A stretch of 64,000 nucleotides of DNA from Bacteroidota bacterium (lineage in GTDB: Bacteria > Bacteroidota > Bacteroidia > NS11-12g > UBA955): contig JAIYAW010000009.1 of the NCBI GenBank assembly GCA_027488835.1, forward strand, positions 186,001 to 250,000, given 5' to 3'. The notes under the pieces were generated by a model that worked only from the letters and a program-made list of their open reading frames with translations, was not told where the DNA came from and made no database searches. The translations under genes were made by a program, and so were the position numbers. Each line of letters begins with the position of its first letter. The first letter of the stretch is position 1. This document shows, piece by piece, positions 1-64,000 of this stretch.

Positions 1-3000
1 AATATCTGGATTGTATGATTTACCAACCCATTTGTAAATTCTAGACTTCATTTTTTCATTTAAGTAATACATTGAAGGCAATAGAATCAATGTTAAGAAA
101 GTTGCAAAACCCAATCCAAAGATCATTGTCCAGCTCAATGGTCCCCAAGTTGAAACACTGTCTCCCCCGAAATAAATATGGGGATTTAACTCAGTAAATA
201 ATGTAACAAAGTCCATGTTAAGTCCAACAGCAAGTGGCACCAATCCTAAAATAGTTGCAGATGCTGTAAGTAATACTGGAGTCATTCTAGTTTTACCTGC
301 TTCAATTAAAGCTTCTTTCAAAGGCAATCCACGTTCTCTTAAATGATCTGTAAACTCAACAATTAAGATACCGTTTCGTACTACAATTCCCACTAGGGCA
401 ATTACTCCAATACCTGTCATGATGATTGAAAATCCCATGTTGAAAATTGCAAAACCCAACAATACGCCGGTAATAGAAAAGAAAATTTCAGTTAAAATGA
501 TAATCGGTTTAGAAATAGAGTTGAACTGAGTTACCAAAATAATGATAATTAAAGCAATTGATGATAACAACGCAGTTCCTAAAAACGCACCTGTTTCTTT
601 TTGCTCTGCTTGTTCTCCAGTAAGTTCAACTTCTATATTTGATGGTTTGTTAAATTGACCAATTGCGTCTGTAACAGAAGCAACCACTTCATTTGGTTTA
701 TACCCTTCAATTACATTTGATGCCAAAGTAATGACACGTTTTTGATTTAATCTTAAGATACCACCATATGTATTTGAATATTGAACTGACGCCACCGCAG
801 ATAGAGGAACTTGTCTCATCATACCGCCGGCAACCATATCTCTGTATGAAATACGCATATTCAACAAGCTATTTAAATCATTGGTTGATGTTTTTTCAAT
901 TCTTATCATGATTGGATAATCGTCGTTTTCGTCTTTGAATTTAGAAGCTTCAGCACCATAAATGCTGTTTCTCAACATCATACCTATTTGTGCGGTGCTA
1001 ATTCCCAAACGGTTGGCACGTTCTCTATCAACTTGAATAATTAATTCGGGTTTAGAACTCACAAAGTCTGACTTCAATTCTTCAACACCAGCAATAGATT
1101 TATCGTCGAGGTATCTTTTTAACTTTTGAGAAGTACTCACCAACTCGTTAAAATCGTCGCCACGTATTTCGATATTTACAGCTTTTCCAACTGGAGGACC
1201 ATTTCTTTCTTGTTCAACGGTAATTTCAACACCCGCAAAACCTGTCATGATGGCTCTAATTGAATCTAAGATAGGTCTGGTAGAAAGACCACCACGTTTG
1301 TCGAATTCTGTAAATGCAACGGTTATTTTACCCTTGTTGCTGCTGGTAGTTCTGTCACCGCTACTTGGATCTGTAGCGCCAACTGCAACGTTAGAGATGA
1401 TACTTTCTACCACTTTTTTATTTTCACCTTTTTCAATTACTTGGAAAACTTTTTTCTCTGCCATCCTTACAACGCTATCGGTAAATTTAGCGTTTGTACC
1501 TGCTGGAAGCGTTAAGTAAACATAAGTAAAGTTTGGATCTCCTTGAGGGAAAAATACAACCGTAGGTTTTCTAATTCCGGTAATAATAAAACTAAGAATG
1601 AACAAAACAAATGTACCAGCTAAAATGCCTACAGCTCTTTTGCCAGTTAACGACCATGCAATTAATTTACTGTATTTATTTTGAACTTTAGGCCATCCGT
1701 TTTGTTGGAATCTTAAAATAACATCCTTCAGCCAAAAATGATGAACAACAAATAACAAATAGAACAAGATCATTAAATTACCCAATCCAATTCCACCCAT
1801 TAAAAAGCCTAGCAATATAACCACAGCAAAAATGATTGATGTTTTTTTGATGCTCTTTTTAGGTTGGGGATTGTTTGCATCGTGTTCTTCCTTATCCATA
1901 AAATCAACTGCAAAAACAGGATTAATGATGTAAGCAACCAACAATGAGGCGAGGAGCGTAATAATTAAGGTGACGGGTAAAAAGAACATGAACTTACCTA
2001 CAATTCCCTTCCAAAATGCCAAAGGAATAAATGGCGCTAGGGTAGTTAATGTTCCCGAAAATACTGGTAAAAATACTTCACCCGCAGCTTTTTTCGCCGC
2101 TTGTACCATTGGTAAATGTTCTGTATGTAAAATCCTATGTGTATTTTCAACCACAACAATGGCATCATCTACCACAATACCAAGTGCCAATAAGAAAGAG
2201 AACAAAACAATAAAGTTCAAACTGAATCCTATCAATGGCATGATTAAGAATGCAATAAAGCAGGATAGTGGAACCGACAAACCTACAAATATTGCGTTTG
2301 TTGCACCCATAAAGAACATAAGAATGAAGGTAACTAAAATAAATCCGATAATAATGGTGTTAATCAAATCGTGAACTGTTGTTCTAGTTTGAGTACTTTG
2401 ATCACCTGTAAATACAACCCCCAAATCTTTAGGGAAGGCTCCTGAATTTTGCAAGCTTGAAATAATTCCCCTACAAGAATCACTCGCTTCAATTAGGTTT
2501 TCACCAGTTCTTTTTACAATATTTAAGGTAATTACATTTTTGCCTTCTAAACGGGCATAACTTTCTTTTTCTTTGAAACCATCTGAAACTGTTGCAAAGT
2601 CCTTCAAATACAAAACAGCGCCAGTGTTGCTTCTGATAATGATATTTTCAATGGCAGTTTTGTTTTTAAATTCACCGCTCACGCTCAAAGAACGTTGCAT
2701 TTTGTCGATGTCAATATTACCGCCAGAAATACGCATGTTTTCATATTGAATGGCTCTAGTTACATCGTCAACGGTAATGCCGGCAGCAGCTATTCTTTCC
2801 AAGTTTAAGTTTACTTGTATTTCACGATCCAACGCACCAACAATATCAACCCTTGTGATGCTCGGTAAAGATTCAATCTTGTCTTTTGCCATTTCGGCAA
2901 ATTGTTTCAATTGTTGTAAACCATAGTTTCCATTGATATTTACATAAAGAATAGGCAAATCACTAAAGTTTACTTCTTGTACAGTAGGATCTGTCTTTAA

Positions 3001-3384
3001 ATCTGTAGGCAAATCACTTTTTGCTTTGTCTACTTCATCTTTCACTTTTCTTTTTGCTTGTTCAACTTTTACATCGGTATCGAATTCAACAGTAATGATA
3101 CTGAAATCTTGAATGGATTGACTTTTTAGTTTTTTAACACCGCTAATTGACTTGATTTTTTTCTCAATTGGCTTTGTAATTAAGTTTTCAATGTCTTTTG
3201 GAGATGAACCAGGATAAATGGTTTGTACATAAATTGTTGGGATAACAATATCAGGAAAACGTTCTTTGGGAAGTTTGATATATGAAATGATTCCCGCAAA
3301 CGTGATAAATAAAGTTAGAATATAGATACTTGTTTTGTTATCTATACTCCAACTAGTGGGTTTAAATTCTTTGAATTTGCTCAT
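1..3384 (-). CDS. RND efflux transporter permease, AcrB/MMPL type (C-terminus cut by window edge)
   Basis: Inner-membrane proton-driven pump subunit of a tripartite efflux system. It starts at the ATG complementary to 3382-3384 and stays open to base 1, so 1128 residues are visible and the end lies outside the window. The N-terminus (MSKFKEFKPTSWSIDN) leads into a first membrane helix, then the periplasmic porter domain with the family motif KPIEKK and the phrase IYPGSSPKDIENL. The second half carries the expected helices and the loop VVRNGILIVEF. A long hydrophobic insertion with a charged linker near the middle is normal for Bacteroidota RND proteins. It is the last visible gene of the TetR-TolC-adaptor-permease operon, 9 nt after the adaptor. 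The substrate cannot be told from sequence. Confidence 0.95.
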   Translation of the reverse strand, partial: MSKFKEFKPTSWSIDNKTSIYILTLFITFAGIISYIKLPKERFPDIVIPTIYVQTIYPGSSPKDIENLITKPIEKKIKSISGVKKLKSQSIQDFSIITVEFDTDVKVEQAKRKVKDEVDKAKSDLPTDLKTDPTVQEVNFSDLPILYVNINGNYGLQQLKQFAEMAKDKIESLPSITRVDIVGALDREIQVNLNLERIAAAGITVDDVTRAIQYENMRISGGNIDIDKMQRSLSVSGEFKNKTAIENIIIRSNTGAVLYLKDFATVSDGFKEKESYARLEGKNVITLNIVKRTGENLIEASDSCRGIISSLQNSGAFPKDLGVVFTGDQSTQTRTTVHDLINTIIIGFILVTFILMFFMGATNAIFVGLSVPLSCFIAFLIMPLIGFSLNFIVLFSFLLALGIVVDDAIVVVENTHRILHTEHLPMVQAAKKAAGEVFLPVFSGTLTTLAPFIPLAFWKGIVGKFMFFLPVTLIITLLASLLVAYIINPVFAVDFMDKEEHDANNPQPKKSIKKTSIIFAVVILLGFLMGGIGLGNLMILFYLLFVVHHFWLKDVILRFQQNGWPKVQNKYSKLIAWSLTGKRAVGILAGTFVLFILSFIITGIRKPTVVFFPQGDPNFTYVYLTLPAGTNAKFTDSVVRMAEKKVFQVIEKGENKKVVESIISNVAVGATDPSSGDRTTSSNKGKITVAFTEFDKRGGLSTRPILDSIRAIMTGFAGVEITVEQERNGPPVGKAVNIEIRGDDFNELVSTSQKLKRYLDDKSIAGVEELKSDFVSSKPELIIQVDRERANRLGISTAQIGMMLRNSIYGAEASKFKDENDDYPIMIRIEKTSTNDLNSLLNMRISYRDMVAGGMMRQVPLSAVASVQYSNTYGGILRLNQKRVITLASNVIEGYKPNEVVASVTDAIGQFNKPSNIEVELTGEQAEQKETGAFLGTALLSSIALIIIILVTQFNSISKPIIILTEIFFSITGVLLGFAIFNMGFSIIMTGIGVIALVGIVVRNGILIVEFTDHLRERGLPLKEALIEAGKTRMTPVLLTASATILGLVPLAVGLNMDFVTLFTELNPHIYFGGDSVSTWGPLSWTMIFGLGFATFLTLILLPSMYYLNEKMKSRIYKWVGKSYNPDI

Positions 3385-3393
3385 GGCAATGAA

Positions 3394-4536
3394 TTATTTG
3401 TTATTGCTTAGTTTTACAATTTGACCGTTGGTTAATTCTTGGAAACCATTAACAATAATAGTTTCACCAATAGTTAAACCAGATTTTACTTCAGCCAATT
3501 CTTGATTGGATTTACCAATAACAATCGTTCTTTTTTCAGCTACATAATTATTCTTATCTTGTTTGGCAACCATAATATATGTTTCGTTTTCAGTTCTTTG
3601 TACCGCATTTGCTGGTACTACAATTGCTTTTTTATTCACATAATCAACAATGCTTAATTTGGCAACCATATTTGGTTTTACATCGTTTAAACCAGATAAT
3701 TTGGCTTCAATTCTAAAAGTTCTATTTAGAGGATCAATGAAATTAGATGCAAATGTGATTCTGGTTGTAATTGTTTTGTTGATATCGGGGAATTCAATTT
3801 TTACAACATCGCCAATATTTACTTTGCCCGCATTTGATTCTGAAATGTTTGCAACAACCTTAATTGTTGACATATTCACAACCTTGAAAATAGGAATACC
3901 AGGTGCGGTAGCTTGTCCAACTTTCACATCAACTGCTTCAACCGTTCCGGTAATAGGTGATTTTACATTAAACATTTCTAAATTTTGGTTCAGTGTATTT
4001 AAACTTTTTTCAAGAGCATCTTTTTGGTTTTTAGCCGACAAATATTGAATTTCTGTTCCAATTCCTTTTTTCCATAATCTTTCTTGTTTTTCGAAAACAG
4101 TTTTAGAGAAGGCTACCTGTTGTTCTAATTCTAATTTTCCTTTTAACGCAGAAGAATTATCCAACTGTGCCAATACTTGGCCTTTGGTTACATTGTTTCC
4201 AACTTCTGTGTTTACTGCTATGACAGTACCTGGCATTTTAGCTGTAGCTATTGTGCTTTGATCGGCGTCAATATTTCCCTCAACTTTCAAATCACTTGAG
4301 AATTCTGTAGTTGCAATGGTTTCGATTTCAACCAACTTGATGTTTTTAATTTCTCCATTGTCACCAATTGCAGCCATTAATTCTTTTTCTTTTAACTGAA
4401 GTACTGAAATTTCTTTACGAACTTTTTCTAACTCAGCTTTTTTCTCATCTGCTGACGATTTTTTACCGCCGCACGCGCTAAATGCAACAATTACAAGCGT
4501 AATCAAAGCAATCGATTTTATATTATTGAATTTCAT
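3394..4536 (-). CDS. RND efflux periplasmic adaptor (membrane fusion protein), lipoprotein
   Basis: Adaptor linking the RND pump to the outer-membrane channel. Residues 1-22 form a lipoprotein signal ending in FSAC, so the mature protein is lipid-anchored at Cys22. A short coiled segment (about 30-60) follows, then the paired half-lipoyl/barrel-sandwich motifs (GTVIAVNTEVGNNVTKGQVLAQLD and, after the hairpin, SPITGTVEAVDVKVGQ), a central alpha hairpin and a C-terminal beta barrel. The 380 aa length is normal. It lies 17 nt after the TolC gene and 9 nt before the permease gene, so all three are probably cotranscribed. Confidence 0.93.
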   Translation of the reverse strand: MKFNNIKSIALITLVIVAFSACGGKKSSADEKKAELEKVRKEISVLQLKEKELMAAIGDNGEIKNIKLVEIETIATTEFSSDLKVEGNIDADQSTIATAKMPGTVIAVNTEVGNNVTKGQVLAQLDNSSALKGKLELEQQVAFSKTVFEKQERLWKKGIGTEIQYLSAKNQKDALEKSLNTLNQNLEMFNVKSPITGTVEAVDVKVGQATAPGIPIFKVVNMSTIKVVANISESNAGKVNIGDVVKIEFPDINKTITTRITFASNFIDPLNRTFRIEAKLSGLNDVKPNMVAKLSIVDYVNKKAIVVPANAVQRTENETYIMVAKQDKNNYVAEKRTIVIGKSNQELAEVKSGLTIGETIIVNGFQELTNGQIVKLSNNK

Positions 4537-4553
4537 ATTTTTATTTTTTAGGT

Positions 4554-5903
4554 TTATTTGATGGTTTTTCCAGTTGATTGATAAAAGTCAATTTTGGCCA
4601 TTACCAAATCGTAAATAGCCGTAAGATAATTGCTTTGAGCAGTTTTTAAGTCAGTATCAGCTTGCATCACTTCCAATGAACTTCCAACACCCTCGTTATA
4701 TTTAGTTGTAGCCGTTTCGAAAATCTGTTTTGCCAAATCCAAGTTTTCTTTTTGTATTTCTGCCTGTTTTAACTGAGTTAAATAAGATTTTTGGGCATTG
4801 TTAAACTGCATGTTTGCTGCATTGTTGAAATTTTCTAAATCCAAATTCGCTTTGTTGATTTTAAATTGGGTTTCTCTGATTTTTGATGCTCCTGCGAATC
4901 CATCAAAAATTGTAAGTTGAAGTTGTAAGCCAAATAGTTGAGAAGGCACCCAACTGTTATTTATTGGCAAATTCGATTGAAAGAAGTTAAACTCTGGACG
5001 GTTCGTGCTTCCTTGTAATTGATAAAAACCAAACAATTTAGGCAAATAACCCATTTGATAGCGTTTTTTATCTAAATTACCCAAACGTATTGATTGATCT
5101 AAAATTTGATATTCGATTCTAAGTTTTGAATCAAACGTATTTTTTTCAGTGTCACTCATTTTTATTTGCTCGTTTATCTGCTCTATGTTATCCGTCAATT
5201 CAACATTGGTATTAATATCCATACCCATTTGTAATTTCAATACATTTTTTAACATTGAAACTGCATTTGATAATTTTTCTTTTTGGACATTCAAATTACC
5301 CAAAGCCAATGAAAGTCTTTGAACATCTAGTTTTTCAGCAAAACCTTCTTTATTGACTTCTTTCAAGTCTTTTAGGCTTTTTTCTAAAACAGCAATATTG
5401 GCATCCACCACAGTGATATTTTTTTCAGTCGTAGCAACCAATAAATATGCCTTGGCTACATTGAATTGAACATCGTTTTTAGTTTTTGCATCCAACAATG
5501 TACTTAAATTTAAAAATTCATTCGTTGCTTTTAATGCAACCAAATAAGATCCATCAAAAATTAACTGATTTGCAGTAATTCCAACAGTGCTCGATATTTT
5601 TTGAGCAAAGACCAACTTAATGTACTCAGGACCTTGACCTGTAAAGTTCTTAACGTATTGACCAGGTATGGTTATGAATTGATTGTAACCCGCTGATGCT
5701 GAAATTTGTGGTAATCCAATTGCTGCGGTTTGCTTCACAGTTTCCATTGCCATCTTTACGTCGGTAGATGATTTTCGAACATCGATGTTGTTTGATTCAG
5801 CACTTTCAATGGCCTGTTTTAAAGACAATTTTACGCTTGAACTAGTTTGAGCTTTTAGCATTCCTATGCTTCCAACTACAAATACTATTAGATATTTTTT
5901 CAT
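4554..5903 (-). CDS. TolC-family outer-membrane efflux protein
   Basis: Outer-membrane channel of the tripartite pump. It has an N-terminal signal peptide (MKKYLIVFVVGSIGMLKAQ) and two repeated long alpha-helical hairpins rich in Lys, Asn, Leu and Ala, the OEP architecture. The second repeat holds TATTKYNEGVGSSLEVMQA, the typical YxxGxxxxLEVLxA-like signature before the final strand. The 449 aa length fits the family. The gene begins 7 nt after the TetR stop and ends 17 nt before the adaptor start, supporting a single operon. Confidence 0.93.
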   Translation of the reverse strand: MKKYLIVFVVGSIGMLKAQTSSSVKLSLKQAIESAESNNIDVRKSSTDVKMAMETVKQTAAIGLPQISASAGYNQFITIPGQYVKNFTGQGPEYIKLVFAQKISSTVGITANQLIFDGSYLVALKATNEFLNLSTLLDAKTKNDVQFNVAKAYLLVATTEKNITVVDANIAVLEKSLKDLKEVNKEGFAEKLDVQRLSLALGNLNVQKEKLSNAVSMLKNVLKLQMGMDINTNVELTDNIEQINEQIKMSDTEKNTFDSKLRIEYQILDQSIRLGNLDKKRYQMGYLPKLFGFYQLQGSTNRPEFNFFQSNLPINNSWVPSQLFGLQLQLTIFDGFAGASKIRETQFKINKANLDLENFNNAANMQFNNAQKSYLTQLKQAEIQKENLDLAKQIFETATTKYNEGVGSSLEVMQADTDLKTAQSNYLTAIYDLVMAKIDFYQSTGKTIK

Positions 5904-5910
5904 ATGATAT

Positions 5911-6513
5911 TTAATTCCAGTTTAATGATTCTAATTCTTTTAATCCCTCAGACGAAGCAATACCCCGAATATGGTACTTCATTACCTCAGATAATGCAAT
6001 ATTGGGATCGAAGTTTGTTAATTTAAATTCGTCTTGATCAAATACGGTGTAAGTCAAAATTGAAAATGAATGTGCAATCACATTCTCATCAAAATCCAAA
6101 CGATACAATCCTTTATCACGGCCAAGTTTGATATTGTTGAGAATGCGAACGATGATATGTTCTTCTCTGTGATTTATTAATTCAGTATAAATTTTATGAT
6201 GGTACTTTTTCAAATCAAACATCATGTTTGGATTCATGGAATTGGTTTGAGAAATGGCAAATTGGGTAATTTGAAACAATTGCTTTATGGGATGATTTTC
6301 AATTGATGTAATGTTCAAAATAGCATCATCCATTCGCTCCATGTGCGATTTAATCGTAGTTGCAATTAATTCGTTTTTGTCGCGAAAACACTTATAAAGT
6401 GTTTTTTTAGAAATGTTTAACTCTTTGGAAACATCGTCCATAGACACGCTTCTAACGCCAAATCTGTTAAAAAGTTTGTCTGCCGCAGTAAGAATTTTTA
6501 AACCGAGTTCCAT
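5911..6513 (-). CDS. TetR/AcrR-family transcriptional regulator of the efflux operon
   Basis: One-component repressor. Residues 5-50 from the chosen ATG form the TetR_N helix-turn-helix (KILTAADKLFNRFGVRSVSM, then SKELNISKKTLYKCFRDKNEL); the remainder is an all-helical ligand domain with no recognised ligand motif. An in-frame TTG 12 nt upstream (6525) is rejected because it lies inside the -7 box TATCTTTG (6523-6530). It is the first gene of the operon, 7 nt ahead of tolC, so it probably represses its own synthesis along with the pump. A candidate operator lies at 6547-6574. Regulation of the pump is inferred from position and family. Confidence 0.88.
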   Translation of the reverse strand: MELGLKILTAADKLFNRFGVRSVSMDDVSKELNISKKTLYKCFRDKNELIATTIKSHMERMDDAILNITSIENHPIKQLFQITQFAISQTNSMNPNMMFDLKKYHHKIYTELINHREEHIIVRILNNIKLGRDKGLYRLDFDENVIAHSFSILTYTVFDQDEFKLTNFDPNIALSEVMKYHIRGIASSEGLKELESLNWN

Positions 6514-6522
6514 TTCGCGCTG

Positions 6523-6530
6523 CAAAGATA
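6523..6530 (-). promoter_or_regulatory. -7 box of efflux operon promoter (TATCTTTG)
   Basis: On the minus strand TATCTTTG matches the Bacteroidota -7 consensus TAnnTTTG. Only 9 nt separate it from the regulator's ATG (6513), giving a very short leader. No TTG is seen at the ideal -33 position. The match is direct; promoter activity is inferred. Confidence 0.6.
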
Positions 6531-6546
6531 CTCAAAAATCACCCTT

Positions 6547-6574
6547 GGAAACTCTGAATGGGTAAAAAGTTTCC
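6547..6574. promoter_or_regulatory. Candidate TetR operator, inverted repeat
   Basis: GGAAACT, a 14 nt spacer, then AGTTTCC form a perfect 7+7 bp inverted repeat. It covers the -33 region of the efflux operon promoter and lies in the 72 nt between the regulator start and the sppA stop. It has no T-tract, so it does not look like an sppA terminator. Binding by the adjacent TetR protein is inferred. Confidence 0.45.
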
Positions 6575-6585
6575 GATATCGACGA

Positions 6586-8328
6586 TTAGCGAATATCTAT
6601 CGACCAAGGTAATCGCATTTGCATACCTTGCATATTTTTTACCGATATAATATCCTTTACTGAGTTTGCATCTAATCCCATTTGAATCAATAACTCACTC
6701 ATTTGGCTTTCTTTGTTGCTGCTGCGATCAATTATTTTTTCTAATAATCCTTTTGCTTCTGGATATTCTACAATTTTATAATCCTTTAATTTGGCCATTC
6801 GCTTTGCAGATAAAACAGCCCTGTCGATATTTCCAATTCCATCAATTAATTTAAGTTTCAATGCATCTTCTCCAGAATACACGCGGCCTTGTGCAAGGTC
6901 ATTCACAACAGATTTTTCAATATGTCGGCCTTCGCTTACAATGCTAATAAAATCATCGTAGATGTTGTTTACGGCATTTTGCATCATCATTGATTGCGCT
7001 GCATCCATTCCTCTATCGGGTCTCCACAATTCAGCCATTTCACCCACATTTACAGTCTCGTATTTAAGTCCCAATTTCTGACCAAATAAGTTTTCTGTAT
7101 TGGCAACCATAGCAAAAACACCAATTGAACCCGTTACCGAGTTAGGCAAAGCAAAAATGCTATCTCCAACACAAGAAATATAATAGCCACCGCTGGCAGC
7201 CACGTTTCCATAAGAGAAAATGACAGGTTTTATTTTCTTTGCCAATTTAACTTCTTTTGCAATGATATCGCTAGCCATAGAACTTCCTCCAGGACTATTC
7301 ACCCTCACCACAATGGCTTTGATTGATTTGTCATTGCTTACTTCCTTCAATGTTTTGATGAAAGTTTCACTAGCAATTTGAGTATTATTTTCAGAATTAC
7401 CCGGCATGATATCACCTTCAGCATAAATAATCGCAATTTTCTCTTCCGCGTATTTGTAATTGTCGTCAGATTCTAAATACTTGCTTAAGCTGGTGAATTG
7501 GTAATTTGACGATTTTCTTTTCACAATAGCCATCAATTCGTCTTCATAGACTAATTTATCTACCAAATTACAATTCAATGCATCTTTTGCGGTAAATACA
7601 AGTCCTTTCTGAGAAATTCCCCATAAAGTATCAAATGCCAATTTTCTTGATTTTCCTATTTCTGAAACTTGATGTTGATATAAAGATGTTAAATACGTTT
7701 TGATCTGAAATTTGTTTTCTTCCGATAATTTGTCTTGAATAAATGGTTCAACCGCACCTTTGAATTTGCCAACCCTAAATACTTGAAAGCTAACACCCAA
7801 TTTGTCTAACATTCCTTTATACATCACAATGTTAGACGATAATCCATTGAATTCTAACATTCCTTTGGGATTCAAATAAGCTTCGTTACACGCAGATGCA
7901 ATGTAATATCCTTGTTCGGTAAAAATCTCTCCGTAAGCGATGATCCATTTTCCCGACGCCTTAAATTCATTGATGTATTGTCTGATTTCATCAGCGTGAG
8001 CAAGTCCCCCAGAATAAAAACCTGGTCTTAAAATAATTCCTTTGATTTTGTTGTCTTTTGTTGCCCTGTTCAATGCAACTTTGATGTCGTTCAATCCGAA
8101 ATTCTCAGAATCTTCATTTCCAAATAGCTCAGTGATAGGATCATCAACGCCTTGTTCATTTAAACTTGTGGGTAAAGTAATGGTTAAAACAGAATTATCT
8201 TCAATTTTCACATCTTCTTTGCTGTTGCTAAAACCAGCAATCATTGTAGCAAAAATCACAACCAAAGAAACAATACCTAGTCCAAAACCAGCTAAAAGAA
8301 CCAAAAAATACTTGAGAAACTTTTTCAT
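6586..8328 (-). CDS. sppA: Signal peptide peptidase SppA, 67 kDa type
   Basis: Membrane-bound serine protease that degrades cleaved signal peptides. One N-terminal transmembrane helix (about residues 7-30) is followed by two tandem S49 domains. The catalytic Lys is about K190 in the motif KFKGAVEPF, and the nucleophile Ser is about S379 in NVAASGGYY, matching the Lys/Ser dyad of the E. coli long form. VRVNSPGGS precedes the second site. The 580 aa length is that of the long SppA class. The gene is monocistronic, with its own TATTTTTG box 7 nt before the ATG. Confidence 0.93.
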   Translation of the reverse strand: MKKFLKYFLVLLAGFGLGIVSLVVIFATMIAGFSNSKEDVKIEDNSVLTITLPTSLNEQGVDDPITELFGNEDSENFGLNDIKVALNRATKDNKIKGIILRPGFYSGGLAHADEIRQYINEFKASGKWIIAYGEIFTEQGYYIASACNEAYLNPKGMLEFNGLSSNIVMYKGMLDKLGVSFQVFRVGKFKGAVEPFIQDKLSEENKFQIKTYLTSLYQHQVSEIGKSRKLAFDTLWGISQKGLVFTAKDALNCNLVDKLVYEDELMAIVKRKSSNYQFTSLSKYLESDDNYKYAEEKIAIIYAEGDIMPGNSENNTQIASETFIKTLKEVSNDKSIKAIVVRVNSPGGSSMASDIIAKEVKLAKKIKPVIFSYGNVAASGGYYISCVGDSIFALPNSVTGSIGVFAMVANTENLFGQKLGLKYETVNVGEMAELWRPDRGMDAAQSMMMQNAVNNIYDDFISIVSEGRHIEKSVVNDLAQGRVYSGEDALKLKLIDGIGNIDRAVLSAKRMAKLKDYKIVEYPEAKGLLEKIIDRSSNKESQMSELLIQMGLDANSVKDIISVKNMQGMQMRLPWSIDIR

Positions 8329-8335
8329 CTAAAAA

Positions 8336-8343
8336 CAAAAATA
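8336..8343 (-). promoter_or_regulatory. -7 box of sppA promoter (TATTTTTG)
   Basis: Minus-strand TATTTTTG ends only 7 nt before the sppA ATG, so transcription should begin at or next to the start codon. It is one of several near-leaderless arrangements in the window. Confidence 0.55.
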
Positions 8344-8452
8344 AAAAGGAATTTTGACACTTTCATGAGATATCGTTTAAGTGGGAATTCTATTAGACCA
8401 ATTAATAGGTTCAGAAATTCATTGGAAATACAAATTATTCATTTTCAAATGT

Positions 8453-8460
8453 TATTTTTG
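8453..8460 (+). promoter_or_regulatory. -7 box (TATTTTTG) for the barrel/coiled-coil gene
   Basis: TATTTTTG matches TAnnTTTG and ends 20 nt before the ATG at 8481. A TTG at 8423-8425 is too far upstream to be an ideal -33 element. Confidence 0.5.
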
Positions 8461-8480
8461 AGCAGTTTAAATTAAAATTC

Positions 8481-11400
8481 ATGCACTTTAGCAAAAAATA
8501 TTTTCTAAAAGCCCTCGCGTTTTTCGTTTTATGGGCAATGCCATACAAAAATTTGATGGCACAACATTCTTTAGGGTTATTGGTTGGTGATTACAATACG
8601 CCTTATGCTTACAGTTTAAATCCGGCATTAACCAGAGGGAATTTGTCAAATAGAGCCTATATCAATTGGTGGGGGACCTCATTGTCATTGGATAATAATT
8701 TCATGAAGTACAATGCTCCATTTCGTTTATCGAATTGGATGAATAATGATTTTCCAGCAGAAAATGTAAATGCAAATGGAACTCTTGCTTTTAAGCAAAG
8801 CTGGTTGCCAACAGATTTAACTGTAAAGGATTGGAAATTAAACTATCTCAATGAAGTTTATGGTCCGTCAATTTTTATTCCTTTAGATAATATTGGGGGA
8901 TTTGGGTTCGGTGTGAGAGGCATCTCTGGATTCTCTGTGAATGGGCTTAACGGCGACATGGGTGGTATTTTTCGCTATGGACTTGGCGATTCTGGTGTTG
9001 GTGGTTTGAGGAATTTGAGGGGTAAAAATGTAAACCAAGGTGAATTTTCTATCAATACTGAAAAATATCAAGAATGGTTTATGTCTTTTGCCGGTTATAC
9101 CCAGCCTGATGCTGTAAATTCAATGCGTTGGGGATTTACTGCCAAGCTTTTGATAGGAATGGGCATGGCGCATTTGGGGTCAGATAATTTGTCGTTCACT
9201 GTTAATAATGACCAAGTTGTAGATATTCAGCAATTAAACGCGAGGTTTTTTCATACAAACGACGAAAGTGTTGCCACTGCAATGTCTGCGCCTTTTGGTT
9301 TGAAATTTGACTTTATGAACGGGGCAGGAGCTGGAATGGATTTGGGATTTATGTATGAATTTAGACCAAATGCAAACAGAATAAATAACAGCATTTCATT
9401 TTGCGATAGAGAAAAATTTGAACAATATAAATGGAAGTTTGGTGCAAGTATTACTGATTTAGGTTTTATATCTTACGATGGTGGTGGTAGCGAAATTATT
9501 TCAATTGCCAATACATCTTACAACGTTGATCCAAACATTGTGAATGCATTGCAATATTACCAAGGCGAAGATAGACTTGAAAAAGTTGATGATAAATTCT
9601 TCAATAAGTTGAATGCAAATGCGGTAAGTTCTTTTACGAGTTATTCGCCAACTGCCTTAAATGTTCAGTTTGATAATGCTTTAACCCATCATTTTCATAT
9701 TGGGGGATATTGGACCCAAAGTTTAAAAGCTAAGAATTCTGTGGGTTTAAGGAGGTCATCTTATTTGAGTGTAGTTCCAAGATGGCAAGGTGAAACAATT
9801 GAAATTGGTATGCCATTAACAGCGTCATATGATAATAACCAAATGAATTTGGGACTGTATGGTAGATTTGGGCCATTAATTGTAGGTTCAGACAATTTGG
9901 CTGGATTGGGACAGTTTATCAATAATGACAATTATTCTGGTGCCAGTTTCTATTTTGGATTTAGATCTAAAATTGGCGATTGTGAAGTTGCCTATAACAA
10001 TCAAAATAGAAGGGTAGTTAAGAAGCAAGATCAAATAGATACTCAGGTTGTTGCAAAAAACAAAATCATTGTTCCAAAAGACACGGTTATTGTTAAAAAA
10101 ATTGTGAGGGACACTGTTTATGTGAACAATAATCCAAACAAAAACAATGCAAATATTTCGGCCGAACAAATTAAGTTGAGAGAGGCTGAATTAAAGAAAA
10201 AAGAAGATGCATTAAAAGCGAAAGAAGATGCATTGAAGCAAAAGGAAATGGATTTGTTGAAATTATCAACAACTTTAGATGCTGATTGCAATAAAAAGAT
10301 TGCCATTATTAAAGCAGAAGTTGACAAAAACAAGACAGACCTTGACAAATGCAAAAATGATGCTTTGCTGGCCGCTGAACAATGCAAAAAAGATGTTTCA
10401 GGAAAGCAAATTACAATTGACCAATTGCAAAGTGATTTATTAATGGAGAAAACCAAGAATTCTCAAATTACGGCTGAATTGGATAAAACAAAAAAACAAA
10501 ATGATCAATTGGTTATAGCTTCTAAAGGTGATTGTAACAAACAGACAAAACAGTTAGATAGTTTATGGAAAAAAGAATTGGCTAAAAACGTCAGTATCTC
10601 TGCAGAGTTAGATCAAACCAAAATCAAGTATGATATTTTAAAATCAACTTGCGATGAAAGCAATGCGAAATTGGCAAAATTGCAATTTGAGCTAGAAACA
10701 CTAAAAGCGAAATCAAATGCGTATAACAATTGCTGCGATAAAGTTGTCCAAATTGAAGCAGATTTGGCAAAAGAGAAAACCAACAATGCAAATATCATAG
10801 CAGAATTAGACAAAACCAAAGCAACAATTTCTGCACAAGCTGATCAGTTAATTAAATTGGCGGCTGATAAAAAAGCTATTGAAGATGCACTTAAAACTGC
10901 AAATTCTAAAATGGTACTGAGTGAAGATTGTAATCCTTATAAAACCAAGGTTGCTCAGTTAGAAGCAAAAGTAAATGACTTAACTAAGTCAAATGCAACT
11001 TTGCAAACACTTGTAGCAACGTTAACCACCGATAAAAAGTTGTGCGATGAGATGTTGAAAGCAGCAAAAGTAGCGAGCAATAGTAGTATTGGATTATCCG
11101 AAGATTGTACGCCTTATAAAAACAAAGCGGCTCAGTTAGAGGCGAAAGTAAACGACCTAACCAAGTCAAATGCATCCCTTCAGACACTCGTAACTACGTT
11201 AACCGCCGATAAAAAGTTGTGCGATGAGAAGTTAAAGGCTGCAACAGCTGTAAGTAATAGTAGTATTGGAATTGCTGAAGATTGCACACCGTACAAGAAT
11301 AAGGCGGCTCAATTGGAAGTGAAATTGGCTGAATTGAATAAAACAATTACAGGATTACAAACACAAGTAGCTATTCTAAATGCAGATAAGAAATTATGCG

Positions 11401-12434
11401 ACGAAAAGTTAAAAGCTGCAAATGCAGTGAACAATAGTGCTATTAAAGTTGCGGAAGATTGCACTCCTTACAAAACCAAAGCAACTCAACTAGAAGCACA
11501 AGTTGCTGAATTAAATAAAACAATTGTGAGTTTACAAACTCAAGTAAGCACATTGACTTCAGATAAAAAGATTTGCGAAGAAAAGTTAAAAGCAGCTAGC
11601 AGCAATGTTTCTGTTTCAGAAGATTGCACTCCATATAAAAATAAAGTTGCAGCTTTGGAGAAATCAAACATTGAATTAACGGCAACCAATAAAACCTTGA
11701 ATGCCAAAATATCGGAATTGAATACCCAAATTACCGTGTTAAATGCCGATAAAAAAGCATGTGAAGATAAATTGAAAGCTGCTTCGAGCAATGTAACTGC
11801 ATCTGAAGATTGTACTCCGTACATATTGAAAGTGGCTGAACTTGAAAAGAAAAACATAAGTTTGTCTGCTGAATTGGCAGCACTCAATGCAAATTTAGAT
11901 GCTTGTAACAAAGCGAAATCGGATTTTGCTAGTCAAGTTGATAAATGCGCTGAACTAGATGGCAAATTAAAAACTGCGCAATCAGACAATGCCAAGTTAA
12001 CAGCTTCATTGAGCGCAGCCAATGAAACAATTGCTGATTTACAAGCCAAATTAAAGGCTGCAAGTGCTTCGAATAGTTGTGAAGCGTTACAAGCGTTGGT
12101 AAACCAATTGAGAGAGGATGTGAAATCTAAGAATGAACAAATTAATCAATTGAGTTCGGACTTAGACCAGTGCAGTTCAAATTTGAAAGAGTTGAAGGAC
12201 AAACAAACTTCAAATCAATCTGATTTAGAATCGGCAAATATGAGTATTGCTTCATTAAGAAAGCAAGTTTCTAGTTATGATGACCAAATATTGGCATTGT
12301 CGAATACTGTAAAAGCAAAAGATCTTGAATTAGGAAAGCTAAAGACTCAAGTTGCTGGCCTTCAAGAGTCATTGAAGAAATGCCAAGAAAGTTTGCCTCC
12401 GGCAACTGAACCATCAGGAACTGGTGGGAATTAA
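8481..12434 (+). CDS. DUF5723-like outer-membrane beta-barrel with a very long repetitive coiled coil
   Basis: Residues 1-27 are a signal peptide (ending NLMAQ). About 28-515 are rich in Gly, Asn and aromatics with alternating strands (SLNPALTRGNLSNRAYINWW), resembling the DUF5723 barrel family. From about 560 to 1300 the chain is almost entirely coiled coil (K, E, Q, L, N, A). Within it are tandem units beginning EDCTPYK and holding a second Cys 38 residues later (KLCDEKLKAA). The tail PPATEPSGTGG is low complexity. I see no OmpA peptidoglycan-binding domain and no T9SS tail. An envelope scaffold or spacer is possible, but the function is unknown. The gene stands alone with its own promoter box and a strong terminator. 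Confidence 0.8.
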   Translation: MHFSKKYFLKALAFFVLWAMPYKNLMAQHSLGLLVGDYNTPYAYSLNPALTRGNLSNRAYINWWGTSLSLDNNFMKYNAPFRLSNWMNNDFPAENVNANGTLAFKQSWLPTDLTVKDWKLNYLNEVYGPSIFIPLDNIGGFGFGVRGISGFSVNGLNGDMGGIFRYGLGDSGVGGLRNLRGKNVNQGEFSINTEKYQEWFMSFAGYTQPDAVNSMRWGFTAKLLIGMGMAHLGSDNLSFTVNNDQVVDIQQLNARFFHTNDESVATAMSAPFGLKFDFMNGAGAGMDLGFMYEFRPNANRINNSISFCDREKFEQYKWKFGASITDLGFISYDGGGSEIISIANTSYNVDPNIVNALQYYQGEDRLEKVDDKFFNKLNANAVSSFTSYSPTALNVQFDNALTHHFHIGGYWTQSLKAKNSVGLRRSSYLSVVPRWQGETIEIGMPLTASYDNNQMNLGLYGRFGPLIVGSDNLAGLGQFINNDNYSGASFYFGFRSKIGDCEVAYNNQNRRVVKKQDQIDTQVVAKNKIIVPKDTVIVKKIVRDTVYVNNNPNKNNANISAEQIKLREAELKKKEDALKAKEDALKQKEMDLLKLSTTLDADCNKKIAIIKAEVDKNKTDLDKCKNDALLAAEQCKKDVSGKQITIDQLQSDLLMEKTKNSQITAELDKTKKQNDQLVIASKGDCNKQTKQLDSLWKKELAKNVSISAELDQTKIKYDILKSTCDESNAKLAKLQFELETLKAKSNAYNNCCDKVVQIEADLAKEKTNNANIIAELDKTKATISAQADQLIKLAADKKAIEDALKTANSKMVLSEDCNPYKTKVAQLEAKVNDLTKSNATLQTLVATLTTDKKLCDEMLKAAKVASNSSIGLSEDCTPYKNKAAQLEAKVNDLTKSNASLQTLVTTLTADKKLCDEKLKAATAVSNSSIGIAEDCTPYKNKAAQLEVKLAELNKTITGLQTQVAILNADKKLCDEKLKAANAVNNSAIKVAEDCTPYKTKATQLEAQVAELNKTIVSLQTQVSTLTSDKKICEEKLKAASSNVSVSEDCTPYKNKVAALEKSNIELTATNKTLNAKISELNTQITVLNADKKACEDKLKAASSNVTASEDCTPYILKVAELEKKNISLSAELAALNANLDACNKAKSDFASQVDKCAELDGKLKTAQSDNAKLTASLSAANETIADLQAKLKAASASNSCEALQALVNQLREDVKSKNEQINQLSSDLDQCSSNLKELKDKQTSNQSDLESANMSIASLRKQVSSYDDQILALSNTVKAKDLELGKLKTQVAGLQESLKKCQESLPPATEPSGTGGN
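10923..11859 (+). repeat. Tandem in-frame repeat of 177 bp (59 aa) inside the coiled-coil gene
   Basis: Units start at 10923, 11100, 11277, 11454, 11619 and 11805. The first three are exactly 177 bp, the fourth 165 bp and the fifth 186 bp; the sixth diverges after its head. Each begins EDC(T/N)PY and the first five hold a second Cys in a KKxC(D/E) context. Units 1 and 2 are the most alike, suggesting recent duplication, while units 4-6 have drifted. All length changes are multiples of three. Confidence 0.9.
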
Positions 12435-12452
12435 TATAGACTTGAAAGAAAT

Positions 12453-12482
12453 AAAAAAGGGGGCAAAAGCCCCCTTTTTTTT
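12453..12482 (+). terminator. Intrinsic terminator of the barrel/coiled-coil gene
   Basis: Six A, then GGGGGC, loop AAAA, GCCCCC and eight T, 19 nt after the stop codon. The A/T flanks extend the stem. Confidence 0.9.
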
Positions 12483-12499
12483 GTTTAGTCATCAACCCC

Positions 12500-12557
12500 T
12501 CAAAACACCACATAAACCCTGGTATTGATTCGGGCGACCGGTAAAGTATTCAGGAAC
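12500..12557 (-). pseudogene. Decayed 3' end of a TonB-dependent receptor gene
   Basis: On the minus strand these 58 bases match the 3' end of the intact TonB receptor gene (13978-14034), including the stop codon position, at about 48 of 58 columns with one indel; 21 consecutive bases are identical. In the receptor frame the fragment reads VPEYFTGR, then a +1 insertion breaks the frame, and the shifted frame continues TRVYVVF-stop. Most differences upstream of the frameshift are synonymous, so it probably descends from a once-functional paralogue. No more of that gene is visible toward 12602, where the next gene begins. Confidence 0.7.
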
Positions 12558-12602
12558 GCTAAACCAATAGAATAAACGCCCAACTTTCTCGTTAATAAAC
12601 AT

Positions 12603-13961
12603 ATGGTGATTTTACGTGTACTTTTTTTTCAATTGCTTGTGCTATTTACAATTCCATTAGTTGCACAAAAATATGACCCTGTTGATGGTGGATTTGAAAC
12701 CAGTGAACGCAAGATTCAGGCTCAAACAAATCCGCGGTTACAACAGAAAAACTTGGAGGAGTGGATGGAACTCAATTTGGGGTATGCTCCAGCGGGTGGT
12801 ATTATACAGCACAATGGGGGATATTCGTATACTTGGCTCGAAGGGTTTGCAGTGGTTTGGAAAGGTCCCAATGAAGGCAAACGAATCATCAAATCAAATG
12901 TGCCTAAAGACATCGAACCCTTAAAACCTTATGCTGCAACGAAATGCGTCTGTATTTTTAACCACGAAGTCAGCAATCAAGAATATCTGGATTTTGTAAC
13001 GGATGTGTTTTTGGAAAAAATGCGATTGATGAATCCGAAACTTACGTTCATGGATAAGCGCGGAAATTTCACAGACAGTTTTTTGAATTCTCTCGTAATG
13101 AATTTTTTGAAACCCGGTGTGATTATTCCCAAATTAAAAACGGGTAAAACATTAGGTAGCGTTTTAATTCAGGATGTCCAAGATTCAATTACCAAGACGG
13201 AAATGAAACTGCATGAATTGCTTGATATGGGAAAAATCACCTACAATGGCATAAAGATTTTTCCTGATGCCTCAGGTTGGAAAGATAACTTCATCTTTAA
13301 TATCCAAAATGAACCCATGATGGTCTATTATTTATGTCATCCGTCCTATCGCAATTACCCCATTTGTAATTTGCGACAATCCCAAGCGATGGCCTATTGC
13401 CAATGGTTGAGCGCACAGTTGTCTAAGTTATCGGGAAAGGAAATTGTTGTGTCTTTACCTACAGAAATGGAATGGATTCAAGCGGCTAGTTACGAAATTG
13501 AAGATTCTAGATCGTATTATAAACCGAGCACCAATCTATATTGGAGAAATGAAAAAGGAAGTTATATCGCCCATCATTTGGGATATAAAACGCCAGCACA
13601 ACGAGAACAATACGAAAATTGGCTAAAATATAGGCAAAGTATTAAACCAAACACCAAATTAACCAAGTCGGATTCCCTCGAAAATTTCAGCCAAGAAAGA
13701 ATAGAATTAGATTTTGGGGGCGATGGTGATTTTTACAACAGTAAATCTGTTTTTTCCTATTGGCCAAACGATGCCGGCTGTTATAATATTTTTGGAAATG
13801 TAGCTGAGATGACAAGCACCACAGAAGGCGATATGATGGTTGCTAAAGGCGGCTGTTTTGGGGATGTTGGCGACGTCCTCTTTCCTGGAAGCCGGGCGCT
13901 TGTTTACGTCGGGGAATCTATGCCCATGGTTGGTTTCCGACCTGTTTTAAAAATGCGTTGA
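12603..13961 (+). CDS. SUMF1/FGE-sulfatase-domain protein, GldJ/GldK-like
   Basis: Exported protein with signal peptide (ending PLVAQ) and an FGE/SUMF1 fold. VSNQEYLDFV begins the domain, then HPSYRNYPICNLRQSQAMAY, which parallels the HPAYDDYPVVGV segment of gliding proteins GldJ/GldK, then LPTEMEWIQAA, YNIFGNVAEMT, KGGCF and VGFRPVL. The paired active-site cysteines of true formylglycine-generating enzymes are absent; only the Cys in KGGCF lies near that place. A structural role is more likely than catalysis. It is not clearly either GldJ or GldK, and other gliding genes are not adjacent. It sits between the receptor relic and the intact receptor, and has no clear TAnnTTTG box in the 40 nt upstream. 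Confidence 0.8.
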   Translation: MVILRVLFFQLLVLFTIPLVAQKYDPVDGGFETSERKIQAQTNPRLQQKNLEEWMELNLGYAPAGGIIQHNGGYSYTWLEGFAVVWKGPNEGKRIIKSNVPKDIEPLKPYAATKCVCIFNHEVSNQEYLDFVTDVFLEKMRLMNPKLTFMDKRGNFTDSFLNSLVMNFLKPGVIIPKLKTGKTLGSVLIQDVQDSITKTEMKLHELLDMGKITYNGIKIFPDASGWKDNFIFNIQNEPMMVYYLCHPSYRNYPICNLRQSQAMAYCQWLSAQLSKLSGKEIVVSLPTEMEWIQAASYEIEDSRSYYKPSTNLYWRNEKGSYIAHHLGYKTPAQREQYENWLKYRQSIKPNTKLTKSDSLENFSQERIELDFGGDGDFYNSKSVFSYWPNDAGCYNIFGNVAEMTSTTEGDMMVAKGGCFGDVGDVLFPGSRALVYVGESMPMVGFRPVLKMR

Positions 13962-13977
13962 GGATAGGAGAATATGC

Positions 13978-16440
13978 CTAAAACACCACATAAACCCTGG
14001 CATTGATTCTGCGGCCAGTTAGGTATTCGGGAACCCCGTATTTGTTGTTGCTCAAGTCTTTAACCCAAGTGTAAGAGATTACGTTGTTGATGTCGAGCAA
14101 GTTGAAAATATCAATTGAAAACCAGGCTTCGTCTAATCCAAATGGGTTTTTCTTTGGGGCTTTTTTATCGCCTTTGGTAGATTTAATCAAGATTTTACTG
14201 AATCCCATATCCAATCTTCGGTAAGCAGGAATTACGTTTGGATTGGTTGTGTACCTATATTGTCCATCAAGAAAATAAGGCATTCCAGTTCCAACTACCA
14301 ATCTTAAGTTTACACGTATTGAGGGATATTTGGCCAAATGATCCTGAAATACAATGGCAAAGTTTACCCTTTTGTCGGTAGGTCTTCTGAGCCAATCGCT
14401 GGTGGTCATTTCACCTTTGTCATTCAAATAAGTGATTTTCTCCTGGGTTTGCAAAATGCTCATGGTAAACCAACTTTCTAATCCCTTGTTAAATTGACCG
14501 TAAATGCGGTTATCGATTCCCCAAGCGTAACCATTTGCATTGTTGTTGGCATAATAACGAATGCGGATGTTTTCGTATAAATAGGGAACCAGTTGATTCA
14601 TTTGCTTGTAATATCCTTCAACCGTATATTTAAATCTCCTGTTCCAAAGTGTTAAATACTTGTCAACTCCGGCTACGAAATGCCACGACTTTTGTGAAAC
14701 TACATCTTTGTGAATATTTCCTTTGAAATCACGTAATTCTCTGTAAAATGGAGGTTGGTTGTAAGCGCCAATTGCTAGTTTGTAGGTGATGTCCTGTTTT
14801 TTTAAACTATCTGCTACATTTGAATTGTAGTTTCTGTTTGGTTCCCATTTTAAATTCAATCTTGGCATGACAATCAATTCATTGTTGAAATCCCAATACT
14901 GCCCACGCACACCCAAATTCATCCAAATATTCTGTTTTTTATTTAATAAAAACTGACCTTGAACAAACGCACTTGTGCGAATAGATTGAATTTGATTGTT
15001 GGATCGAACGCTGTTATCGAGCAAAATGCTGTCAATGGCAAATGAATTTGGTGCAATGTTATAATCTGCACTATCATTATATAACCACTGTAAGAAGCGG
15101 TCTTTAACTATTTCGTTATTAATGCGTAATCCATATTTGAAACTTGTTTTTGCAGTAACTTTTCCAATTTGACCTAAGTGAGAAAAATTCACAATTTGCG
15201 AACGCATTTGATTTCTGCCATGGTTTAAGTAATAGCCATAACCCAATGTCCTTAATGGTTTTCCATAAGTCTTAGACGACATATCTCTATCCAATTCACT
15301 CAATCGGTAGGCACCCTCAACATCAAAATACTCTTGTTCTGTAATGTCTGTGATGCTCAAAATCCATTTGAACGTGTTCTTTAAGTTAGGACGATAAACC
15401 GCAGTAAGTGCACCCAAATTATAGGCATAGTTCATATTTTCTTGTCCTGCCATATTCACATAAAGTTGGTAGGCTTGTTGTACCGTTCCAAATTCTGTAC
15501 TACGAGATTGAGGTAGTAAGGTAAAGGCGTTGTTGGCAATATTTCCCAAGAAATTGATGTTCCAAAATTTGGTAGGCTTCCATTCTAAATAAGCTTGAAC
15601 ATCGCGGTATGCCATTGAATAAGTTCCAGCTGTGTTCAAAGAGCTTGTAAGTAAAGAGTTTGAATAGTTTCGAAAGCTAATGAGACCCGCCCATTTTTTT
15701 CGAGATCCTTCAACAGAAACACTGTTTAACATGGTTCCTAAATTCACCTGTGATTTGAAAGTTGTTGGTTTTACATACTCCACATCCAATACAGAACTCA
15801 TTTTATCGCCATATTGCGCTTCAAAACCACCTGCGCTAAATTTGATGGAATTCACCAAGTCGGGATTGATAAAACTCAATCCTTCCTGTTGTCCAGTAGA
15901 AATCAACTGCGGTCTAAAAATTTCAATATCGTTTACATAAATCAGATTTTCATCGAAATTACCACCGCGAACACTAAACTGCGACGACATTTCATTTCCA
16001 GAACTCACCCCACCCAAGGTTTGAATGATTGATTCAATTCCCGAGCCAATAGAAGGGTTTAACTTCAATTCCTTAGTTTTTACTTCCTCGTCAAAAATGC
16101 CTTTATCGCCACCTCGAATTTCAACCATCAAAATAATATCCATTCCTTGATTCAAGAAAAGGGTATCTATTTTGTCATTGCTAAGGGGTTGTTTTGTAAA
16201 TTTATGACCAAGTACTTTTTCCTTATTGATTGATCCATTAATGAATACCGGAAAGAATTTGCTTGTAAATTCAAATTTTCCGTTGGCATCGGTTGTTGCA
16301 ATAATATCGTCGCTGGTAAAAATATCAACGCCTGCAACAGGTTTGTTCTTTTCATCTAAAACTACTGCATGAACAGGTATTTGAGCCATTGATTGGCTAA
16401 AGTTTAGGCAGAGTAAAGCAATGAAAAGGAACTTCTTCAC
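13978..16440 (-). CDS. TonB-dependent outer-membrane receptor with carboxypeptidase-regulatory-like N-terminal domain
   Basis: Outer-membrane active transporter. Signal peptide 1-19 (MKKFLFIALLCLNFSQSMAQ). About 22-105 is a CarboxypepD_reg-like beta sandwich (VVLDEKNKPVAGVDIFTSDD). The plug follows (about 125-230: QTLGGVSSGNEMSSQFSVRG, then GGFEAQYGDKMSSVLDV), then a long barrel ending RVYVVF with the C-terminal Phe expected for BAM insertion. The start is GTG (16440), the codon that gives a normal signal peptide. No SusD partner lies beside it, so it is not a typical SusCD pair and its substrate is unknown. It is 26 nt downstream of rpe. Confidence 0.9.
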   Translation of the reverse strand: MKKFLFIALLCLNFSQSMAQIPVHAVVLDEKNKPVAGVDIFTSDDIIATTDANGKFEFTSKFFPVFINGSINKEKVLGHKFTKQPLSNDKIDTLFLNQGMDIILMVEIRGGDKGIFDEEVKTKELKLNPSIGSGIESIIQTLGGVSSGNEMSSQFSVRGGNFDENLIYVNDIEIFRPQLISTGQQEGLSFINPDLVNSIKFSAGGFEAQYGDKMSSVLDVEYVKPTTFKSQVNLGTMLNSVSVEGSRKKWAGLISFRNYSNSLLTSSLNTAGTYSMAYRDVQAYLEWKPTKFWNINFLGNIANNAFTLLPQSRSTEFGTVQQAYQLYVNMAGQENMNYAYNLGALTAVYRPNLKNTFKWILSITDITEQEYFDVEGAYRLSELDRDMSSKTYGKPLRTLGYGYYLNHGRNQMRSQIVNFSHLGQIGKVTAKTSFKYGLRINNEIVKDRFLQWLYNDSADYNIAPNSFAIDSILLDNSVRSNNQIQSIRTSAFVQGQFLLNKKQNIWMNLGVRGQYWDFNNELIVMPRLNLKWEPNRNYNSNVADSLKKQDITYKLAIGAYNQPPFYRELRDFKGNIHKDVVSQKSWHFVAGVDKYLTLWNRRFKYTVEGYYKQMNQLVPYLYENIRIRYYANNNANGYAWGIDNRIYGQFNKGLESWFTMSILQTQEKITYLNDKGEMTTSDWLRRPTDKRVNFAIVFQDHLAKYPSIRVNLRLVVGTGMPYFLDGQYRYTTNPNVIPAYRRLDMGFSKILIKSTKGDKKAPKKNPFGLDEAWFSIDIFNLLDINNVISYTWVKDLSNNKYGVPEYLTGRRINARVYVVF

Positions 16441-16466
16441 GGAAGATAAACGTCGGGAACGACGCT

Positions 16467-17123
16467 TTATTTTGTAAGATTCAATAATTTAGAAATTGTT
16501 TCTGAGGGATTTTCAGAAGCAAATACAGTATTTCCAGCTACCAACACATCGGCACCAGCGTCTGTCAATAGTTTTGCGTTTTCTAAAGAAACTCCACCGT
16601 CGATTTCAATTTTGGTAGAAAGACCAGCAGTAACAATCATTGCTTTTAATTCCTTGATTTTATTGTAAGTGTTTTCGATGAATTTTTGTCCCCCAAAACC
16701 CGGATTTACGCTCATTAAGCATACTACATCGCATAATGGCAATATATCCTTCAATAATGAAACAGGGGTATGTGGATTCAAGGCAACACCTGAAAGCATG
16801 CCTTGGTTTCTAATTTCGCTCAAAGTGCGGTGAAGGTGGGTACAAGCTTCATAATGAACGGTTAGTACATGTGCACCTGAATCTGCAAATGTTTTGATGT
16901 ATCGATCTGGATCAACAATCATCAAATGCACGTCTAATGTTTTGGTTGCCTTTTCTTTAAGGGGTTTCATTAACGGGAAGCCAAAAGAAATATTCGGTAC
17001 AAAAACACCGTCCATCACATCAACATGAAACCAACCGGCTTCACTGTTGTTAATCATTTCAATTTCTTCGTAGAGTTTACCGAAGTTGGCAGATAGAATA
17101 GAAGGAGCAATTATTGCAGACAT
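16467..17123 (-). CDS. rpe: Ribulose-phosphate 3-epimerase
   Basis: Interconverts ribulose 5-phosphate and xylulose 5-phosphate in the pentose phosphate pathway. TIM-barrel signatures are intact: SILSANFGKL, HVDVMDGVFVPNISFG (metal/catalytic Asp), LDVHLMI, MSVNPGFGGQKFI, EIDGGV (second catalytic Asp) and VAGNTVF for phosphate binding. The 218 aa length is standard. A TAATTTTG box lies only 4 nt upstream of the ATG. It may also be read through from folP, 37 nt upstream. Confidence 0.96.
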   Translation of the reverse strand: MSAIIAPSILSANFGKLYEEIEMINNSEAGWFHVDVMDGVFVPNISFGFPLMKPLKEKATKTLDVHLMIVDPDRYIKTFADSGAHVLTVHYEACTHLHRTLSEIRNQGMLSGVALNPHTPVSLLKDILPLCDVVCLMSVNPGFGGQKFIENTYNKIKELKAMIVTAGLSTKIEIDGGVSLENAKLLTDAGADVLVAGNTVFASENPSETISKLLNLTK

Positions 17124-17127
17124 GTTA

Positions 17128-17135
17128 CAAAATTA
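17128..17135 (-). promoter_or_regulatory. -7 box of rpe promoter (TAATTTTG), leaderless arrangement
   Basis: Minus-strand TAATTTTG is followed by TAAC and then the rpe ATG. Initiation a few bases past the box would fall on or near the start codon itself. The recF gene shows nearly the same layout. Confidence 0.5.
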
Positions 17136-17160
17136 CTTAAATGTAATGGAATAAAGATAT

Positions 17161-18003
17161 TTATTGCTGATTTTTTAGAAGGCAGTGAATTTTAATGCAT
17201 TCCACGGCCTCTTTCACATCGTGAACCCTTAAAATATTTGCACCGCGTTCCAAGGCAATCATATTTAATGCAGTTGTTCCATTGAGCGCTTCATTTGCAT
17301 TGATTGCTAGGGGTTTGTAGATCATGCTTTTTCGCGAAATACCCGCCAAAATAGGGATATTGAGGGACTGGAAAACGTTCATGTATTGCATCAGTTTGTA
17401 ATTGTGCTCAACGGTTTTGCCAAAGCCAAATCCCAAATCAAGTGCCCAATTATAGATTCCAAGTGCATCAAACGACTTCTTTTTTTGAATGAAGTAGGAA
17501 AGAAGGTCATTCACAACATTGTCATAGGATGGATTGTTTTGCATTGTTTGTGAATCTCCTTGTCGGTGCATCGCTATATAGGGGATTTGCGATTGAGCGA
17601 TTAAAGGCAGCATTTCGGTGTCAAATTCACCCGCTGAAATATCATTGATAATGTCTGCACCAACTTCAATACAAGCCTTCGCAACTTGGGCATAAAAGGT
17701 ATCAACGCTGATCCATATTGAGGGAAATTCAGCCTTAATTGCTTCTATGGTTGGTATCAACTGAGACAATTCATCTTCAACAGACAAAAGGGTAGCGCCA
17801 GGTCTAGAACTTTGGGCACCCAAATCCAAAATCTTTGCTCCTTCGGCAATCATTTTTCTTGCCATTTCTAAGGCTGAGGAGGGATTGTAGGCCCGGCTTC
17901 CCTCAAAAAAAGAATCTTGGGTTAAATTAATAATTCCCATTGCCACTGGAATGTCAAGTGGCAATAAATTGCCCTTGTATTGGAAGCTGAAAGTTGAATT
18001 CAT
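17161..18003 (-). CDS. folP: Dihydropteroate synthase
   Basis: Condenses pABA with hydroxymethyl-dihydropterin diphosphate in folate synthesis. Motifs: MGIINLTQDSFFEG (equivalent of NVTPDSFSDGG, with Gln for the usual Pro), ILDLGAQSSRPGA, ISVDTF, DIINDIS, LDLGFGFGKT, AGISRKS and the closing RVHDV. The ATG at 18003 (MNSTFSFQYKG) is chosen; a longer frame beginning at 18027 would start inside the upstream fumC terminator. About 280 aa is normal. rpe follows after 37 nt. Confidence 0.93.
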   Translation of the reverse strand: MNSTFSFQYKGNLLPLDIPVAMGIINLTQDSFFEGSRAYNPSSALEMARKMIAEGAKILDLGAQSSRPGATLLSVEDELSQLIPTIEAIKAEFPSIWISVDTFYAQVAKACIEVGADIINDISAGEFDTEMLPLIAQSQIPYIAMHRQGDSQTMQNNPSYDNVVNDLLSYFIQKKKSFDALGIYNWALDLGFGFGKTVEHNYKLMQYMNVFQSLNIPILAGISRKSMIYKPLAINANEALNGTTALNMIALERGANILRVHDVKEAVECIKIHCLLKNQQ

Positions 18004-18010
18004 GAGATAT

Positions 18011-18038
18011 AAAAAAAGGGAGTACAAACTCCCTTTTT
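18011..18038 (-). terminator. Intrinsic terminator of fumC
   Basis: Perfect 11 bp stem AAAAAGGGAGT / ACTCCCTTTTT with a 4 nt loop, about 18 nt after the fumC stop on the minus strand, followed by seven U in that direction. It ends only 7 nt before the folP ATG. Confidence 0.85.
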
Positions 18039-18055
18039 CTGATTAATATTTTAAA

Positions 18056-19468
18056 TTATTTGATAGAGTCGTCTGGATTTCCAACCATGTTTTCTGGACG
18101 AACCCATTCGTTGAACTGTTCATCTGTAAGTAAGTTCAAAGCAATGGCAGCTTCTTTCAAAGTAGTGCCTTCTTTGTGTGCTTTTTTCGCAATTTTAGCA
18201 GCATTTTCATAACCAATATGGGTATTTAATGCCGTAACTAACATCAAACTTTGGTCAACCAATCTTTTAATATTGTCGTGGTTAGGTTCAATTCCAACCG
18301 CGCAATTGTCGTTGAAGCTCAAACAAGCTTGTCCCAACAAACGTGCACTTTGTAGCATGTTTACCGCAATTACAGGTTTAAATACGTTTAATTCAAAATG
18401 TCCTTGTGAAGCCGCAAATGAAACCGTTACATCGTTACCTAAAACTTGAGCGCAAACCATTGTAAGTGCTTCTGGTTGGGTAGGATTTACTTTTCCTGGC
18501 ATGATAGATGAACCTGGTTCGTTTTCAGGGATGCTGATTTCACCAATTCCACTTCTAGGACCAGAACTCAACATTCTAATGTCGTTTGCTATTTTGAAAC
18601 AACTCATTGCAGCGCGTTTTAGTGCACCGTGAAGTTCAACCATTGCATCATGGGCAGCCAATGCTTCAAATTTGTTTTCAGCTGTAATCAAAGGCAAACC
18701 AGTTTCTTTGGCAATCAATTCAGCCACCAATTCAGAATATCCTTTAGGAGTATTCAAACCGGTTCCAACAGCGGTACCACCTAAGGCCAATTCCGATGCT
18801 GGTAATAAAGCCCTATTGATTGCGGCAATGCCGTTTTCAAGTTGCGCTACATATCCACTAAATTCTTGTCCCAATGTTAAAGGAGTAGCATCCATGAAAT
18901 GGGTACGTCCAATTTTAACGATGTCTCTATATTCTCTTGCTTTGTGCTTTAAAGTAGTCTTCAAAGCTTGCATTCCTGGTAAGGTATAATCAACCACTTG
19001 TTTGAAAACCGCAATACTCATGGCTGTTGGGAAAGTGTCGTTACTGCTTTGACTTTTGTTTACATCGTCGTTTGGATGTAATACTTTATTTTCATCTAAC
19101 AAATTACCGCCTTGCATTACATGGGCTCTGTTTGCAACAACTTCATTCACATTCATGTTGCTTTGTGTACCAGAACCTGTTTGCCAAATTACCAAAGGAA
19201 ATTCTTTGTCTAATTTACCTTCAATAATTTCATCACAAGCGTTTGCTATTAAATTGTATTTTTCCTCAGATAAAACACCCAATTGAAAATTTGCTTTAGC
19301 AGCACATTTTTTCAATACACCAAAGGCGCGTATGATTTCAATTGGCATACTTCCTTCAGGACCAATTTTGAAGTTGTTTCTACTACGTTCAGTTTGTGCT
19401 CCCCAATAGGCATTTTCAGGTACTTTAACCTCGCCCATGGTATCGTGTTCAATGCGGTATTGTGTCAT
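18056..19468 (-). CDS. fumC: Class II fumarate hydratase
   Basis: Iron-independent fumarase of the TCA cycle. N-terminal [17 protein letters not shown] and the superfamily signature [11 protein letters not shown] are present, together with [14 protein letters not shown] and the catalytic-region motif [24 protein letters not shown] three codons upstream lies within the promoter -7 box, so the ATG at 19468 is preferred. About 470 aa is the standard length. The promoter region carries an inverted repeat at 19490-19520. Confidence 0.96.
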
Positions 19469-19476
19469 AACTTCCA

Positions 19477-19484
19477 CAAAAATA
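19477..19484 (-). promoter_or_regulatory. -7 box of fumC promoter (TATTTTTG)
   Basis: Minus-strand TATTTTTG ends 8 nt before the chosen fumC ATG. The inverted repeat at 19490-19520 lies immediately upstream, over the -33/spacer region. Confidence 0.55.
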
Positions 19485-19489
19485 AATCC

Positions 19490-19520
19490 TTCTTCTCACA
19501 CTATGAAAATGTGAGAAGAA
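19490..19520. promoter_or_regulatory. Inverted repeat upstream of fumC, candidate operator
   Basis: TTCTTCTCACA, 9 nt, then TGTGAGAAGAA: a perfect 11+11 bp dyad. It occupies the fumC promoter upstream of the -7 box. It could instead be a stem for terminating the preceding VWA gene, but no uninterrupted T run follows it. Confidence 0.5.
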
Positions 19521-19566
19521 AAATTATTGTTAAGTTGTACACCATGAAACGGGTTTCAGTGTTTCA

Positions 19567-21516
19567 TCAATCAATACCTTGCAAGCCTTTGCTCACGAAG
19601 AATTTATTCGAAAATGTCTTGCCTTCAACAATTACGGTAAGTATGTAAAGCCCGTCTGACATGTTACTTACATCAAATTGAACTTCTCTTGATTTAATTT
19701 CAGTTTTCTCTTGAATTAAACTTCCCCCCATACTATAAATACTCATTTTCTGTGCAGTGACATTCGATTTTAAATTGATATACTTTGTTGCTGGATTTGG
19801 AAAAGCAGTGATTTGAATTTGCTCATTTCCAAAAATATCAATTCTTGGCTCAATAGGATTGATTAGGGTGTCCTGGTTGTTGCAACCTTCCCATTGGCTA
19901 TATTTTTTCATGGTCTTTACAATTTGTGTGTTCAATAAATCCACATCTTCAACCACACCTGTTGGTTTGATATGTCCATTTCCAACTCCTGAATGATCGG
20001 TGATATAAATATAATCGCCACCAGTTCCAGCTGCCAAATACTTCATGCAGAACTCAGTTGATTTGTCAATACCGCTTGCAGTAATGGGAATTATTTTGAT
20101 TCCTTTTTCGGATGCTTGCTGCATCAATTTTTGTATGTCTTTGGCATTTTCAGAATGCGGAGGAGCATCTAATATCAAGAAAATAATTTTGGTTAAGGCT
20201 TTTTTGCTCCAATCCATTTCATTGATCGCCACATTTAATCCGCTGTGAACCGCTTCAGGAAAATCACCCCCGCCGCCAGCATATTGGTCGCTCACAAACG
20301 AAACCACATCGTCAATTCTGTTTACGAAAGGCATTTTTCTAGTTACATATTCATCTCCTTGGTCTTTGTAAAAAACCGACGATAATCGAATGGGAGAGCA
20401 AGGTGCGGATTTTTGCAATTTCATCATCACATCCATCAATTCTGCTTTGAGATAGCTAATTTCATCGCCCATTGACCCTGTGGCATCAACAACAAAGCAT
20501 ACGTCTACATCTGGATTTGTAGTGATATTTTCAGATACAACATAAGTGGCATATCCATTGCCTGTAGGTTTTATTTTGCCCAAATTCAATACCTTTTCAT
20601 TGATTGTGAGGGATAGATGATAAGATAATTTTTTATCTAAAATGCTTGCATTAAATGGATTGTACCAAAGTTCAGCTTTCCCTCTATTGTCAGTAACTGA
20701 TGTCCATAAAATATTGCCTTCATTGTCTTTTAGCGATACAGTTTCTCCAATTACTTTTTGTCCTTTGTTATTTTTAATTTCCACACCGAATCGGTGATTT
20801 AATAAATGAATACCCCAAATATTTTCTGCATTTTTAACTTCAGCATCGGTATGTGTTTTTTCGAATTTGTCCCAATTGTCCAAATCATTCCAAATGCCAG
20901 CCGTTAAAACATTTGCATTTCCTGCCTCTTCAGTGGTTTTGATGATTTTAGGTTTTTTAACAGATTTAGATTTTACACCTGATTCAATTTCCATTATTTT
21001 TTTGGTAGGAACTTTCGATATTTTTGAACGTGTTTTTATACCGGTCGATTCCGCAGTCGATTTTTCCAAAGAGGGTGCCAGAGAAGTAGATCGATCCTCG
21101 TCACCATAAGACCATTTGTACGCTGCTGAACTTGGGATTTTATCGTATGCATCAATTGAACCGTGGGTAGTTGTATTTCCTTCAATTTTTCTTTCAAGAG
21201 AATAAAGGTTCAATTTGTGCAACAGTTTCGGATTTTCGACTTCAATTTTTTTGTAAATGGCAACTTGTTTCGATTTGGTATTGCTCAATTCTAAGTTGTA
21301 TGTTCCTGGTGTTAATTTCTGAAACGCCCATTCTTGGGTATTGGTTAAATAGCAGGAGTCGATTCTGTTTTTCAATGTATCCATTGCAACCAATTTCAAA
21401 GAATCGCAATGAATGTTTGTTTTGGGTTGAATCTTGCTTTTGGATTTTGGCAAATTTGTGAAAACGCTGGCGGAAAGTATCAATCCTGCACCCAAAGTAA
21501 ATAGTGTATTTTTCAT
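19567..21516 (-). CDS. Secreted VWA-domain protein with T9SS type A sorting domain
   Basis: Signal peptide at the ATG 21516 (MKNTLFTLGAGLILSASVFT); an upstream frame extension of 12 codons is rejected because it would precede the signal peptide. About 30-230 is a low-similarity Lys/Ser-rich region, followed by a beta-sandwich-like carrier segment. The von Willebrand A domain (about 330-530) has a MIDAS-like site DATGSMG, then GGGGDFPEAVH and ILDAPPH. The C-terminal ~75 residues are a type A sorting domain (AFPNPATKYINLKS, ending NKFFVSKG). The protein is probably exported by T9SS and attached to the cell surface. Ligand unknown. Confidence 0.87.
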   Translation of the reverse strand: MKNTLFTLGAGLILSASVFTNLPKSKSKIQPKTNIHCDSLKLVAMDTLKNRIDSCYLTNTQEWAFQKLTPGTYNLELSNTKSKQVAIYKKIEVENPKLLHKLNLYSLERKIEGNTTTHGSIDAYDKIPSSAAYKWSYGDEDRSTSLAPSLEKSTAESTGIKTRSKISKVPTKKIMEIESGVKSKSVKKPKIIKTTEEAGNANVLTAGIWNDLDNWDKFEKTHTDAEVKNAENIWGIHLLNHRFGVEIKNNKGQKVIGETVSLKDNEGNILWTSVTDNRGKAELWYNPFNASILDKKLSYHLSLTINEKVLNLGKIKPTGNGYATYVVSENITTNPDVDVCFVVDATGSMGDEISYLKAELMDVMMKLQKSAPCSPIRLSSVFYKDQGDEYVTRKMPFVNRIDDVVSFVSDQYAGGGGDFPEAVHSGLNVAINEMDWSKKALTKIIFLILDAPPHSENAKDIQKLMQQASEKGIKIIPITASGIDKSTEFCMKYLAAGTGGDYIYITDHSGVGNGHIKPTGVVEDVDLLNTQIVKTMKKYSQWEGCNNQDTLINPIEPRIDIFGNEQIQITAFPNPATKYINLKSNVTAQKMSIYSMGGSLIQEKTEIKSREVQFDVSNMSDGLYILTVIVEGKTFSNKFFVSKGLQGID

Positions 21517-21637
21517 ATTGCTATTGATTTTAAAGTTAAATACGATACGCATGAAAAAGGTAAATGAGAATTGAAAATTATGTTAAAAATGGGTGTGAAG
21601 GATTTTATAGACAGATAAGTGTAAATGTGACACTTTT

Positions 21638-21668
21638 TTGAGGGACAATCTAGTTTTCGCTATATTTG
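21638..21668 (+). promoter_or_regulatory. maeB promoter, TTG - 20 bp - TATATTTG
   Basis: TTG at 21638-21640, a 20 bp spacer and TATATTTG at 21661-21668 match both elements of the Bacteroidota housekeeping promoter. The ATG follows 11 nt after the -7 box. The -33 TTG shares bases with a TGAGGGA heptamer (21639-21645). With the trxA promoter, the best promoter match in the window. Confidence 0.8.
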
Positions 21669-21679
21669 TAATATTGATT

Positions 21680-23950
21680 ATGGGAGATAAGAAGTTTTTA
21701 GATGCGTTAAGTTACCATGCAGATGGCAAGCCAGGTAAAATTGAAGTAGTTTCTACAAAACCAACACAAACACAGTTTGATTTGGCGTTGGCATATTCTC
21801 CGGGTGTTGCAGAACCATGTTTGAAAATTGCTGAAAATGTAGAAGATGTATATAAATATACTGCCAAAGGAAATTTGGTTGCAGTAATTACAAACGGTAC
21901 TGCGGTATTGGGTTTGGGAGATATTGGACCAGAGGCTTCGAAGCCTGTTATGGAAGGGAAAGGGGTATTGTTCAAGATATTTGCCGATATTGATGTGTTC
22001 GATATTGAATTGAATTGCAAATCGGTAGACGATTTTGTAAATACCGTAAAAGCCATGGAGCCAACTTTCGGTGGTATCAACTTGGAAGATATCAAAGCCC
22101 CGGAAAGTTTTGAAATTGAAGAGCGCTTGAAAGCAGAATTAAATATTCCAATTATGCATGATGATCAACACGGTACAGCCATCATTTCTGGTGCCGGTTT
22201 AATCAATGCGTTGAGAATTATCGATAAAAAAATTGAGGGTATACGTTTGGTAGTAAACGGAGCAGGTGCTTCGGCCATTGCTTGTACAAAGCTGTTTGTA
22301 TCCCTCGGAATCAAAAAAGAAAATTTGGTAATGCTCGATTCTAAAGGCGTTTTGCGCTCTGATAGAATCGACTTAGATAAATATAAAATTCAGTTTGCAA
22401 CAAGCCGTGATATCCATTCTTTAGAGGAATCATTGGTAAATGCCGATGTATTTGTGGGGTTGAGTAAAGGAAATATTTTGACGCCAGAAATGATTTTGTC
22501 AATGGCAAACGATCCAATCGTATTTGCGATGGCAAATCCAGATCCTGAAATTGATTATAATTTGGCAATTGCAACCCGTCCTGATTTGGTTATGGCAACG
22601 GGTAGAAGTGATTTTCCGAATCAAGTAAATAACGTTTTGGGTTTCCCATTCATTTTCCGCGGCGCGTTGGATGTTAGGGCAACTGCAATCAATGAAGAAA
22701 TGAAATTGGCTGCGGTTAGGGCCATTGCTGATTTGGCTTTAGAACCCGTTCCTGAAGTAGTAATGATGGCTTATAATGAGGGAAATATGTCGTTTGGAAG
22801 AAATTATATCATTCCAAAACCAATGGACCCTCGTTTGTTAACCACCGTAGCTCCTGCAGTAGCAAAAGCTGCCATGGATAGTGGAGTTGCCAAAGCACCA
22901 ATTACGGATTGGGAGGGATATAAAGATTCACTTAGGAAACGATTGGGATTGGATAACGACTTTGTGAATCGATTGATGACAAAGGCTAAACGCGATCCAA
23001 AACGTGTTGTTTTTGCAGAAGCTGACAATGTAAGAATATTAAGGGCTGCACAAGCTTGTGTTTCAGAAAATATAGCAAAACCAATACTTTTAGGTAAGCC
23101 TGAAGTAATTCAGCGCCTTTTGGATGAAAACGCTATTGAAATTCCAAATGTAGTAATCATCGATCCCCGCAGAGAAGATGAAAGCCGCGCTAAATATGGT
23201 CAAAAGTTATTCGAAAAGCGCTCTCGCAAAGGAATCAGTTATTACGAAGCTGAATACCAAATGCGTAATCGCAATTATTTCGGTGCCATGATGGTAGAAA
23301 ATGGAGATGCCGATGTATTTATTTCTGGTTTAACCAGAAGTTATCCTTTGGCGTTAAAACCTGCCTTAAGTTGCATAGGAAGAAGTGAAGGCTCTTCAAT
23401 CGTTTCTGGAATGCATATAATGATGTCTAAAACGGGCCCTATGTTTTTTGCCGACACAACTGTTCATATTGAATACAATGAAAATGAATTGTTTTGTATG
23501 GTTAGAGATGTTTACAAAAGGGTAAAATCTTTCCAAATAGAGCCGAGAATTGCCTTGATTTCATATTCTAATTTTGGCTCTAATTCTGGGAATTCTCCAG
23601 AAATGATGCGAAAAGTAGTAGAACGTTTACATACTGAATGTCCTGAAATTGTGGTTGAAGGGGAAATGCAACCCGTATATGCCATTGATGGTCAACTGCG
23701 TCAATCGCTGTTTCCATTTAATAAATTAGGAAATAAATCTGCCAATACATTTATTTTTGCCGATTTAAGCAGTGGAAATGCAGCTTATCAGTTAATGCGC
23801 ACAATGGGTGGACTAGAAGCCATTGGTCCCGTTTTACTTGGAATGAACAAAACTGCGCATATTTTACATCACAGTTCTAATGTACGTGAAATTTTAAACA
23901 TGGTAGCTTTGGGTGTTTGCGAAGCACAAGATAGATTGAAATCAAAATGA
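21680..23950 (+). CDS. maeB: NADP-dependent malic enzyme fused to a phosphotransacetylase-like domain
   Basis: Decarboxylates malate to pyruvate with NADP reduction. Residues about 1-420 are the malic enzyme part ([43 protein letters not shown] for nucleotide binding). About 430-755 are a PTA_PTB domain ([18 protein letters not shown]), thought to be regulatory in this family. The chosen ATG (21680, [10 protein letters not shown]) lies after the promoter; an upstream in-frame TTG overlaps the -33 element. The stop overlaps the next gene's ATG by 4 bp. About 757 aa is normal for MaeB. Confidence 0.95.
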
Positions 23951-24387
23951 AAGTAAAACAAATCAATTTTGAATCTAGAGAATATTTCCAAACTTTGGGA
24001 TTAAGATATGATGTTTTACGTCGACCATTACACATTCATTTCAATTTAAATGATTTAAAAACGGAAAGCAGCGATATCCATATCGCTGCTTTTTTTAATA
24101 CCCAAATAGTAGGCTGTTTGATATTATCTGAAATATCAGATAAACCATTTTTTTACAAGATGCGACAGGTTGCAGTGCATACTGACTTTCAAAGAAAAGG
24201 AGTAGGCCAGTTGATGGTTGAATTTTGTGAAAAACTAACTGTTGATAAAGGTATGAAATCGATTGAATTACATGCCAGAGAAACCGCAGTGCCTTTTTAC
24301 TTGTCAATGGAATATATCATTGTTGGCAATCCGTTTTTAGAGGTTAATATCCCTCATTTTAAAATGACCAAAGAATTGGATTTTTAA
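23947..24387 (+). CDS. GNAT-family N-acetyltransferase, translationally coupled to maeB
   Basis: Acetyl-CoA-dependent acyltransferase of unknown substrate. The N-terminal phrase LRYDVLRRPL and the core motif MRQVAVHTDFQRKGVGQLM (acetyl-CoA pyrophosphate loop RKGVG) identify the ElaA-like GNAT fold. The start overlaps the maeB stop as ATGA. The reading frame is intact, yet codons 40-50 encode a 12 bp stem plus seven T that look like an intrinsic terminator (24065-24096). The conserved N-terminus lies before the hairpin, so the gene does not simply start after it. Expression may therefore depend on read-through. Confidence 0.88.
   Translation: MKVKQINFESREYFQTLGLRYDVLRRPLHIHFNLNDLKTESSDIHIAAFFNTQIVGCLILSEISDKPFFYKMRQVAVHTDFQRKGVGQLMVEFCEKLTVDKGMKSIELHARETAVPFYLSMEYIIVGNPFLEVNIPHFKMTKELDF
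24065..24096 (+). terminator. Terminator-like hairpin inside the GNAT coding sequence
   Basis: A 12 bp perfect stem (24065-24076 with 24081-24092, core AGCAGCGATA/TATCGCTGCT), loop TCCA, and a run of seven T (24090-24096). It lies about 115 nt past the maeB stop and within the overlapping GNAT gene. By form it is as strong as the intergenic terminators in this window. Function is inferred. Confidence 0.75.
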
Positions 24388-24458
24388 GGGTCAGTTCTAT
24401 TTGAGCCAACGAAATCTTACTTTCTTCGATTTCCTTAACGGATTTAATTGCAGTTTCC

Positions 24459-24466
24459 TATCTTTG
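24459..24466 (+). promoter_or_regulatory. -7 box of rseP promoter (TATCTTTG)
   Basis: TATCTTTG ends 9 nt before the rseP ATG. No good TTG at -33. Confidence 0.55.
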
Positions 24467-24475
24467 TAAGAATAT

Positions 24476-25852
24476 ATGAGTACAATAATCACAATTCTTC
24501 AGTTTGTATTAGCCTTAGGTATTTTAGTTACTTTACACGAGTTAGGTCATTTTTTGGCAGCGCGCGCATTCGGAATTAAAGTTGAGAAATTCTATTTGTT
24601 TTTCGATGCTTGGGGATTCAAATTATTCAAATTTAAAAAAGGCGATACAGAATACGGTATTGGTTGGTTGCCTTTGGGAGGATATGTGAAAATTGCCGGT
24701 ATGGTTGACGAAAGTTTAGATACCAAACAATTGAAGACTGAACCGGAAGCTTGGGAGTTCCGTTCTAAGCCAGCTTGGCAACGTTTGATTGTTATGGTAG
24801 GTGGTGTATTCGTGAACCTTGTTCTGGGTATTGTAATTATTTCAGGTTTAACATATTCTCAGGGTGATTCATTCATTCCTAACGAAGCAATTAATTCAAA
24901 AGGTGGTATTTATGCCGGTCCTGATGCCCGTAAATTGGGATTTAAATCAGGTGATCAAATAGTTGCATTAAACGGTAAGCCGGTGGTTGATCTTTTGGGT
25001 GAATTTGGTAATCCAAGTTTCTTAATGGCTGACAAAAAAACTGTTTCAATTAAAAGATTGGCATCAAAAGATTTAAATACTGCCGTTTACACCGATACAA
25101 CCATTACTTTGCCTAATAACTTCGAAGAAGTGATTACAAAGGCAATGAAGAGCGAAATGCCATTCTTTGCACCACGTTATCAATTTGAAGTAAAAACTGT
25201 TGTTAAAGGTGGTTCTGCCGACAAAGCGGGTGTTATAGATGGGGATCGCATTTTGGCTATTGATAGTCAAAATATTGGATCCTTCTTTGAATTAAAAGAA
25301 ACATTAAAAGCAAAAGGTGGCAAGACTGCGGATTTTACTGTGTTGTCTAAAGATGGCAAAACAACCAAAAAGTATATTTCAATTACCGACGAAGGAACCA
25401 TAGGCTTCCAACCTAAGTTTGTTGGTTTTGAGGGATTAGAAAAAACCATCAAATACGGATTGGGTGAATCAATGGTGAAAGGGGTTGAAAAATCGTTCAC
25501 GTTGATTTCTGCAAACGCAAAAGGTTTGGGTAAAGTGGTATCAGGTAAAACCAACGCCAAAAATTCGTTGGCTGGTCCTATTGGCATTGCTCAAATGTAT
25601 GGCAGCACTTGGGATTGGATCAATTTCTGGTCGCTTACAGCCATGTTGAGTTTGGCACTTGCATTCATGAATATTTTGCCAATTCCAGCGCTAGATGGTG
25701 GACATGTGATGTTCTTGATGTATGAAATTATTACCCGTCGCCCTGTGAACGAAAAGGTTTTGTATGTTGGACAAATTATTGGAATGGTAATTTTGTTTAG
25801 CTTAATTGCCTTTATATTTTGGGTTGACATTGCCAGAGCATTGGGATTCTAA
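24476..25852 (+). CDS. rseP: RIP metalloprotease RseP (site-2 protease family)
   Basis: Intramembrane zinc protease of the S2P/M50B family, which cleaves anti-sigma factors and clears signal-peptide remnants. The HExxH site is in the first helix (LHELGHFLAAR, about residue 22). One clear PDZ domain (about 225-310) follows a divergent first one. The C-terminal motif NILPIPALDGGHVMF supplies the third zinc ligand. Four hydrophobic segments are visible. 458 aa is normal. Its TAA overlaps the hscB ATG by one base. Confidence 0.95.
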   Translation: MSTIITILQFVLALGILVTLHELGHFLAARAFGIKVEKFYLFFDAWGFKLFKFKKGDTEYGIGWLPLGGYVKIAGMVDESLDTKQLKTEPEAWEFRSKPAWQRLIVMVGGVFVNLVLGIVIISGLTYSQGDSFIPNEAINSKGGIYAGPDARKLGFKSGDQIVALNGKPVVDLLGEFGNPSFLMADKKTVSIKRLASKDLNTAVYTDTTITLPNNFEEVITKAMKSEMPFFAPRYQFEVKTVVKGGSADKAGVIDGDRILAIDSQNIGSFFELKETLKAKGGKTADFTVLSKDGKTTKKYISITDEGTIGFQPKFVGFEGLEKTIKYGLGESMVKGVEKSFTLISANAKGLGKVVSGKTNAKNSLAGPIGIAQMYGSTWDWINFWSLTAMLSLALAFMNILPIPALDGGHVMFLMYEIITRRPVNEKVLYVGQIIGMVILFSLIAFIFWVDIARALGF

Positions 25853-26358
25853 TGAGCAATGCATTTGAATTTTTTGATTTAGCACCAACATTGGCAATTG
25901 ATGCCAAATTGTTAAGGGCGAAATTTTTAAAAATTCAGCGCAATTCACATCCTGATTTTGGAGGTGATGTAAATACAGATTCAGAGTTGGCAAATACCTA
26001 TTTTGAAGTACTAAAATCACCAGAAAAACGCATTCAAGTTTTGCTTGAGTTGTATGCCAATAATTCACTTAATAACAATCTATTACCTGCTGATTTTTTG
26101 ATGGATATGATGGAGTTGAACGACGTTATTGACGATTCCAAAAGCGGTGATGAACAAGCTACACAACTAGCAAATACTGGATTAGATCAAATTAAATCGG
26201 CATTAGACAATCAAATGAGTGAATTCATGAAACAATGGGATTTAGGAGAAACAACAGTATCTTCTATGACTGATTGGACTGAATTAACAATTTGGTATCA
26301 AAAAATGAAATATTGGTCGCGTTTAAGAAAAAATTTAGACGGGATCAACGAAATATAA
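25852..26358 (+). CDS. hscB: Fe-S cluster co-chaperone HscB-like J-domain protein
   Basis: J-type co-chaperone expected to work with an Hsp70 on the Fe-S scaffold. The N-terminus NAFEFFDLAP and the HPD motif (SHPDFGGD, about residues 42-49) are clear. ANTYFEVLKSPEKRIQVLLEL matches the J-domain/HscB link, and PADFLMDMMELNDVI starts the HSCB C-terminal helical domain that contacts the scaffold. 168 aa fits. It overlaps rseP by one base (TAATG). No other isc gene is adjacent, so the assignment rests on the protein. Confidence 0.85.
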   Translation: MSNAFEFFDLAPTLAIDAKLLRAKFLKIQRNSHPDFGGDVNTDSELANTYFEVLKSPEKRIQVLLELYANNSLNNNLLPADFLMDMMELNDVIDDSKSGDEQATQLANTGLDQIKSALDNQMSEFMKQWDLGETTVSSMTDWTELTIWYQKMKYWSRLRKNLDGINEI

Positions 26359-26389
26359 TGTTAGGGTATTAAATTCGAAGCGTATTTCA

Positions 26390-26884
26390 ATGTCAGAAAA
26401 GCAAATTATATTAAACCATGAAGATATTCAGTTGTTGATAAAACGATTGTCGTTGGAAATAGCTGAAAATCATGTAAACGAAAAACCACTTTGTTTGGTT
26501 GGTTTAAACGAAAGGGGTTATTTCATTGCAAAAGAAATATTTAGCAATTTGAAAGACATATTGCCAAATCAAACAATTGTAACAAACCAAATGTCTGTTT
26601 CTCGTTCCGAATTGAAACTAACAAATATCATTGAAAATATTCAAGATGTTACGGTTGTTATTGTTGACGATGTTGTAAACAGTGGTTATACTGCCATGAA
26701 AACGGTGGCATATTTCTTTGAAAATGGCTGTAATCAAATAGAAACTGCTTTTCTTGCTCAAAGAGAACATTTAAATTTTCCAATATTGGCAAATTATGTG
26801 GGACTTTCAATAGCAACTACTTTGAAAGACCATGTGTATTTTGACAATTCCAATCCACAACAAATCCAAATTTATCTAGCATAA
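26390..26884 (+). CDS. PyrR-like phosphoribosyltransferase family protein
   Basis: Type I phosphoribosyltransferase fold. The PRPP loop is VVIVDDVVNSGYTAMK (about residues 87-102), followed by a PyrR-like segment QREHLNFPILANYVGLSIAT that parallels RxHRELPIxADYVGKNIPT. It may have uracil phosphoribosyltransferase activity; RNA-binding attenuation as in Bacillus PyrR is unproven here. It begins 31 nt after hscB and ends 4 nt before the aminotransferase gene. pyrC lies about 4 kb away but not in the same operon. Confidence 0.78.
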   Translation: MSEKQIILNHEDIQLLIKRLSLEIAENHVNEKPLCLVGLNERGYFIAKEIFSNLKDILPNQTIVTNQMSVSRSELKLTNIIENIQDVTVVIVDDVVNSGYTAMKTVAYFFENGCNQIETAFLAQREHLNFPILANYVGLSIATTLKDHVYFDNSNPQQIQIYLA

Positions 26885-26888
26885 AATC

Positions 26889-27980
26889 ATGAATGTACCG
26901 TTTTTTGACTTGAAACGTCAATACAATCAATTGAAAGGCGAAGCTTTGCCTTTGATAGAAAAAGTACTTGAAAATACTGCCTTTAGTGGTGGTCCTTTTG
27001 TTCAAGAATTTGAAGAAAATTTAGCAAAATATAACCAAACTAAATTCGCTGCTGCGGTAAATAACGGAACAAACGCAATTCATTTGGGTTTGATGGCACT
27101 AAATATAGGCCCTGGCGATGAAGTGATTGTACCTGCCAATACTTTTATAGCTTCGGCTTGGGGTGTTAGTTATGTTGGTGCAACACCAGTTTTTGTTGAT
27201 GTAGATCCACTTACATGGAATATAGATGTTGTGGAAGCTGAAAAGGCAATTACTGCAAATACCAAGGCAATCATGGGCGTTCATCTTTATGGCCAACCAT
27301 GCAACATTGCGGGATTGGTTGAATTGTGTGAACGTAAAAATATAGCTTTTCTAGAAGACAATGCCCAAGCAATTGGTGCTACTTATAATGGGAAAGTGGT
27401 AGGTCAGTTTGGCGCTATGAGTTTCACCAGTTTTTACCCTGGTAAAAATCTAGGGTCTTTTGGTGAAGCAGGTGCTGCTTTCACAAACAATGAGCAATAC
27501 CATAATCGCATTCAAATGTTGAAAAATCATGGATGTAATGTGCGTTATCACCATGAAATAATTGGTTACAACATGAGAATGGAGGGTATTCAAGGCGCTG
27601 TTTTGAACTTGAAATTGAATTATATCGATGGTTGGAACAACAAACGCCGTGAAATTGTAAATCGTTATAAAGAAGTTGCCTCGAACAAATTGGTTTTTCA
27701 AGCAGCTGAGCCAAATGCAGTTGCAGTGCATCATTTGTGTGTGGTTACCACTGAAAACAAAGATGAATTTTTGAAATATTTGGATGAGAATGGTGTAGGT
27801 TATGCCTTCCATTATCCAATTCCTTGTCACTTACAAAAGGCGTATGCGTCTTTGAATTACAAACTTGGAGATTTCCCTCATTCTGAATATTTGGCGAGTC
27901 ATTGTATTTCTTTGCCCCTGTTTCCAGAAATGACAGAGGAAGAAATTAGCCGTGTTTGCGATGTTATTGCACAATACTGA
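26889..27980 (+). CDS. DegT/DnrJ/EryC1/StrS-family PLP aminotransferase
   Basis: Sugar aminotransferase fold, typically making amino sugars for lipopolysaccharide, capsule or secondary metabolites. NNGTNAIHLGLMAL, GDEVIVPANTFIAS, EDNAQAIGA and the PLP lysine in SFYPGKNLGSFGEAG are all present, followed by NMRMEGIQGAVL. 363 aa is usual. It is 4 nt after the phosphoribosyltransferase gene and last in the rseP operon; no other sugar-nucleotide gene is adjacent, so the substrate is open. Confidence 0.92.
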   Translation: MNVPFFDLKRQYNQLKGEALPLIEKVLENTAFSGGPFVQEFEENLAKYNQTKFAAAVNNGTNAIHLGLMALNIGPGDEVIVPANTFIASAWGVSYVGATPVFVDVDPLTWNIDVVEAEKAITANTKAIMGVHLYGQPCNIAGLVELCERKNIAFLEDNAQAIGATYNGKVVGQFGAMSFTSFYPGKNLGSFGEAGAAFTNNEQYHNRIQMLKNHGCNVRYHHEIIGYNMRMEGIQGAVLNLKLNYIDGWNNKRREIVNRYKEVASNKLVFQAAEPNAVAVHHLCVVTTENKDEFLKYLDENGVGYAFHYPIPCHLQKAYASLNYKLGDFPHSEYLASHCISLPLFPEMTEEEISRVCDVIAQY

Positions 27981-28012
27981 CATAGAATTAAAACAAATCA
28001 TCATTTATTTTG

Positions 28013-28020
28013 TAATTTTG
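28013..28020 (+). promoter_or_regulatory. -7 box (TAATTTTG) for the type B T9SS protein gene
   Basis: TAATTTTG in the 58 nt gap after the aminotransferase stop; 18 nt separate it from the TTG start at 28039. No TTG at the ideal -33 position. Confidence 0.5.
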
Positions 28021-28038
28021 GATAAATAAGTCCATTAG

Positions 28039-30531
28039 TTGCAAAAACTTTTCAAATATCTATTCCTATTCATATTTTCCTTCACTATTGGAACGGGGAA
28101 AGCTACGCATATTGTTGGTGGAGAATTGACATACAAGAACACAGGCACCAATGTCTACAAAATTAGGTTAGATCTTTACATTGATTGTTTAAATGGGAAT
28201 GCGGGAGCGATTAGTTCTGATGCCCAAGCGATTATTGGGATTTTCAATGGCAATACGAACAGAATATTAAATGGATATCCAATTTCTGTAAGTAGAAAAG
28301 GACCAGTTAGGGTAAATAAAACCAATTACAATTGCATTGCAGTTTCTCCCAATGCTTGTGTAGACCATTACGTTTATGAAACTACCGTAACTTTGCCACC
28401 TACAACCGGAGGTTATTATATTTCTTTTCAGCGTTGCTGCAGAAATGGTACAATATCGAATATTGTCGATCCCGGAGCCACTGGTGCTAATTATTGGGCT
28501 TATATTCCAGATTCACGGTTATGGGGAAAAGAAAATACGTCGGCAGTTTTCAACGAATTACCTCCAAATTTCTTGTGTACAAATACACCGCTAAAATTCG
28601 ACCATTCAGCAAAAGATGCAGATGGCGATAGTCTTGTTTATGAGTTAATTACGCCCTACACAGGTGCCAATCAATTTGATCCAAGGCCTGATAATACATC
28701 TACAAATGGATTCTTACAAGAACCTTTATTTACACAAATTTCGTGGAATTCAGGCTATTCAGCTTTAAATCCAATTGACGGCAATCCCAAAATGACAATT
28801 GATCCTGTTACAGGATATCTAACATTGGTGCCAACCAGAGTTGGTCAATTTGTTGTGGGAATTGTTGTTAAAGAATACAGAAAAGGGAAGTTGGTTACAC
28901 AAACCATTCGCGATTATCAGTTTAATGTTCAATCTTGTGTGATTGATGTGGTTGCCTCTTATTTTGTGCCCAAGGTAATTTGTGGGTTAAGATATCAGTT
29001 TGTGAACCAAAGTAACGGCGCAACAAGGTACCATTGGGATTTTGGTGTAAAAGATTCAACAAAAGATACATCCAATTTAGCAAAACCTCAGTTTACATAT
29101 CCAAAAGCTGGAGTTTATAAAGTAAGGTTATACGCATATAAAAACAAATGCCTCGACAGTTTTAGCGCAGATGTAACCGTTGTTGAGCCAGCGAAACCCA
29201 AATTACCAAAAGATACAATACTTTGTCCTGGTGACGTTTATAAATTAAAGTCAAATATTGTGGCCGATTTTTATTCGTGGAGTACAGGCAGTCAAAAAGA
29301 TTCTATATTGGTAAACAAAGACGGAACCTACTGGTTGGGAGTAACTGTTAAGAGTTGTACCTGGTATGATACAATAAAAATATCTTATGATAGGAATGTG
29401 ATAAAGGCCTTTGGGGATACAGTTTTCTGTAACGACGATCCAATAAGTCATCCGCTGAAATCATTATTAACTACAAATTCAACATATTTGTGGAATACGA
29501 GTGAAACAACACCCAATATAATTGCAATTAAGCCTGGCAAATTTATTGTTTCCGGAATTACAGAAAATGGATGCAAATCAAAAGATACCGTCGAGGTTTC
29601 TAAGTTTTCGCCAGTAAAAGTTGCTATCAATGATACAATAGTTTGTCCTTTGTTTCAAGCTACGTTTGATACCAAAAACACGAATCCATCTGCCATCATC
29701 AACTGGAGCAACGGAGCAACTGGGAATACAATGATTACGAATGTCCCTCAAACTTATTTTGTGAAAGTAAAAATTGGGCTTTGTGCAAAATTGGACACAT
29801 TTGTCTTAACCAACTATAATAGAGAATATTACATGGGCAATGATTTGCGTTATTGTAACAAAATTGACACACTGCTTACCTTGAATTTTCCTAATATTTC
29901 TAAAGTGGTATGGAATACTGAAGTACCGGGCCCACAATTTCGTTTGACCAAACCTGGCCTTGTTTCCGCTACTTGGTTAAATTCGCGTAATTGCCCAGAA
30001 TCAGATTCTATTTTTGTGAATCTTTTTCCTAATCCAAAATTAAATCTTGGTCCGGATACAATTTTATGTTTAAGTGAAAAACCGATTTTAGACGCGGGTG
30101 CTGGAATGCAATCATACTTTTGGTACAATGGAATTACAGACCAAATGATTGTTGCCCGAGATTCAGGTTTGTATTGGGTAGAAGTAAAGGATTGGGAGGG
30201 ATGTAAGAGCCGCGACACTGTTCTTATAAATAAACGCAAAGATTTATTTACTTCGTTGATATATATGCCGAACGCATTTACGCCTAATGAAGACGGTTTA
30301 AATGATGTTTATCCAACCAATCAGTATAAAGTAAAGGGAAGTTTGTATAATTTAAAGTTGTATAACCGCTGGGGTGAGAAATTAGCAGATTATTCAAGTC
30401 CTGATTTTAACTGGGATGGTAAAATCAATGGGGTGCCTGCCGCAGAAGGTGTTTATGTTTACAAAATTACATGGATTGGCTGCGATAACTACTTGAGAAC
30501 GTTGGTAGGTGATTTTACCTTATTGCGGTAA
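28039..30531 (+). CDS. Large secreted PKD-domain protein with gliding-motility-associated (T9SS type B) C-terminal domain
   Basis: Cell-surface or secreted protein of unknown ligand. The start must be TTG: the preceding codon is an in-frame TAG, and the TTG opens a proper signal peptide (MQKLFKYLFLFIFSFTIGTGKA). After HIVGGELTYKN come beta-rich domains, a PKD-like domain at about 320-378 (FVNQSNGATRYHWDFGV, then FTYPKAGVYKVRL), several repeats with the phrase DTILC, and a CHU_C type B domain at the end (MPNAFTPNEDGLNDV, LYNRWGEKL, EGVYVYKI). Many paired cysteines fit an exported protein. It is transcribed alone from the box at 28013. Confidence 0.88.
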   Translation: MQKLFKYLFLFIFSFTIGTGKATHIVGGELTYKNTGTNVYKIRLDLYIDCLNGNAGAISSDAQAIIGIFNGNTNRILNGYPISVSRKGPVRVNKTNYNCIAVSPNACVDHYVYETTVTLPPTTGGYYISFQRCCRNGTISNIVDPGATGANYWAYIPDSRLWGKENTSAVFNELPPNFLCTNTPLKFDHSAKDADGDSLVYELITPYTGANQFDPRPDNTSTNGFLQEPLFTQISWNSGYSALNPIDGNPKMTIDPVTGYLTLVPTRVGQFVVGIVVKEYRKGKLVTQTIRDYQFNVQSCVIDVVASYFVPKVICGLRYQFVNQSNGATRYHWDFGVKDSTKDTSNLAKPQFTYPKAGVYKVRLYAYKNKCLDSFSADVTVVEPAKPKLPKDTILCPGDVYKLKSNIVADFYSWSTGSQKDSILVNKDGTYWLGVTVKSCTWYDTIKISYDRNVIKAFGDTVFCNDDPISHPLKSLLTTNSTYLWNTSETTPNIIAIKPGKFIVSGITENGCKSKDTVEVSKFSPVKVAINDTIVCPLFQATFDTKNTNPSAIINWSNGATGNTMITNVPQTYFVKVKIGLCAKLDTFVLTNYNREYYMGNDLRYCNKIDTLLTLNFPNISKVVWNTEVPGPQFRLTKPGLVSATWLNSRNCPESDSIFVNLFPNPKLNLGPDTILCLSEKPILDAGAGMQSYFWYNGITDQMIVARDSGLYWVEVKDWEGCKSRDTVLINKRKDLFTSLIYMPNAFTPNEDGLNDVYPTNQYKVKGSLYNLKLYNRWGEKLADYSSPDFNWDGKINGVPAAEGVYVYKITWIGCDNYLRTLVGDFTLLR

Positions 30532-30538
30532 AATTAAT
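30512..30538. terminator. Weak bidirectional hairpin between convergent genes
   Basis: ATTTTACC, 7 nt, GGTAAAAT forms an 8 bp stem across the stop codon of the T9SS protein gene, followed by TAATTTT. The convergent GxxExxY gene ends at 30534, so the hairpin may serve both. Low G+C makes it uncertain. Confidence 0.4.
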
Positions 30539-30938
30539 TTTCTAGCAGATAAGAGTTTGAAACTCTTCTAATTCCATTTTTCAATAAAGTACTGTTGAAA
30601 TTAATAACCAAACCAAGTTTATAATTTCCGTTTTTAAGAATCTTCAGTAATTTTTGGATTTGCAATTCAGTAACAGCTTCAGATGTTTCAACTTCAACTA
30701 CCAAAATATCATTTATCAATAAGTCGATATGGATTTCTTGACTTAGTTTTAAATTTTTGTAAAATAAATCACGCTTTACATTTGTTTGAATTTGAAAGTT
30801 TTGCTGATTTAATTCATATATCAAACATTCCAAATATGTTTCTTGATTCAAACCAGGGCCTAGCGTTTTATGAATTTCAATTGCAATGCCAATAATTGCA
30901 TGTGCCAATTCATTTTCATCGGATATAAATTCATTCAT
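30534..30938 (-). CDS. GxxExxY-family protein with degenerate nuclease motif
   Basis: Small protein of the GxxExxY/PDDEXK_3 family. Family phrases are clear: GIAIEIHKTLGPGL near the start, LYELNQQNF, IDLLINDILVVEVE in the core, and LGLVINFNSTLLKNGIRRV at the end. Two signature residues differ: the motif G-x-x-E-x-x-Y reads GLNQETY (Gln at the Glu position) and the expected E-x-K of the nuclease core reads EVE. It may be inactive or have another role. Length 134 aa is normal. It stands alone between convergent and divergent neighbours. Confidence 0.8.
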   Translation of the reverse strand: MNEFISDENELAHAIIGIAIEIHKTLGPGLNQETYLECLIYELNQQNFQIQTNVKRDLFYKNLKLSQEIHIDLLINDILVVEVETSEAVTELQIQKLLKILKNGNYKLGLVINFNSTLLKNGIRRVSNSYLLEN

Positions 30939-31125
30939 AGTGATTAAAAGTTATAAAATTACAAAGAGTCAACAAAATTCAACAAATCATGTGAATTGTG
31001 CATGGAAAATAAATTAAACGATATGGTTTTTTTATTAAAGATAAAAAAGCGTAATATTTCAATCATAAAAATCGTGTACATAACATTTGTTTTCTACTAA
31101 ATTCCGTAATTTGCATGATATACCT

Positions 31126-32472
31126 ATGAGTCAAATTGCCACAATAATTCGAAATGCAACCATTGTCAATGAAGGAATTTCTTTTCATTCAGATGTACTA
31201 ATTGAAAATAATGTTATCCATAAAGTTGCTCCCAACATTTCGGTTCCATTTGCTTGTAATGAAATTAATGCAGACGGCAAAATTTTGATACCTGGTGTAA
31301 TTGACGATCAAGTGCATTTTAGAGAACCAGGATTAACCTATAAAGCCGATATTTATTCAGAAAGTAGGGCGGCCTTACTTGGAGGTGTGACTTCTTTTAT
31401 GGAAATGCCCAATGTGAATCCCCAAACCACAACCATTGAATTACTCGAAGAAAAAATGGCAATTGCCGCGAAAAATAGTGCTGTGAATTATTCGTTTTTC
31501 TTAGGTGCTACCAATCAAAACATAGACGAACTTAAAAAGATAAACACGGAAGATACCTGCGGCGTTAAAATATTCATGGGAAGCAGCACCGGCGATATGC
31601 TTGTTGATGACGGTGGCACTTTAAATCAAATTTTCAAAAATGTTCCTGCCTTGATTGCTACACACTGCGAATGTGAAACCCGCGTAAAAGAAAGACTTGA
31701 ACAAGCAAAAGCTGATTTTCCTTCTGGAATTCCAGCAAATCATCATCCAATCATTCGTGATGAAATAGCTTGCTATTTGTCATCTTCTTTGGCTATTGAT
31801 TTGGCTAGAAAGTACGGAACCCGCTTGCATATTTTGCACATCACTTCCGCTTCGGAAACCTCGTTGTTTCAAAATAATGTCCCTCTTGAACAAAAATTAA
31901 TTACTTCAGAGGTTTGTGTGCATCATTTGCACTTTACCGACAATGATTATCAAACACTGAAGCACCAAATCAAATGCAATCCATCTATTAAATCACAAAA
32001 AGACAATGATGCATTGTGGGCTGCATTGTTAGACGATAGATTGGATATCATAGCAACAGATCATGCGCCTCACTCAAAAGAAGAGAAGCATGATGATGAT
32101 TATCTAAAATGTCATGCGGGTTTGCCATTGGTTCAACATTCATTGCTGTTGATGCTCCAAAAAGTGCAAGATGGAAAATTGACCATCGAAAAAATGGTAG
32201 AAAAAATGTGTCACGCCCCTGCGGTTTGTTTTAGAATGATCAATCGAGGTTTTATTCGTGAGGGATATTTTGCGGATTTGGTGCTGATTGATCCTTCAAA
32301 AACCACTTCAGTTAATCCTGATAATATTGCCTATAAATGTGGATGGTCACCACTGGATGGAACTACTTTCCAAAATGCAATTGACAAGGTTTGGGTAAAT
32401 GGTACGTTGAGTTTAGATAATGGAAAAATACAGGAATTAAATCCAATTCGCTTGAAATTTAAAGCACTTTAA
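31126..32472 (+). CDS. pyrC: Dihydroorotase (type I amidohydrolase)
   Basis: Cyclises carbamoyl-aspartate to dihydroorotate in pyrimidine synthesis. The ATG at 31126 (MSQIATIIRNATIVNEG) matches the family start; an in-frame TTG upstream adds 13 unrelated residues. The metal motif usually written HxHxR reads DDQVHFREPG, with Gln for the first His; I recall this in other Bacteroidota dihydroorotases, so it is probably lineage-typical. Also present: SSTGDMLVD, IATHCE, HILHITSA, IATDHAPHSKEEK and the C-terminal LYKCGWSP-like segment. Transcribed alone; no pyr operon here. Confidence 0.92.
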   Translation: MSQIATIIRNATIVNEGISFHSDVLIENNVIHKVAPNISVPFACNEINADGKILIPGVIDDQVHFREPGLTYKADIYSESRAALLGGVTSFMEMPNVNPQTTTIELLEEKMAIAAKNSAVNYSFFLGATNQNIDELKKINTEDTCGVKIFMGSSTGDMLVDDGGTLNQIFKNVPALIATHCECETRVKERLEQAKADFPSGIPANHHPIIRDEIACYLSSSLAIDLARKYGTRLHILHITSASETSLFQNNVPLEQKLITSEVCVHHLHFTDNDYQTLKHQIKCNPSIKSQKDNDALWAALLDDRLDIIATDHAPHSKEEKHDDDYLKCHAGLPLVQHSLLLMLQKVQDGKLTIEKMVEKMCHAPAVCFRMINRGFIREGYFADLVLIDPSKTTSVNPDNIAYKCGWSPLDGTTFQNAIDKVWVNGTLSLDNGKIQELNPIRLKFKAL

Positions 32473-32475
32473 ACT

Positions 32476-33384
32476 TTAGATGATTTTACTCCGCTTTGCA
32501 TAAAACTCCATCAAAACTTCTTGAATGGGCTTTGTAACGTTGGCGTAATAATATGAAATACCCAATTGTAAGCTTTTGTTTTCCAATTCTTTTCGATGCT
32601 CATTTTGGCTTTTTGCATATAATTCTTGAATTTCTTCGGGTTGTAACTTCAAGATTTCATTTGATTCCAAATCCACAAATTTCATTGGTATGGCACCTAG
32701 ATTCAAATTAATTTCGGTTACTTCATGTGCAACATGAACCAATAAAACTTCACATTTTTGGAATTGTAAAATAGATATGGTTTCCCAAAATTGGGCTTCT
32801 TCTTTGTGCTGAGTTTTATCCCAAAGTAAATCACTAAAAATGACAACCAAATTTCTGCGTTTTACGGTTGCAGCCAATTCAGAGATACCAATTGTAGAAT
32901 CGGATATATCTGGAATTTCATTCTCCCAATAAGGTGACAGTTGGGAAATGCAATTTCGAAAATGAGATAGGGTTGATTTCATTTCAGATTTCCAACTAAT
33001 TTGGGATTCTGAAAAGAACGAGAACGAAAATGCATCGCGTTGATTGGCGCAGATGTATGAAATACTCGAAGCTGCCAAAATTGCAAATTTTAATTTGTCG
33101 AGGTTAGGAGCAGGATATTGCATGCTCTTTGAAACATCTAACCACAAATGACATTTTAAATTTGTTTCTTCGTTGAATTGTTTGATGTAGTTTTTTTCTG
33201 TTTTGGCCAAAAGCTTCCAATCTAGGTTACGAATACTCTCACCCGGATTATATGCCCTGTGTTCTGAAAACTCAACAGAAAATCCATGAAACGGCGAGTT
33301 ATGCAATCCTGTAATAAATCCTTCCATTGCCTTTTGTGCAATGAGTGGAAGATTTTTATATTGAATAACTTCAGAGAGTAACAT
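32476..33384 (-). CDS. DUF58 domain-containing protein
   Basis: Cytosolic protein with the DUF58 hallmark RNLDWKLLAKTEKNYIKQF followed by a VWA-like fold starting LWLDVSKSM. Members usually sit beside MoxR-type ATPases; none is adjacent here, so the partner is unknown. 302 aa is normal. It starts 2 nt beyond the trxA terminator and converges with pyrC, whose stop is 3 bases away. Confidence 0.85.
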   Translation of the reverse strand: MLLSEVIQYKNLPLIAQKAMEGFITGLHNSPFHGFSVEFSEHRAYNPGESIRNLDWKLLAKTEKNYIKQFNEETNLKCHLWLDVSKSMQYPAPNLDKLKFAILAASSISYICANQRDAFSFSFFSESQISWKSEMKSTLSHFRNCISQLSPYWENEIPDISDSTIGISELAATVKRRNLVVIFSDLLWDKTQHKEEAQFWETISILQFQKCEVLLVHVAHEVTEINLNLGAIPMKFVDLESNEILKLQPEEIQELYAKSQNEHRKELENKSLQLGISYYYANVTKPIQEVLMEFYAKRSKII

Positions 33385-33385
33385 G

Positions 33386-33416
33386 GTAAAAAAAAGCCCC
33401 GATTTCGGGGCTTTTT
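33386..33416 (-). terminator. Intrinsic terminator of trxA
   Basis: Stem AAAAAGCCCCG / CGGGGCTTTTT around an AT loop, with a U run on the minus strand. It lies between the trxA stop and the ATG of the DUF58 gene, which it almost touches. Confidence 0.88.
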
Positions 33417-33422
33417 AAAAGA

Positions 33423-33740
33423 TTATAATTGTGCAGTTATTTTTTGAGCAATTGATGCTTTAGGAACAGCGCCAACAATTTTATCAACGATTTCGCCACC
33501 TTTGAAAATCAACAAAGTAGGAATGCTTCTAATGCCGTATGTTGCTGCAACATCTGGGTTTTCGTCAACGTTTAATTTGCCAATAACCGCTTGACCATCC
33601 ATTTCGGTGCTCAATTCTTCGATCAATGGACCAATCATTTTGCATGGACCACACCATTCTGCCCAAAAATCTACCAATACTGGTTTATCTGAATTCAAGA
33701 CTACTTCCTGAAAATTACTTGTTGTGAAATTAATTGCCAT
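33423..33740 (-). CDS. trxA: Thioredoxin
   Basis: General disulfide reductase. The classic active site [10 protein letters not shown] (Cys at about 31 and 34), the cis-Pro motif [14 protein letters not shown] and 105 aa length define it. No signal peptide, so cytosolic. Own promoter and terminator. Confidence 0.97.
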
Positions 33741-33757
33741 AATAGTTTTTATTTATA

Positions 33758-33788
33758 CAAAGTTACAAAAATCAAATGCACCTATCAA
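33758..33788 (-). promoter_or_regulatory. trxA promoter, TTG - 20 bp - TAACTTTG
   Basis: On the minus strand TTG (33786-33788), a 20 bp spacer and TAACTTTG (33758-33765) match both Bacteroidota promoter elements. The ATG follows after 17 nt. Confidence 0.7.
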
Positions 33789-33846
33789 GAACAATTGTTC
33801 CATTTTCTATAAATATTATCAATAAGCCGTTCAATGAAATCGATGC

Positions 33847-34623
33847 CTACTTCAACCTCCGTTCCTCAACGCCAAAACCAAACAGGGCATAGTCAAAAAT
33901 GGTGGGGTCGGAGGGATTGAGTTGGCGCAATACAGCGGTTAATTCCTCTACGGTTTGCCAATTGGCTTTTGTTGAGGTAATCAAACCTAAGTTAATGGCA
34001 ACCCTGTGTACATGAACATCCAAAGGAATCATGAGTTGCGATGCGTTTATGTTTTGCCACAATCCAAAGTCTACTCCGTCATTTTCTCTCACCATCCACC
34101 TCAGAAACATGTTTAAACGCTTACTGGCGCTGTTCTTCGAAGGGGTAGAAACGTGCTTCTTTGTTCGGCACGTATCTTGTCCCTCAAAAAAAGAATTGTG
34201 AAAATGTATAAGACCTTGCTGAACTGCATTTAGGTCCACTGTTTTTGAAGGAAAGAATGCCGTTTCCAAACTGCTATGTTGAGCGTAATGATTCTTTAGG
34301 AAACGAATAAAATACAACAAATCTAATGTATTGAAGGTGCGGTGAACAAACTTCGGAATGCTGTCTAAATCACTTTCTGTAACGTTTACAATGAAATCAA
34401 ACGGTGCATTCTCGAAAATATCCATCAATTTGTTCGTGCTGTTAATAATGGTGACTCTTTGTCCCCAAGCCAACGTTGCCGCGAAAAATGCAGAAATTTC
34501 TATGTCTTGTTTTTGCGAAAAACGATGGGGAATTGAAATTGGATCATCCGCAACAAAGTTTCTGTTGTTGTAATGACGAACTTGATCCCACAAGAGCTCT
34601 TGAATTTCGGAAGGTATTTTCAT
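33847..34623 (-). CDS. TIGR02757 / DUF2400 family protein
   Basis: Uncharacterised family common in Bacteroidota and Spirochaetes. Recognisable features: DDPISIPHRFS, ISAFFAATLAWGQRVTIINS, FVHRTFN, RLNMFLRWMVREND and LMIPLDVHVHRVAINLGL, with conserved Trp, Arg and His residues that suggest a helix-hairpin-helix glycosylase-like fold (inference). 258 aa is normal. It lies between the trxA promoter and the terminator of the cystathionine enzyme gene. Function unknown. Confidence 0.82.
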   Translation of the reverse strand: MKIPSEIQELLWDQVRHYNNRNFVADDPISIPHRFSQKQDIEISAFFAATLAWGQRVTIINSTNKLMDIFENAPFDFIVNVTESDLDSIPKFVHRTFNTLDLLYFIRFLKNHYAQHSSLETAFFPSKTVDLNAVQQGLIHFHNSFFEGQDTCRTKKHVSTPSKNSASKRLNMFLRWMVRENDGVDFGLWQNINASQLMIPLDVHVHRVAINLGLITSTKANWQTVEELTAVLRQLNPSDPTIFDYALFGFGVEERRLK

Positions 34624-34647
34624 GTGTGGTTTTGCTTTTGAGGGACA

Positions 34648-34686
34648 TAAAAAAAGGCAACTGAAATAGATAATTCAGTTGCCTTT
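34648..34686 (-). terminator. Intrinsic terminator of the lytic transglycosylase-to-cystathionine-enzyme operon
   Basis: Stem AAAGGCAACTGAA / TTCAGTTGCCTTT (13 bp) with an 8 nt loop, then a U run on the minus strand, about 20 nt after the stop at 34706. Confidence 0.88.
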
Positions 34687-34705
34687 GCTTTTTTATCGAA
34701 TTAAA

Positions 34706-35860
34706 TTAAACGTGAGAAAGTGCAGTATCTAAATCGGCAATCAAATCATCAATGTGTTCAATTCCAACGCTTAAGCGTATCAAACTATCTTTCAATCCGT
34801 TTGCCTCGCGTTCCGCCTTTGGAATGCTGGCATGGGTCATTGTTGTTGGATGACCAACCAAACTTTCAACGCCACCCAAACTTTCAGCCAACGCAAATAG
34901 TTTTGTAGATTTCAAGAAGGTTAGAGCACTATCAACTGAATCACTTTTCAAAGTGAATGAAATCATTCCTCCAAAATCTTTCATTTGCTTTTTGGCAACT
35001 TCGTGATTTTTGTGCGATTCAAAACCTGGCCAATATACTTCACCCACTTTAGGATGGTTGGCGAGATAATTTGCTATAACTTTACCGTTTTCACAATGGC
35101 GTTGCATGCGGATATGAAGGGTCTTGATTCCTCTCAATACCAAGAAGCTATCCATAGGACCTGGTGTTGCACCACATGAATTTTGGATAAACGCCAATCT
35201 GTCTTTTAGTACTTCATCGTTTACGCACAAAACTCCCATCACCACATCGCTGTGTCCATTGATATATTTGGTTGCTGAGTGCATAACCACATCTGCGCCA
35301 AAATCAGCAGGATTTTGTAGGTAAGGCGATGCAAAGGTATTGTCAACCACAACCGTTGCTCCAACAGAATGGCCAATTTTGCACATTGCTTCAATGTCGA
35401 TAATACGCAACAAAGGATTTGTAGGCGTTTCAACCCATACCATTTTGGTTTTAGGCGTAACCGCAGCTTCAACCGCCGCGATGTCAGACATATCTACAAA
35501 CTTGAATACGATACCATAATTGGCAAATATTTTTGTGAAGATTCTATAAGATCCACCGTATAAATCGTTGGTAGAAACAACTTCGTCTCCTGGGTTCAAT
35601 AATTTAATACAAGCGTCAACAGCACCCATTCCGGTACTGAAACACAAACCATAATTCATTCCTTCCAATGCAGCCAAGTTGTTTTGAAGTGCATCGCGGG
35701 TAGGATTTTGTGTTCTTCCATATTCATATCCTTTGTGATCACCAGGAGCTGCTTGAACATAAGTACTTGTTTGGAAAATCGGAGTCATAATGGCGCCAGT
35801 AGTTGGATCTGGTTCAATTCCAGCATGAAGCACGTTGGTTTCTATGTTTTTGTAACGCAT
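34706..35860 (-). CDS. Trans-sulfuration PLP enzyme, cystathionine gamma-synthase/lyase type
   Basis: Cys/Met metabolism PLP enzyme. N-terminus NVLHAGIEPDPTTGAIMTPI; YEYGRTQNPTRDALQ; active-site lysine in SATKYINGHSDVVMG; VVDNTFASPYLQNP; C-terminal LIRLSVGIEHIDDLIADLD. Whether it makes cystathionine (synthase) or splits it (lyase) cannot be fixed by motifs alone. It begins 1 nt after the purN stop (TAATATG) and ends the operon. Confidence 0.93.
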   Translation of the reverse strand: MRYKNIETNVLHAGIEPDPTTGAIMTPIFQTSTYVQAAPGDHKGYEYGRTQNPTRDALQNNLAALEGMNYGLCFSTGMGAVDACIKLLNPGDEVVSTNDLYGGSYRIFTKIFANYGIVFKFVDMSDIAAVEAAVTPKTKMVWVETPTNPLLRIIDIEAMCKIGHSVGATVVVDNTFASPYLQNPADFGADVVMHSATKYINGHSDVVMGVLCVNDEVLKDRLAFIQNSCGATPGPMDSFLVLRGIKTLHIRMQRHCENGKVIANYLANHPKVGEVYWPGFESHKNHEVAKKQMKDFGGMISFTLKSDSVDSALTFLKSTKLFALAESLGGVESLVGHPTTMTHASIPKAEREANGLKDSLIRLSVGIEHIDDLIADLDTALSHV

Positions 35861-35861
35861 A

Positions 35862-36422
35862 TTATTGAATTATTTTTTTAATGATTTGAGGGAAATGGGC
35901 AAATTCCAAAAGATGAATTTTTTGAGCTAAGGTTTCCGGTGTATCTAACGGTGTTAGTTCACATTCGGCTTGAAAAATATAATCACCTTCATCGTAATGT
36001 TCATTTACATAATGAATAGTAATGCCCGATTTATTTTCCTTGGCATTGATCACCGCTTCGTGTACAAAATGTCCATACATTCCTTTTCCGCCATAATTAG
36101 GAAGGAGAGCGGGGTGTATGTTAATGATTTTATTTGGAAATAATGCAATTAATCTTTCAGGAATTTTCCATAAAAAACCAGCCAATACAATTAAGTCGGG
36201 TTGATAGCTGAGTATTTGTTGGTCAATTATATCGGTATTGTTGAAATCGTTGCGGTTAAATAATACCAAAGGTATTTCTAAGCGATTCGCCCTTTCAATT
36301 ACACCGGCCTTGTCATTGTTGCAGAAAATGGCAACAATTTCGATGTTTTCATTGACAAATTGATCGTGAATATTTTCAGCATTACTGCCACTGCCAGAAG
36401 CAAAAATCACAATTCTTTTCAT
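35862..36422 (-). CDS. purN: Phosphoribosylglycinamide formyltransferase
   Basis: Third step of purine synthesis, transferring formyl from formyl-THF to GAR. N-terminal IVIFASGSGSNAENI, catalytic NIHPALLPNYGGKGMYG with the catalytic His in HPALLP, and the Asp-containing HYVNEHYDEGDYIFQ. 186 aa is normal. Its ATG overlaps the upstream stop as ATGA. Confidence 0.95.
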   Translation of the reverse strand: MKRIVIFASGSGSNAENIHDQFVNENIEIVAIFCNNDKAGVIERANRLEIPLVLFNRNDFNNTDIIDQQILSYQPDLIVLAGFLWKIPERLIALFPNKIINIHPALLPNYGGKGMYGHFVHEAVINAKENKSGITIHYVNEHYDEGDYIFQAECELTPLDTPETLAQKIHLLEFAHFPQIIKKIIQ

Positions 36423-37501
36423 TGCTTTATTTTGAAAGAAGTTGCAATACTTGACATTTTGGACGCGGATACATTATAAAACGTTTTTCCTCCGCAAAAC
36501 CAATCAATGGCTATTGTTTGACCTGATTTATTCTGATAAAAATACCTACCAAATGGACCGCGTCTGTAGGTCCCTAATTCGGTGTACCAACCTAAAAACC
36601 GATGATAGTTTTGTTTGTTTGAATTGGTATAAATATTCAAATCTAATGTTGGATTATATGCCCCGCTTTCACTGACAGAAATTTGGGTACCTTCGTCGTT
36701 GTGAATGTATTGATGGGTAAATTGATTTCTGTTTTCAATCAATTCGGAAAGTTTACTGTAATTGATTGGTTTGCTGAAAATATTAATCATGATAGATTCA
36801 AAACCATTTTCTTTATCAATATTTGTAATCCAAACAAACTGTGAATCTGATTGAACAATTCTAAAGTTATTCGGAATGTCAATACTGAATCCATAATTTA
36901 ACATCAATAAATCCTCTAAACTATCTGAATATTGTCGTTGTGAAATATTAGATTTTGGAAAATATCCCTCAACACCTGATAGTCCTAAATCAAGATTTAT
37001 TTGGAAGAGTGCTTTTTCAAGTTTTGCAAAATTCTCTTTTAGCCAAGCATCCATTTCCATGTCTATATCAATTACCAAAACTTTTTGCCCATTGCCCCAA
37101 ACGTTTTCAAACAATTTTCCATTAAAGTCATTTTTAAAGGAAACTTCATTTTTTGAGGGAATTTGACCGCTATTGCCAATTGTTACGTCGTGATTGAGGA
37201 ATACCAAAATTCTTTCATTTTGATTGACTTTTTCATCGGTTTTAAGGGCAGTAACAAAATAGTTCAAACAAGATTCGTAACGATCATCAACTGGCAAGTG
37301 TTTGTCTTTTGAGGCATTTTGCTCAATGAAAGAACCAACTATTGATTCATCTTCTTCCGAAGTGTAAAGAGATATATTCCCAGATTTAGCCTGGATAAAG
37401 TTATTAGAATTGGTAATCTGTTCTGATTGATTACAAGAAATAAAACAAGTACCAACAAGAAGAGTCAAGAAAGATAGGGTAGAATATTTAAAAATATTCA
37501 T
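36419..37501 (-). CDS. DUF4837-like lipoprotein
   Basis: Lipid-anchored envelope protein. Signal with lipobox FISC gives Cys at about residue 23. Segments GNGQKVLVIDIDMEMDAW, SIDIPNNFRIV and GWYTELGTYRRGPFGRYF recall the Bacteroidota family DUF4837; the match is from memory and moderate. It is 5 nt after the lytic transglycosylase gene and overlaps purN by 4 bp, so it is in the operon. Function unknown. Confidence 0.65.
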   Translation of the reverse strand: MNIFKYSTLSFLTLLVGTCFISCNQSEQITNSNNFIQAKSGNISLYTSEEDESIVGSFIEQNASKDKHLPVDDRYESCLNYFVTALKTDEKVNQNERILVFLNHDVTIGNSGQIPSKNEVSFKNDFNGKLFENVWGNGQKVLVIDIDMEMDAWLKENFAKLEKALFQINLDLGLSGVEGYFPKSNISQRQYSDSLEDLLMLNYGFSIDIPNNFRIVQSDSQFVWITNIDKENGFESIMINIFSKPINYSKLSELIENRNQFTHQYIHNDEGTQISVSESGAYNPTLDLNIYTNSNKQNYHRFLGWYTELGTYRRGPFGRYFYQNKSGQTIAIDWFCGGKTFYNVSASKMSSIATSFKIKQ

Positions 37502-37506
37502 AAGAT

Positions 37507-38799
37507 TTATCTGTAGTTTCTTTTGTGTCGGCCTCGAGATCTGTGTTTCTTCTGCTTCGAAAGCTTAATTTTAGTTCCAACAGCAATTTTGGAAGAACTT
37601 AAATTATTCATTGCTTTCAATTCTGCAACAGTCAAACCATTTGACTTAGCAATTGAATGTAGCGTTTGTCCTTTTTGAACGGTTAAGGTAAAAGACTTTT
37701 TACTCGATTTAAGTGCTTTTTTCCCGGTTTTGCTTTGACGAATGTATCTACTCGATGTTCGATAATTAGCATAGTAATTATATGGAGATCCGGCAACAGC
37801 AAACTCAGTAGCACTATCTATATTTTCTACAAAACTCATACTTGCCTCATATGGCATAAGTACAGTATTATTGGTGGCAACGCCTGTGTTTTGAGTTAGT
37901 AATTCTCGATTGGCATGGATGATTTCTTCGTGACTATGTCCAATATATGTACAAACTTTTCCTAAGTGAAGGGTAGTGTCGATTTTGGTTGGAACTAAAA
38001 TTGCGCTTGAATTGTTGTGGTTGGCGTTATAAGCGTGTTCGGTGAAGTTTAACACATAAGCCATTGCAATAAATTTTGGCACGTAATTTTGAGTTTCTTT
38101 CGGCAAGTAGGGCAATATTTGCCAATATGTTTTCTTACCGCCACCGGCTCTTTTTATTGCTTTGTTCACATTACCAGGTCCACAGTTGTAAGAAGCGATA
38201 CTCATTAACCAATCATCAAAAAGAAAGTATGAGTTTTTGAAATATTCACTTGCTTTTTGCGTGCTTGTTAAAATGCTCTTTCGTTCATCTAAGTTGTAAT
38301 TGATTTTCATACCCATTGATTTGCCGGTATAGGGCATGAATTGCCATAAACCTGTGGCGCCGCACCAAGATACTGCATTGGGATTCAAATTTGATTCAAT
38401 TACTGAAACGTATTTCAATTCTACAGGTAGAGAATTTCTATCTAAAATTTCTTCAAAAATGGGAAAATACAAATTCATTCTTTGATGTATCATATTGTAA
38501 TATGATTCACCAAAACCCAATAGATACTTAATTTGACGTTCTACCAAGTAGTGAAAATCCATGGGAATGGTAGTTCCCATCATTTTAACGTCTTCCTCAA
38601 ATTTTGTTTTTGTGATATAGTTTGTTGGAATGGCTTTAACTGGATTATGGCTAGGAATTGAGCTCAATAATTCAAATGTTAAACTATCGATCCTACCAAT
38701 GCTATTTGAAGCAGCTATAGGCATTATTGGAGCTTGTCCATTTGCAATACCTACTGTCAAGGCCATTACACAAAATTTTATTGCATTTTTTAAAATCAT
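37507..38799 (-). CDS. Lytic murein transglycosylase with C-terminal LysM (MltD-like)
   Basis: Cleaves peptidoglycan glycan strands. Signal peptide at ATG 38799 (MILKNAIKFCVMALTVGIANG); ten further in-frame codons upstream are rejected. SLT domain about 95-270: catalytic Glu in SVIESNLNPNA, GATGLWQFMPYTGKSMG, SIASYNCGPGNVNKAI. One LysM at the C-terminus (TVQKGQTLHSIAKSNG, then IAVGTKIKL) and a basic tail. First gene of the four-gene operon and divergent from ald. Confidence 0.93.
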   Translation of the reverse strand: MILKNAIKFCVMALTVGIANGQAPIMPIAASNSIGRIDSLTFELLSSIPSHNPVKAIPTNYITKTKFEEDVKMMGTTIPMDFHYLVERQIKYLLGFGESYYNMIHQRMNLYFPIFEEILDRNSLPVELKYVSVIESNLNPNAVSWCGATGLWQFMPYTGKSMGMKINYNLDERKSILTSTQKASEYFKNSYFLFDDWLMSIASYNCGPGNVNKAIKRAGGGKKTYWQILPYLPKETQNYVPKFIAMAYVLNFTEHAYNANHNNSSAILVPTKIDTTLHLGKVCTYIGHSHEEIIHANRELLTQNTGVATNNTVLMPYEASMSFVENIDSATEFAVAGSPYNYYANYRTSSRYIRQSKTGKKALKSSKKSFTLTVQKGQTLHSIAKSNGLTVAELKAMNNLSSSKIAVGTKIKLSKQKKHRSRGRHKRNYR

Positions 38800-38889
38800 C
38801 TCTTCTTTAATGTTCCAATTGTGGCACAATTTACGATTAATTTTCGAAAACTCAATGAAATCAACGCTCTAACTATGTTTAATTTATGT

Positions 38890-38897
38890 TATATTTG
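38890..38897 (+). promoter_or_regulatory. -7 box of ald promoter (TATATTTG)
   Basis: TATATTTG, 76 nt before the ald ATG, giving this gene a much longer leader than its neighbours. No TTG at -33. Confidence 0.5.
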
Positions 38898-38973
38898 TGG
38901 AAAACTAGGTCGGAATTTTTGTGTTTTTATAATTTCTGACAATTAATTCATACATAAAATTAAAAAATTAGTT

Positions 38974-40188
38974 ATGCCTAACCAAATGTTCGAAAATCTT
39001 CAGAAAACATTGCCTGAAACTCAAACAAAATCCATTTCAACTTTTTTAAATGACCACTCCGTTTCAATAGGAATTCCTAAGGAATCTACTTTTCAAGAAA
39101 ATCGAGTTCCATTAACACCGGCTGCAGTGAAGTTTTTGAGTGAAAATGGTCATAGAATTATTTTGGAAACTGGTGCGGGCAGAAATGCTAATTTTTCAGA
39201 TCATCAATTTAGTGAAGCAGGTGCGGAAATCACTTCTGATATTACCAAAGTTTTTGGTTGCGATTCAATTTTGAAAATTGATCCTCCTACTTCCAAAGAA
39301 ATAGATCTGATGAAACAAGGTCAATTGCTTATATCCGCATTGCAAATTAATCAGCTTGATGCAGTGTTGCTAAAGAAATTGATGGATAAGAAAATCAATG
39401 CAATGGCGTATGAGTTTTTACAAGATGATTCAGGCGCTCTTCCAATTATTCGTGCAATGAGCGAAATTGCTGGAACAGCTTCCATTTTAATTGCTGCAGA
39501 ATATCTCAATAATACCCACGTTGGAAAAGGTGAACTTTTGGGAGGTTTCGCTGGTGTCCCACCAACACAAGTAGTTGTAATAGGTGCCGGCGCTGTAGGA
39601 GAGTTTGCCACCAAAGCAGCTCTAGGTTTAGGTGCCAATGTAAAAATTTTCGATAATAACATGTATCGATTGAGAAGAATCCAAAAGTCATTTGGTTTTC
39701 ATTTGTATACCAGTACCATTCAACCCATTGTTTTAAGGTCGGCACTTGAAAGAGCTGACGTAGTTATCGGTGCACTTGCCGGAAATACTGCAAGATGTCC
39801 TGTTGTCGTTTCTGAAGACATGGTCATGAATATGCGTCCCAACAGTGTGCTCATTGATGTTGCCATAGACCGTGGTGGTAATTTTGAAACATCAGAATTA
39901 ACCAACCACGAGAAGCCAATTTTCAAAAAGCACGAAGTAATTCATTATTGCGTTCCAAACATTGCATCGAGGGTGAGTAGAACAGCAAGTTATGCTTTGA
40001 GTAATGTATTTACACCCATGTTAGATGAAATGGCTCAAGCAGGAGGATTTGCTGATTTTCTGAGGATGAAACCAGGTATTAGGAAAGGTACCTATTTGTA
40101 CCGCGGTAGCTTGACAAATAAAAGCCTTGCCGATAAATTTGGAATCAAATACCAAGACATGGATTTGATGATTGGTATGTTTATGTGA
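38974..40188 (+). CDS. ald: Alanine dehydrogenase
   Basis: NAD-dependent alanine/pyruvate interconversion. GIPKESTFQENRVPLTP with the substrate Arg, ETGAG, AMAYEFLQDD, the nucleotide loop VIGAGAVGEFA, and VLIDVAIDRGGNFETSE are present, with HYCVPNIASRVSRTAS near the end. A 30-residue N-terminal extension precedes the usual start; the frame and ATG fit it. 404 aa is slightly longer than typical. Single gene. Confidence 0.92.
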   Translation: MPNQMFENLQKTLPETQTKSISTFLNDHSVSIGIPKESTFQENRVPLTPAAVKFLSENGHRIILETGAGRNANFSDHQFSEAGAEITSDITKVFGCDSILKIDPPTSKEIDLMKQGQLLISALQINQLDAVLLKKLMDKKINAMAYEFLQDDSGALPIIRAMSEIAGTASILIAAEYLNNTHVGKGELLGGFAGVPPTQVVVIGAGAVGEFATKAALGLGANVKIFDNNMYRLRRIQKSFGFHLYTSTIQPIVLRSALERADVVIGALAGNTARCPVVVSEDMVMNMRPNSVLIDVAIDRGGNFETSELTNHEKPIFKKHEVIHYCVPNIASRVSRTASYALSNVFTPMLDEMAQAGGFADFLRMKPGIRKGTYLYRGSLTNKSLADKFGIKYQDMDLMIGMFM

Positions 40189-40190
40189 GA

Positions 40191-41264
40191 TTAAATCTCA
40201 ATAAATTTGCAATCAATGCCATGAGGCAGGAAATGGCTTTTTACCCTGTCAGCATTCGTGTCGGAAACAAAAATTTGCCCAAACCTGTCTGAACATACCA
40301 TTTTCATGAGTTCATTGGAACGCGACTCATCTATTTTTTCAAAAATATCATCCAATAACAACAAAGGATTATTACCCGTTTTGGATTTTAAATATTCGTA
40401 TTGTGCAATTTTGAGGGAAATAACGAATGTTTTTATTTGTCCTTGAGAACCAAATTTTCGAATAGGAATTTCATTGATTAAAAACTCCAAATCATCTTTG
40501 TGAATGCCATCTGTTGTTCTCTGGGCACCAATGTCATTTCTTAAGTTTTGTTGTAGCAAAACATCAATGTCAATTTCTTCTAATCTGCTTTTATACTTAA
40601 TATTGCAATTTTCCGATGAACAACTAATTTCCTGGTAGGCTTGATTGAAAAATGGAATAAACTCTTCTAAAAAATGTTTACGGGTTTGATAAATTGCCCG
40701 GCTGATTGGGATGAGTTTAAAATTATAACTATCCAGCAAAACTTCATCGATATAATGATTTTGATTGGTTTTTAAAAAGCTATTTCGCTGTTCAATCACT
40801 TTTCTGTACTCAACCAAATTTTTTAAATAAATGTTATCGAGTTGGCTAATCGTAAAGTCTAAGAATTTTCGGCGTTCCTCACTTCCCTCATAAATCAATG
40901 AAATATCATTCGGAGTAATAAATACCGTTTGAATGCTTCCAATGTGATCTATGATTCGTTTGAAAACTTTGCCGTTTTTTTTGATTGTTTTTTTTGTGTC
41001 TTTCCCAAAATTGATGATTAAATCAAATGGATTTATTTCTTCAAACTTCCCCGAAACAGTAAAGAAATCTTTGTCGAATTGAATGATTTGTTGATCAATG
41101 CTATTATAGTAGCTTTTTGCATTGGCTAACATATAAATTGCATCCAAAACATTGGTTTTTCCAGCGCCATTATTCCCCGTAATTGCATTGATTTTGTCAG
41201 AAAAAACAAATCGCGCACTTTCGTGATTTTTGAAATTAAATAATTGAAGCTCTTTTAAAAACAC
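40191..41264 (-). CDS. recF: DNA replication and repair protein RecF
   Basis: SMC-like ATPase that loads recombination factors at gaps. Walker A GNNGAGKTNVLDAIY (about 30-44), signature-like GSQGQIKTFVISLKIAQ, Walker B LLLLDDIFEKID. 357 aa is normal. The start is GTG (41264, MFLKELQLFNFKNH); the nearby ATG is out of frame. A TAATTTTG box lies 4 nt upstream. It converges with ald, stops 2 nt apart. Confidence 0.95.
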   Translation of the reverse strand: MFLKELQLFNFKNHESARFVFSDKINAITGNNGAGKTNVLDAIYMLANAKSYYNSIDQQIIQFDKDFFTVSGKFEEINPFDLIINFGKDTKKTIKKNGKVFKRIIDHIGSIQTVFITPNDISLIYEGSEERRKFLDFTISQLDNIYLKNLVEYRKVIEQRNSFLKTNQNHYIDEVLLDSYNFKLIPISRAIYQTRKHFLEEFIPFFNQAYQEISCSSENCNIKYKSRLEEIDIDVLLQQNLRNDIGAQRTTDGIHKDDLEFLINEIPIRKFGSQGQIKTFVISLKIAQYEYLKSKTGNNPLLLLDDIFEKIDESRSNELMKMVCSDRFGQIFVSDTNADRVKSHFLPHGIDCKFIEI

Positions 41265-41268
41265 ATCA

Positions 41269-41276
41269 CAAAATTA
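41269..41276 (-). promoter_or_regulatory. -7 box of recF promoter (TAATTTTG), leaderless arrangement
   Basis: Minus-strand TAATTTTG, then TGAT, then the GTG start of recF. Same spacing (4 nt) as in rpe. Confidence 0.5.
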
Positions 41277-41382
41277 AATGGAAAAGTGCGTCAGTTTAAA
41301 ACAACAAATCCACAACCATAAAAAAATAGTTGAATTTACGATTAATCATTGCTGACTAGAAATAATGTAGTAAAATTGTACC

Positions 41383-41889
41383 GTGAAAAAAATAGTTTTA
41401 TTCGCTCTTTTTGCTTGTATGCTTGGTACATATTCTTGCAACCATATTGACCCATTAGCTGCAAAACCTTATAAATTTCCTGAACACGATTTAGATAGTT
41501 TGGTTGACATTGATCAAGCATTGGTAAATATTGTTAAAATGCAAGGTGGAAAAGTACAAGAAAAGAAATTCTTCCTGGCGGATACCGTTTGTTATGATTT
41601 GCAATACAACAAGTTTGGTGAATTAATTTCAGTTTATAAGTTTAATGGTAAAGGAATTGAATTGTGGCAGGAAAATTATTATCCCAACGGACAAAGAATG
41701 TCACACTTTGAAAAAGGTTCGGATCTAAAAACAGGTGAGTCTTATTTCAATGGATTTTATGAAGCTTATTACGAATTTGGCGAGATTAAAGAACACGGAG
41801 TTTACAAGAATAATGAACTATTGTGGATGGTTCCTTTTACAAAAGATAGGATATCCGGTGACACAATTCTATATGAAATTAAGCGATAA
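41383..41889 (+). CDS. Small lipoprotein with MORN-like repeat
   Basis: GTG start gives a lipoprotein signal with lipobox TYSC (Cys about residue 19). The mature part holds a MORN_2-like stretch (YYPNGQRMSHFEKGS, then GEIKEHGVYKNNE), seen in toxin-antitoxin-like YwqK proteins and many Bacteroidota lipoproteins. Function unknown. An imperfect -7 box (TAAAATTG) lies at about 41371. Single gene between recF and dnaE. Confidence 0.72.
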   Translation: MKKIVLFALFACMLGTYSCNHIDPLAAKPYKFPEHDLDSLVDIDQALVNIVKMQGGKVQEKKFFLADTVCYDLQYNKFGELISVYKFNGKGIELWQENYYPNGQRMSHFEKGSDLKTGESYFNGFYEAYYEFGEIKEHGVYKNNELLWMVPFTKDRISGDTILYEIKR

Positions 41890-41981
41890 TTAATTGCATT
41901 TTTTGCAAATAATTAGTTCTCCAAAATTGTCCACATCTATCATTTTTGAGTTGCGAAAATTGTATTTTCGATAACTATTTT

Positions 41982-44900
41982 ATGCCTACATTTTCACACT
42001 TACATGTTCACACTCAATATTCGTTGCTTGATGGTGCAGCGGATATTAAAAAGTTAATGAAAAAAGCAAAATCCGACGGAATGCCAGCCGTTGCAATTAC
42101 CGATCATGGCAACATGTTCGGTGCTTTTGAATTTTATCAAGCCGCAAAATCTGAAGGCATTTTGCCTGTTATTGGGTGTGAATTTTATTTGGTTGAAGAT
42201 CGTTTTCAAAAGACATTTGGACAAGGCAAAAAAGATAAGCGTTACCATCAATTGCTTCTCGCCAAAAACCAGAAAGGTTATGAGAATTTGGCAAAACTTT
42301 GCTCATTGGGTTATTTGGAGGGATACTATAGCAAATATCCGAGAATTGATAAGTCACTAATTCGACAATATTCCGAAGGATTAATTTGCACTTCCTGCTG
42401 TATCGGTGCAGAGATCCCTCAAGCCATATTATTTAAATCTGAGGAAGAAGCAGAAAAACTATTTGTGGAATGGCATGAATTATTTGGCGATGATTTTTAT
42501 GTAGAATTACAACGCCATAACCTTAAAAATATTGACAACACCGGGATATCTCAAGAAGATATAAATCAAGTGTTGATTCGATTTGCGAAAAAATACAATG
42601 TGTCAATAATTGCCACCAACGATTCTCACTATATTGATGAATCAGATGCCAATGCCCATGATATTTTGTTGTGTATCAATACCTCCGAATTTCAATCTAC
42701 CCCGAAAGCAACCAATGAAGAAAGCGGAAAAGGATATCGATTTGGTTTCCCAAATGAACAATTTTTCTTTAAAACACAAGCCGAAATGGCGGAGTTGTTC
42801 AAAGACATTCCTGAAGCACTCGATAACACCAATAAGTTAATCGATTCAATTGTCCCTCCCCAATTGGCTAGAGATATTGTATTGCCCCATTATGTAATTC
42901 CCGATGGATTTCAGTCGCAAAATGATTATATCACACACCTAGCTGTTGAGGGATGTAAGAAGCGTTATGGTGGTTCCATTCCTGGTAATGTTGAAGAAAG
43001 ACTGAATTTTGAATTAAATACCATTCGTCAATCTGGTTTTGCTGGTTACTTCCTTATTGTTCAAGATTTTACAACTGCTGCCAGAGATATGGGTGTTTGG
43101 GTTGGCCCAGGAAGGGGTTCTGCCGCCGGAAGTTTGGTGGCCTATAGTTTAGGGATTACAAATGTTGATCCTGTTAAATACGACCTGCTTTTTGAACGTT
43201 TTTTGAATCCAGAAAGGGTGAGTATGCCCGACGTCGATATTGATTTCGACGATATGGGGAGAGACAGGGTCATTGAATATGTTGCCAAAAAATATGGAGA
43301 ACGCCGTATTGCTCAAATTGTCACCTATGGTACAATGGCTGCAAAAAGTGCCATTCGAGACGTTGGGAGGGTGTTGCAATATCCTTTGCCACAAACAGAT
43401 AGGTTGGCTAAATTAGTTCCAGGTAACCTCAATTTTAAAACCATGTTGCATGGCGATTTGGTGGAATTGGCAAAAGATGATTCTAAGAACTTAAAAGTTG
43501 AAGAACTAGATAACATCAAAGAGTTACAACGAATTTATAAAAGCAACGAACCGGCCGCTCAAGTATTGAGAGATGCCGAAAAGTTAGAGGGTTCGGTAAG
43601 AAATACAGGAGTTCATGCTTGTGGAATTATCATTGCTCCAAGAGATATTGATGAAGTAGTACCGGTAGCAAAAAGCAAAGATTCTCAATGGATGCAAGTT
43701 CAATATGATGTAAATCAAATTGAAAAAGCTGGTTTATTGAAAATGGACTTTTTGGGATTGAGTACTTTGTCAATTATGAAAGATGCCATCAATCTTATTA
43801 AAGAAACAGCTGGCGTTATCATTGATTTAGATTCAATACCATTAGATGATCTCAAAACATATGAAATGTTTCAAAGGGGTGAAACCAATGGTGTGTTCCA
43901 GTTTGAAAGTCCTGGTATGCAAAAACACATGCGCGATTTAAAGCCAACCCAGTTTGGTGATTTAATTGCAATGAACGCATTGTATCGTCCAGGACCTATG
44001 AAATACATCCCTGAATTTATTGATCGAAAACATGGCAGAAAACCCGTTGAATACGATTTGGCTGAAATGGAAGATTACCTCAAAGAAACATATGGAATTA
44101 CAGTTTATCAGGAGCAGGTAATGTTATTGAGTCAGAAATTGGCAGGGTTTTCTAAAGGTAAAGCCGACGTATTGAGAAAGGCGATGGGTAAGAAAGATAA
44201 AAAACTCATTGACGATTTAAAGGCTGATTTTATGTCTGGAGCCAAAGAAAAAGGTTTTGCAGATAAAGTTTTAGAAAAAATTTATAGTGATTGGGAAGAA
44301 TTTGCTCAGTATGCCTTTAATAAATCACATTCAACTTGCTACGCAGTTATTGCATTTCAAACTGCCTATTTAAAAGCAAACTATTCAGCGCAATATATGG
44401 CTGCCGTTCTAAAAAGCAATATGGGTGATATTAAAAAAATCACTTTCTATATGGAAGAATGCCAACGAATGGGAATCAAAGTTTTGGGTCCTGACTTAAA
44501 CGAAAGTAAATCTGCCTTCACTGTAACCAAAAGCAATGAAATTAGATTTGGTTTAAATGCCGTGAAAGGAGTTGGTGAAGGTGCAGTATTAGAAATTTTG
44601 CAAGACAGGGAAAAGAATGGTCCCTATACAAGTATTTTCGATTTAACGTCAAGGGTGAATTTGCGTGCGGTTAACAAAAGAAATTTGGAATGTATGGCCA
44701 AATCTGGTGTTTTTGATTTTGATACACGATATCACAGGGCACAATATGTATTAGAAGATAACGAAGGCCGAATAGGAATTGAATTGGCGATTAAACAAGG
44801 TCAAAAAATCCAATCAGATAAAATTAGTGGTCAAACATCATTGTTTGGCGCTGGCCTTGACACAACGGTTCCTCAAGAACCTCGTTTGCCTCATGTAGAA

Positions 44901-45569
44901 CCTTTCTCTTTGCACCAAGAACTAAAAGAAGAAGAAGAATTGGTTGGGGTATTTTTGAGTAAACATCCTTTGGATGATATGAAATTTTTATATCAAATGG
45001 TTTCTAAAACCAAAGTGAAAGAACTTGCACACGCAATTGATAACAATGAAAGGTCTGAATTCAGAATTATGGGTATCATCACAAATGCCAGAGAGGTTAT
45101 TTCACAAAAAGGAAATCCTTACGGCCGTTTTGCAATTCTTGATTATTCTGGAAACATTGAATTAAACGTTTTTTCAAAGACGTATATCAATAACAAAAAC
45201 TTGTTGTCTAAAGATTATATCGTTGTGATTCATGGCACTACAGAGCCAAATCCCGATAGAAGCGATGCCAAAGTGAATATTATATCAATTTCACTTGCAT
45301 CAGACATTGATGAGAAAAAACTTGTGAAAACATTGAAAATAGACATGACACCAATAGAAGTAGACGGCGGCAAATATCAGGTTATTCAACATATTGTTGA
45401 ACAATATCCGGGCAACTGTTCTGTACTTTTTAATTTTTCCGACATAGAAGAACAAATGAGTGTTTCATTAATTTCTAAGTATGGTATTCAATTCGGAATT
45501 GACGTTGAAACCATGCTGAAAGATTTAGATATTGATTATACCCCAATTTTAGATGAGCGTTGGCAGTAA
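41982..45569 (+). CDS. dnaE: DNA polymerase III alpha subunit
   Basis: Replicative polymerase. PHP domain from the start (FSHLHVHTQYSLLDGA, ITDHGNMFGAFEF). Polymerase palm with GPGRGSAAGSLVAY and the catalytic MPDVDIDFDD, then the fingers, a helix-hairpin-helix, and a C-terminal OB fold (about 990-1080). ATG 41982 is chosen; a 12-codon upstream extension precedes the conserved start. The frame is complete at about 1195 aa. The glycosyltransferase gene starts one base after its stop. Confidence 0.97.
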   Translation: MPTFSHLHVHTQYSLLDGAADIKKLMKKAKSDGMPAVAITDHGNMFGAFEFYQAAKSEGILPVIGCEFYLVEDRFQKTFGQGKKDKRYHQLLLAKNQKGYENLAKLCSLGYLEGYYSKYPRIDKSLIRQYSEGLICTSCCIGAEIPQAILFKSEEEAEKLFVEWHELFGDDFYVELQRHNLKNIDNTGISQEDINQVLIRFAKKYNVSIIATNDSHYIDESDANAHDILLCINTSEFQSTPKATNEESGKGYRFGFPNEQFFFKTQAEMAELFKDIPEALDNTNKLIDSIVPPQLARDIVLPHYVIPDGFQSQNDYITHLAVEGCKKRYGGSIPGNVEERLNFELNTIRQSGFAGYFLIVQDFTTAARDMGVWVGPGRGSAAGSLVAYSLGITNVDPVKYDLLFERFLNPERVSMPDVDIDFDDMGRDRVIEYVAKKYGERRIAQIVTYGTMAAKSAIRDVGRVLQYPLPQTDRLAKLVPGNLNFKTMLHGDLVELAKDDSKNLKVEELDNIKELQRIYKSNEPAAQVLRDAEKLEGSVRNTGVHACGIIIAPRDIDEVVPVAKSKDSQWMQVQYDVNQIEKAGLLKMDFLGLSTLSIMKDAINLIKETAGVIIDLDSIPLDDLKTYEMFQRGETNGVFQFESPGMQKHMRDLKPTQFGDLIAMNALYRPGPMKYIPEFIDRKHGRKPVEYDLAEMEDYLKETYGITVYQEQVMLLSQKLAGFSKGKADVLRKAMGKKDKKLIDDLKADFMSGAKEKGFADKVLEKIYSDWEEFAQYAFNKSHSTCYAVIAFQTAYLKANYSAQYMAAVLKSNMGDIKKITFYMEECQRMGIKVLGPDLNESKSAFTVTKSNEIRFGLNAVKGVGEGAVLEILQDREKNGPYTSIFDLTSRVNLRAVNKRNLECMAKSGVFDFDTRYHRAQYVLEDNEGRIGIELAIKQGQKIQSDKISGQTSLFGAGLDTTVPQEPRLPHVEPFSLHQELKEEEELVGVFLSKHPLDDMKFLYQMVSKTKVKELAHAIDNNERSEFRIMGIITNAREVISQKGNPYGRFAILDYSGNIELNVFSKTYINNKNLLSKDYIVVIHGTTEPNPDRSDAKVNIISISLASDIDEKKLVKTLKIDMTPIEVDGGKYQVIQHIVEQYPGNCSVLFNFSDIEEQMSVSLISKYGIQFGIDVETMLKDLDIDYTPILDERWQ

Positions 45570-45570
45570 T

Positions 45571-46446
45571 ATGAAAGTTTCAGGATTTGCAATTGCCCGA
45601 AATGTCGTTCAAGCCGATTATCCGCTGAAGGAAGCTATTTTTTCTATTTTGCCATTATGCGATGAAATTATCATTGCAGTTGGTAAAAGCCAAGACAATA
45701 CAAGGGAATATATTGAAAGTTTTAATATCCCTCAATTGCGAATCATTGATACGGTTTGGAATGACAATATCAGAGAAGGTGGGGCAGTGTTGGCAGATGA
45801 AACAAATAAAGCGTTAGCAGAAGTTGACATTAGTAGCGATTGGTTAATTTATATTCAAGCCGACGAGTGTATTCATGAAGATGATCTGCCTAAAATCAGA
45901 AAGGCAATGGAAGATAATTTAGATAATACACATGTAGATGGATTGTTATTCGATTATTTGCATTTTTATGGGTCTTATGATTTTTTGGGGGACTCAAGAC
46001 GTTGGTATAAAAATGAAATAAGAATTATTCGAAATAACTTAGGCATAAAAAGCTGGAAAGACGCACAAGGTTTCAGAAAGAAGGACGATACAAAAATAAC
46101 CGTTGCAAGTGCCAATGGACGTATTTTTCACTATGGTTGGGTGAAACATCCAAAGCACCAACAAATAAAGCAAATGCAGTTTCATCGCTTGTGGCACGAC
46201 GATGCTTACATGCAAAAAAATGTCAATATTTCAGATGAATTCGATTATTCTAGCATTGACTCATTAGTTCCATTTGAACAAAGCCATCCTACGGTGATGA
46301 AAAATAGGATTGACAATATCAGTTGGAAATTCGCAATTAATCCCCTTGCCAAGAACTTTGGAATAAAGGCGAAAATCCTTTATTGGATAGAAAAGAAATT
46401 TGGTTGGAGAGTAGGAGAATATAAAAATTATAAATTAGTAAAATAG
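45571..46446 (+). CDS. Family 2-like glycosyltransferase
   Basis: GT-A-type glycosyltransferase. MKVSGFAIARNVVQADYPLKEAI, CDEIIIAVGKSQDNT and the acidic motif QADECIHEDD (equivalent of DADE) are characteristic. The C-terminal half has HYGWVKHPKH and an amphipathic tail. Likely glycan or glycolipid assembly; acceptor unknown. ATG 45571 is one base after the dnaE stop; an earlier ATG inside dnaE (45553) adds six residues. Confidence 0.82.
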   Translation: MKVSGFAIARNVVQADYPLKEAIFSILPLCDEIIIAVGKSQDNTREYIESFNIPQLRIIDTVWNDNIREGGAVLADETNKALAEVDISSDWLIYIQADECIHEDDLPKIRKAMEDNLDNTHVDGLLFDYLHFYGSYDFLGDSRRWYKNEIRIIRNNLGIKSWKDAQGFRKKDDTKITVASANGRIFHYGWVKHPKHQQIKQMQFHRLWHDDAYMQKNVNISDEFDYSSIDSLVPFEQSHPTVMKNRIDNISWKFAINPLAKNFGIKAKILYWIEKKFGWRVGEYKNYKLVK

Positions 46447-47676
46447 ATGATAGATGTAGCCATAATCGGAGGAGGAGCAGCGGGTTTTTTTGCGGCTATT
46501 AATATAAAAATGAATTGTCCAACCGCGAAAGTTGTGATTTTAGAAAAGACATTGAAAACACTTTCTAAGGTCAAGGTTAGTGGAGGTGGTAGATGCAATG
46601 TTACACATAATTGTGAGTCCTATTCAGAATTAGCGAGCAATTATCCTAGAGGTGGGAAATTTTTAAAACCTTTATTTAAAGAATTCGGTGTTTCTGAAAC
46701 AATAACTTGGTTTGAAAATAATGGGGTAAGATTAACCACCGAAGCAGACGGTAGGATGTTTCCACTTTCAAACACTTCAGAAACAATTGTTAATTTGTTC
46801 GAAAGCAAAGCAAAATCAATGAACATTGATATTGATTTAAAATCAATGGTCACCGATGTAATCACAGAAGAAGATGGATCTGTCAAAATTCAATTGCAAG
46901 ATATTACTCAACCCTTACATGCAAAATTTTTAATTTTGGCAGCTGGAGGAATGAATAAAAATGATTCCGGTAATTTTCTTAAGAATTTTAATATTTCAAC
47001 CGTAAATGGTGTGCCTTCGTTGTTCACTTTTAATATTAAGAATGATGAGCTTGCTAATTTGGCAGGTGTTTCTGTTGAACAAGGGAGAATTAAAGTTGCA
47101 GGTTTGAAACAACCATATCACGGCCCAATTTTAATTACTCATTGGGGTTTAAGTGGTCCAGCAGTTTTAAAAAGTAGTGCTTGGTACGCCCGAGATTTGT
47201 TTGAAAAACTGTATCAGTTTGATTGTTTGGTGTCTTGGTTGCCTATTGATTCTGAAGCGGAAGCAATGGCTACGTTGGAAAATATTTTCCTAGAAAATCC
47301 TAAAAGACAATTGAATAATTTACATGTTTTAGATTTACCAAATAGACTTTGGCAATATATATTGTTGAGGGCTAAGGTTGATCCCGTTAAACGTTGTATG
47401 GAGACAAAAAAGGTAGAAATAAATAGAATTTTAGAAAATCTAATTCGTATGCCTTTTTCAATATCGGGTAAAACAACCTTTAAGGAAGAATTTGTGACTG
47501 CAGGTGGTATTAATTTAGATGAATTGAACCCAAGCGAAATGAGTCTGAAAAACTATCCCAATATATATGCAATTGGCGAAATGATTGACGTAGATGGCGT
47601 AACAGGTGGTTTTAATTTCCAAGCGGCATGGACAACTGCATGGTTTGCAGCACAATCAATATCAAGAAAGATTTAG
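46447..47676 (+). CDS. HI0933-family flavoprotein (NAD(P)/FAD-dependent oxidoreductase)
   Basis: FAD-binding Rossmann motif VAIIGGGAAGFFAAINI at the N-terminus, then the family signature KVKVSGGGRCNVTH, LAAGGMNKN, HWGLSGPAVLKSSAW, FVTAGGINLDEL and the C-terminal GEMIDVDGVTGGFNFQAAW. Members include BaiN-type reductases, but the substrate is unknown. 409 aa is normal. It follows the glycosyltransferase directly and converges with the two-component genes. Confidence 0.92.
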   Translation: MIDVAIIGGGAAGFFAAINIKMNCPTAKVVILEKTLKTLSKVKVSGGGRCNVTHNCESYSELASNYPRGGKFLKPLFKEFGVSETITWFENNGVRLTTEADGRMFPLSNTSETIVNLFESKAKSMNIDIDLKSMVTDVITEEDGSVKIQLQDITQPLHAKFLILAAGGMNKNDSGNFLKNFNISTVNGVPSLFTFNIKNDELANLAGVSVEQGRIKVAGLKQPYHGPILITHWGLSGPAVLKSSAWYARDLFEKLYQFDCLVSWLPIDSEAEAMATLENIFLENPKRQLNNLHVLDLPNRLWQYILLRAKVDPVKRCMETKKVEINRILENLIRMPFSISGKTTFKEEFVTAGGINLDELNPSEMSLKNYPNIYAIGEMIDVDGVTGGFNFQAAWTTAWFAAQSISRKI

Positions 47677-47677
47677 A

Positions 47678-48379
47678 TTAATTGCCAGTTTCTGTAAATT
47701 TATAACCAACACCTCTAAGTGATAAAAAATAGAAGGGGTTTTTGGCATCGGCTTCAAAATATTTTCTAAATGCCAATATGAAATTGTCAATGGTTCTTGT
47801 ACTAGGAAATACAGTATATCCCCAAACAGTTTTTAAAATCTCCTCTCGAGTAACTACTTGGTTTTTCTTTTCAATTAACAATTTTAAAAGCTGTGCTTCT
47901 TTTTTTGTTAATTTAAACTCTCCTTCAACACCAATGGCTTTAAATGAATTAAAGTCAATGTAGTTTCCCCCAAACGTAAATTCAGTGAGCGTTAATCGAG
48001 GCAAGTGTTGTTGGGTTCTTCGAATTAATTTCTGAACCCGCAATAAAAGTTCTTCTAATTCAAATGGTTTACTCATGTAATCATCTGCTCCCGATCGCAA
48101 ACCATTGATTCTATCTCTGCTACTATTGCTTGCAGAAAGAATCATAATTGGAATGTCGTTATTCGTTAATCGGATATGTTGCGTTGCCGTAATGCCATCC
48201 ATACTAGGCATCATGATGTCCATGATTACCAGATCAAAACTTTCTGTCTTTAATTTCTGAATAGCAATTGCGCCATGCGGGGCAATTAACACTTTGTAAC
48301 CTTCAATTTCTAAATTGATGCGAATTAATTCGGCTAAGTCAATTTCGTCTTCTACAAGCAATATCCTGTAATTCTTCAT
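47678..48379 (-). CDS. OmpR-family response regulator
   Basis: Receiver domain 1-115 with phospho-acceptor Asp in VIMDIMMPSMDG and Lys in YMSKPFE. A winged-helix DNA-binding domain (about 130-230) ends DNFILAFRKYFEA, then SLRGVGYKFT. Its ATG overlaps the kinase stop by 4 bp, so the two form an operon. Targets unknown. Confidence 0.94.
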   Translation of the reverse strand: MKNYRILLVEDEIDLAELIRINLEIEGYKVLIAPHGAIAIQKLKTESFDLVIMDIMMPSMDGITATQHIRLTNNDIPIMILSASNSSRDRINGLRSGADDYMSKPFELEELLLRVQKLIRRTQQHLPRLTLTEFTFGGNYIDFNSFKAIGVEGEFKLTKKEAQLLKLLIEKKNQVVTREEILKTVWGYTVFPSTRTIDNFILAFRKYFEADAKNPFYFLSLRGVGYKFTETGN

Positions 48380-49554
48380 TCCAATAAGCTGTCTTTTGCT
48401 GAAAATGCGAGTATAAATTTTGAACCTTTCGGAATGTTACTTTCTACTGTTACTTTGCCACCGTGTATTTCGGTGATCTTTTTTACTAAGAATAATCCCA
48501 ATCCCGAACCTGGAGTAGTTCTGGTCTTTTCTTCTCCAACTCTATAAAATTTCTTAAAAATATTTTTCTTTTCATCTTCCGAAATACCAATGCCTTCGTC
48601 GGTGAAAGTTAACGTAAAATAATTATCATTGACTTGTGATTCAATATTGATTTTTCCCTGTCCCTCAGAATATTTAATCGCGTTTGTTACTAAATTCCTA
48701 AATACCGTAGAAAGCATTTGCTCATCAGCATAAAATTGTAAATTATTAGGAATTTGAATATTGAGTCTTTGAGTATCATCAATTTTTAATTCCATATTTT
48801 TTAGAACTCCGGTAAAGAAATTATTCAATTCTATCCAAACCTTTTGTGGTTCGGTGAATTTATTTTCGAAACGGGTCGCCATGAGAATTTGTTCAACCAA
48901 TATCGATAATCTTGAGATATTAGATTGTGCCATTAAAACCATTTTCGACACAATGTCTGAGTCTGGTCGTTTTGTTGCAGTTTGGAGTGCCAACTTTGCT
49001 GCAGCAATGGGTGTTTTTAGTTCATGTGTAACCGCGAGCAAAAAATTATTTTGCTGCTGATTAAGTCTAACTACACGGTCTAAGTATACAAACATTGCGA
49101 TTCCTATTAAAATTGTGATGAACCCCATAGTAACTCCTTCCATTATCCAAGCCCTTTTTTTACTGGCTAACTTCTGGAGAAGTTTCACAGAAATGTCATC
49201 TTTGTGCAGTAGACTTAACTCGATACCTTTTAGTTGCCTGTTAAAAACATAGTTGGTAGAAAAATTTAATTTTGCTTTTGCAAGGTTTCGTGTTATTTGA
49301 TGGGTGTCTATTTGAATCAATTGATTATCATAAAAAACATTAATTTTACTTGAAGCGGTATTTTTATTGTATCCAGCAGATTTGAAAATGCAATTTTCAG
49401 CCTGTATTTGATGTAATCTTACTATTTCTAATTCTTTATTATAATCATTTTCCTGAAGTCTAGTTAGAGCAATAGTCCACCACAATAAAGCGCTCAACAT
49501 ATAGGCAATCGTGAGAAATATAACCAGAATTAATTTAAATCTATTTTTAGCCAT
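48376..49554 (-). CDS. Membrane sensor histidine kinase
   Basis: TM helix at about 8-28, a periplasmic loop of about 100 residues, second TM at about 135-160, HisKA H-box AVTHELKTPIAAAK, N-box RNLVTNAIKYSE, G boxes DEGIGI and GSGLGLFLVKKI. No extra sensor domain recognised. First gene of a pair with the response regulator (4 bp overlap) and divergent from the GlcD-type gene. Confidence 0.94.
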   Translation of the reverse strand: MAKNRFKLILVIFLTIAYMLSALLWWTIALTRLQENDYNKELEIVRLHQIQAENCIFKSAGYNKNTASSKINVFYDNQLIQIDTHQITRNLAKAKLNFSTNYVFNRQLKGIELSLLHKDDISVKLLQKLASKKRAWIMEGVTMGFITILIGIAMFVYLDRVVRLNQQQNNFLLAVTHELKTPIAAAKLALQTATKRPDSDIVSKMVLMAQSNISRLSILVEQILMATRFENKFTEPQKVWIELNNFFTGVLKNMELKIDDTQRLNIQIPNNLQFYADEQMLSTVFRNLVTNAIKYSEGQGKINIESQVNDNYFTLTFTDEGIGISEDEKKNIFKKFYRVGEEKTRTTPGSGLGLFLVKKITEIHGGKVTVESNIPKGSKFILAFSAKDSLLE

Positions 49555-49579
49555 CTTAGGAGAATGTAACTCAGATAAT

Positions 49580-49587
49580 TACTTTTG
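49580..49587 (+). promoter_or_regulatory. -7 box (TACTTTTG) for the GlcD-type gene
   Basis: TACTTTTG ends 18 nt before the ATG at 49606; an in-frame TTG (49585) lies inside it and is rejected as a start. Confidence 0.5.
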
Positions 49588-49605
49588 CATGAAACCCATA
49601 ATACC

Positions 49606-51006
49606 ATGAATGTAGAATTTATTTCACAATTAATAACAATCCTCGGAAAAGCAAATGTAACGCAAAATGTCACAGAATTGCAAGAAGTTGCCCATGATTA
49701 TACAGAGGACCTTTACTATTTGCCTGAAATATTGGTATTTCCAGAAAATACAGAACAAGTTTCTCAGATATTAATCTTGTGTTCAGATTTTAATGTTCCA
49801 GTTTATACTCGAGGAGCGGGTACTGGTCTTTCAGGTGCGTGTTTACCTGTAAATGGTGGCTTGGTCCTGAGTACGAAAAAAATGAACCGCATCATTCAAA
49901 TTGATACTCAAAATATGATGGCTATTGTTGAGCCAGGGGTAATTAATTTTCATTTAAAACAAGCATTGGAAGAGTTTGGATTAACATATCCACCCGATCC
50001 TGCGAGCTTTGGAACGAGCACAATCGGAGGGAACGTGGCACATGGTGCTGGTGGACCAAAAGCTGTAAAATATGGAACAACACGCGATTATGTTTTAAAC
50101 TTAGAAGTTGTTTTGCCTTCTGGAGAAGTTATTTGGACAGGCTCCAACACATTGAAAAATGCTACGGGATTTTCATTAACTCATTTGTTTATTGGGAGTG
50201 AGGGATTGTTAGGGGTAATTACAAAAATTGTTGTCAAGATTGTACCTAAATCGGCTCATGAATTGTTAATGTTGGCATTGTTTGAAAATGCGAAAGACGC
50301 GGCAATTGCGGTTAATAAAGTTTTATTAAGCGGTGTATTACCAACGGGTTTGGAGTTAATGGAAGTAAGCGGAGTTGAAATTTCAGCAAAGGCAACACAA
50401 ACTAGCTTTCCGATCCCTCCAAATGTCCAATTTTATTTAATGGTGATTTTAGATGGTATGGATTACGATTTGTTGATGACCGACGCAGAAAATATATATC
50501 CAATATTAGAAGACTCAGGAGCTTTTGATGTTTTGATGCCAAATAACTCAGAAATGGCCGAAAATTGGTGGAAAGTAAGACGGTCAATAGGTGAAACTGT
50601 GAAGCAGCAAAGTATTTACAAAGAAGAAGATACTGTTGTTCCACGAGCTTCTCTACCTGAGTTGTTAACTGGAGTAAAAGAAATAGGCGATAAGTATAAT
50701 TTTAGAACGGTATGCTATGGTCATGCAGGCGATGGGAACTTGCATGTAAATATTTTGAAAGACAATTTAACTGACGACGCATGGGAAAATGAAATACCCA
50801 AAGGTATTATTGAAATATTTGAATTATGTAGGAAATTAGGAGGAACAATAAGTGGTGAACACGGGGTAGGACTGGTTCAGAAACCTTACTTGGATGTAGT
50901 TTTCAATAGCACACATTGGATGTTAATGAAAGGCATTAAAACGCTGTTTGATCCTCAGAATATTCTAAATCCAGGTAAATGGATTGAATCAACCCAACCA
51001 ATCTAA
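49606..51006 (+). CDS. GlcD-type FAD-binding 2-hydroxyacid dehydrogenase
   Basis: Oxidises a D-2-hydroxyacid such as glycolate or D-lactate. FAD_binding_4 PP-loop region VYTRGAGTGLSGACLPVNGG, PPDPASFGTSTIGGNVAHGAGG, YGTTRDYVL; C-terminal FAD-oxidase_C domain with CYGHAGDGNLHVNIL and SGEHGVGL. 466 aa is normal. Substrate is uncertain. Its stop overlaps the convergent ABM-like gene by 18 bp. Confidence 0.92.
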   Translation: MNVEFISQLITILGKANVTQNVTELQEVAHDYTEDLYYLPEILVFPENTEQVSQILILCSDFNVPVYTRGAGTGLSGACLPVNGGLVLSTKKMNRIIQIDTQNMMAIVEPGVINFHLKQALEEFGLTYPPDPASFGTSTIGGNVAHGAGGPKAVKYGTTRDYVLNLEVVLPSGEVIWTGSNTLKNATGFSLTHLFIGSEGLLGVITKIVVKIVPKSAHELLMLALFENAKDAAIAVNKVLLSGVLPTGLELMEVSGVEISAKATQTSFPIPPNVQFYLMVILDGMDYDLLMTDAENIYPILEDSGAFDVLMPNNSEMAENWWKVRRSIGETVKQQSIYKEEDTVVPRASLPELLTGVKEIGDKYNFRTVCYGHAGDGNLHVNILKDNLTDDAWENEIPKGIIEIFELCRKLGGTISGEHGVGLVQKPYLDVVFNSTHWMLMKGIKTLFDPQNILNPGKWIESTQPI

Positions 51007-51288
51007 CAATTTGTAAGACTTTGCAAATGCCTTTTCTTTAAAATGTATTTTGGTTTTTGCCCATGTTTTTGAAAATAGTTCACTATTTCTATAGTTTTCT
51101 AATGCTATTTCACTCTCCCAAATACTGGAAGTGCAAATTACCCATGGCTCTTCTAAGTCGTTGATAAGTTGAAGCGACAAACATCCAGGAAAATTACGAA
51201 TGTCTTCATTAGAATTTTCAAAGACCTCTAGAAAAGGCGTTATTCCTTCTTCTGTGAAGGTCATTTTAACAAATCTGTGTATTTTCAT
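50989..51288 (-). CDS. Small ABM-fold (antibiotic biosynthesis monooxygenase-like) protein
   Basis: Dimeric alpha-beta barrel type of 99 aa. MKIHRFVKMTFTEEGITPFLEVF, then FPGCLSLQLINDLEEP and IWESEIALENYRNSELF match the ABM layout. Whether it is an enzyme is unknown. It overlaps the upstream SAM-hydrolase-like gene by 4 bp and the convergent GlcD-type gene by 18 bp. Confidence 0.75.
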   Translation of the reverse strand: MKIHRFVKMTFTEEGITPFLEVFENSNEDIRNFPGCLSLQLINDLEEPWVICTSSIWESEIALENYRNSELFSKTWAKTKIHFKEKAFAKSYKLLDWLG

Positions 51289-52079
51289 TCGAAAAATTCT
51301 AAAATGGCAAATGAATCTGTATTTAATCCAAATAAATCAGCAGCATTGCCGGCGTTTTGAGCAACCTGCAAAATATTACCATAGGTAAACAAACAAAGTG
51401 CTTCCCCTTCTGGAACATCATCGTAATCATCGTAAACACGACTTAATTTAAAAGTATGATTGCGCAAAACGAAATTTCTATTGTTTCTGAGTAACTCGAA
51501 ATTGGTTTTGTCTATATTGAAAAAGGCATTTCCGTTATTGTCATTATACAAAACAGTGAGCCTAACAATGTTCCCATTTATTGTTGGCTGCATCATATTT
51601 GATTTAACCATAATGGTTTTCTCTTTGAAGATATTGGCCAAATCAAAATCTCCATCAATGGCCATTTTAATTCCGGGCAAATAGACCTCTTCGAGTGAGT
51701 TGTTAGTGAATTTGTCCACAGGGAGAATATAAGACTGATGCAATTCATTTCCAATGGTGAGATGAAGAAAACCATTGTCGGGGCCAACTAAGAATTGGTC
51801 CTTTATTTGGGTAATAACGAATCGTTTCGTTAGTGAACTGTGAAACGATAAATGACAAATATGTATGGTTTTAGGTGGGAATTGGTCAATAAATTGTTTC
51901 AAATAAATGGATTGTGCTTGAATATTTCCTTTTTTTAATTTTGAGGGACTCACAATCAAACGCGCATCGGGGAACGCTGCGTAAATTTTGGCTTGACCTA
52001 AGGTAAAATCTATAGATTCTGTACCAAAATCAACCCAATAATGGATAAGATGATTATTATTCGCAGCAAAGGATTGCAT
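51285..52079 (-). CDS. Divergent SAM hydrolase/chlorinase-like (DUF62) protein, probably not catalytic
   Basis: Fold assignment rests on FPPKTIHICHLSF, the family hallmark FLVGPDNGFL, a strand VLYNDNNGNAFFNI parallel to the VDRFGNLITN segment, and the C-terminal EALCLFTYGNILQVAQNAGNAADLFGL. Lost motifs: the VDPGVGTERR loop reads HLSFHSSLTKRF, and the FHGRDIF segment is not visible. SAM hydrolysis is therefore doubtful. ATG 52079 (MQSFAANNN) is chosen; a longer frame precedes it. Cotranscribed with the ABM-like gene (4 bp overlap). I rate the fold as probable, the function unknown. Confidence 0.6.
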   Translation of the reverse strand: MQSFAANNNHLIHYWVDFGTESIDFTLGQAKIYAAFPDARLIVSPSKLKKGNIQAQSIYLKQFIDQFPPKTIHICHLSFHSSLTKRFVITQIKDQFLVGPDNGFLHLTIGNELHQSYILPVDKFTNNSLEEVYLPGIKMAIDGDFDLANIFKEKTIMVKSNMMQPTINGNIVRLTVLYNDNNGNAFFNIDKTNFELLRNNRNFVLRNHTFKLSRVYDDYDDVPEGEALCLFTYGNILQVAQNAGNAADLFGLNTDSFAILEFFE

Positions 52080-52086
52080 ATATTTG
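52079..52086 (+). promoter_or_regulatory. -7 box (TATATTTG) of the phoH-purC operon
   Basis: TATATTTG shares its first base with the start codon of the divergent DUF62-like gene. It ends 19 nt before the TTG start at 52106. Confidence 0.55.
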
Positions 52087-52105
52087 TAAAAATATAAAAA
52101 AACGA

Positions 52106-53059
52106 TTGACAGAGCGCATTTACACATTAGAAATTATCAACCCTCAGCTATTTTATGGACCAAATAACATCCATTGGAGCTTAATTATGTCTAAATTCCC
52201 GAAATTGCAATTCGTTGCTAGAGGAGAGGAAATCAAGATGTTAGGGGATGAATCGAGTATGAACAGCTTTGAAGCTGGCATGAAAGTGTTAGAAAAATTG
52301 TACACAGCTAAAGGTGAGTTGACAGAGCATATTATTCATGAGGCTTTGCATATCGATTATAAAGCAAATCATGTTGAGGTTTCTAACTCAGATGATGTAC
52401 TTTTAATTGGCACTCGTGGCCAAAAAATCAAGGCAAGAACCATGAACCAGCGTAAAATGTTGGATGAGTCAAAGAAAAATGATATTCTCTTTGCCATTGG
52501 TCCTGCTGGAACTGGTAAAACATATACTGCAGTTGCACTCGCCGTGGTTGCGCTCAAAGAAAGAGAAATCAAAAGAATCATTTTAACCCGTCCTGCTGTA
52601 GAAGCTGGAGAGAATTTGGGTTTTTTGCCCGGCGATTTAAAAGAGAAAATTGATCCATACTTAAGGCCGTTATATGATGCATTGGAAGATATGATTCCCA
52701 ATGACAAATTAAAAAGCATGATTGAAAGTCGCACTGTCGAAATTGCACCACTGGCTTTTATGAGAGGTAGAACGCTCGATAATTGCTATGTGATATTAGA
52801 TGAAGCACAGAACAGCACCGAATTGCAGTTGAAAATGTTTCTAACAAGAATGGGACCAAATGCAAAATTAATAATTACGGGTGATTTAACTCAAATTGAT
52901 TTGCCGAAAAAACAAATGAGTGGATTGTTTCGCGCAATGAAAATTTTGCGTAATATTGAGGGGATTTCTATTGTTGAATTAGACACCCAAGACGTGGTAA
53001 GGCATAAATTAGTTAAAGAAATTATCAAAGCATACGACAAGGCCGAGGAAGCCCAATAA
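52106..53059 (+). CDS. PhoH-like ATPase
   Basis: Cytosolic NTPase, thought to act in RNA metabolism. Walker A AIGPAGTGKTYTAVALA (about 130-146), ILTRPAVEAGENLGFLPGDL, CYVILDEAQNSTELQLKMF (Walker B) and ITGDLTQIDLP. The TTG start at 52106 is chosen since the N-terminus TERIYTLEIINPQLFYGPNN matches PhoH homologues; the first ATG (52187) would remove this. Leads an operon with purC, 6 nt later. Confidence 0.92.
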   Translation: MTERIYTLEIINPQLFYGPNNIHWSLIMSKFPKLQFVARGEEIKMLGDESSMNSFEAGMKVLEKLYTAKGELTEHIIHEALHIDYKANHVEVSNSDDVLLIGTRGQKIKARTMNQRKMLDESKKNDILFAIGPAGTGKTYTAVALAVVALKEREIKRIILTRPAVEAGENLGFLPGDLKEKIDPYLRPLYDALEDMIPNDKLKSMIESRTVEIAPLAFMRGRTLDNCYVILDEAQNSTELQLKMFLTRMGPNAKLIITGDLTQIDLPKKQMSGLFRAMKILRNIEGISIVELDTQDVVRHKLVKEIIKAYDKAEEAQ

Positions 53060-53065
53060 ATTATT

Positions 53066-54016
53066 ATGGAATTACAAGCATTAACTTCAACCAATTTTTA
53101 TTTTAAAAATCAAACCGCATTTTACCGCGGAAAAGTCAGAGACGTTTATACCATTAACCAAGATGTTCTGGTAATTGTAGCTTGCGATAGAATTTCGGCA
53201 TTTGATCATGTACTTCCGAGAAGTATCCCGTTCAAAGGACAAGTTCTAAATGCAGTAGCTAGTATGTTTTTGGATCAAACGCAAAACATCATGCCCAATT
53301 GGAAAGTGTCTACACCCGATGCACATGTTACCATTGGTAAAAGATGTGATGCAATTCCAATTGAATTTGTTGTGAGAAATTATTTAACCGGGCATGCTTG
53401 GCGTATTTACAGAGAGGGTGGAAGGGTTATTTGTGGAAATGCATTGCCAGAAGGATTGAAGGAAAACGACAAATTGCCGGCTCCAATCATTACTCCGGCA
53501 ACAAAAGCTGTAAGTGGTCATGATGAAGACATTAGTTACTCTGAAATCATTAGCCAAAATATCCTTCCCAAAAATCGTTTGGATGAATTGTGCGACAAGG
53601 CTTTGGCACTGTTTGAATTAGGTACTAATTATGCGGCATCGAAGAATTTAATTTTGGTGGATACAAAATATGAATTTGGTTTATTTAACAACGAAGCAAC
53701 GCTCATTGATGAGATTCATACTCCCGATAGCAGTAGGTTTTTTTACGGTGATACTTACGAAAAACTTCAAAATGAAGGCAAACAACAGCGCCAATTAAGT
53801 AAAGAATTTGTGAGAGAATGGTTAATGGAAAATGGATTTCAAGGACTAGAAGGTCAATTGGTACCTGATATGCCTGATGATTTTGTGATGAGTATCTCTG
53901 ATCGATATCAAGAGCTATTCAATGCAATGACTGGTAATTCACTTGTGAAAAGAGATTATGACAATATTTTAGACACTATTGAAAATAATGTGAATAACGC
54001 ATTGAATATTATTTAG
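53066..54016 (+). CDS. purC: SAICAR synthase
   Basis: Purine synthesis step joining CAIR and aspartate. YRGKVRDVY, CDRISAFDHVLPRSIPFKGQVLN, RNYLTGHAWRIYREGG, KYEFGL and DEIHTPDSSRFF are the family signatures. 316 aa, the longer class. Second in the phoH operon, 6 nt spacing. Confidence 0.96.
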   Translation: MELQALTSTNFYFKNQTAFYRGKVRDVYTINQDVLVIVACDRISAFDHVLPRSIPFKGQVLNAVASMFLDQTQNIMPNWKVSTPDAHVTIGKRCDAIPIEFVVRNYLTGHAWRIYREGGRVICGNALPEGLKENDKLPAPIITPATKAVSGHDEDISYSEIISQNILPKNRLDELCDKALALFELGTNYAASKNLILVDTKYEFGLFNNEATLIDEIHTPDSSRFFYGDTYEKLQNEGKQQRQLSKEFVREWLMENGFQGLEGQLVPDMPDDFVMSISDRYQELFNAMTGNSLVKRDYDNILDTIENNVNNALNII

Positions 54017-54045
54017 ATATTTGTTTTTTTTAATTTCATTTATTT

Positions 54046-55887
54046 ATGAAAAGAACGATACTTTCAATTTTTGCATTTTGTGCATTAACCCTTTCTGCAC
54101 AAACTGTTTACACCTATTCCGGAATTCAATATATTGACTCTGGTAAATTCAATGGTACTGCCACTAACACCTTATCGACAGAATTATACAGTAGACCTCA
54201 ATCTATGTCTTGTGATTCTAACAATAGATTGTACATTACCGATGAACATAACATAATGCTATGTGATGGAACAACCTCTCGAAATAGAGGCGGTTTTCGT
54301 GGTGATCCAACTTCGACTTTGTCCTTAGGAAGCAACGATGGAACAGGATTGGTTTCTAGATTTTCAACTCCTGCAGGTATTGCGGTGCACCCAATGTCTA
54401 ACGATGTGTATGTTTGTGACAGAAACAATAATCTAATTAGAAAGGGTTCGAAATTTGTGAATGCGTCTAACGAATCTTCTTGGAGTACTTTCGCCGGAAA
54501 TATTTCTTTTTTAGGGGGATATGAAGACGGACCAATAGCAAATGCCCAATTTTCAACACCAGAAGATATCGAAATTAGCAAAAATGGAATATTTTATATT
54601 GCAGATTTTGATAATAATTGTATTCGTACAATTGTGAGTGGAATTGTATCAACATTAGCAGGTTCTGGTTGGGCCGGTTCTGGAGATAAAGATGATAATG
54701 ATACTTTTGCCCGATTTGATAGACCAAATGGTTTAGGATTAGAAGGCACAACTGGATTACTTGTAGCAGATAGAAATAATGGTAAAATTCGCAGAATTAA
54801 TCTTTCCACAAAAGCTGTTACTACAGTGGTTTCAAATTTGAATTTCCCCGTTGATGTGCTTTCGATTAATAACAAAATTTACATTGCTGAAGCAACATGT
54901 ATCAAAGTATTTGATGGTACCTCTGTGAAAGTATTCGCCGGAAATCCCTCACAAGCAGGTTACGTAGATGGAGATATTTCGGTTGCGTTGTTTAGAAATA
55001 TTACCCATATTACTTATCGCAAAGCTGACCAATGTATTTATGTGTGCGACAATGGAAATAACATTATCCGCAGAATACCATTGATTTTTAGTGCTACCGC
55101 TGATTTTGATGCAAATAATACAACTCCAATAGTAAATCAAACAGTAAAAATAAAATCAAATTGCTCGAATACCAACTCTTATACATGGACAATTTCTCCA
55201 AATACATATACGCTGCAAGGAAATACAAAATTAACAGATCAAGATATTTATGTTTCCTTCAATGCAACAGGTTCTTACACAGTTAATCTCTTGGCTAAAA
55301 ATCAATCAACTTCCGATACAAAAATCAAAACCAATTATATTAACGTTTCAACAAACTCTGGTGCAAAACCAGCAGTTGATTTCATAGCATCGAAAGTTAC
55401 ACCAACTGTTAATGAAATAATTACGTTATATGATTTGACAGCCAACAATGCAACATCGTATAAATGGACAATCACTCCTAAAGAATACAAATTTGAAAAT
55501 GGTAGCGTAGACACAGATAGAAATCCAACAATTTCATTTAATCTGTTAAATCAGAAGTATACGGTTAAATTAGACGCACTAAATGCAAATGGAAGTGGAA
55601 CATTAACTAAAGCTGATTACATTATAACTGCCTTAAGTGGAAATAACAATATTCAAAAATATAAAGTTCTATTGTATCCAAATCCAGCCAAATCGCAATT
55701 GTTTTTGAAAGGATTGCCTATGAATTCAAAAGTTTTATTTACTGATGTTACAGGTAAATCTGTTTCAATGTCGATATTGGAGGATGCATCAATTGACGTT
55801 TCGAATTTATCAAACGGAATTTATTTTGTTACAGCAATTGCTCATGGCGAATCTGTGCAAATTGGAAAAGTAATTATCGAAAATTGA
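54046..55887 (+). CDS. Secreted NHL-repeat/PKD protein with T9SS type A sorting domain
   Basis: Signal peptide MKRTILSIFAFCALTLSAQ. About 45-345 is an NHL beta-propeller (repeats such as STPAGIAVHPMSNDVYVCDR, FSTPEDIEISKNGIFYIADF, FDRPNGLGLEGTTGLLVADR). Two PKD-like domains follow at about 350-430 and 440-525. The C-terminal ~75 residues are a type A sorting domain (LYPNPAKSQLFLKG, ending GKVIIEN). Probably T9SS-exported and surface-attached. Its TGA overlaps the next gene's TTG by 4 bp, and a strong hairpin follows within 20 nt. Confidence 0.88.
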   Translation: MKRTILSIFAFCALTLSAQTVYTYSGIQYIDSGKFNGTATNTLSTELYSRPQSMSCDSNNRLYITDEHNIMLCDGTTSRNRGGFRGDPTSTLSLGSNDGTGLVSRFSTPAGIAVHPMSNDVYVCDRNNNLIRKGSKFVNASNESSWSTFAGNISFLGGYEDGPIANAQFSTPEDIEISKNGIFYIADFDNNCIRTIVSGIVSTLAGSGWAGSGDKDDNDTFARFDRPNGLGLEGTTGLLVADRNNGKIRRINLSTKAVTTVVSNLNFPVDVLSINNKIYIAEATCIKVFDGTSVKVFAGNPSQAGYVDGDISVALFRNITHITYRKADQCIYVCDNGNNIIRRIPLIFSATADFDANNTTPIVNQTVKIKSNCSNTNSYTWTISPNTYTLQGNTKLTDQDIYVSFNATGSYTVNLLAKNQSTSDTKIKTNYINVSTNSGAKPAVDFIASKVTPTVNEIITLYDLTANNATSYKWTITPKEYKFENGSVDTDRNPTISFNLLNQKYTVKLDALNANGSGTLTKADYIITALSGNNNIQKYKVLLYPNPAKSQLFLKGLPMNSKVLFTDVTGKSVSMSILEDASIDVSNLSNGIYFVTAIAHGESVQIGKVIIEN

Positions 55888-57761
55888 AATATATTTTAAA
55901 TAGCGCAAACGAAAAAAAACCGTTCATCAACGGTTTTTTTTCGTTTATAATTATCGCATTTATTCATGTATATCTATTTCAATTACTTTCTCGTTTCATT
56001 ATTTACGCAATTAATTTTTCCTCCCATTTTTCCTTTTTCAATTTTTTGCAATGTGCATTTTATGGAATCAAGCAAGATATTTCCATAACTGCTTATTTTA
56101 TTGCTTTACTAATATTAGTTCTCATATGTTTCAAGGTATTTAAAATCGCTAAAATCAATCGCTTTGCGGTCATTTATTTTACAGTCGTGTCATTCGTAAT
56201 TTCGTTGATCACGATCATTGATTCACAGCTACTTAAGTATTGGAATAACAAAGCTGATTTTCAATTTTTTTTCTATTTGAAATATCCAAAAGAAGCTTTA
56301 AATACAGTGCCGTTATTTTGGTGGATTTTGACTTTTTGTATCTTAATCATTATAATATTAGCCAGTTATAAATGGTTTCAATTTGTTTTTAGAAATATTT
56401 CTAACGATTCTATTGCAATATCTTGGAAAACTATTTCAGCCTCAATTGTTGTGCTTGCAGTTTTAATAAGGGGTGGATTTGATATTATGCCCGTGCTGAT
56501 TTCTGATGCCTCTTTTTCTGATGATCGCAATAAAAATTTATTGGCTACAAATTCAGTTTGGAACTTCTTTTACCAAATGGGCGAGTCATCCGGATTAAAA
56601 GAAGTTGACGATTTTAGAAATGGCAAATATTTCAATCCAAATTTAGATAAATTATATTTTACCGATAGTTCCTATATTGTTCCTATATTTTATTGGGATA
56701 AAACTCCAAATGTTGTACTTATTGTCTTGGAAGGATACACAGCTGAACTTTCGAACTTTTTTGGAGGTCACGATGGTGATTGTATGCCATTTATAGATAG
56801 CTTAGCCCGGAATGGATATGCCTGCAAACAAATGTTTGCAACCGGAGACAGAACAGATAAGGGATTGCTAAGTATTTTGAGTGGTTGGCCCGGTCAAACT
56901 TGGCAGAACATGATCAATCATCCCTCAAAATTCAATTCAATTCCAGCTTTGGCAAGTGAATTCGCGAAATTACGCGGCTATAAAACTTCATTTTTTTACG
57001 GGGGGAATTTGGACTTTGCAAATATGAAGGTTTACCTCAAAAGCAATGGGTTTGAAAACTTAGAAGGCGAGGAGTCAATTTCGAAATTTACAGAAAAACC
57101 AAAAGGGAAATGGGGATATTCAGATGAAATTCTATTTGATTATTTAGCATACCATGAATCTAACACTGATTCGTGGCACAATTGGTTTTCTACAGTGCTT
57201 ACTTTAAGTTCTCATGAGCCTTATGATATTGCTCCTGATAATTTGAAAACAGTGAAAGAAAAAATGCAATATTGTGTAAAATATACTGACAATCAATTGC
57301 GAAAATATTTTAGTAGAATTCAAAAAACACCGAATTTCGATAATACAATTTTCATCATCACTGCAGATCACGGAAAGCAACTCAATACGTCCGAAACGAT
57401 GTATGGCTCCCGAAATTTTTTCCATATTCCATTTTTGATTTATGGAAAGCCTCTACCAAAAGAATTTAAAGGTTTTGTAAATAACAATGTTGTTTCTCAA
57501 TCTGATATTTATCAGACGTTACATGAATTGATTTTGCAAAGTCCAGACAAAAATGCAATTTTTAGCAGATGTTTATTTCGCAACAATCACCCTGGAAATG
57601 CAATCTCAAATTTAAATGGCGCTTCGGTTTATATTGACTCTTTGACATATGATTTTCTACCTACTGACAAAATGTCAATGCTGAAAAAAGACAAATTGAG
57701 TTTGCTCGACAGTTTGATATTGCACGTTCAAACAAAAATTATTCGAAATTTTTTTAAATAA
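55884..57761 (+). CDS. LTA synthase-family membrane sulfatase-fold protein
   Basis: Five hydrophobic helices in the first ~210 residues, then an extracytoplasmic alkaline phosphatase/sulfatase domain: PNVVLIVLEGYTAELSNFFGG, the nucleophile region GDRTDKGLLSILSGWP (Thr), LSSHEPYDI and ITADHGKQ. Homologues transfer phosphoglycerol or phosphoethanolamine groups; the acceptor here is unknown. The start is TTG at 55884 (TTGA overlap); no in-frame ATG occurs before the conserved first helix. Codons 8-21 form a perfect terminator-like hairpin (55907-55946). Confidence 0.87.
   Translation: MKYILNSANEKKPFINGFFSFIIIAFIHVYLFQLLSRFIIYAINFSSHFSFFNFLQCAFYGIKQDISITAYFIALLILVLICFKVFKIAKINRFAVIYFTVVSFVISLITIIDSQLLKYWNNKADFQFFFYLKYPKEALNTVPLFWWILTFCILIIIILASYKWFQFVFRNISNDSIAISWKTISASIVVLAVLIRGGFDIMPVLISDASFSDDRNKNLLATNSVWNFFYQMGESSGLKEVDDFRNGKYFNPNLDKLYFTDSSYIVPIFYWDKTPNVVLIVLEGYTAELSNFFGGHDGDCMPFIDSLARNGYACKQMFATGDRTDKGLLSILSGWPGQTWQNMINHPSKFNSIPALASEFAKLRGYKTSFFYGGNLDFANMKVYLKSNGFENLEGEESISKFTEKPKGKWGYSDEILFDYLAYHESNTDSWHNWFSTVLTLSSHEPYDIAPDNLKTVKEKMQYCVKYTDNQLRKYFSRIQKTPNFDNTIFIITADHGKQLNTSETMYGSRNFFHIPFLIYGKPLPKEFKGFVNNNVVSQSDIYQTLHELILQSPDKNAIFSRCLFRNNHPGNAISNLNGASVYIDSLTYDFLPTDKMSMLKKDKLSLLDSLILHVQTKIIRNFFK
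55907..55946 (+). terminator. Perfect 18 bp terminator-like hairpin inside the LTA-synthase-like coding start
   Basis: Left arm 55907-55924, loop CATC, right arm 55929-55946: 18 perfectly paired bases. The core CCGTT/AACGG is flanked by A8 and T8, the usual form of an intrinsic terminator. It begins 20 nt after the stop of the T9SS protein gene and is entirely inside the next coding region. Confidence 0.85.
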
Positions 57762-57835
57762 ATTGTAACATAATGGCAGTTAGATACGTCTAACCCTAAA
57801 ATGGCATTCTTTTTGTCAATTAACAAGAAACGAAC

Positions 57836-58057
57836 ATGAATATCAAGGCTAACAAGAAATTTATTGTAATCATTGCGCTAATTTTGGTGAATGCTGTGGG
57901 ATTTACGTCAGCTCGTTATTATTTTTCAATGCATATAGACTCAAATCAGGTGTCACCAAATTTTCTTCAACGATTTAATCAAGCCAGTCCTGCTATGATT
58001 AATCCATCTAAATTCTTAGAATTTGGCTTGGATTTACTCAAAAATATTGGCAAATAA
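57836..58057 (+). CDS. Small membrane-anchored protein upstream of LytS/LytTR
   Basis: 73 aa: a positive N-terminus (MNIKANKKF), one hydrophobic helix (about 9-26, FIVIIALILVNAVGF) and a polar C-terminal part with FLQRFNQASPAMINPSKFLEF. No family recognised. Its stop is 11 nt before the TTG of the kinase gene, so cotranscription is likely. An ATG with A-rich upstream sequence supports it as a real gene. A short dyad (GTTAGA-TACG-TCTAAC, 57779-57794) lies upstream. Confidence 0.6.
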   Translation: MNIKANKKFIVIIALILVNAVGFTSARYYFSMHIDSNQVSPNFLQRFNQASPAMINPSKFLEFGLDLLKNIGK

Positions 58058-58068
58058 TTCCTTGAAAA

Positions 58069-59115
58069 TTGCAAAATCTTTTTGCTTCATATTTACATAG
58101 AACTGAAAAATTTATTTTAAAATATAAGCTGGATCACGTTTCCTTTTGGTTGACGTATTCCATTATATATACTTTTTCATTTCGATCCTCAAACGATTGG
58201 TTTAACGGATTGGTAGATTCGGTAGTTATTTTGTCGTTTCATGCATTGGTTTGTTATTTCAATATATACTTTTTGGTTCCTAAGTATTTATTTAAACAAA
58301 GTTATTTATCATATATTTTCACCTTACTGCTTTCCATTGTAAGTGTTTGCTTTCCATTGTCAATAGTAGCACATTTGGTAATTAACAACAAAGATTTATT
58401 AAGCTTAGTTTGGTCAAGTGCATTTTTATTTTTCATTTCATTAAGCGTATTGTTTTCGGTTATTTTAACCATGGTATTTAAATTTGTTAAGCAATGGTAT
58501 CGAGATCAAGTTAGCAAAAAAGAATTGCAACAAATTCAGCTGCAAACGGAGTTGAAATTTTTAAAAGCCCAAATCAATCCTCATTTTTTATTTAATTCCT
58601 TGAATAATTTGTATGCGTTAACATTAAAGAAATCAGATTTGGCGCCTCGTGTTGTTTTGATGTTGTCTGATATTTTGCGTTATGTGCTATATGAAAGTAA
58701 TCAAGGTCAGGTTTCAATTTTGAAGGAAATACAACACATAAAAGATTATATTGAAATAGAGAGACTTCGGTTGGGGAATTTGGTTAGGGTGGAAATTGAA
58801 ATTTCAGATCAAATTTCAGATCAAAGCATAGAACCAATGTTGCTGCTTACCTTGGTTGAAAATGCCTTCAAACATAGTGAAAGTGTTTTGGCTCAAAATA
58901 GATATATCAAAATTATATTTGAGAATTTGGATAACGGTTTTCGTTTTCTTATCGAAAATTCTTTTAATCCATCGAAGAAAAGTATTGAAATGGGCGGAAT
59001 TGGATTGCAAAATATAAAAAAGAGATTAACTTTAACATATCCGGGTAAACATGAACTCATTTCTTCAATAAATGATGATATGTATCAAGTAGACCTCATT
59101 ATTTACTTTAACTGA
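58069..59115 (+). CDS. LytS-family sensor histidine kinase
   Basis: Four N-terminal TM helices (about 25-140), then the His_kinase domain: NPHFLFNSLNNLYALTL with the phospho-His near residue 172, and an ATPase part ending GIGLQNIKKRLTL. No separate ligand domain. The start is TTG: the frame upstream is closed by TGA 4 nt before it and no early ATG exists. It is followed 7 nt later by the LytTR regulator. Confidence 0.93.
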   Translation: MQNLFASYLHRTEKFILKYKLDHVSFWLTYSIIYTFSFRSSNDWFNGLVDSVVILSFHALVCYFNIYFLVPKYLFKQSYLSYIFTLLLSIVSVCFPLSIVAHLVINNKDLLSLVWSSAFLFFISLSVLFSVILTMVFKFVKQWYRDQVSKKELQQIQLQTELKFLKAQINPHFLFNSLNNLYALTLKKSDLAPRVVLMLSDILRYVLYESNQGQVSILKEIQHIKDYIEIERLRLGNLVRVEIEISDQISDQSIEPMLLLTLVENAFKHSESVLAQNRYIKIIFENLDNGFRFLIENSFNPSKKSIEMGGIGLQNIKKRLTLTYPGKHELISSINDDMYQVDLIIYFN

Positions 59116-59122
59116 TAAAATC

Positions 59123-59845
59123 ATGAACAAAATTAAAACAGTATTAATTGACGACGAGCCCCTGGCATTAGATGTTTTAGAAGGATTGCTTCTTAGTTTT
59201 CCTCAAATAGAAATTGTAGGAAAATTTAACAACCTCCAAGAAGCAAAATTGCAAATTGAGGCTTTGAGTCCAGCCGTTGTATTTACAGATATTCAAATGC
59301 CTGGACAAAATGGATTGGATTTCATTCAAGAACAATATCCCGCTCCATATGCAGTAATATTTTCCACAGCTCATCCTAATTTTGCGGCCGATGCATTTGA
59401 ATATGAAGCATTGGATTACTTATTGAAGCCCATTTCCCCAGAGAGAATGTCCAAAGCTATCAAAAGATTAGAGGAGTACTTAGAATACAGAAGCAATACA
59501 ACAGAAATTGCATCTACACAGGAAGATTATGTCTATGTGAAGGTCGATGGAGAGCATCAAAAAATTCAATATAAAGATATTTATTACATTGAAGCTTTTG
59601 CTGATTATGTCAAAATTTGGACATCTCCGGTAAAACGGATAGTAACACTTCAAACCATGAGAAATATGGAATCTGGTTTGCCCTCAAAATCATTCATTCG
59701 GATACATAGAAGTTATATTATTGCCATTGATAAGATTAAATCTATTCAAAATAATGCAATTTTCTTGGAAGGCGATATTGAAGTTCCCATTGGTAAAAAT
59801 TACAAAGACGCAATTACTAAGTTATTATCGAAAAATAGATTTTAA
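59123..59845 (+). CDS. LytTR-family response regulator
   Basis: Receiver domain 1-118 (phospho-Asp in VVFTDIQMPGQNG, Lys in YLLKPIS) and a LytTR DNA-binding domain (about 135-240: YVYVKVDGEHQKI, YIEAFADYVKIW, SFIRIHRSYII). Partner of the LytS-type kinase just upstream. Possible targets include genes nearby; none can be shown. Confidence 0.94.
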   Translation: MNKIKTVLIDDEPLALDVLEGLLLSFPQIEIVGKFNNLQEAKLQIEALSPAVVFTDIQMPGQNGLDFIQEQYPAPYAVIFSTAHPNFAADAFEYEALDYLLKPISPERMSKAIKRLEEYLEYRSNTTEIASTQEDYVYVKVDGEHQKIQYKDIYYIEAFADYVKIWTSPVKRIVTLQTMRNMESGLPSKSFIRIHRSYIIAIDKIKSIQNNAIFLEGDIEVPIGKNYKDAITKLLSKNRF

Positions 59846-60149
59846 CTTCAGTATTCTTTTTTGTCATTTCCTATACCAATTTTTTAGCAATTTGAACAGC
59901 GATTATAAAAAATCATTACATACTAAAAAATAAATTAATTATAGTCATTGTAGAGTAAAATAAATACAGTGTATAAATAGTTTAATTTATTGAAATTCAA
60001 TTAATTAAATTATATTTCATTTCTTTTGGTTGTTCAAACAACAAAACTTTATTGTAATGCACAAAATAAACACACTCTTTTCAAGTTTATAGTATTGAGA
60101 AATTCCGTCAACTCGGTATTCATCACAAAAAAAACTAAAAAGAAAAGAA
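59846..60149. other. AT-rich intergenic region
   Basis: About 300 bp with no supported gene. It holds two small dyads: ATTGAA-A-TTCAAT (59989-60001) within a larger imperfect AT palindrome, and GTTGTT-CA-AACAAC further on, plus an A/G-rich stretch before the GTG at 60150. No clear TAnnTTTG box was found. Confidence 0.6.
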
Positions 60150-60467
60150 GTGAGTAGGTTAGATTACAACAAGATCAAGAATCTCTCTGCCTCTAAAAGA
60201 ATTCCTATTAAGGAACTTGCGAGGTTGTGTGATTTGAGTGAACAAGGTTTTCATTACATGTTGAAAAAACAAACAATGAGAGTGGATACCTTGGAGAAAA
60301 TTTGTGCGAATTTGGGTGTATCCCCATTTGATCTTTTTGAAAATGAAAATGGAGACATCAATCCATCTTCAATTGTAATTCCAGCAAGATCATCAGATAA
60401 CAATGATCAATTGATGCAGAAGCTGGACATCATTATTGAATTATTGAGGTTGCAAAAAATTATGTAA
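60150..60467 (+). CDS. XRE-family helix-turn-helix regulator
   Basis: 105 aa. HTH_3 domain at about 5-60 (NLSASKRIPIKELARLCDLS, then TLEKICANLGVSPFDLFE). The C-terminal ~25 residues (NDQLMQKLDIIIELLRLQ) form a probable coiled-coil oligomer helix. GTG start preceded by AAAAGAAAAGAAG. It stands alone after about 300 AT-rich bases; targets unknown. Confidence 0.85.
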   Translation: MSRLDYNKIKNLSASKRIPIKELARLCDLSEQGFHYMLKKQTMRVDTLEKICANLGVSPFDLFENENGDINPSSIVIPARSSDNNDQLMQKLDIIIELLRLQKIM

Positions 60468-60545
60468 TTAAAACTACTAATTTTTTTCATCAATAATTAT
60501 TGAAATTAATTGCAATTTATTGTATTTTAAATATTTGCGACTTAA

Positions 60546-60587
60546 TAATGAAAGTTATTTTTAGTAAAATAAAAATAACTTTCATTA
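60546..60587. terminator. AT-rich 18 bp perfect hairpin between convergent genes
   Basis: Left arm 60546-60563 (TAATGAAAGTTATTTTTA), loop GTAAAA, right arm 60570-60587: 18 perfect pairs. It lies between the XRE stop (60467) and the HMG-CoA-lyase-like stop (60636). Position suggests a bidirectional terminator, although G+C is low; an operator is possible. Confidence 0.5.
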
Positions 60588-60635
60588 ACTTTAGATCAAA
60601 ATCTACAGAATTTTACAGTTTAATTGAAATGACAA

Positions 60636-61499
60636 TCAAATTCCTTGATACGCGTTCGATGCTTCAATGATCAAATTATCAGAAATTAGATATTTATCAG
60701 AAATATGATTGTTTGCGCTTAAGAACTTTAACAGATGTTCTGTAGGTATATTGCCAACAAGTTCGTCTTTAGCGAAAGGACATCCCCCAAAACCCAAAAT
60801 AGCCCCATCAAATCGTTTGCAACCATTTTCAATTGCAGCGTTTATTTTGTTTTCCCAGTCAAATGGTTTTGCATGAAAATGTGCACCAAATTCAATATGA
60901 GGCAAATGGTTTACCAAATTGCCAAACAAAGTTTGAATGTTCGTAATGCTGGCTTGTCCAGTTGTATCAGCCAAGCTTATTGTCCGAATTCCTAAGCTCC
61001 CTATTTTTTCTGCCCAGTGAATCGCCATTTCGGTGTTGTATTCATCGCCATAAGGATTGCCAAATGCCATACTTATATAGGCAACCACTTCTTTGTGAGA
61101 AGCTTCAGCAATTTCTTGAATTTTAGCCAAACGAATAAATGCGTCTTGTTGGGTTGAGTTTGTGTTCCTTCTTTGAAAAGTTTCACTCAGTGAAAATGGA
61201 TATCCCAAATACTTTATTTTCGGATAAGCCACAGCCCTCAATGCACCTCTTTCATTTGCAACGATTACCAAAAACTTTGTAGCTGTTTCAATTTCACTAA
61301 TTGCCGCAATTACCTCGCTGGTATCTGCCATTTGTGGTACAGACTCTGGATTTACAAAACTCCCACAATCTAAAACATCAAAATTGCAATTCAATAAAGA
61401 TTTTATGTATTCAATTTTAACAGCGGTAGGAATGAATTTTGAAATGCCTTGCATGGCATCTCGGGGACATTCAACAATTGTAAATTCTCGCTGTTTCAC
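60636..61499 (-). CDS. Hydroxymethylglutaryl-CoA lyase-like enzyme
   Basis: HMGL-like TIM barrel. IVECPRDAMQG (equivalent of the metal/substrate motif EVGPRDGLQ; Cys-Pro for Gly-Pro), SLADTTGQ, the metal ligands in GAHFHAKP (His-x-His) and the lid motif GFGGCPFAKDELVGNIPTE with the catalytic Cys. 287 aa is normal. Start is GTG (MKQREFTIVE). Probably leucine degradation, but sister activities are possible. Confidence 0.87.
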   Translation of the reverse strand: MKQREFTIVECPRDAMQGISKFIPTAVKIEYIKSLLNCNFDVLDCGSFVNPESVPQMADTSEVIAAISEIETATKFLVIVANERGALRAVAYPKIKYLGYPFSLSETFQRRNTNSTQQDAFIRLAKIQEIAEASHKEVVAYISMAFGNPYGDEYNTEMAIHWAEKIGSLGIRTISLADTTGQASITNIQTLFGNLVNHLPHIEFGAHFHAKPFDWENKINAAIENGCKRFDGAILGFGGCPFAKDELVGNIPTEHLLKFLSANNHISDKYLISDNLIIEASNAYQGI

Positions 61500-61537
61500 T
61501 GATCAATTGATTTTATTTCCCACTTAATTGAGTGACA

Positions 61538-61545
61538 CAAATATA
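61538..61545 (-). promoter_or_regulatory. -7 box (TATATTTG) for the HMG-CoA-lyase-like gene
   Basis: Minus-strand TATATTTG directly after the peptidase terminator; 38 nt before the GTG start. Confidence 0.5.
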
Positions 61546-61575
61546 ATAAAAAAGGACGCTCATAAAGCGTCCTTT
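61546..61575 (-). terminator. Intrinsic terminator of the S9 peptidase gene
   Basis: AAAGGACGCT, 5 nt loop, AGCGTCCTTT, followed by a U run on the minus strand, 26 nt after the stop. Confidence 0.88.
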
Positions 61576-61601
61576 CGATATTTTTAGAATTAACGAATTC
61601 C

Positions 61602-63980
61602 TTACAGATAATCAAAGAAATATTGGCTAATTTTTTTGTAAAGATGAGCCCTGTCGGGTCCAATCACATTGTGTTTGTGGCCTGGATAAACGTAATAGTC
61701 TAAATTGCTATTCATTGCACCCACAGATTGTTGAACAAATTTCAAACTGTGTTGCCAAACAACTACGTCATCATCGGCACCATGAATCATTAACAAACGT
61801 CCTTTTAAATTCTGAGCGTAATTCAAAAGATTATTGGTTTTATATCCTTCAGGATTTTCAGAGGGTTTGTCCATATATCTTTCGGTATACATGATTTCAT
61901 ACAACGACCAATCAATCACTGGCCCACCTGCAACGCCTACCTTGTAAGCGCCCGCATGTCTCGTCATAAGTGAAGTTGTCATAAATCCCCCAAAACTCCA
62001 ACCATGAACCCCAATGCGGCTTGAATCAACATATTTCAAGTCTTTTAAATAGCCCAAAGCAAATAATTGGTCTTCCATTTCGATAGTGCCCAATTGACGG
62101 TGGGTTGCATTTTCGAAATCGAAACCGCGGTGTGATGAACCTCTGTTGTCAACGGTAAATACGATATATCCCTTTTGAGCCATGAAATGCATCCATAAGT
62201 TTCCACCGCCCAACCAAGAATTCGTAACCATTTGCGCGTGTGGACCTCCATACAAATAAACTACCACAGGGTATTTCTTGTTCACGTCAAAATGAGGAGG
62301 GAAGAAGGTTCTTGTATATAAATTGATTCCGTTGTTATTTAATTTATCTATTTTCGGTTCGTTTACATCAAATTCTTCAATTGGATTTTTAGAAACAAAT
62401 AAGGTTTGAGGTCTTGTTACAATCAATTTTCTGTCGTTCCACTCTTTGATGTAAGTTGCAATATCCAAAGAAAACAACATTTTGGGTGTGTGAACATTTG
62501 AAAACATTGAAGCAATAAGTCCATTGCCAAGGTTTCCCATTAAAGAATGTGTACCGTTCAAAGTGGAACCTGTAAATAAAATCACAGGATTGTATTTTGG
62601 ATTTTTCCAACTAATAGCCATTGGGCAGCGACTGGTTGGATCTTCTTTATCTAAAAGAGGGTCATTGCTTCTGGTGGTATTTACAATTACGTATTGCCCT
62701 GAATTATCAAATCCCAATACGTCTGAAACTTCCCAATTGCCTTTGGTAATTTTGGTTAGCAATCCTTTGCTATATAGATAAAGGTGATTAAATCCCTCCA
62801 AATTGCTTTGCCAAATAAAATCAGTAGTTGAATTAGGAACGAACAATGGTCCGTTTTGTGGTTCTACATATTTCGGATGTTTTTGAGTGAAAAGTGTTTT
62901 CATGAGTGTACCATCGTTTGCTGAATATTGATTCAAGCTCATTTCATTTTGTTCGCGATTTACAATAGCTACGTAAATTGAATTTCCATCGGGAGACCAA
63001 GTAACATTGGTTAAATATTGATCGTATGGACCAACAGTATTCAAATAGGTTGTTTTGCCTGAAGTCATATTGTAAACGCCAATGGTTACAGTATGGCTGC
63101 TATCTCCGGCCATTGGATATTTGATGGTAGAAGGTTTTGCAGGTCTTTCCGTGATTGAAAACAAAGGATAATCAGTTACCCTGTGCTCATCCATTCTGTA
63201 GAATGCCAATTTTGAACCATCGTTTGCCCAGAATAAACCTTTATTGATTCCAAACTCATTTCTGTGAACTGATTGTCCGTAAACAATACCTTTTCCACCG
63301 TCTGATGTAATTTTTACATCTTTACGTTCGTTATTTAAAACATAAATGTTGTTGTCGCTTACCCAAGATAAATTCAATCCTGAGTTTTTATAAGGCAATC
63401 CTTCAATTACATGGGCACTTTGAGATTCCGAAATTTCTTGGGCATCTACATTTTCTGGCAATGTTTCATAATGCGCTATGTAACGACCCACTTTATCGCC
63501 ATCTATCGTTAAAACAAACATAAAAATGTTGTTTTTTACTTGGAAATAAGCAGGCATGGTTAAAACGCTATTTTTATCTGATGCCCTATTATAGGCTGTT
63601 AACCATTTAAACATAGGAACAAATGATACTTTGGCATCCTTATAAACGGCAGTTGGATTTGCTTTAATGAACTCAGAAAACAATGAAACAAAGTCTGTTT
63701 TGTTAGTAACCACAAAAGATGCTTTTGCTTTGTTTTTTCCATTGTAAACATTCAAAGAATTGTCTTCCAATAGGGTATAATATTCTGTTCCTGGAATCCA
63801 CTGAAACATTTTGGGGGATTCTGGATAGTACTTGGGATTAAAGCAATCTGTGATTTCGAATTTTTTGTCGGGGGCTTTGCTTACAGCCAAGGCTGGTGAC
63901 AAATCACCTTGAATTTGTGATGTGGCTGTTTGCATTGCGGCAAAGAATACCAATGCTGAGAATAATTTATATGTTTTCAT
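61602..63980 (-). CDS. S9 family peptidase, DPP-IV type
   Basis: Exported serine exopeptidase. Signal peptide MKTYKLFSALVFFAAMQTATS. About 95-500 is the DPPIV_N beta-propeller; the alpha/beta-hydrolase domain begins near 540 (YPVVVYLYGGPHAQMV). Catalytic triad: Ser662 in GWSFGGF, Asp near 738 in IHGADDDVV, His near 769 in YPGHKHN. 792 aa, complete in the window. Removes N-terminal X-Pro dipeptides in characterised relatives. Monocistronic, strong terminator. Confidence 0.95.
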   Translation of the reverse strand: MKTYKLFSALVFFAAMQTATSQIQGDLSPALAVSKAPDKKFEITDCFNPKYYPESPKMFQWIPGTEYYTLLEDNSLNVYNGKNKAKASFVVTNKTDFVSLFSEFIKANPTAVYKDAKVSFVPMFKWLTAYNRASDKNSVLTMPAYFQVKNNIFMFVLTIDGDKVGRYIAHYETLPENVDAQEISESQSAHVIEGLPYKNSGLNLSWVSDNNIYVLNNERKDVKITSDGGKGIVYGQSVHRNEFGINKGLFWANDGSKLAFYRMDEHRVTDYPLFSITERPAKPSTIKYPMAGDSSHTVTIGVYNMTSGKTTYLNTVGPYDQYLTNVTWSPDGNSIYVAIVNREQNEMSLNQYSANDGTLMKTLFTQKHPKYVEPQNGPLFVPNSTTDFIWQSNLEGFNHLYLYSKGLLTKITKGNWEVSDVLGFDNSGQYVIVNTTRSNDPLLDKEDPTSRCPMAISWKNPKYNPVILFTGSTLNGTHSLMGNLGNGLIASMFSNVHTPKMLFSLDIATYIKEWNDRKLIVTRPQTLFVSKNPIEEFDVNEPKIDKLNNNGINLYTRTFFPPHFDVNKKYPVVVYLYGGPHAQMVTNSWLGGGNLWMHFMAQKGYIVFTVDNRGSSHRGFDFENATHRQLGTIEMEDQLFALGYLKDLKYVDSSRIGVHGWSFGGFMTTSLMTRHAGAYKVGVAGGPVIDWSLYEIMYTERYMDKPSENPEGYKTNNLLNYAQNLKGRLLMIHGADDDVVVWQHSLKFVQQSVGAMNSNLDYYVYPGHKHNVIGPDRAHLYKKISQYFFDYL

Positions 63981-64000
63981 TGAGGGTTTACCAATTTTCT

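Follow-up and report, generated by a model that had tools for sequence, protein, structure and literature searches.

Terminators are usually sought between genes. Terminators within operons that lower the output of a downstream gene are established elsewhere (PMC10450193), as for the ioTTS of Methanococcus maripaludis, which lie between co-oriented operon genes and are expected to reduce the downstream gene by partial read-through. In the pyrBI and trp/his attenuators, the terminator overlaps an open reading frame near its stop codon and can come under the influence of the ribosome; that of pyrBI lies within the leader ORF (PMC4824070). In the W48 tricistronic construct of Li et al. 2015 (PMC4824070), a first gene and a start codon are followed by a terminator that sits about 30 nt inside the second ORF. 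Finally, stop/start overlaps such as TTGA, ATGA and TAATG are known from translational coupling (reviewed in PMC12548453).

The locus described here combines traits of these systems. In a 64-kb stretch of Bacteroidota DNA (the window), a hairpin of the intrinsic-terminator type stands inside the first codons of a gene for an LTA-synthase-like enzyme, which overlaps the co-oriented gene for a surface protein (Table 1). The surface protein matches PF01436, PF18962 (42.1 bits; cut-off 27) and TIGR04183 (33.1; cut-off 23), as expected of T9SS type A cargo. In the enzyme, a hydrophobic N-terminus precedes the catalytic domain (PF00884, 106.9 bits, residues 275-549), which is the sulfatase-superfamily layout of LtaS, and the closest solved chain is 3lxq. 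Among NCBIfam models, phosphoglycerol transferase I scored only 48.9 bits (cut-off 572) and no LtaS model matched. An assignment as LtaS proper was rejected, as there is no curated equivalog-level match, and the enzyme is named LTA-synthase-like only.

Table 1. Features of the surface-protein/enzyme junction (window coordinates).
Feature	Position	Strand	Remarks
Surface-protein gene (613 aa, secreted)	54046..55887	+	NHL repeats, PKD domains, T9SS type A C-terminal sorting domain
Enzyme gene (625-aa membrane protein)	55884..57761	+	Sulfatase/alkaline-phosphatase-superfamily domain, LTA-synthase / phosphoglycerol-transferase-like
TTGA stop/start overlap	55884..55887	+	Enzyme TTG (55884) overlaps surface-protein TGA (55885-55887)
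Perfect hairpin AAACGAAAAAAAACCGTT-CATC-AACGGTTTTTTTTCGTTT	55907..55946	+	Intrinsic-terminator type, symmetric A8/T8
GC core of the hairpin, CCGTT-CATC-AACGG	55919..55932	+	3 G-C pairs, -3.3 kcal/mol
T8 (U) tract, in the 3' arm	55933..55940	+	Also encodes Phe-Phe, ahead of the first transmembrane helix

The hairpin, with an 18-bp stem of perfect pairs, a 4-nt loop and an RNA minimum free energy of -20.9 kcal/mol, begins 19 nt past the surface-protein TGA and occupies codons 8-21 of the enzyme gene. Its stable stem-loop with an immediate U-tract is the form of an intrinsic terminator. It ranks among the two longest perfect hairpins of the window and its sequence is single-copy in the genome; a dispersed repeat was ruled out, the core pattern being found once in this genome. 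The window has no Rfam match at gathering score, nor was a match found in the plasmid collection. The sequence, position and perfect pairing given by the first-pass annotation were recovered exactly on recomputation, and so were the overlap of the two genes, which puts the TTG in frame with the enzyme as in translational coupling, and the intact enzyme frame of 625 codons. Its further claim, that no usable later start exists, also holds for ATG, GTG and TTG in the window sequence, where the next in-frame start past the hairpin is at codon 55; no in-frame start was found upstream of the TTG. Non-standard ATN starts after the hairpin may be used at any locus, and some g5 relatives carry an ATG or TTG just 3' of the stem, at which the enzyme may start later. 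On the forward strand, no sigma-70-type promoter-like match was found between 54257 and 56119 and no Bacteroidota-type match near the hairpin, the latter pattern occurring at chance level (6 found, 7 expected). Given the overlap, the embedded hairpin and the lack of a later start, transcription has to run beyond the hairpin for any functional enzyme mRNA to arise.

A comparison with relatives had been suggested in the first-pass annotation, and the terminator-type element in the enzyme coding start proved to be present and conserved there. The surface-protein orthologue stands upstream of the enzyme in 41 junctions, and 40 of them, across nine genera of one family, have a terminator-type hairpin in the corresponding position, with the U-tract directly after the stem in all intact relatives. 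At the lone exception, L021, the hairpin is degenerate. The host family is one of freshwater-type bacteria. Stop and start overlap in 28 of the 41 junctions (XTGA in 25, TAATG in 3 more), and the enzyme frame is open through the hairpin from its start in all 41, while other frames are open in only 9 of 82 cases. The occurrence of the hairpin depends on the T9SS-enzyme gene pair. An A-run/GC-stem/T-run hairpin is absent from 30 homologues of the enzyme that have a different upstream neighbour, some of them with an ATGA overlap, and from seven T9SS-helicase junctions, the g13 pairs included, and where the surface-protein orthologue stands alone (L118-L121, L128-L131) it has an ordinary intergenic terminator.

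Stem sequences and encoded amino acids vary among the relatives, while pairing and the open frame are kept. In an alignment anchored on each hairpin, compensatory changes occur at 12 of 12 stem positions and 98.3% of cells are paired, a value that is partly by construction because of the anchoring. Covariation reached 0.761, compared to 0.214 in shuffles (none of 500 reached the observed value), and a hairpin's own arms pair at 97.5%, against 57% after arms were swapped between genera. A synonymous-codon null, run on 19 representatives that differ in their residues, gave p below 0.03 for 18 of them. Applied to the window sequence by itself, this null proved weaker than anticipated, and no weight is placed on it; its p of about 0.002-0.005 is modest because the residues KKPFINGFF already favour a stem. 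These comparisons show that the hairpin is not a product of chance. That the two genes are kept as a pair suggests that the T9SS protein and the LTA-synthase-like enzyme are functionally linked.

As a control, 630 kb of the same contig (C5) were taken as stretches, yielding 49 other terminators. The ordinary terminators show the same form of A-run, GC stem and T-run, and their median stop-to-stem distance is 18.5 nt, compared to 19 nt here. The GC core of the hairpin is weaker than that of 48 of the 49, only one being weaker still. According to the first-pass annotation, most transcripts should terminate at the hairpin; that expectation is weakened by a core that ranks near the bottom of the 50 compared over 630 kb. 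Since the A8:T8 tracts make up 8 of the 18, mostly A-U, stem pairs and the core has only 3 G-C pairs, the hairpin is not a particularly strong terminator, and majority termination is not assured with so weak a core. Leakiness is not uniform across the relatives either, several of which show a core of -11 to -22 kcal/mol, stronger than the one here. Of the other 'inside gene' matches in the contig scan, two are short ORFs at a repeat of the GTGGGGC type, one reflects a start that was over-extended, and two are hairpins deeper within genes.

Our preferred reading, to which we assign a probability of roughly 55%, is that the surface-protein gene has its 3' terminator in this hairpin, which lies within the 5' coding region of the enzyme gene and is selected as a leaky intra-operon terminator. 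We infer that RNA polymerase would transcribe the T9SS gene from its own promoter and that most transcripts would be released in vivo at the U-tract, giving an abundant monocistronic surface-protein mRNA with its 3' end within enzyme codons ~18-20. A minority would read through to form a bicistronic mRNA, on which ribosomes that have finished the surface protein would re-initiate at the overlapping TTG or ATG, open the stem and produce the enzyme. The hairpin would thereby act as a ratio setter, the outcome being a fixed, low enzyme to surface-protein ratio from a single promoter. In favour of this leaky terminator are the constant position with covarying stems, the dependence on the gene pair, the open enzyme frame, the ordinary terminator form, the weak GC core and the lack of a promoter-like match. 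Against it stand the stronger cores of several relatives, the degenerate hairpin of L021 despite an intact gene pair, and an apparent cost, since terminated transcripts have no enzyme-frame stop codon and would trap ribosomes that re-initiate.

The first-pass annotation had instead proposed a translation-dependent attenuator, in which a ribosome at or past the surface-protein stop, or one re-initiating at the TTG, blocks the hairpin so that the enzyme tracks surface-protein translation. We consider this doubtful, although part of the proposal stands. The frequent stop/start overlap suits it, Bacteroidota are not classed with the phyla of runaway transcription (PMC13323073), and at 19 nt the hairpin is nearer to the stop than the roughly 27 nt within which, in E. 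coli, a ribosome ending translation of the first gene can reduce termination (PMC4824070). The part that re-initiating ribosomes play, covering the stem and allowing read-through, comes out weaker, as in an analogous E. coli construct, where the terminator lies inside ORF2 at 30 bp from the start codon, translation of ORF2 removed only ~10% of termination, a ribosome that has just initiated being unable to reach RNAP within ~100 nt (PMC4824070). Nor does the spacing look like a special design, since it is at least 27 nt in 13 of 40 relatives measured (range 15-55 nt, some 40-55 nt) and below 27 nt for 44 of 50 ordinary terminators of the same genome. Attenuator logic is missing as well: pairing of the 5' arm with the 160 nt upstream, searched for an antiterminator at 14 loci, was no better than in shuffles, and there is no leader peptide, the ORF over the hairpin being the enzyme itself. 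It is simpler to take the hairpin for a fixed partial terminator. That the family as a whole carries a dual-coding element, at once enzyme N-terminus and a terminator regulated by surface-protein translation without leader peptide or trans-factor, is likewise no better than tentative; if true, it would link enzyme dose to surface-protein output.

Somewhat less probable is an accidental overlap, in which the enzyme gene fell over a strong surface-protein terminator and its N-terminal codons persist as tolerated passenger sequence, with no selected ratio. The ordinary form and spacing of the hairpin fit this, as does the intergenic terminator of the lone surface-protein orthologue, but the open frame and start overlap persist across nine genera, and therefore the enzyme is used. 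An accident should also have been relieved somewhere by a moved start or a lost stem, which happened to the stem at one of 41 junctions only, and the T9SS-helicase pairs do without such a hairpin. Decidedly unlikely is that the hairpin, a stable stem right after the coding region, mainly shields a processed surface-protein mRNA at its 3' end, with differential stability arising by decay rather than termination, as a pure stabiliser has no need of the T-tract that all intact relatives keep. Very improbable, finally, is a chance or protein-driven hairpin from complementary codons for the Lys and Phe runs of KKPFINGFF: of 5000 synonymous draws of the window sequence, 23 do reach an 18-bp stem, but the hairpin is still there over unrelated residues in relatives (KWQVFHENTATFLF, RTPWSEFFF, KGIKLWFGAFF, GRYTLYVCLFF), and both the covariation and the synonymous null in relatives contradict it.

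The leaky nested terminator would thus represent a terminator fixed by selection within a downstream coding start in nine genera. Placed there, a 40-nt stretch has to meet amino-acid, reading-frame and RNA-folding demands together. If the proposed function is true, a single promoter can in this compact way supply surface protein in quantity but enzyme sparingly, and such a pair would escape annotation rules under which a terminator closes an operon. The junction is also a natural system in which to study how ribosomes affect intrinsic termination in Bacteroidota, a question on which our literature search returned no direct study.

Compared to the described systems, the junction differs in where the terminator lies and what it is part of. 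The ioTTS sites of M. maripaludis are intergenic, while the present hairpin, of bacterial type, lies within the downstream coding region and is read as amino acids. The pyrBI and trp/his attenuators use a leader peptide, whereas the ORF here is a full-length enzyme and neither an antiterminator nor regulatory codons were found. W48 is a synthetic E. coli construct with lambda tR2, in contrast to a natural hairpin conserved over a bacterial family. From plain stop/start coupling, lastly, the junction is set apart by an intrinsic-terminator hairpin that follows the stop codon by 15-55 nt, inside the coupled gene.

The T9SS surface-protein gene and the downstream LTA-synthase-like enzyme gene share a TTGA overlap of stop and start, and a perfect 18-bp stem-loop (RNA MFE -20.9 kcal/mol) begins 19 nt past the surface-protein TGA, covering enzyme codons 8-21. 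Sequence and fold thus bear out the overlap and the flawless hairpin reported in the first-pass annotation. The next in-frame ATG, GTG or TTG beyond the TTG is codon 55, and none was found upstream of the TTG in the enzyme frame; barring non-standard starts, any mRNA for the whole enzyme must therefore include the hairpin. The curated models nearest to the enzyme are phosphoglycerol transferases, and because their scores fall far under the cut-offs, it is named LTA-synthase-like without proof of LtaS identity. Downstream, a 73-aa ORF separates the enzyme gene from a LytS-type histidine kinase. The kinase and its regulator are likewise found 3' of the enzyme in the same-genus genome G007 (L133), where the T9SS and enzyme genes are both broken across several frames (G007:C4:56000-60500), through either assembly indel errors or decay. 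A second perfect inverted repeat, just 3' of a small HTH gene, is possibly an operator or recombination site.

Features of the window (G000:C5:186001-250000; genome of 2.49 Mb), in window positions
Feature	Position	Length	Description
T9SS surface-protein gene	54046-55887 (+)	613 aa	NHL repeats, PKD domains, T9SS sorting domain
Enzyme gene	55884-57761 (+)	625 aa	sulfatase-superfamily domain
Hairpin	55907-55946	18-bp stem	AAACGAAAAAAAACCGTT-CATC-AACGGTTTTTTTTCGTTT
ORF	57836-58054	73 aa	one N-terminal hydrophobic segment; no Pfam match
LytS-type histidine kinase	58069-59115		
LytTR-type regulator	59123-59845		partner of LytS-type kinase
Small HTH gene	60150-60467		
Inverted repeat	60546-60587	18 bp	TAATGAAAGTTATTTTTAGTAAAATAAAAATAACTTTCATTA; AT-rich, without GC core

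The enzyme and the surface protein were each queried against 97 relatives, and junctions were inspected in about 70 genomes. This comparison, a check named in the first-pass annotation, revealed a terminator-type hairpin just past the T9SS stop in 40 of 41 T9SS-enzyme junctions, all from one family (genera g1, g2, g4, g5, g7, g8, g10, g12 and g14). The stems differ: CCGTT/AACGG, CCCGTT/AACGGG, CCCATT/AATGGG, CCCGG/TCGGG, GTGGCGGGAATT/AAATTCCGCCAC, GGAACCCC/GGGGTTCT and AAGGCATCAAAC/GTTTGGTGCCTT all occur. Across 25 distinct stems, changes are present on both sides at all 12 pair positions, 98.3% of cells are paired (partly by construction, because the predicted hairpins served as anchors for the sequences) and the covariation score is 0.761, versus 0.214 in shuffles (0/500) and at most 0.264 when slid. 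The sole exception, L021, has a degenerate stem (AAAAACCCTGCATCGCTTGTTTTT; about 1487-1540, reverse complement of the locus) with frame and start overlap intact, and is a natural loss useful for expression comparison. At L028, a one-base slip is seen in one of two readings of the locus and absent from the other. The enzyme frame is stop-free from the T9SS stop to the hairpin end in 39/41 junctions and open from an ATG 5' of the hairpin in the remaining two; the two alternative frames stay open in 9/82 cases. Stop and start overlap as XTGA in 25 junctions, usually TTGA but sometimes ATGA or GTGA, and three more show TAATG. The predicted start position is conserved while its codon drifts.

No such hairpin is present in the 30 enzyme homologues that are preceded by a different gene (g3, g9, g11, g13 and family f2), not even in those with an ATGA overlap; the best structures there have imperfect pairing and long loops (up to -13.5 kcal/mol, L068). 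The hairpin is also absent from seven g13 genomes (L114-L117, L122, L126, L127), in which the T9SS NHL/PKD orthologue is directly followed, at tight spacing and with no terminator between, by a different conserved partner, a helicase-like gene (QSKALAVLKSGKNVFLTGSAGAGKTYVLNQ). In other g13 genomes, g11 and f2, the orthologue is a stand-alone gene ending in an ordinary intergenic terminator. The nested hairpin thus belongs to the T9SS-enzyme pair as such. A search of 108 genomes from the order placed close T9SS-gene orthologues (E <= 1e-90) in this family only. A synonymous-codon null on the window sequence alone reached an 18-bp stem in 23/5000 draws, a limited test because the protein constrains codons; p<0.03 was obtained in 18/19 representatives with different residues. 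Fixed position, controls and synonymous null are independent tests, and at the level of sequence the comparative evidence for a hairpin beyond chance is decisive.

A scan of 630 kb of the contig for hairpins with A/T tracts and 10 or more perfect pairs gave 50, of which 41 are intergenic; no other than that of the enzyme gene falls in the opening 60 nt of a secure gene. Its form and its spacing from the stop (19 nt versus an ordinary median of 18.5) are standard, but its strength does not assure the earlier expectation that it terminates most transcripts. The A8:T8 tracts supply 8 of its 18 pairs, and the core CCGTT/AACGG has three G-C pairs and -3.3 kcal/mol, against medians of five and -10.3 for the other 49; it is weaker than 48 of these, only one being weaker still. 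Leaky candidate terminator is thus a better description than strong terminator. Strong cores are present in several relatives. A separate repeated stretch (L075:5191-5213 and L077:5766-5788) carries a hairpin, AAAGCCCCAC...GTGGGGCTTT, together with short spurious ORFs that have RFARDPQVGEL.TNCKAKL in common, and resembles a dispersed non-coding repeat.

We favour a nested, leaky intra-operon terminator that would fix a low enzyme-to-surface-protein ratio. The hairpin would end most surface-protein transcripts, and the enzyme would be translated by re-initiation on read-through mRNA. The weak TTG start that is frequent among the junctions would fit low re-initiation. A message ending at the U-tract would lack an enzyme-frame stop codon, and any ribosome re-initiating on it would therefore stall. 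The translation-dependent attenuator proposed earlier, in which ribosomes must prevent the hairpin from forming, is less favoured. Measurements in E. coli show that a terminator less than about 27 nt away is suppressed, to a degree that depends on sequence, by a ribosome standing at the stop codon before it (Li et al. 2015, PMC4824070), and the distance of 19 nt leaves room for such an effect; Bacteroidota are missing from a list of phyla with runaway transcription (PMC13323073), so translation may affect termination. However, this distance is at least 27 nt in 13 of 40 relatives measured (up to 55), and ordinary terminators of the contig also lie within 27 nt of a stop in 44/50 distances. The 19 nt leave less room for an effect of re-initiating ribosomes, as a start codon 30 bp before a terminator inside a second ORF lowered termination by only about 10% in E. 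coli (PMC4824070), and a search for an antiterminator found none.

For the favoured leaky terminator, several elements are already known: intra-operon partial terminators (PMC10450193), stop/start coupling (PMC12548453) and a terminator overlapping a leader ORF (pyrBI, as cited in PMC4824070). What appears new, as no example was found in the partially covered literature searched, is the family-wide nesting of a terminator, maintained through compensatory changes, among the N-terminal codons of a gene for a full-length enzyme. The pyrBI terminator, as that citation presents it, overlaps a leader ORF, whereas the terminator-type hairpin of the T9SS-enzyme pair lies inside the full-length enzyme gene itself.
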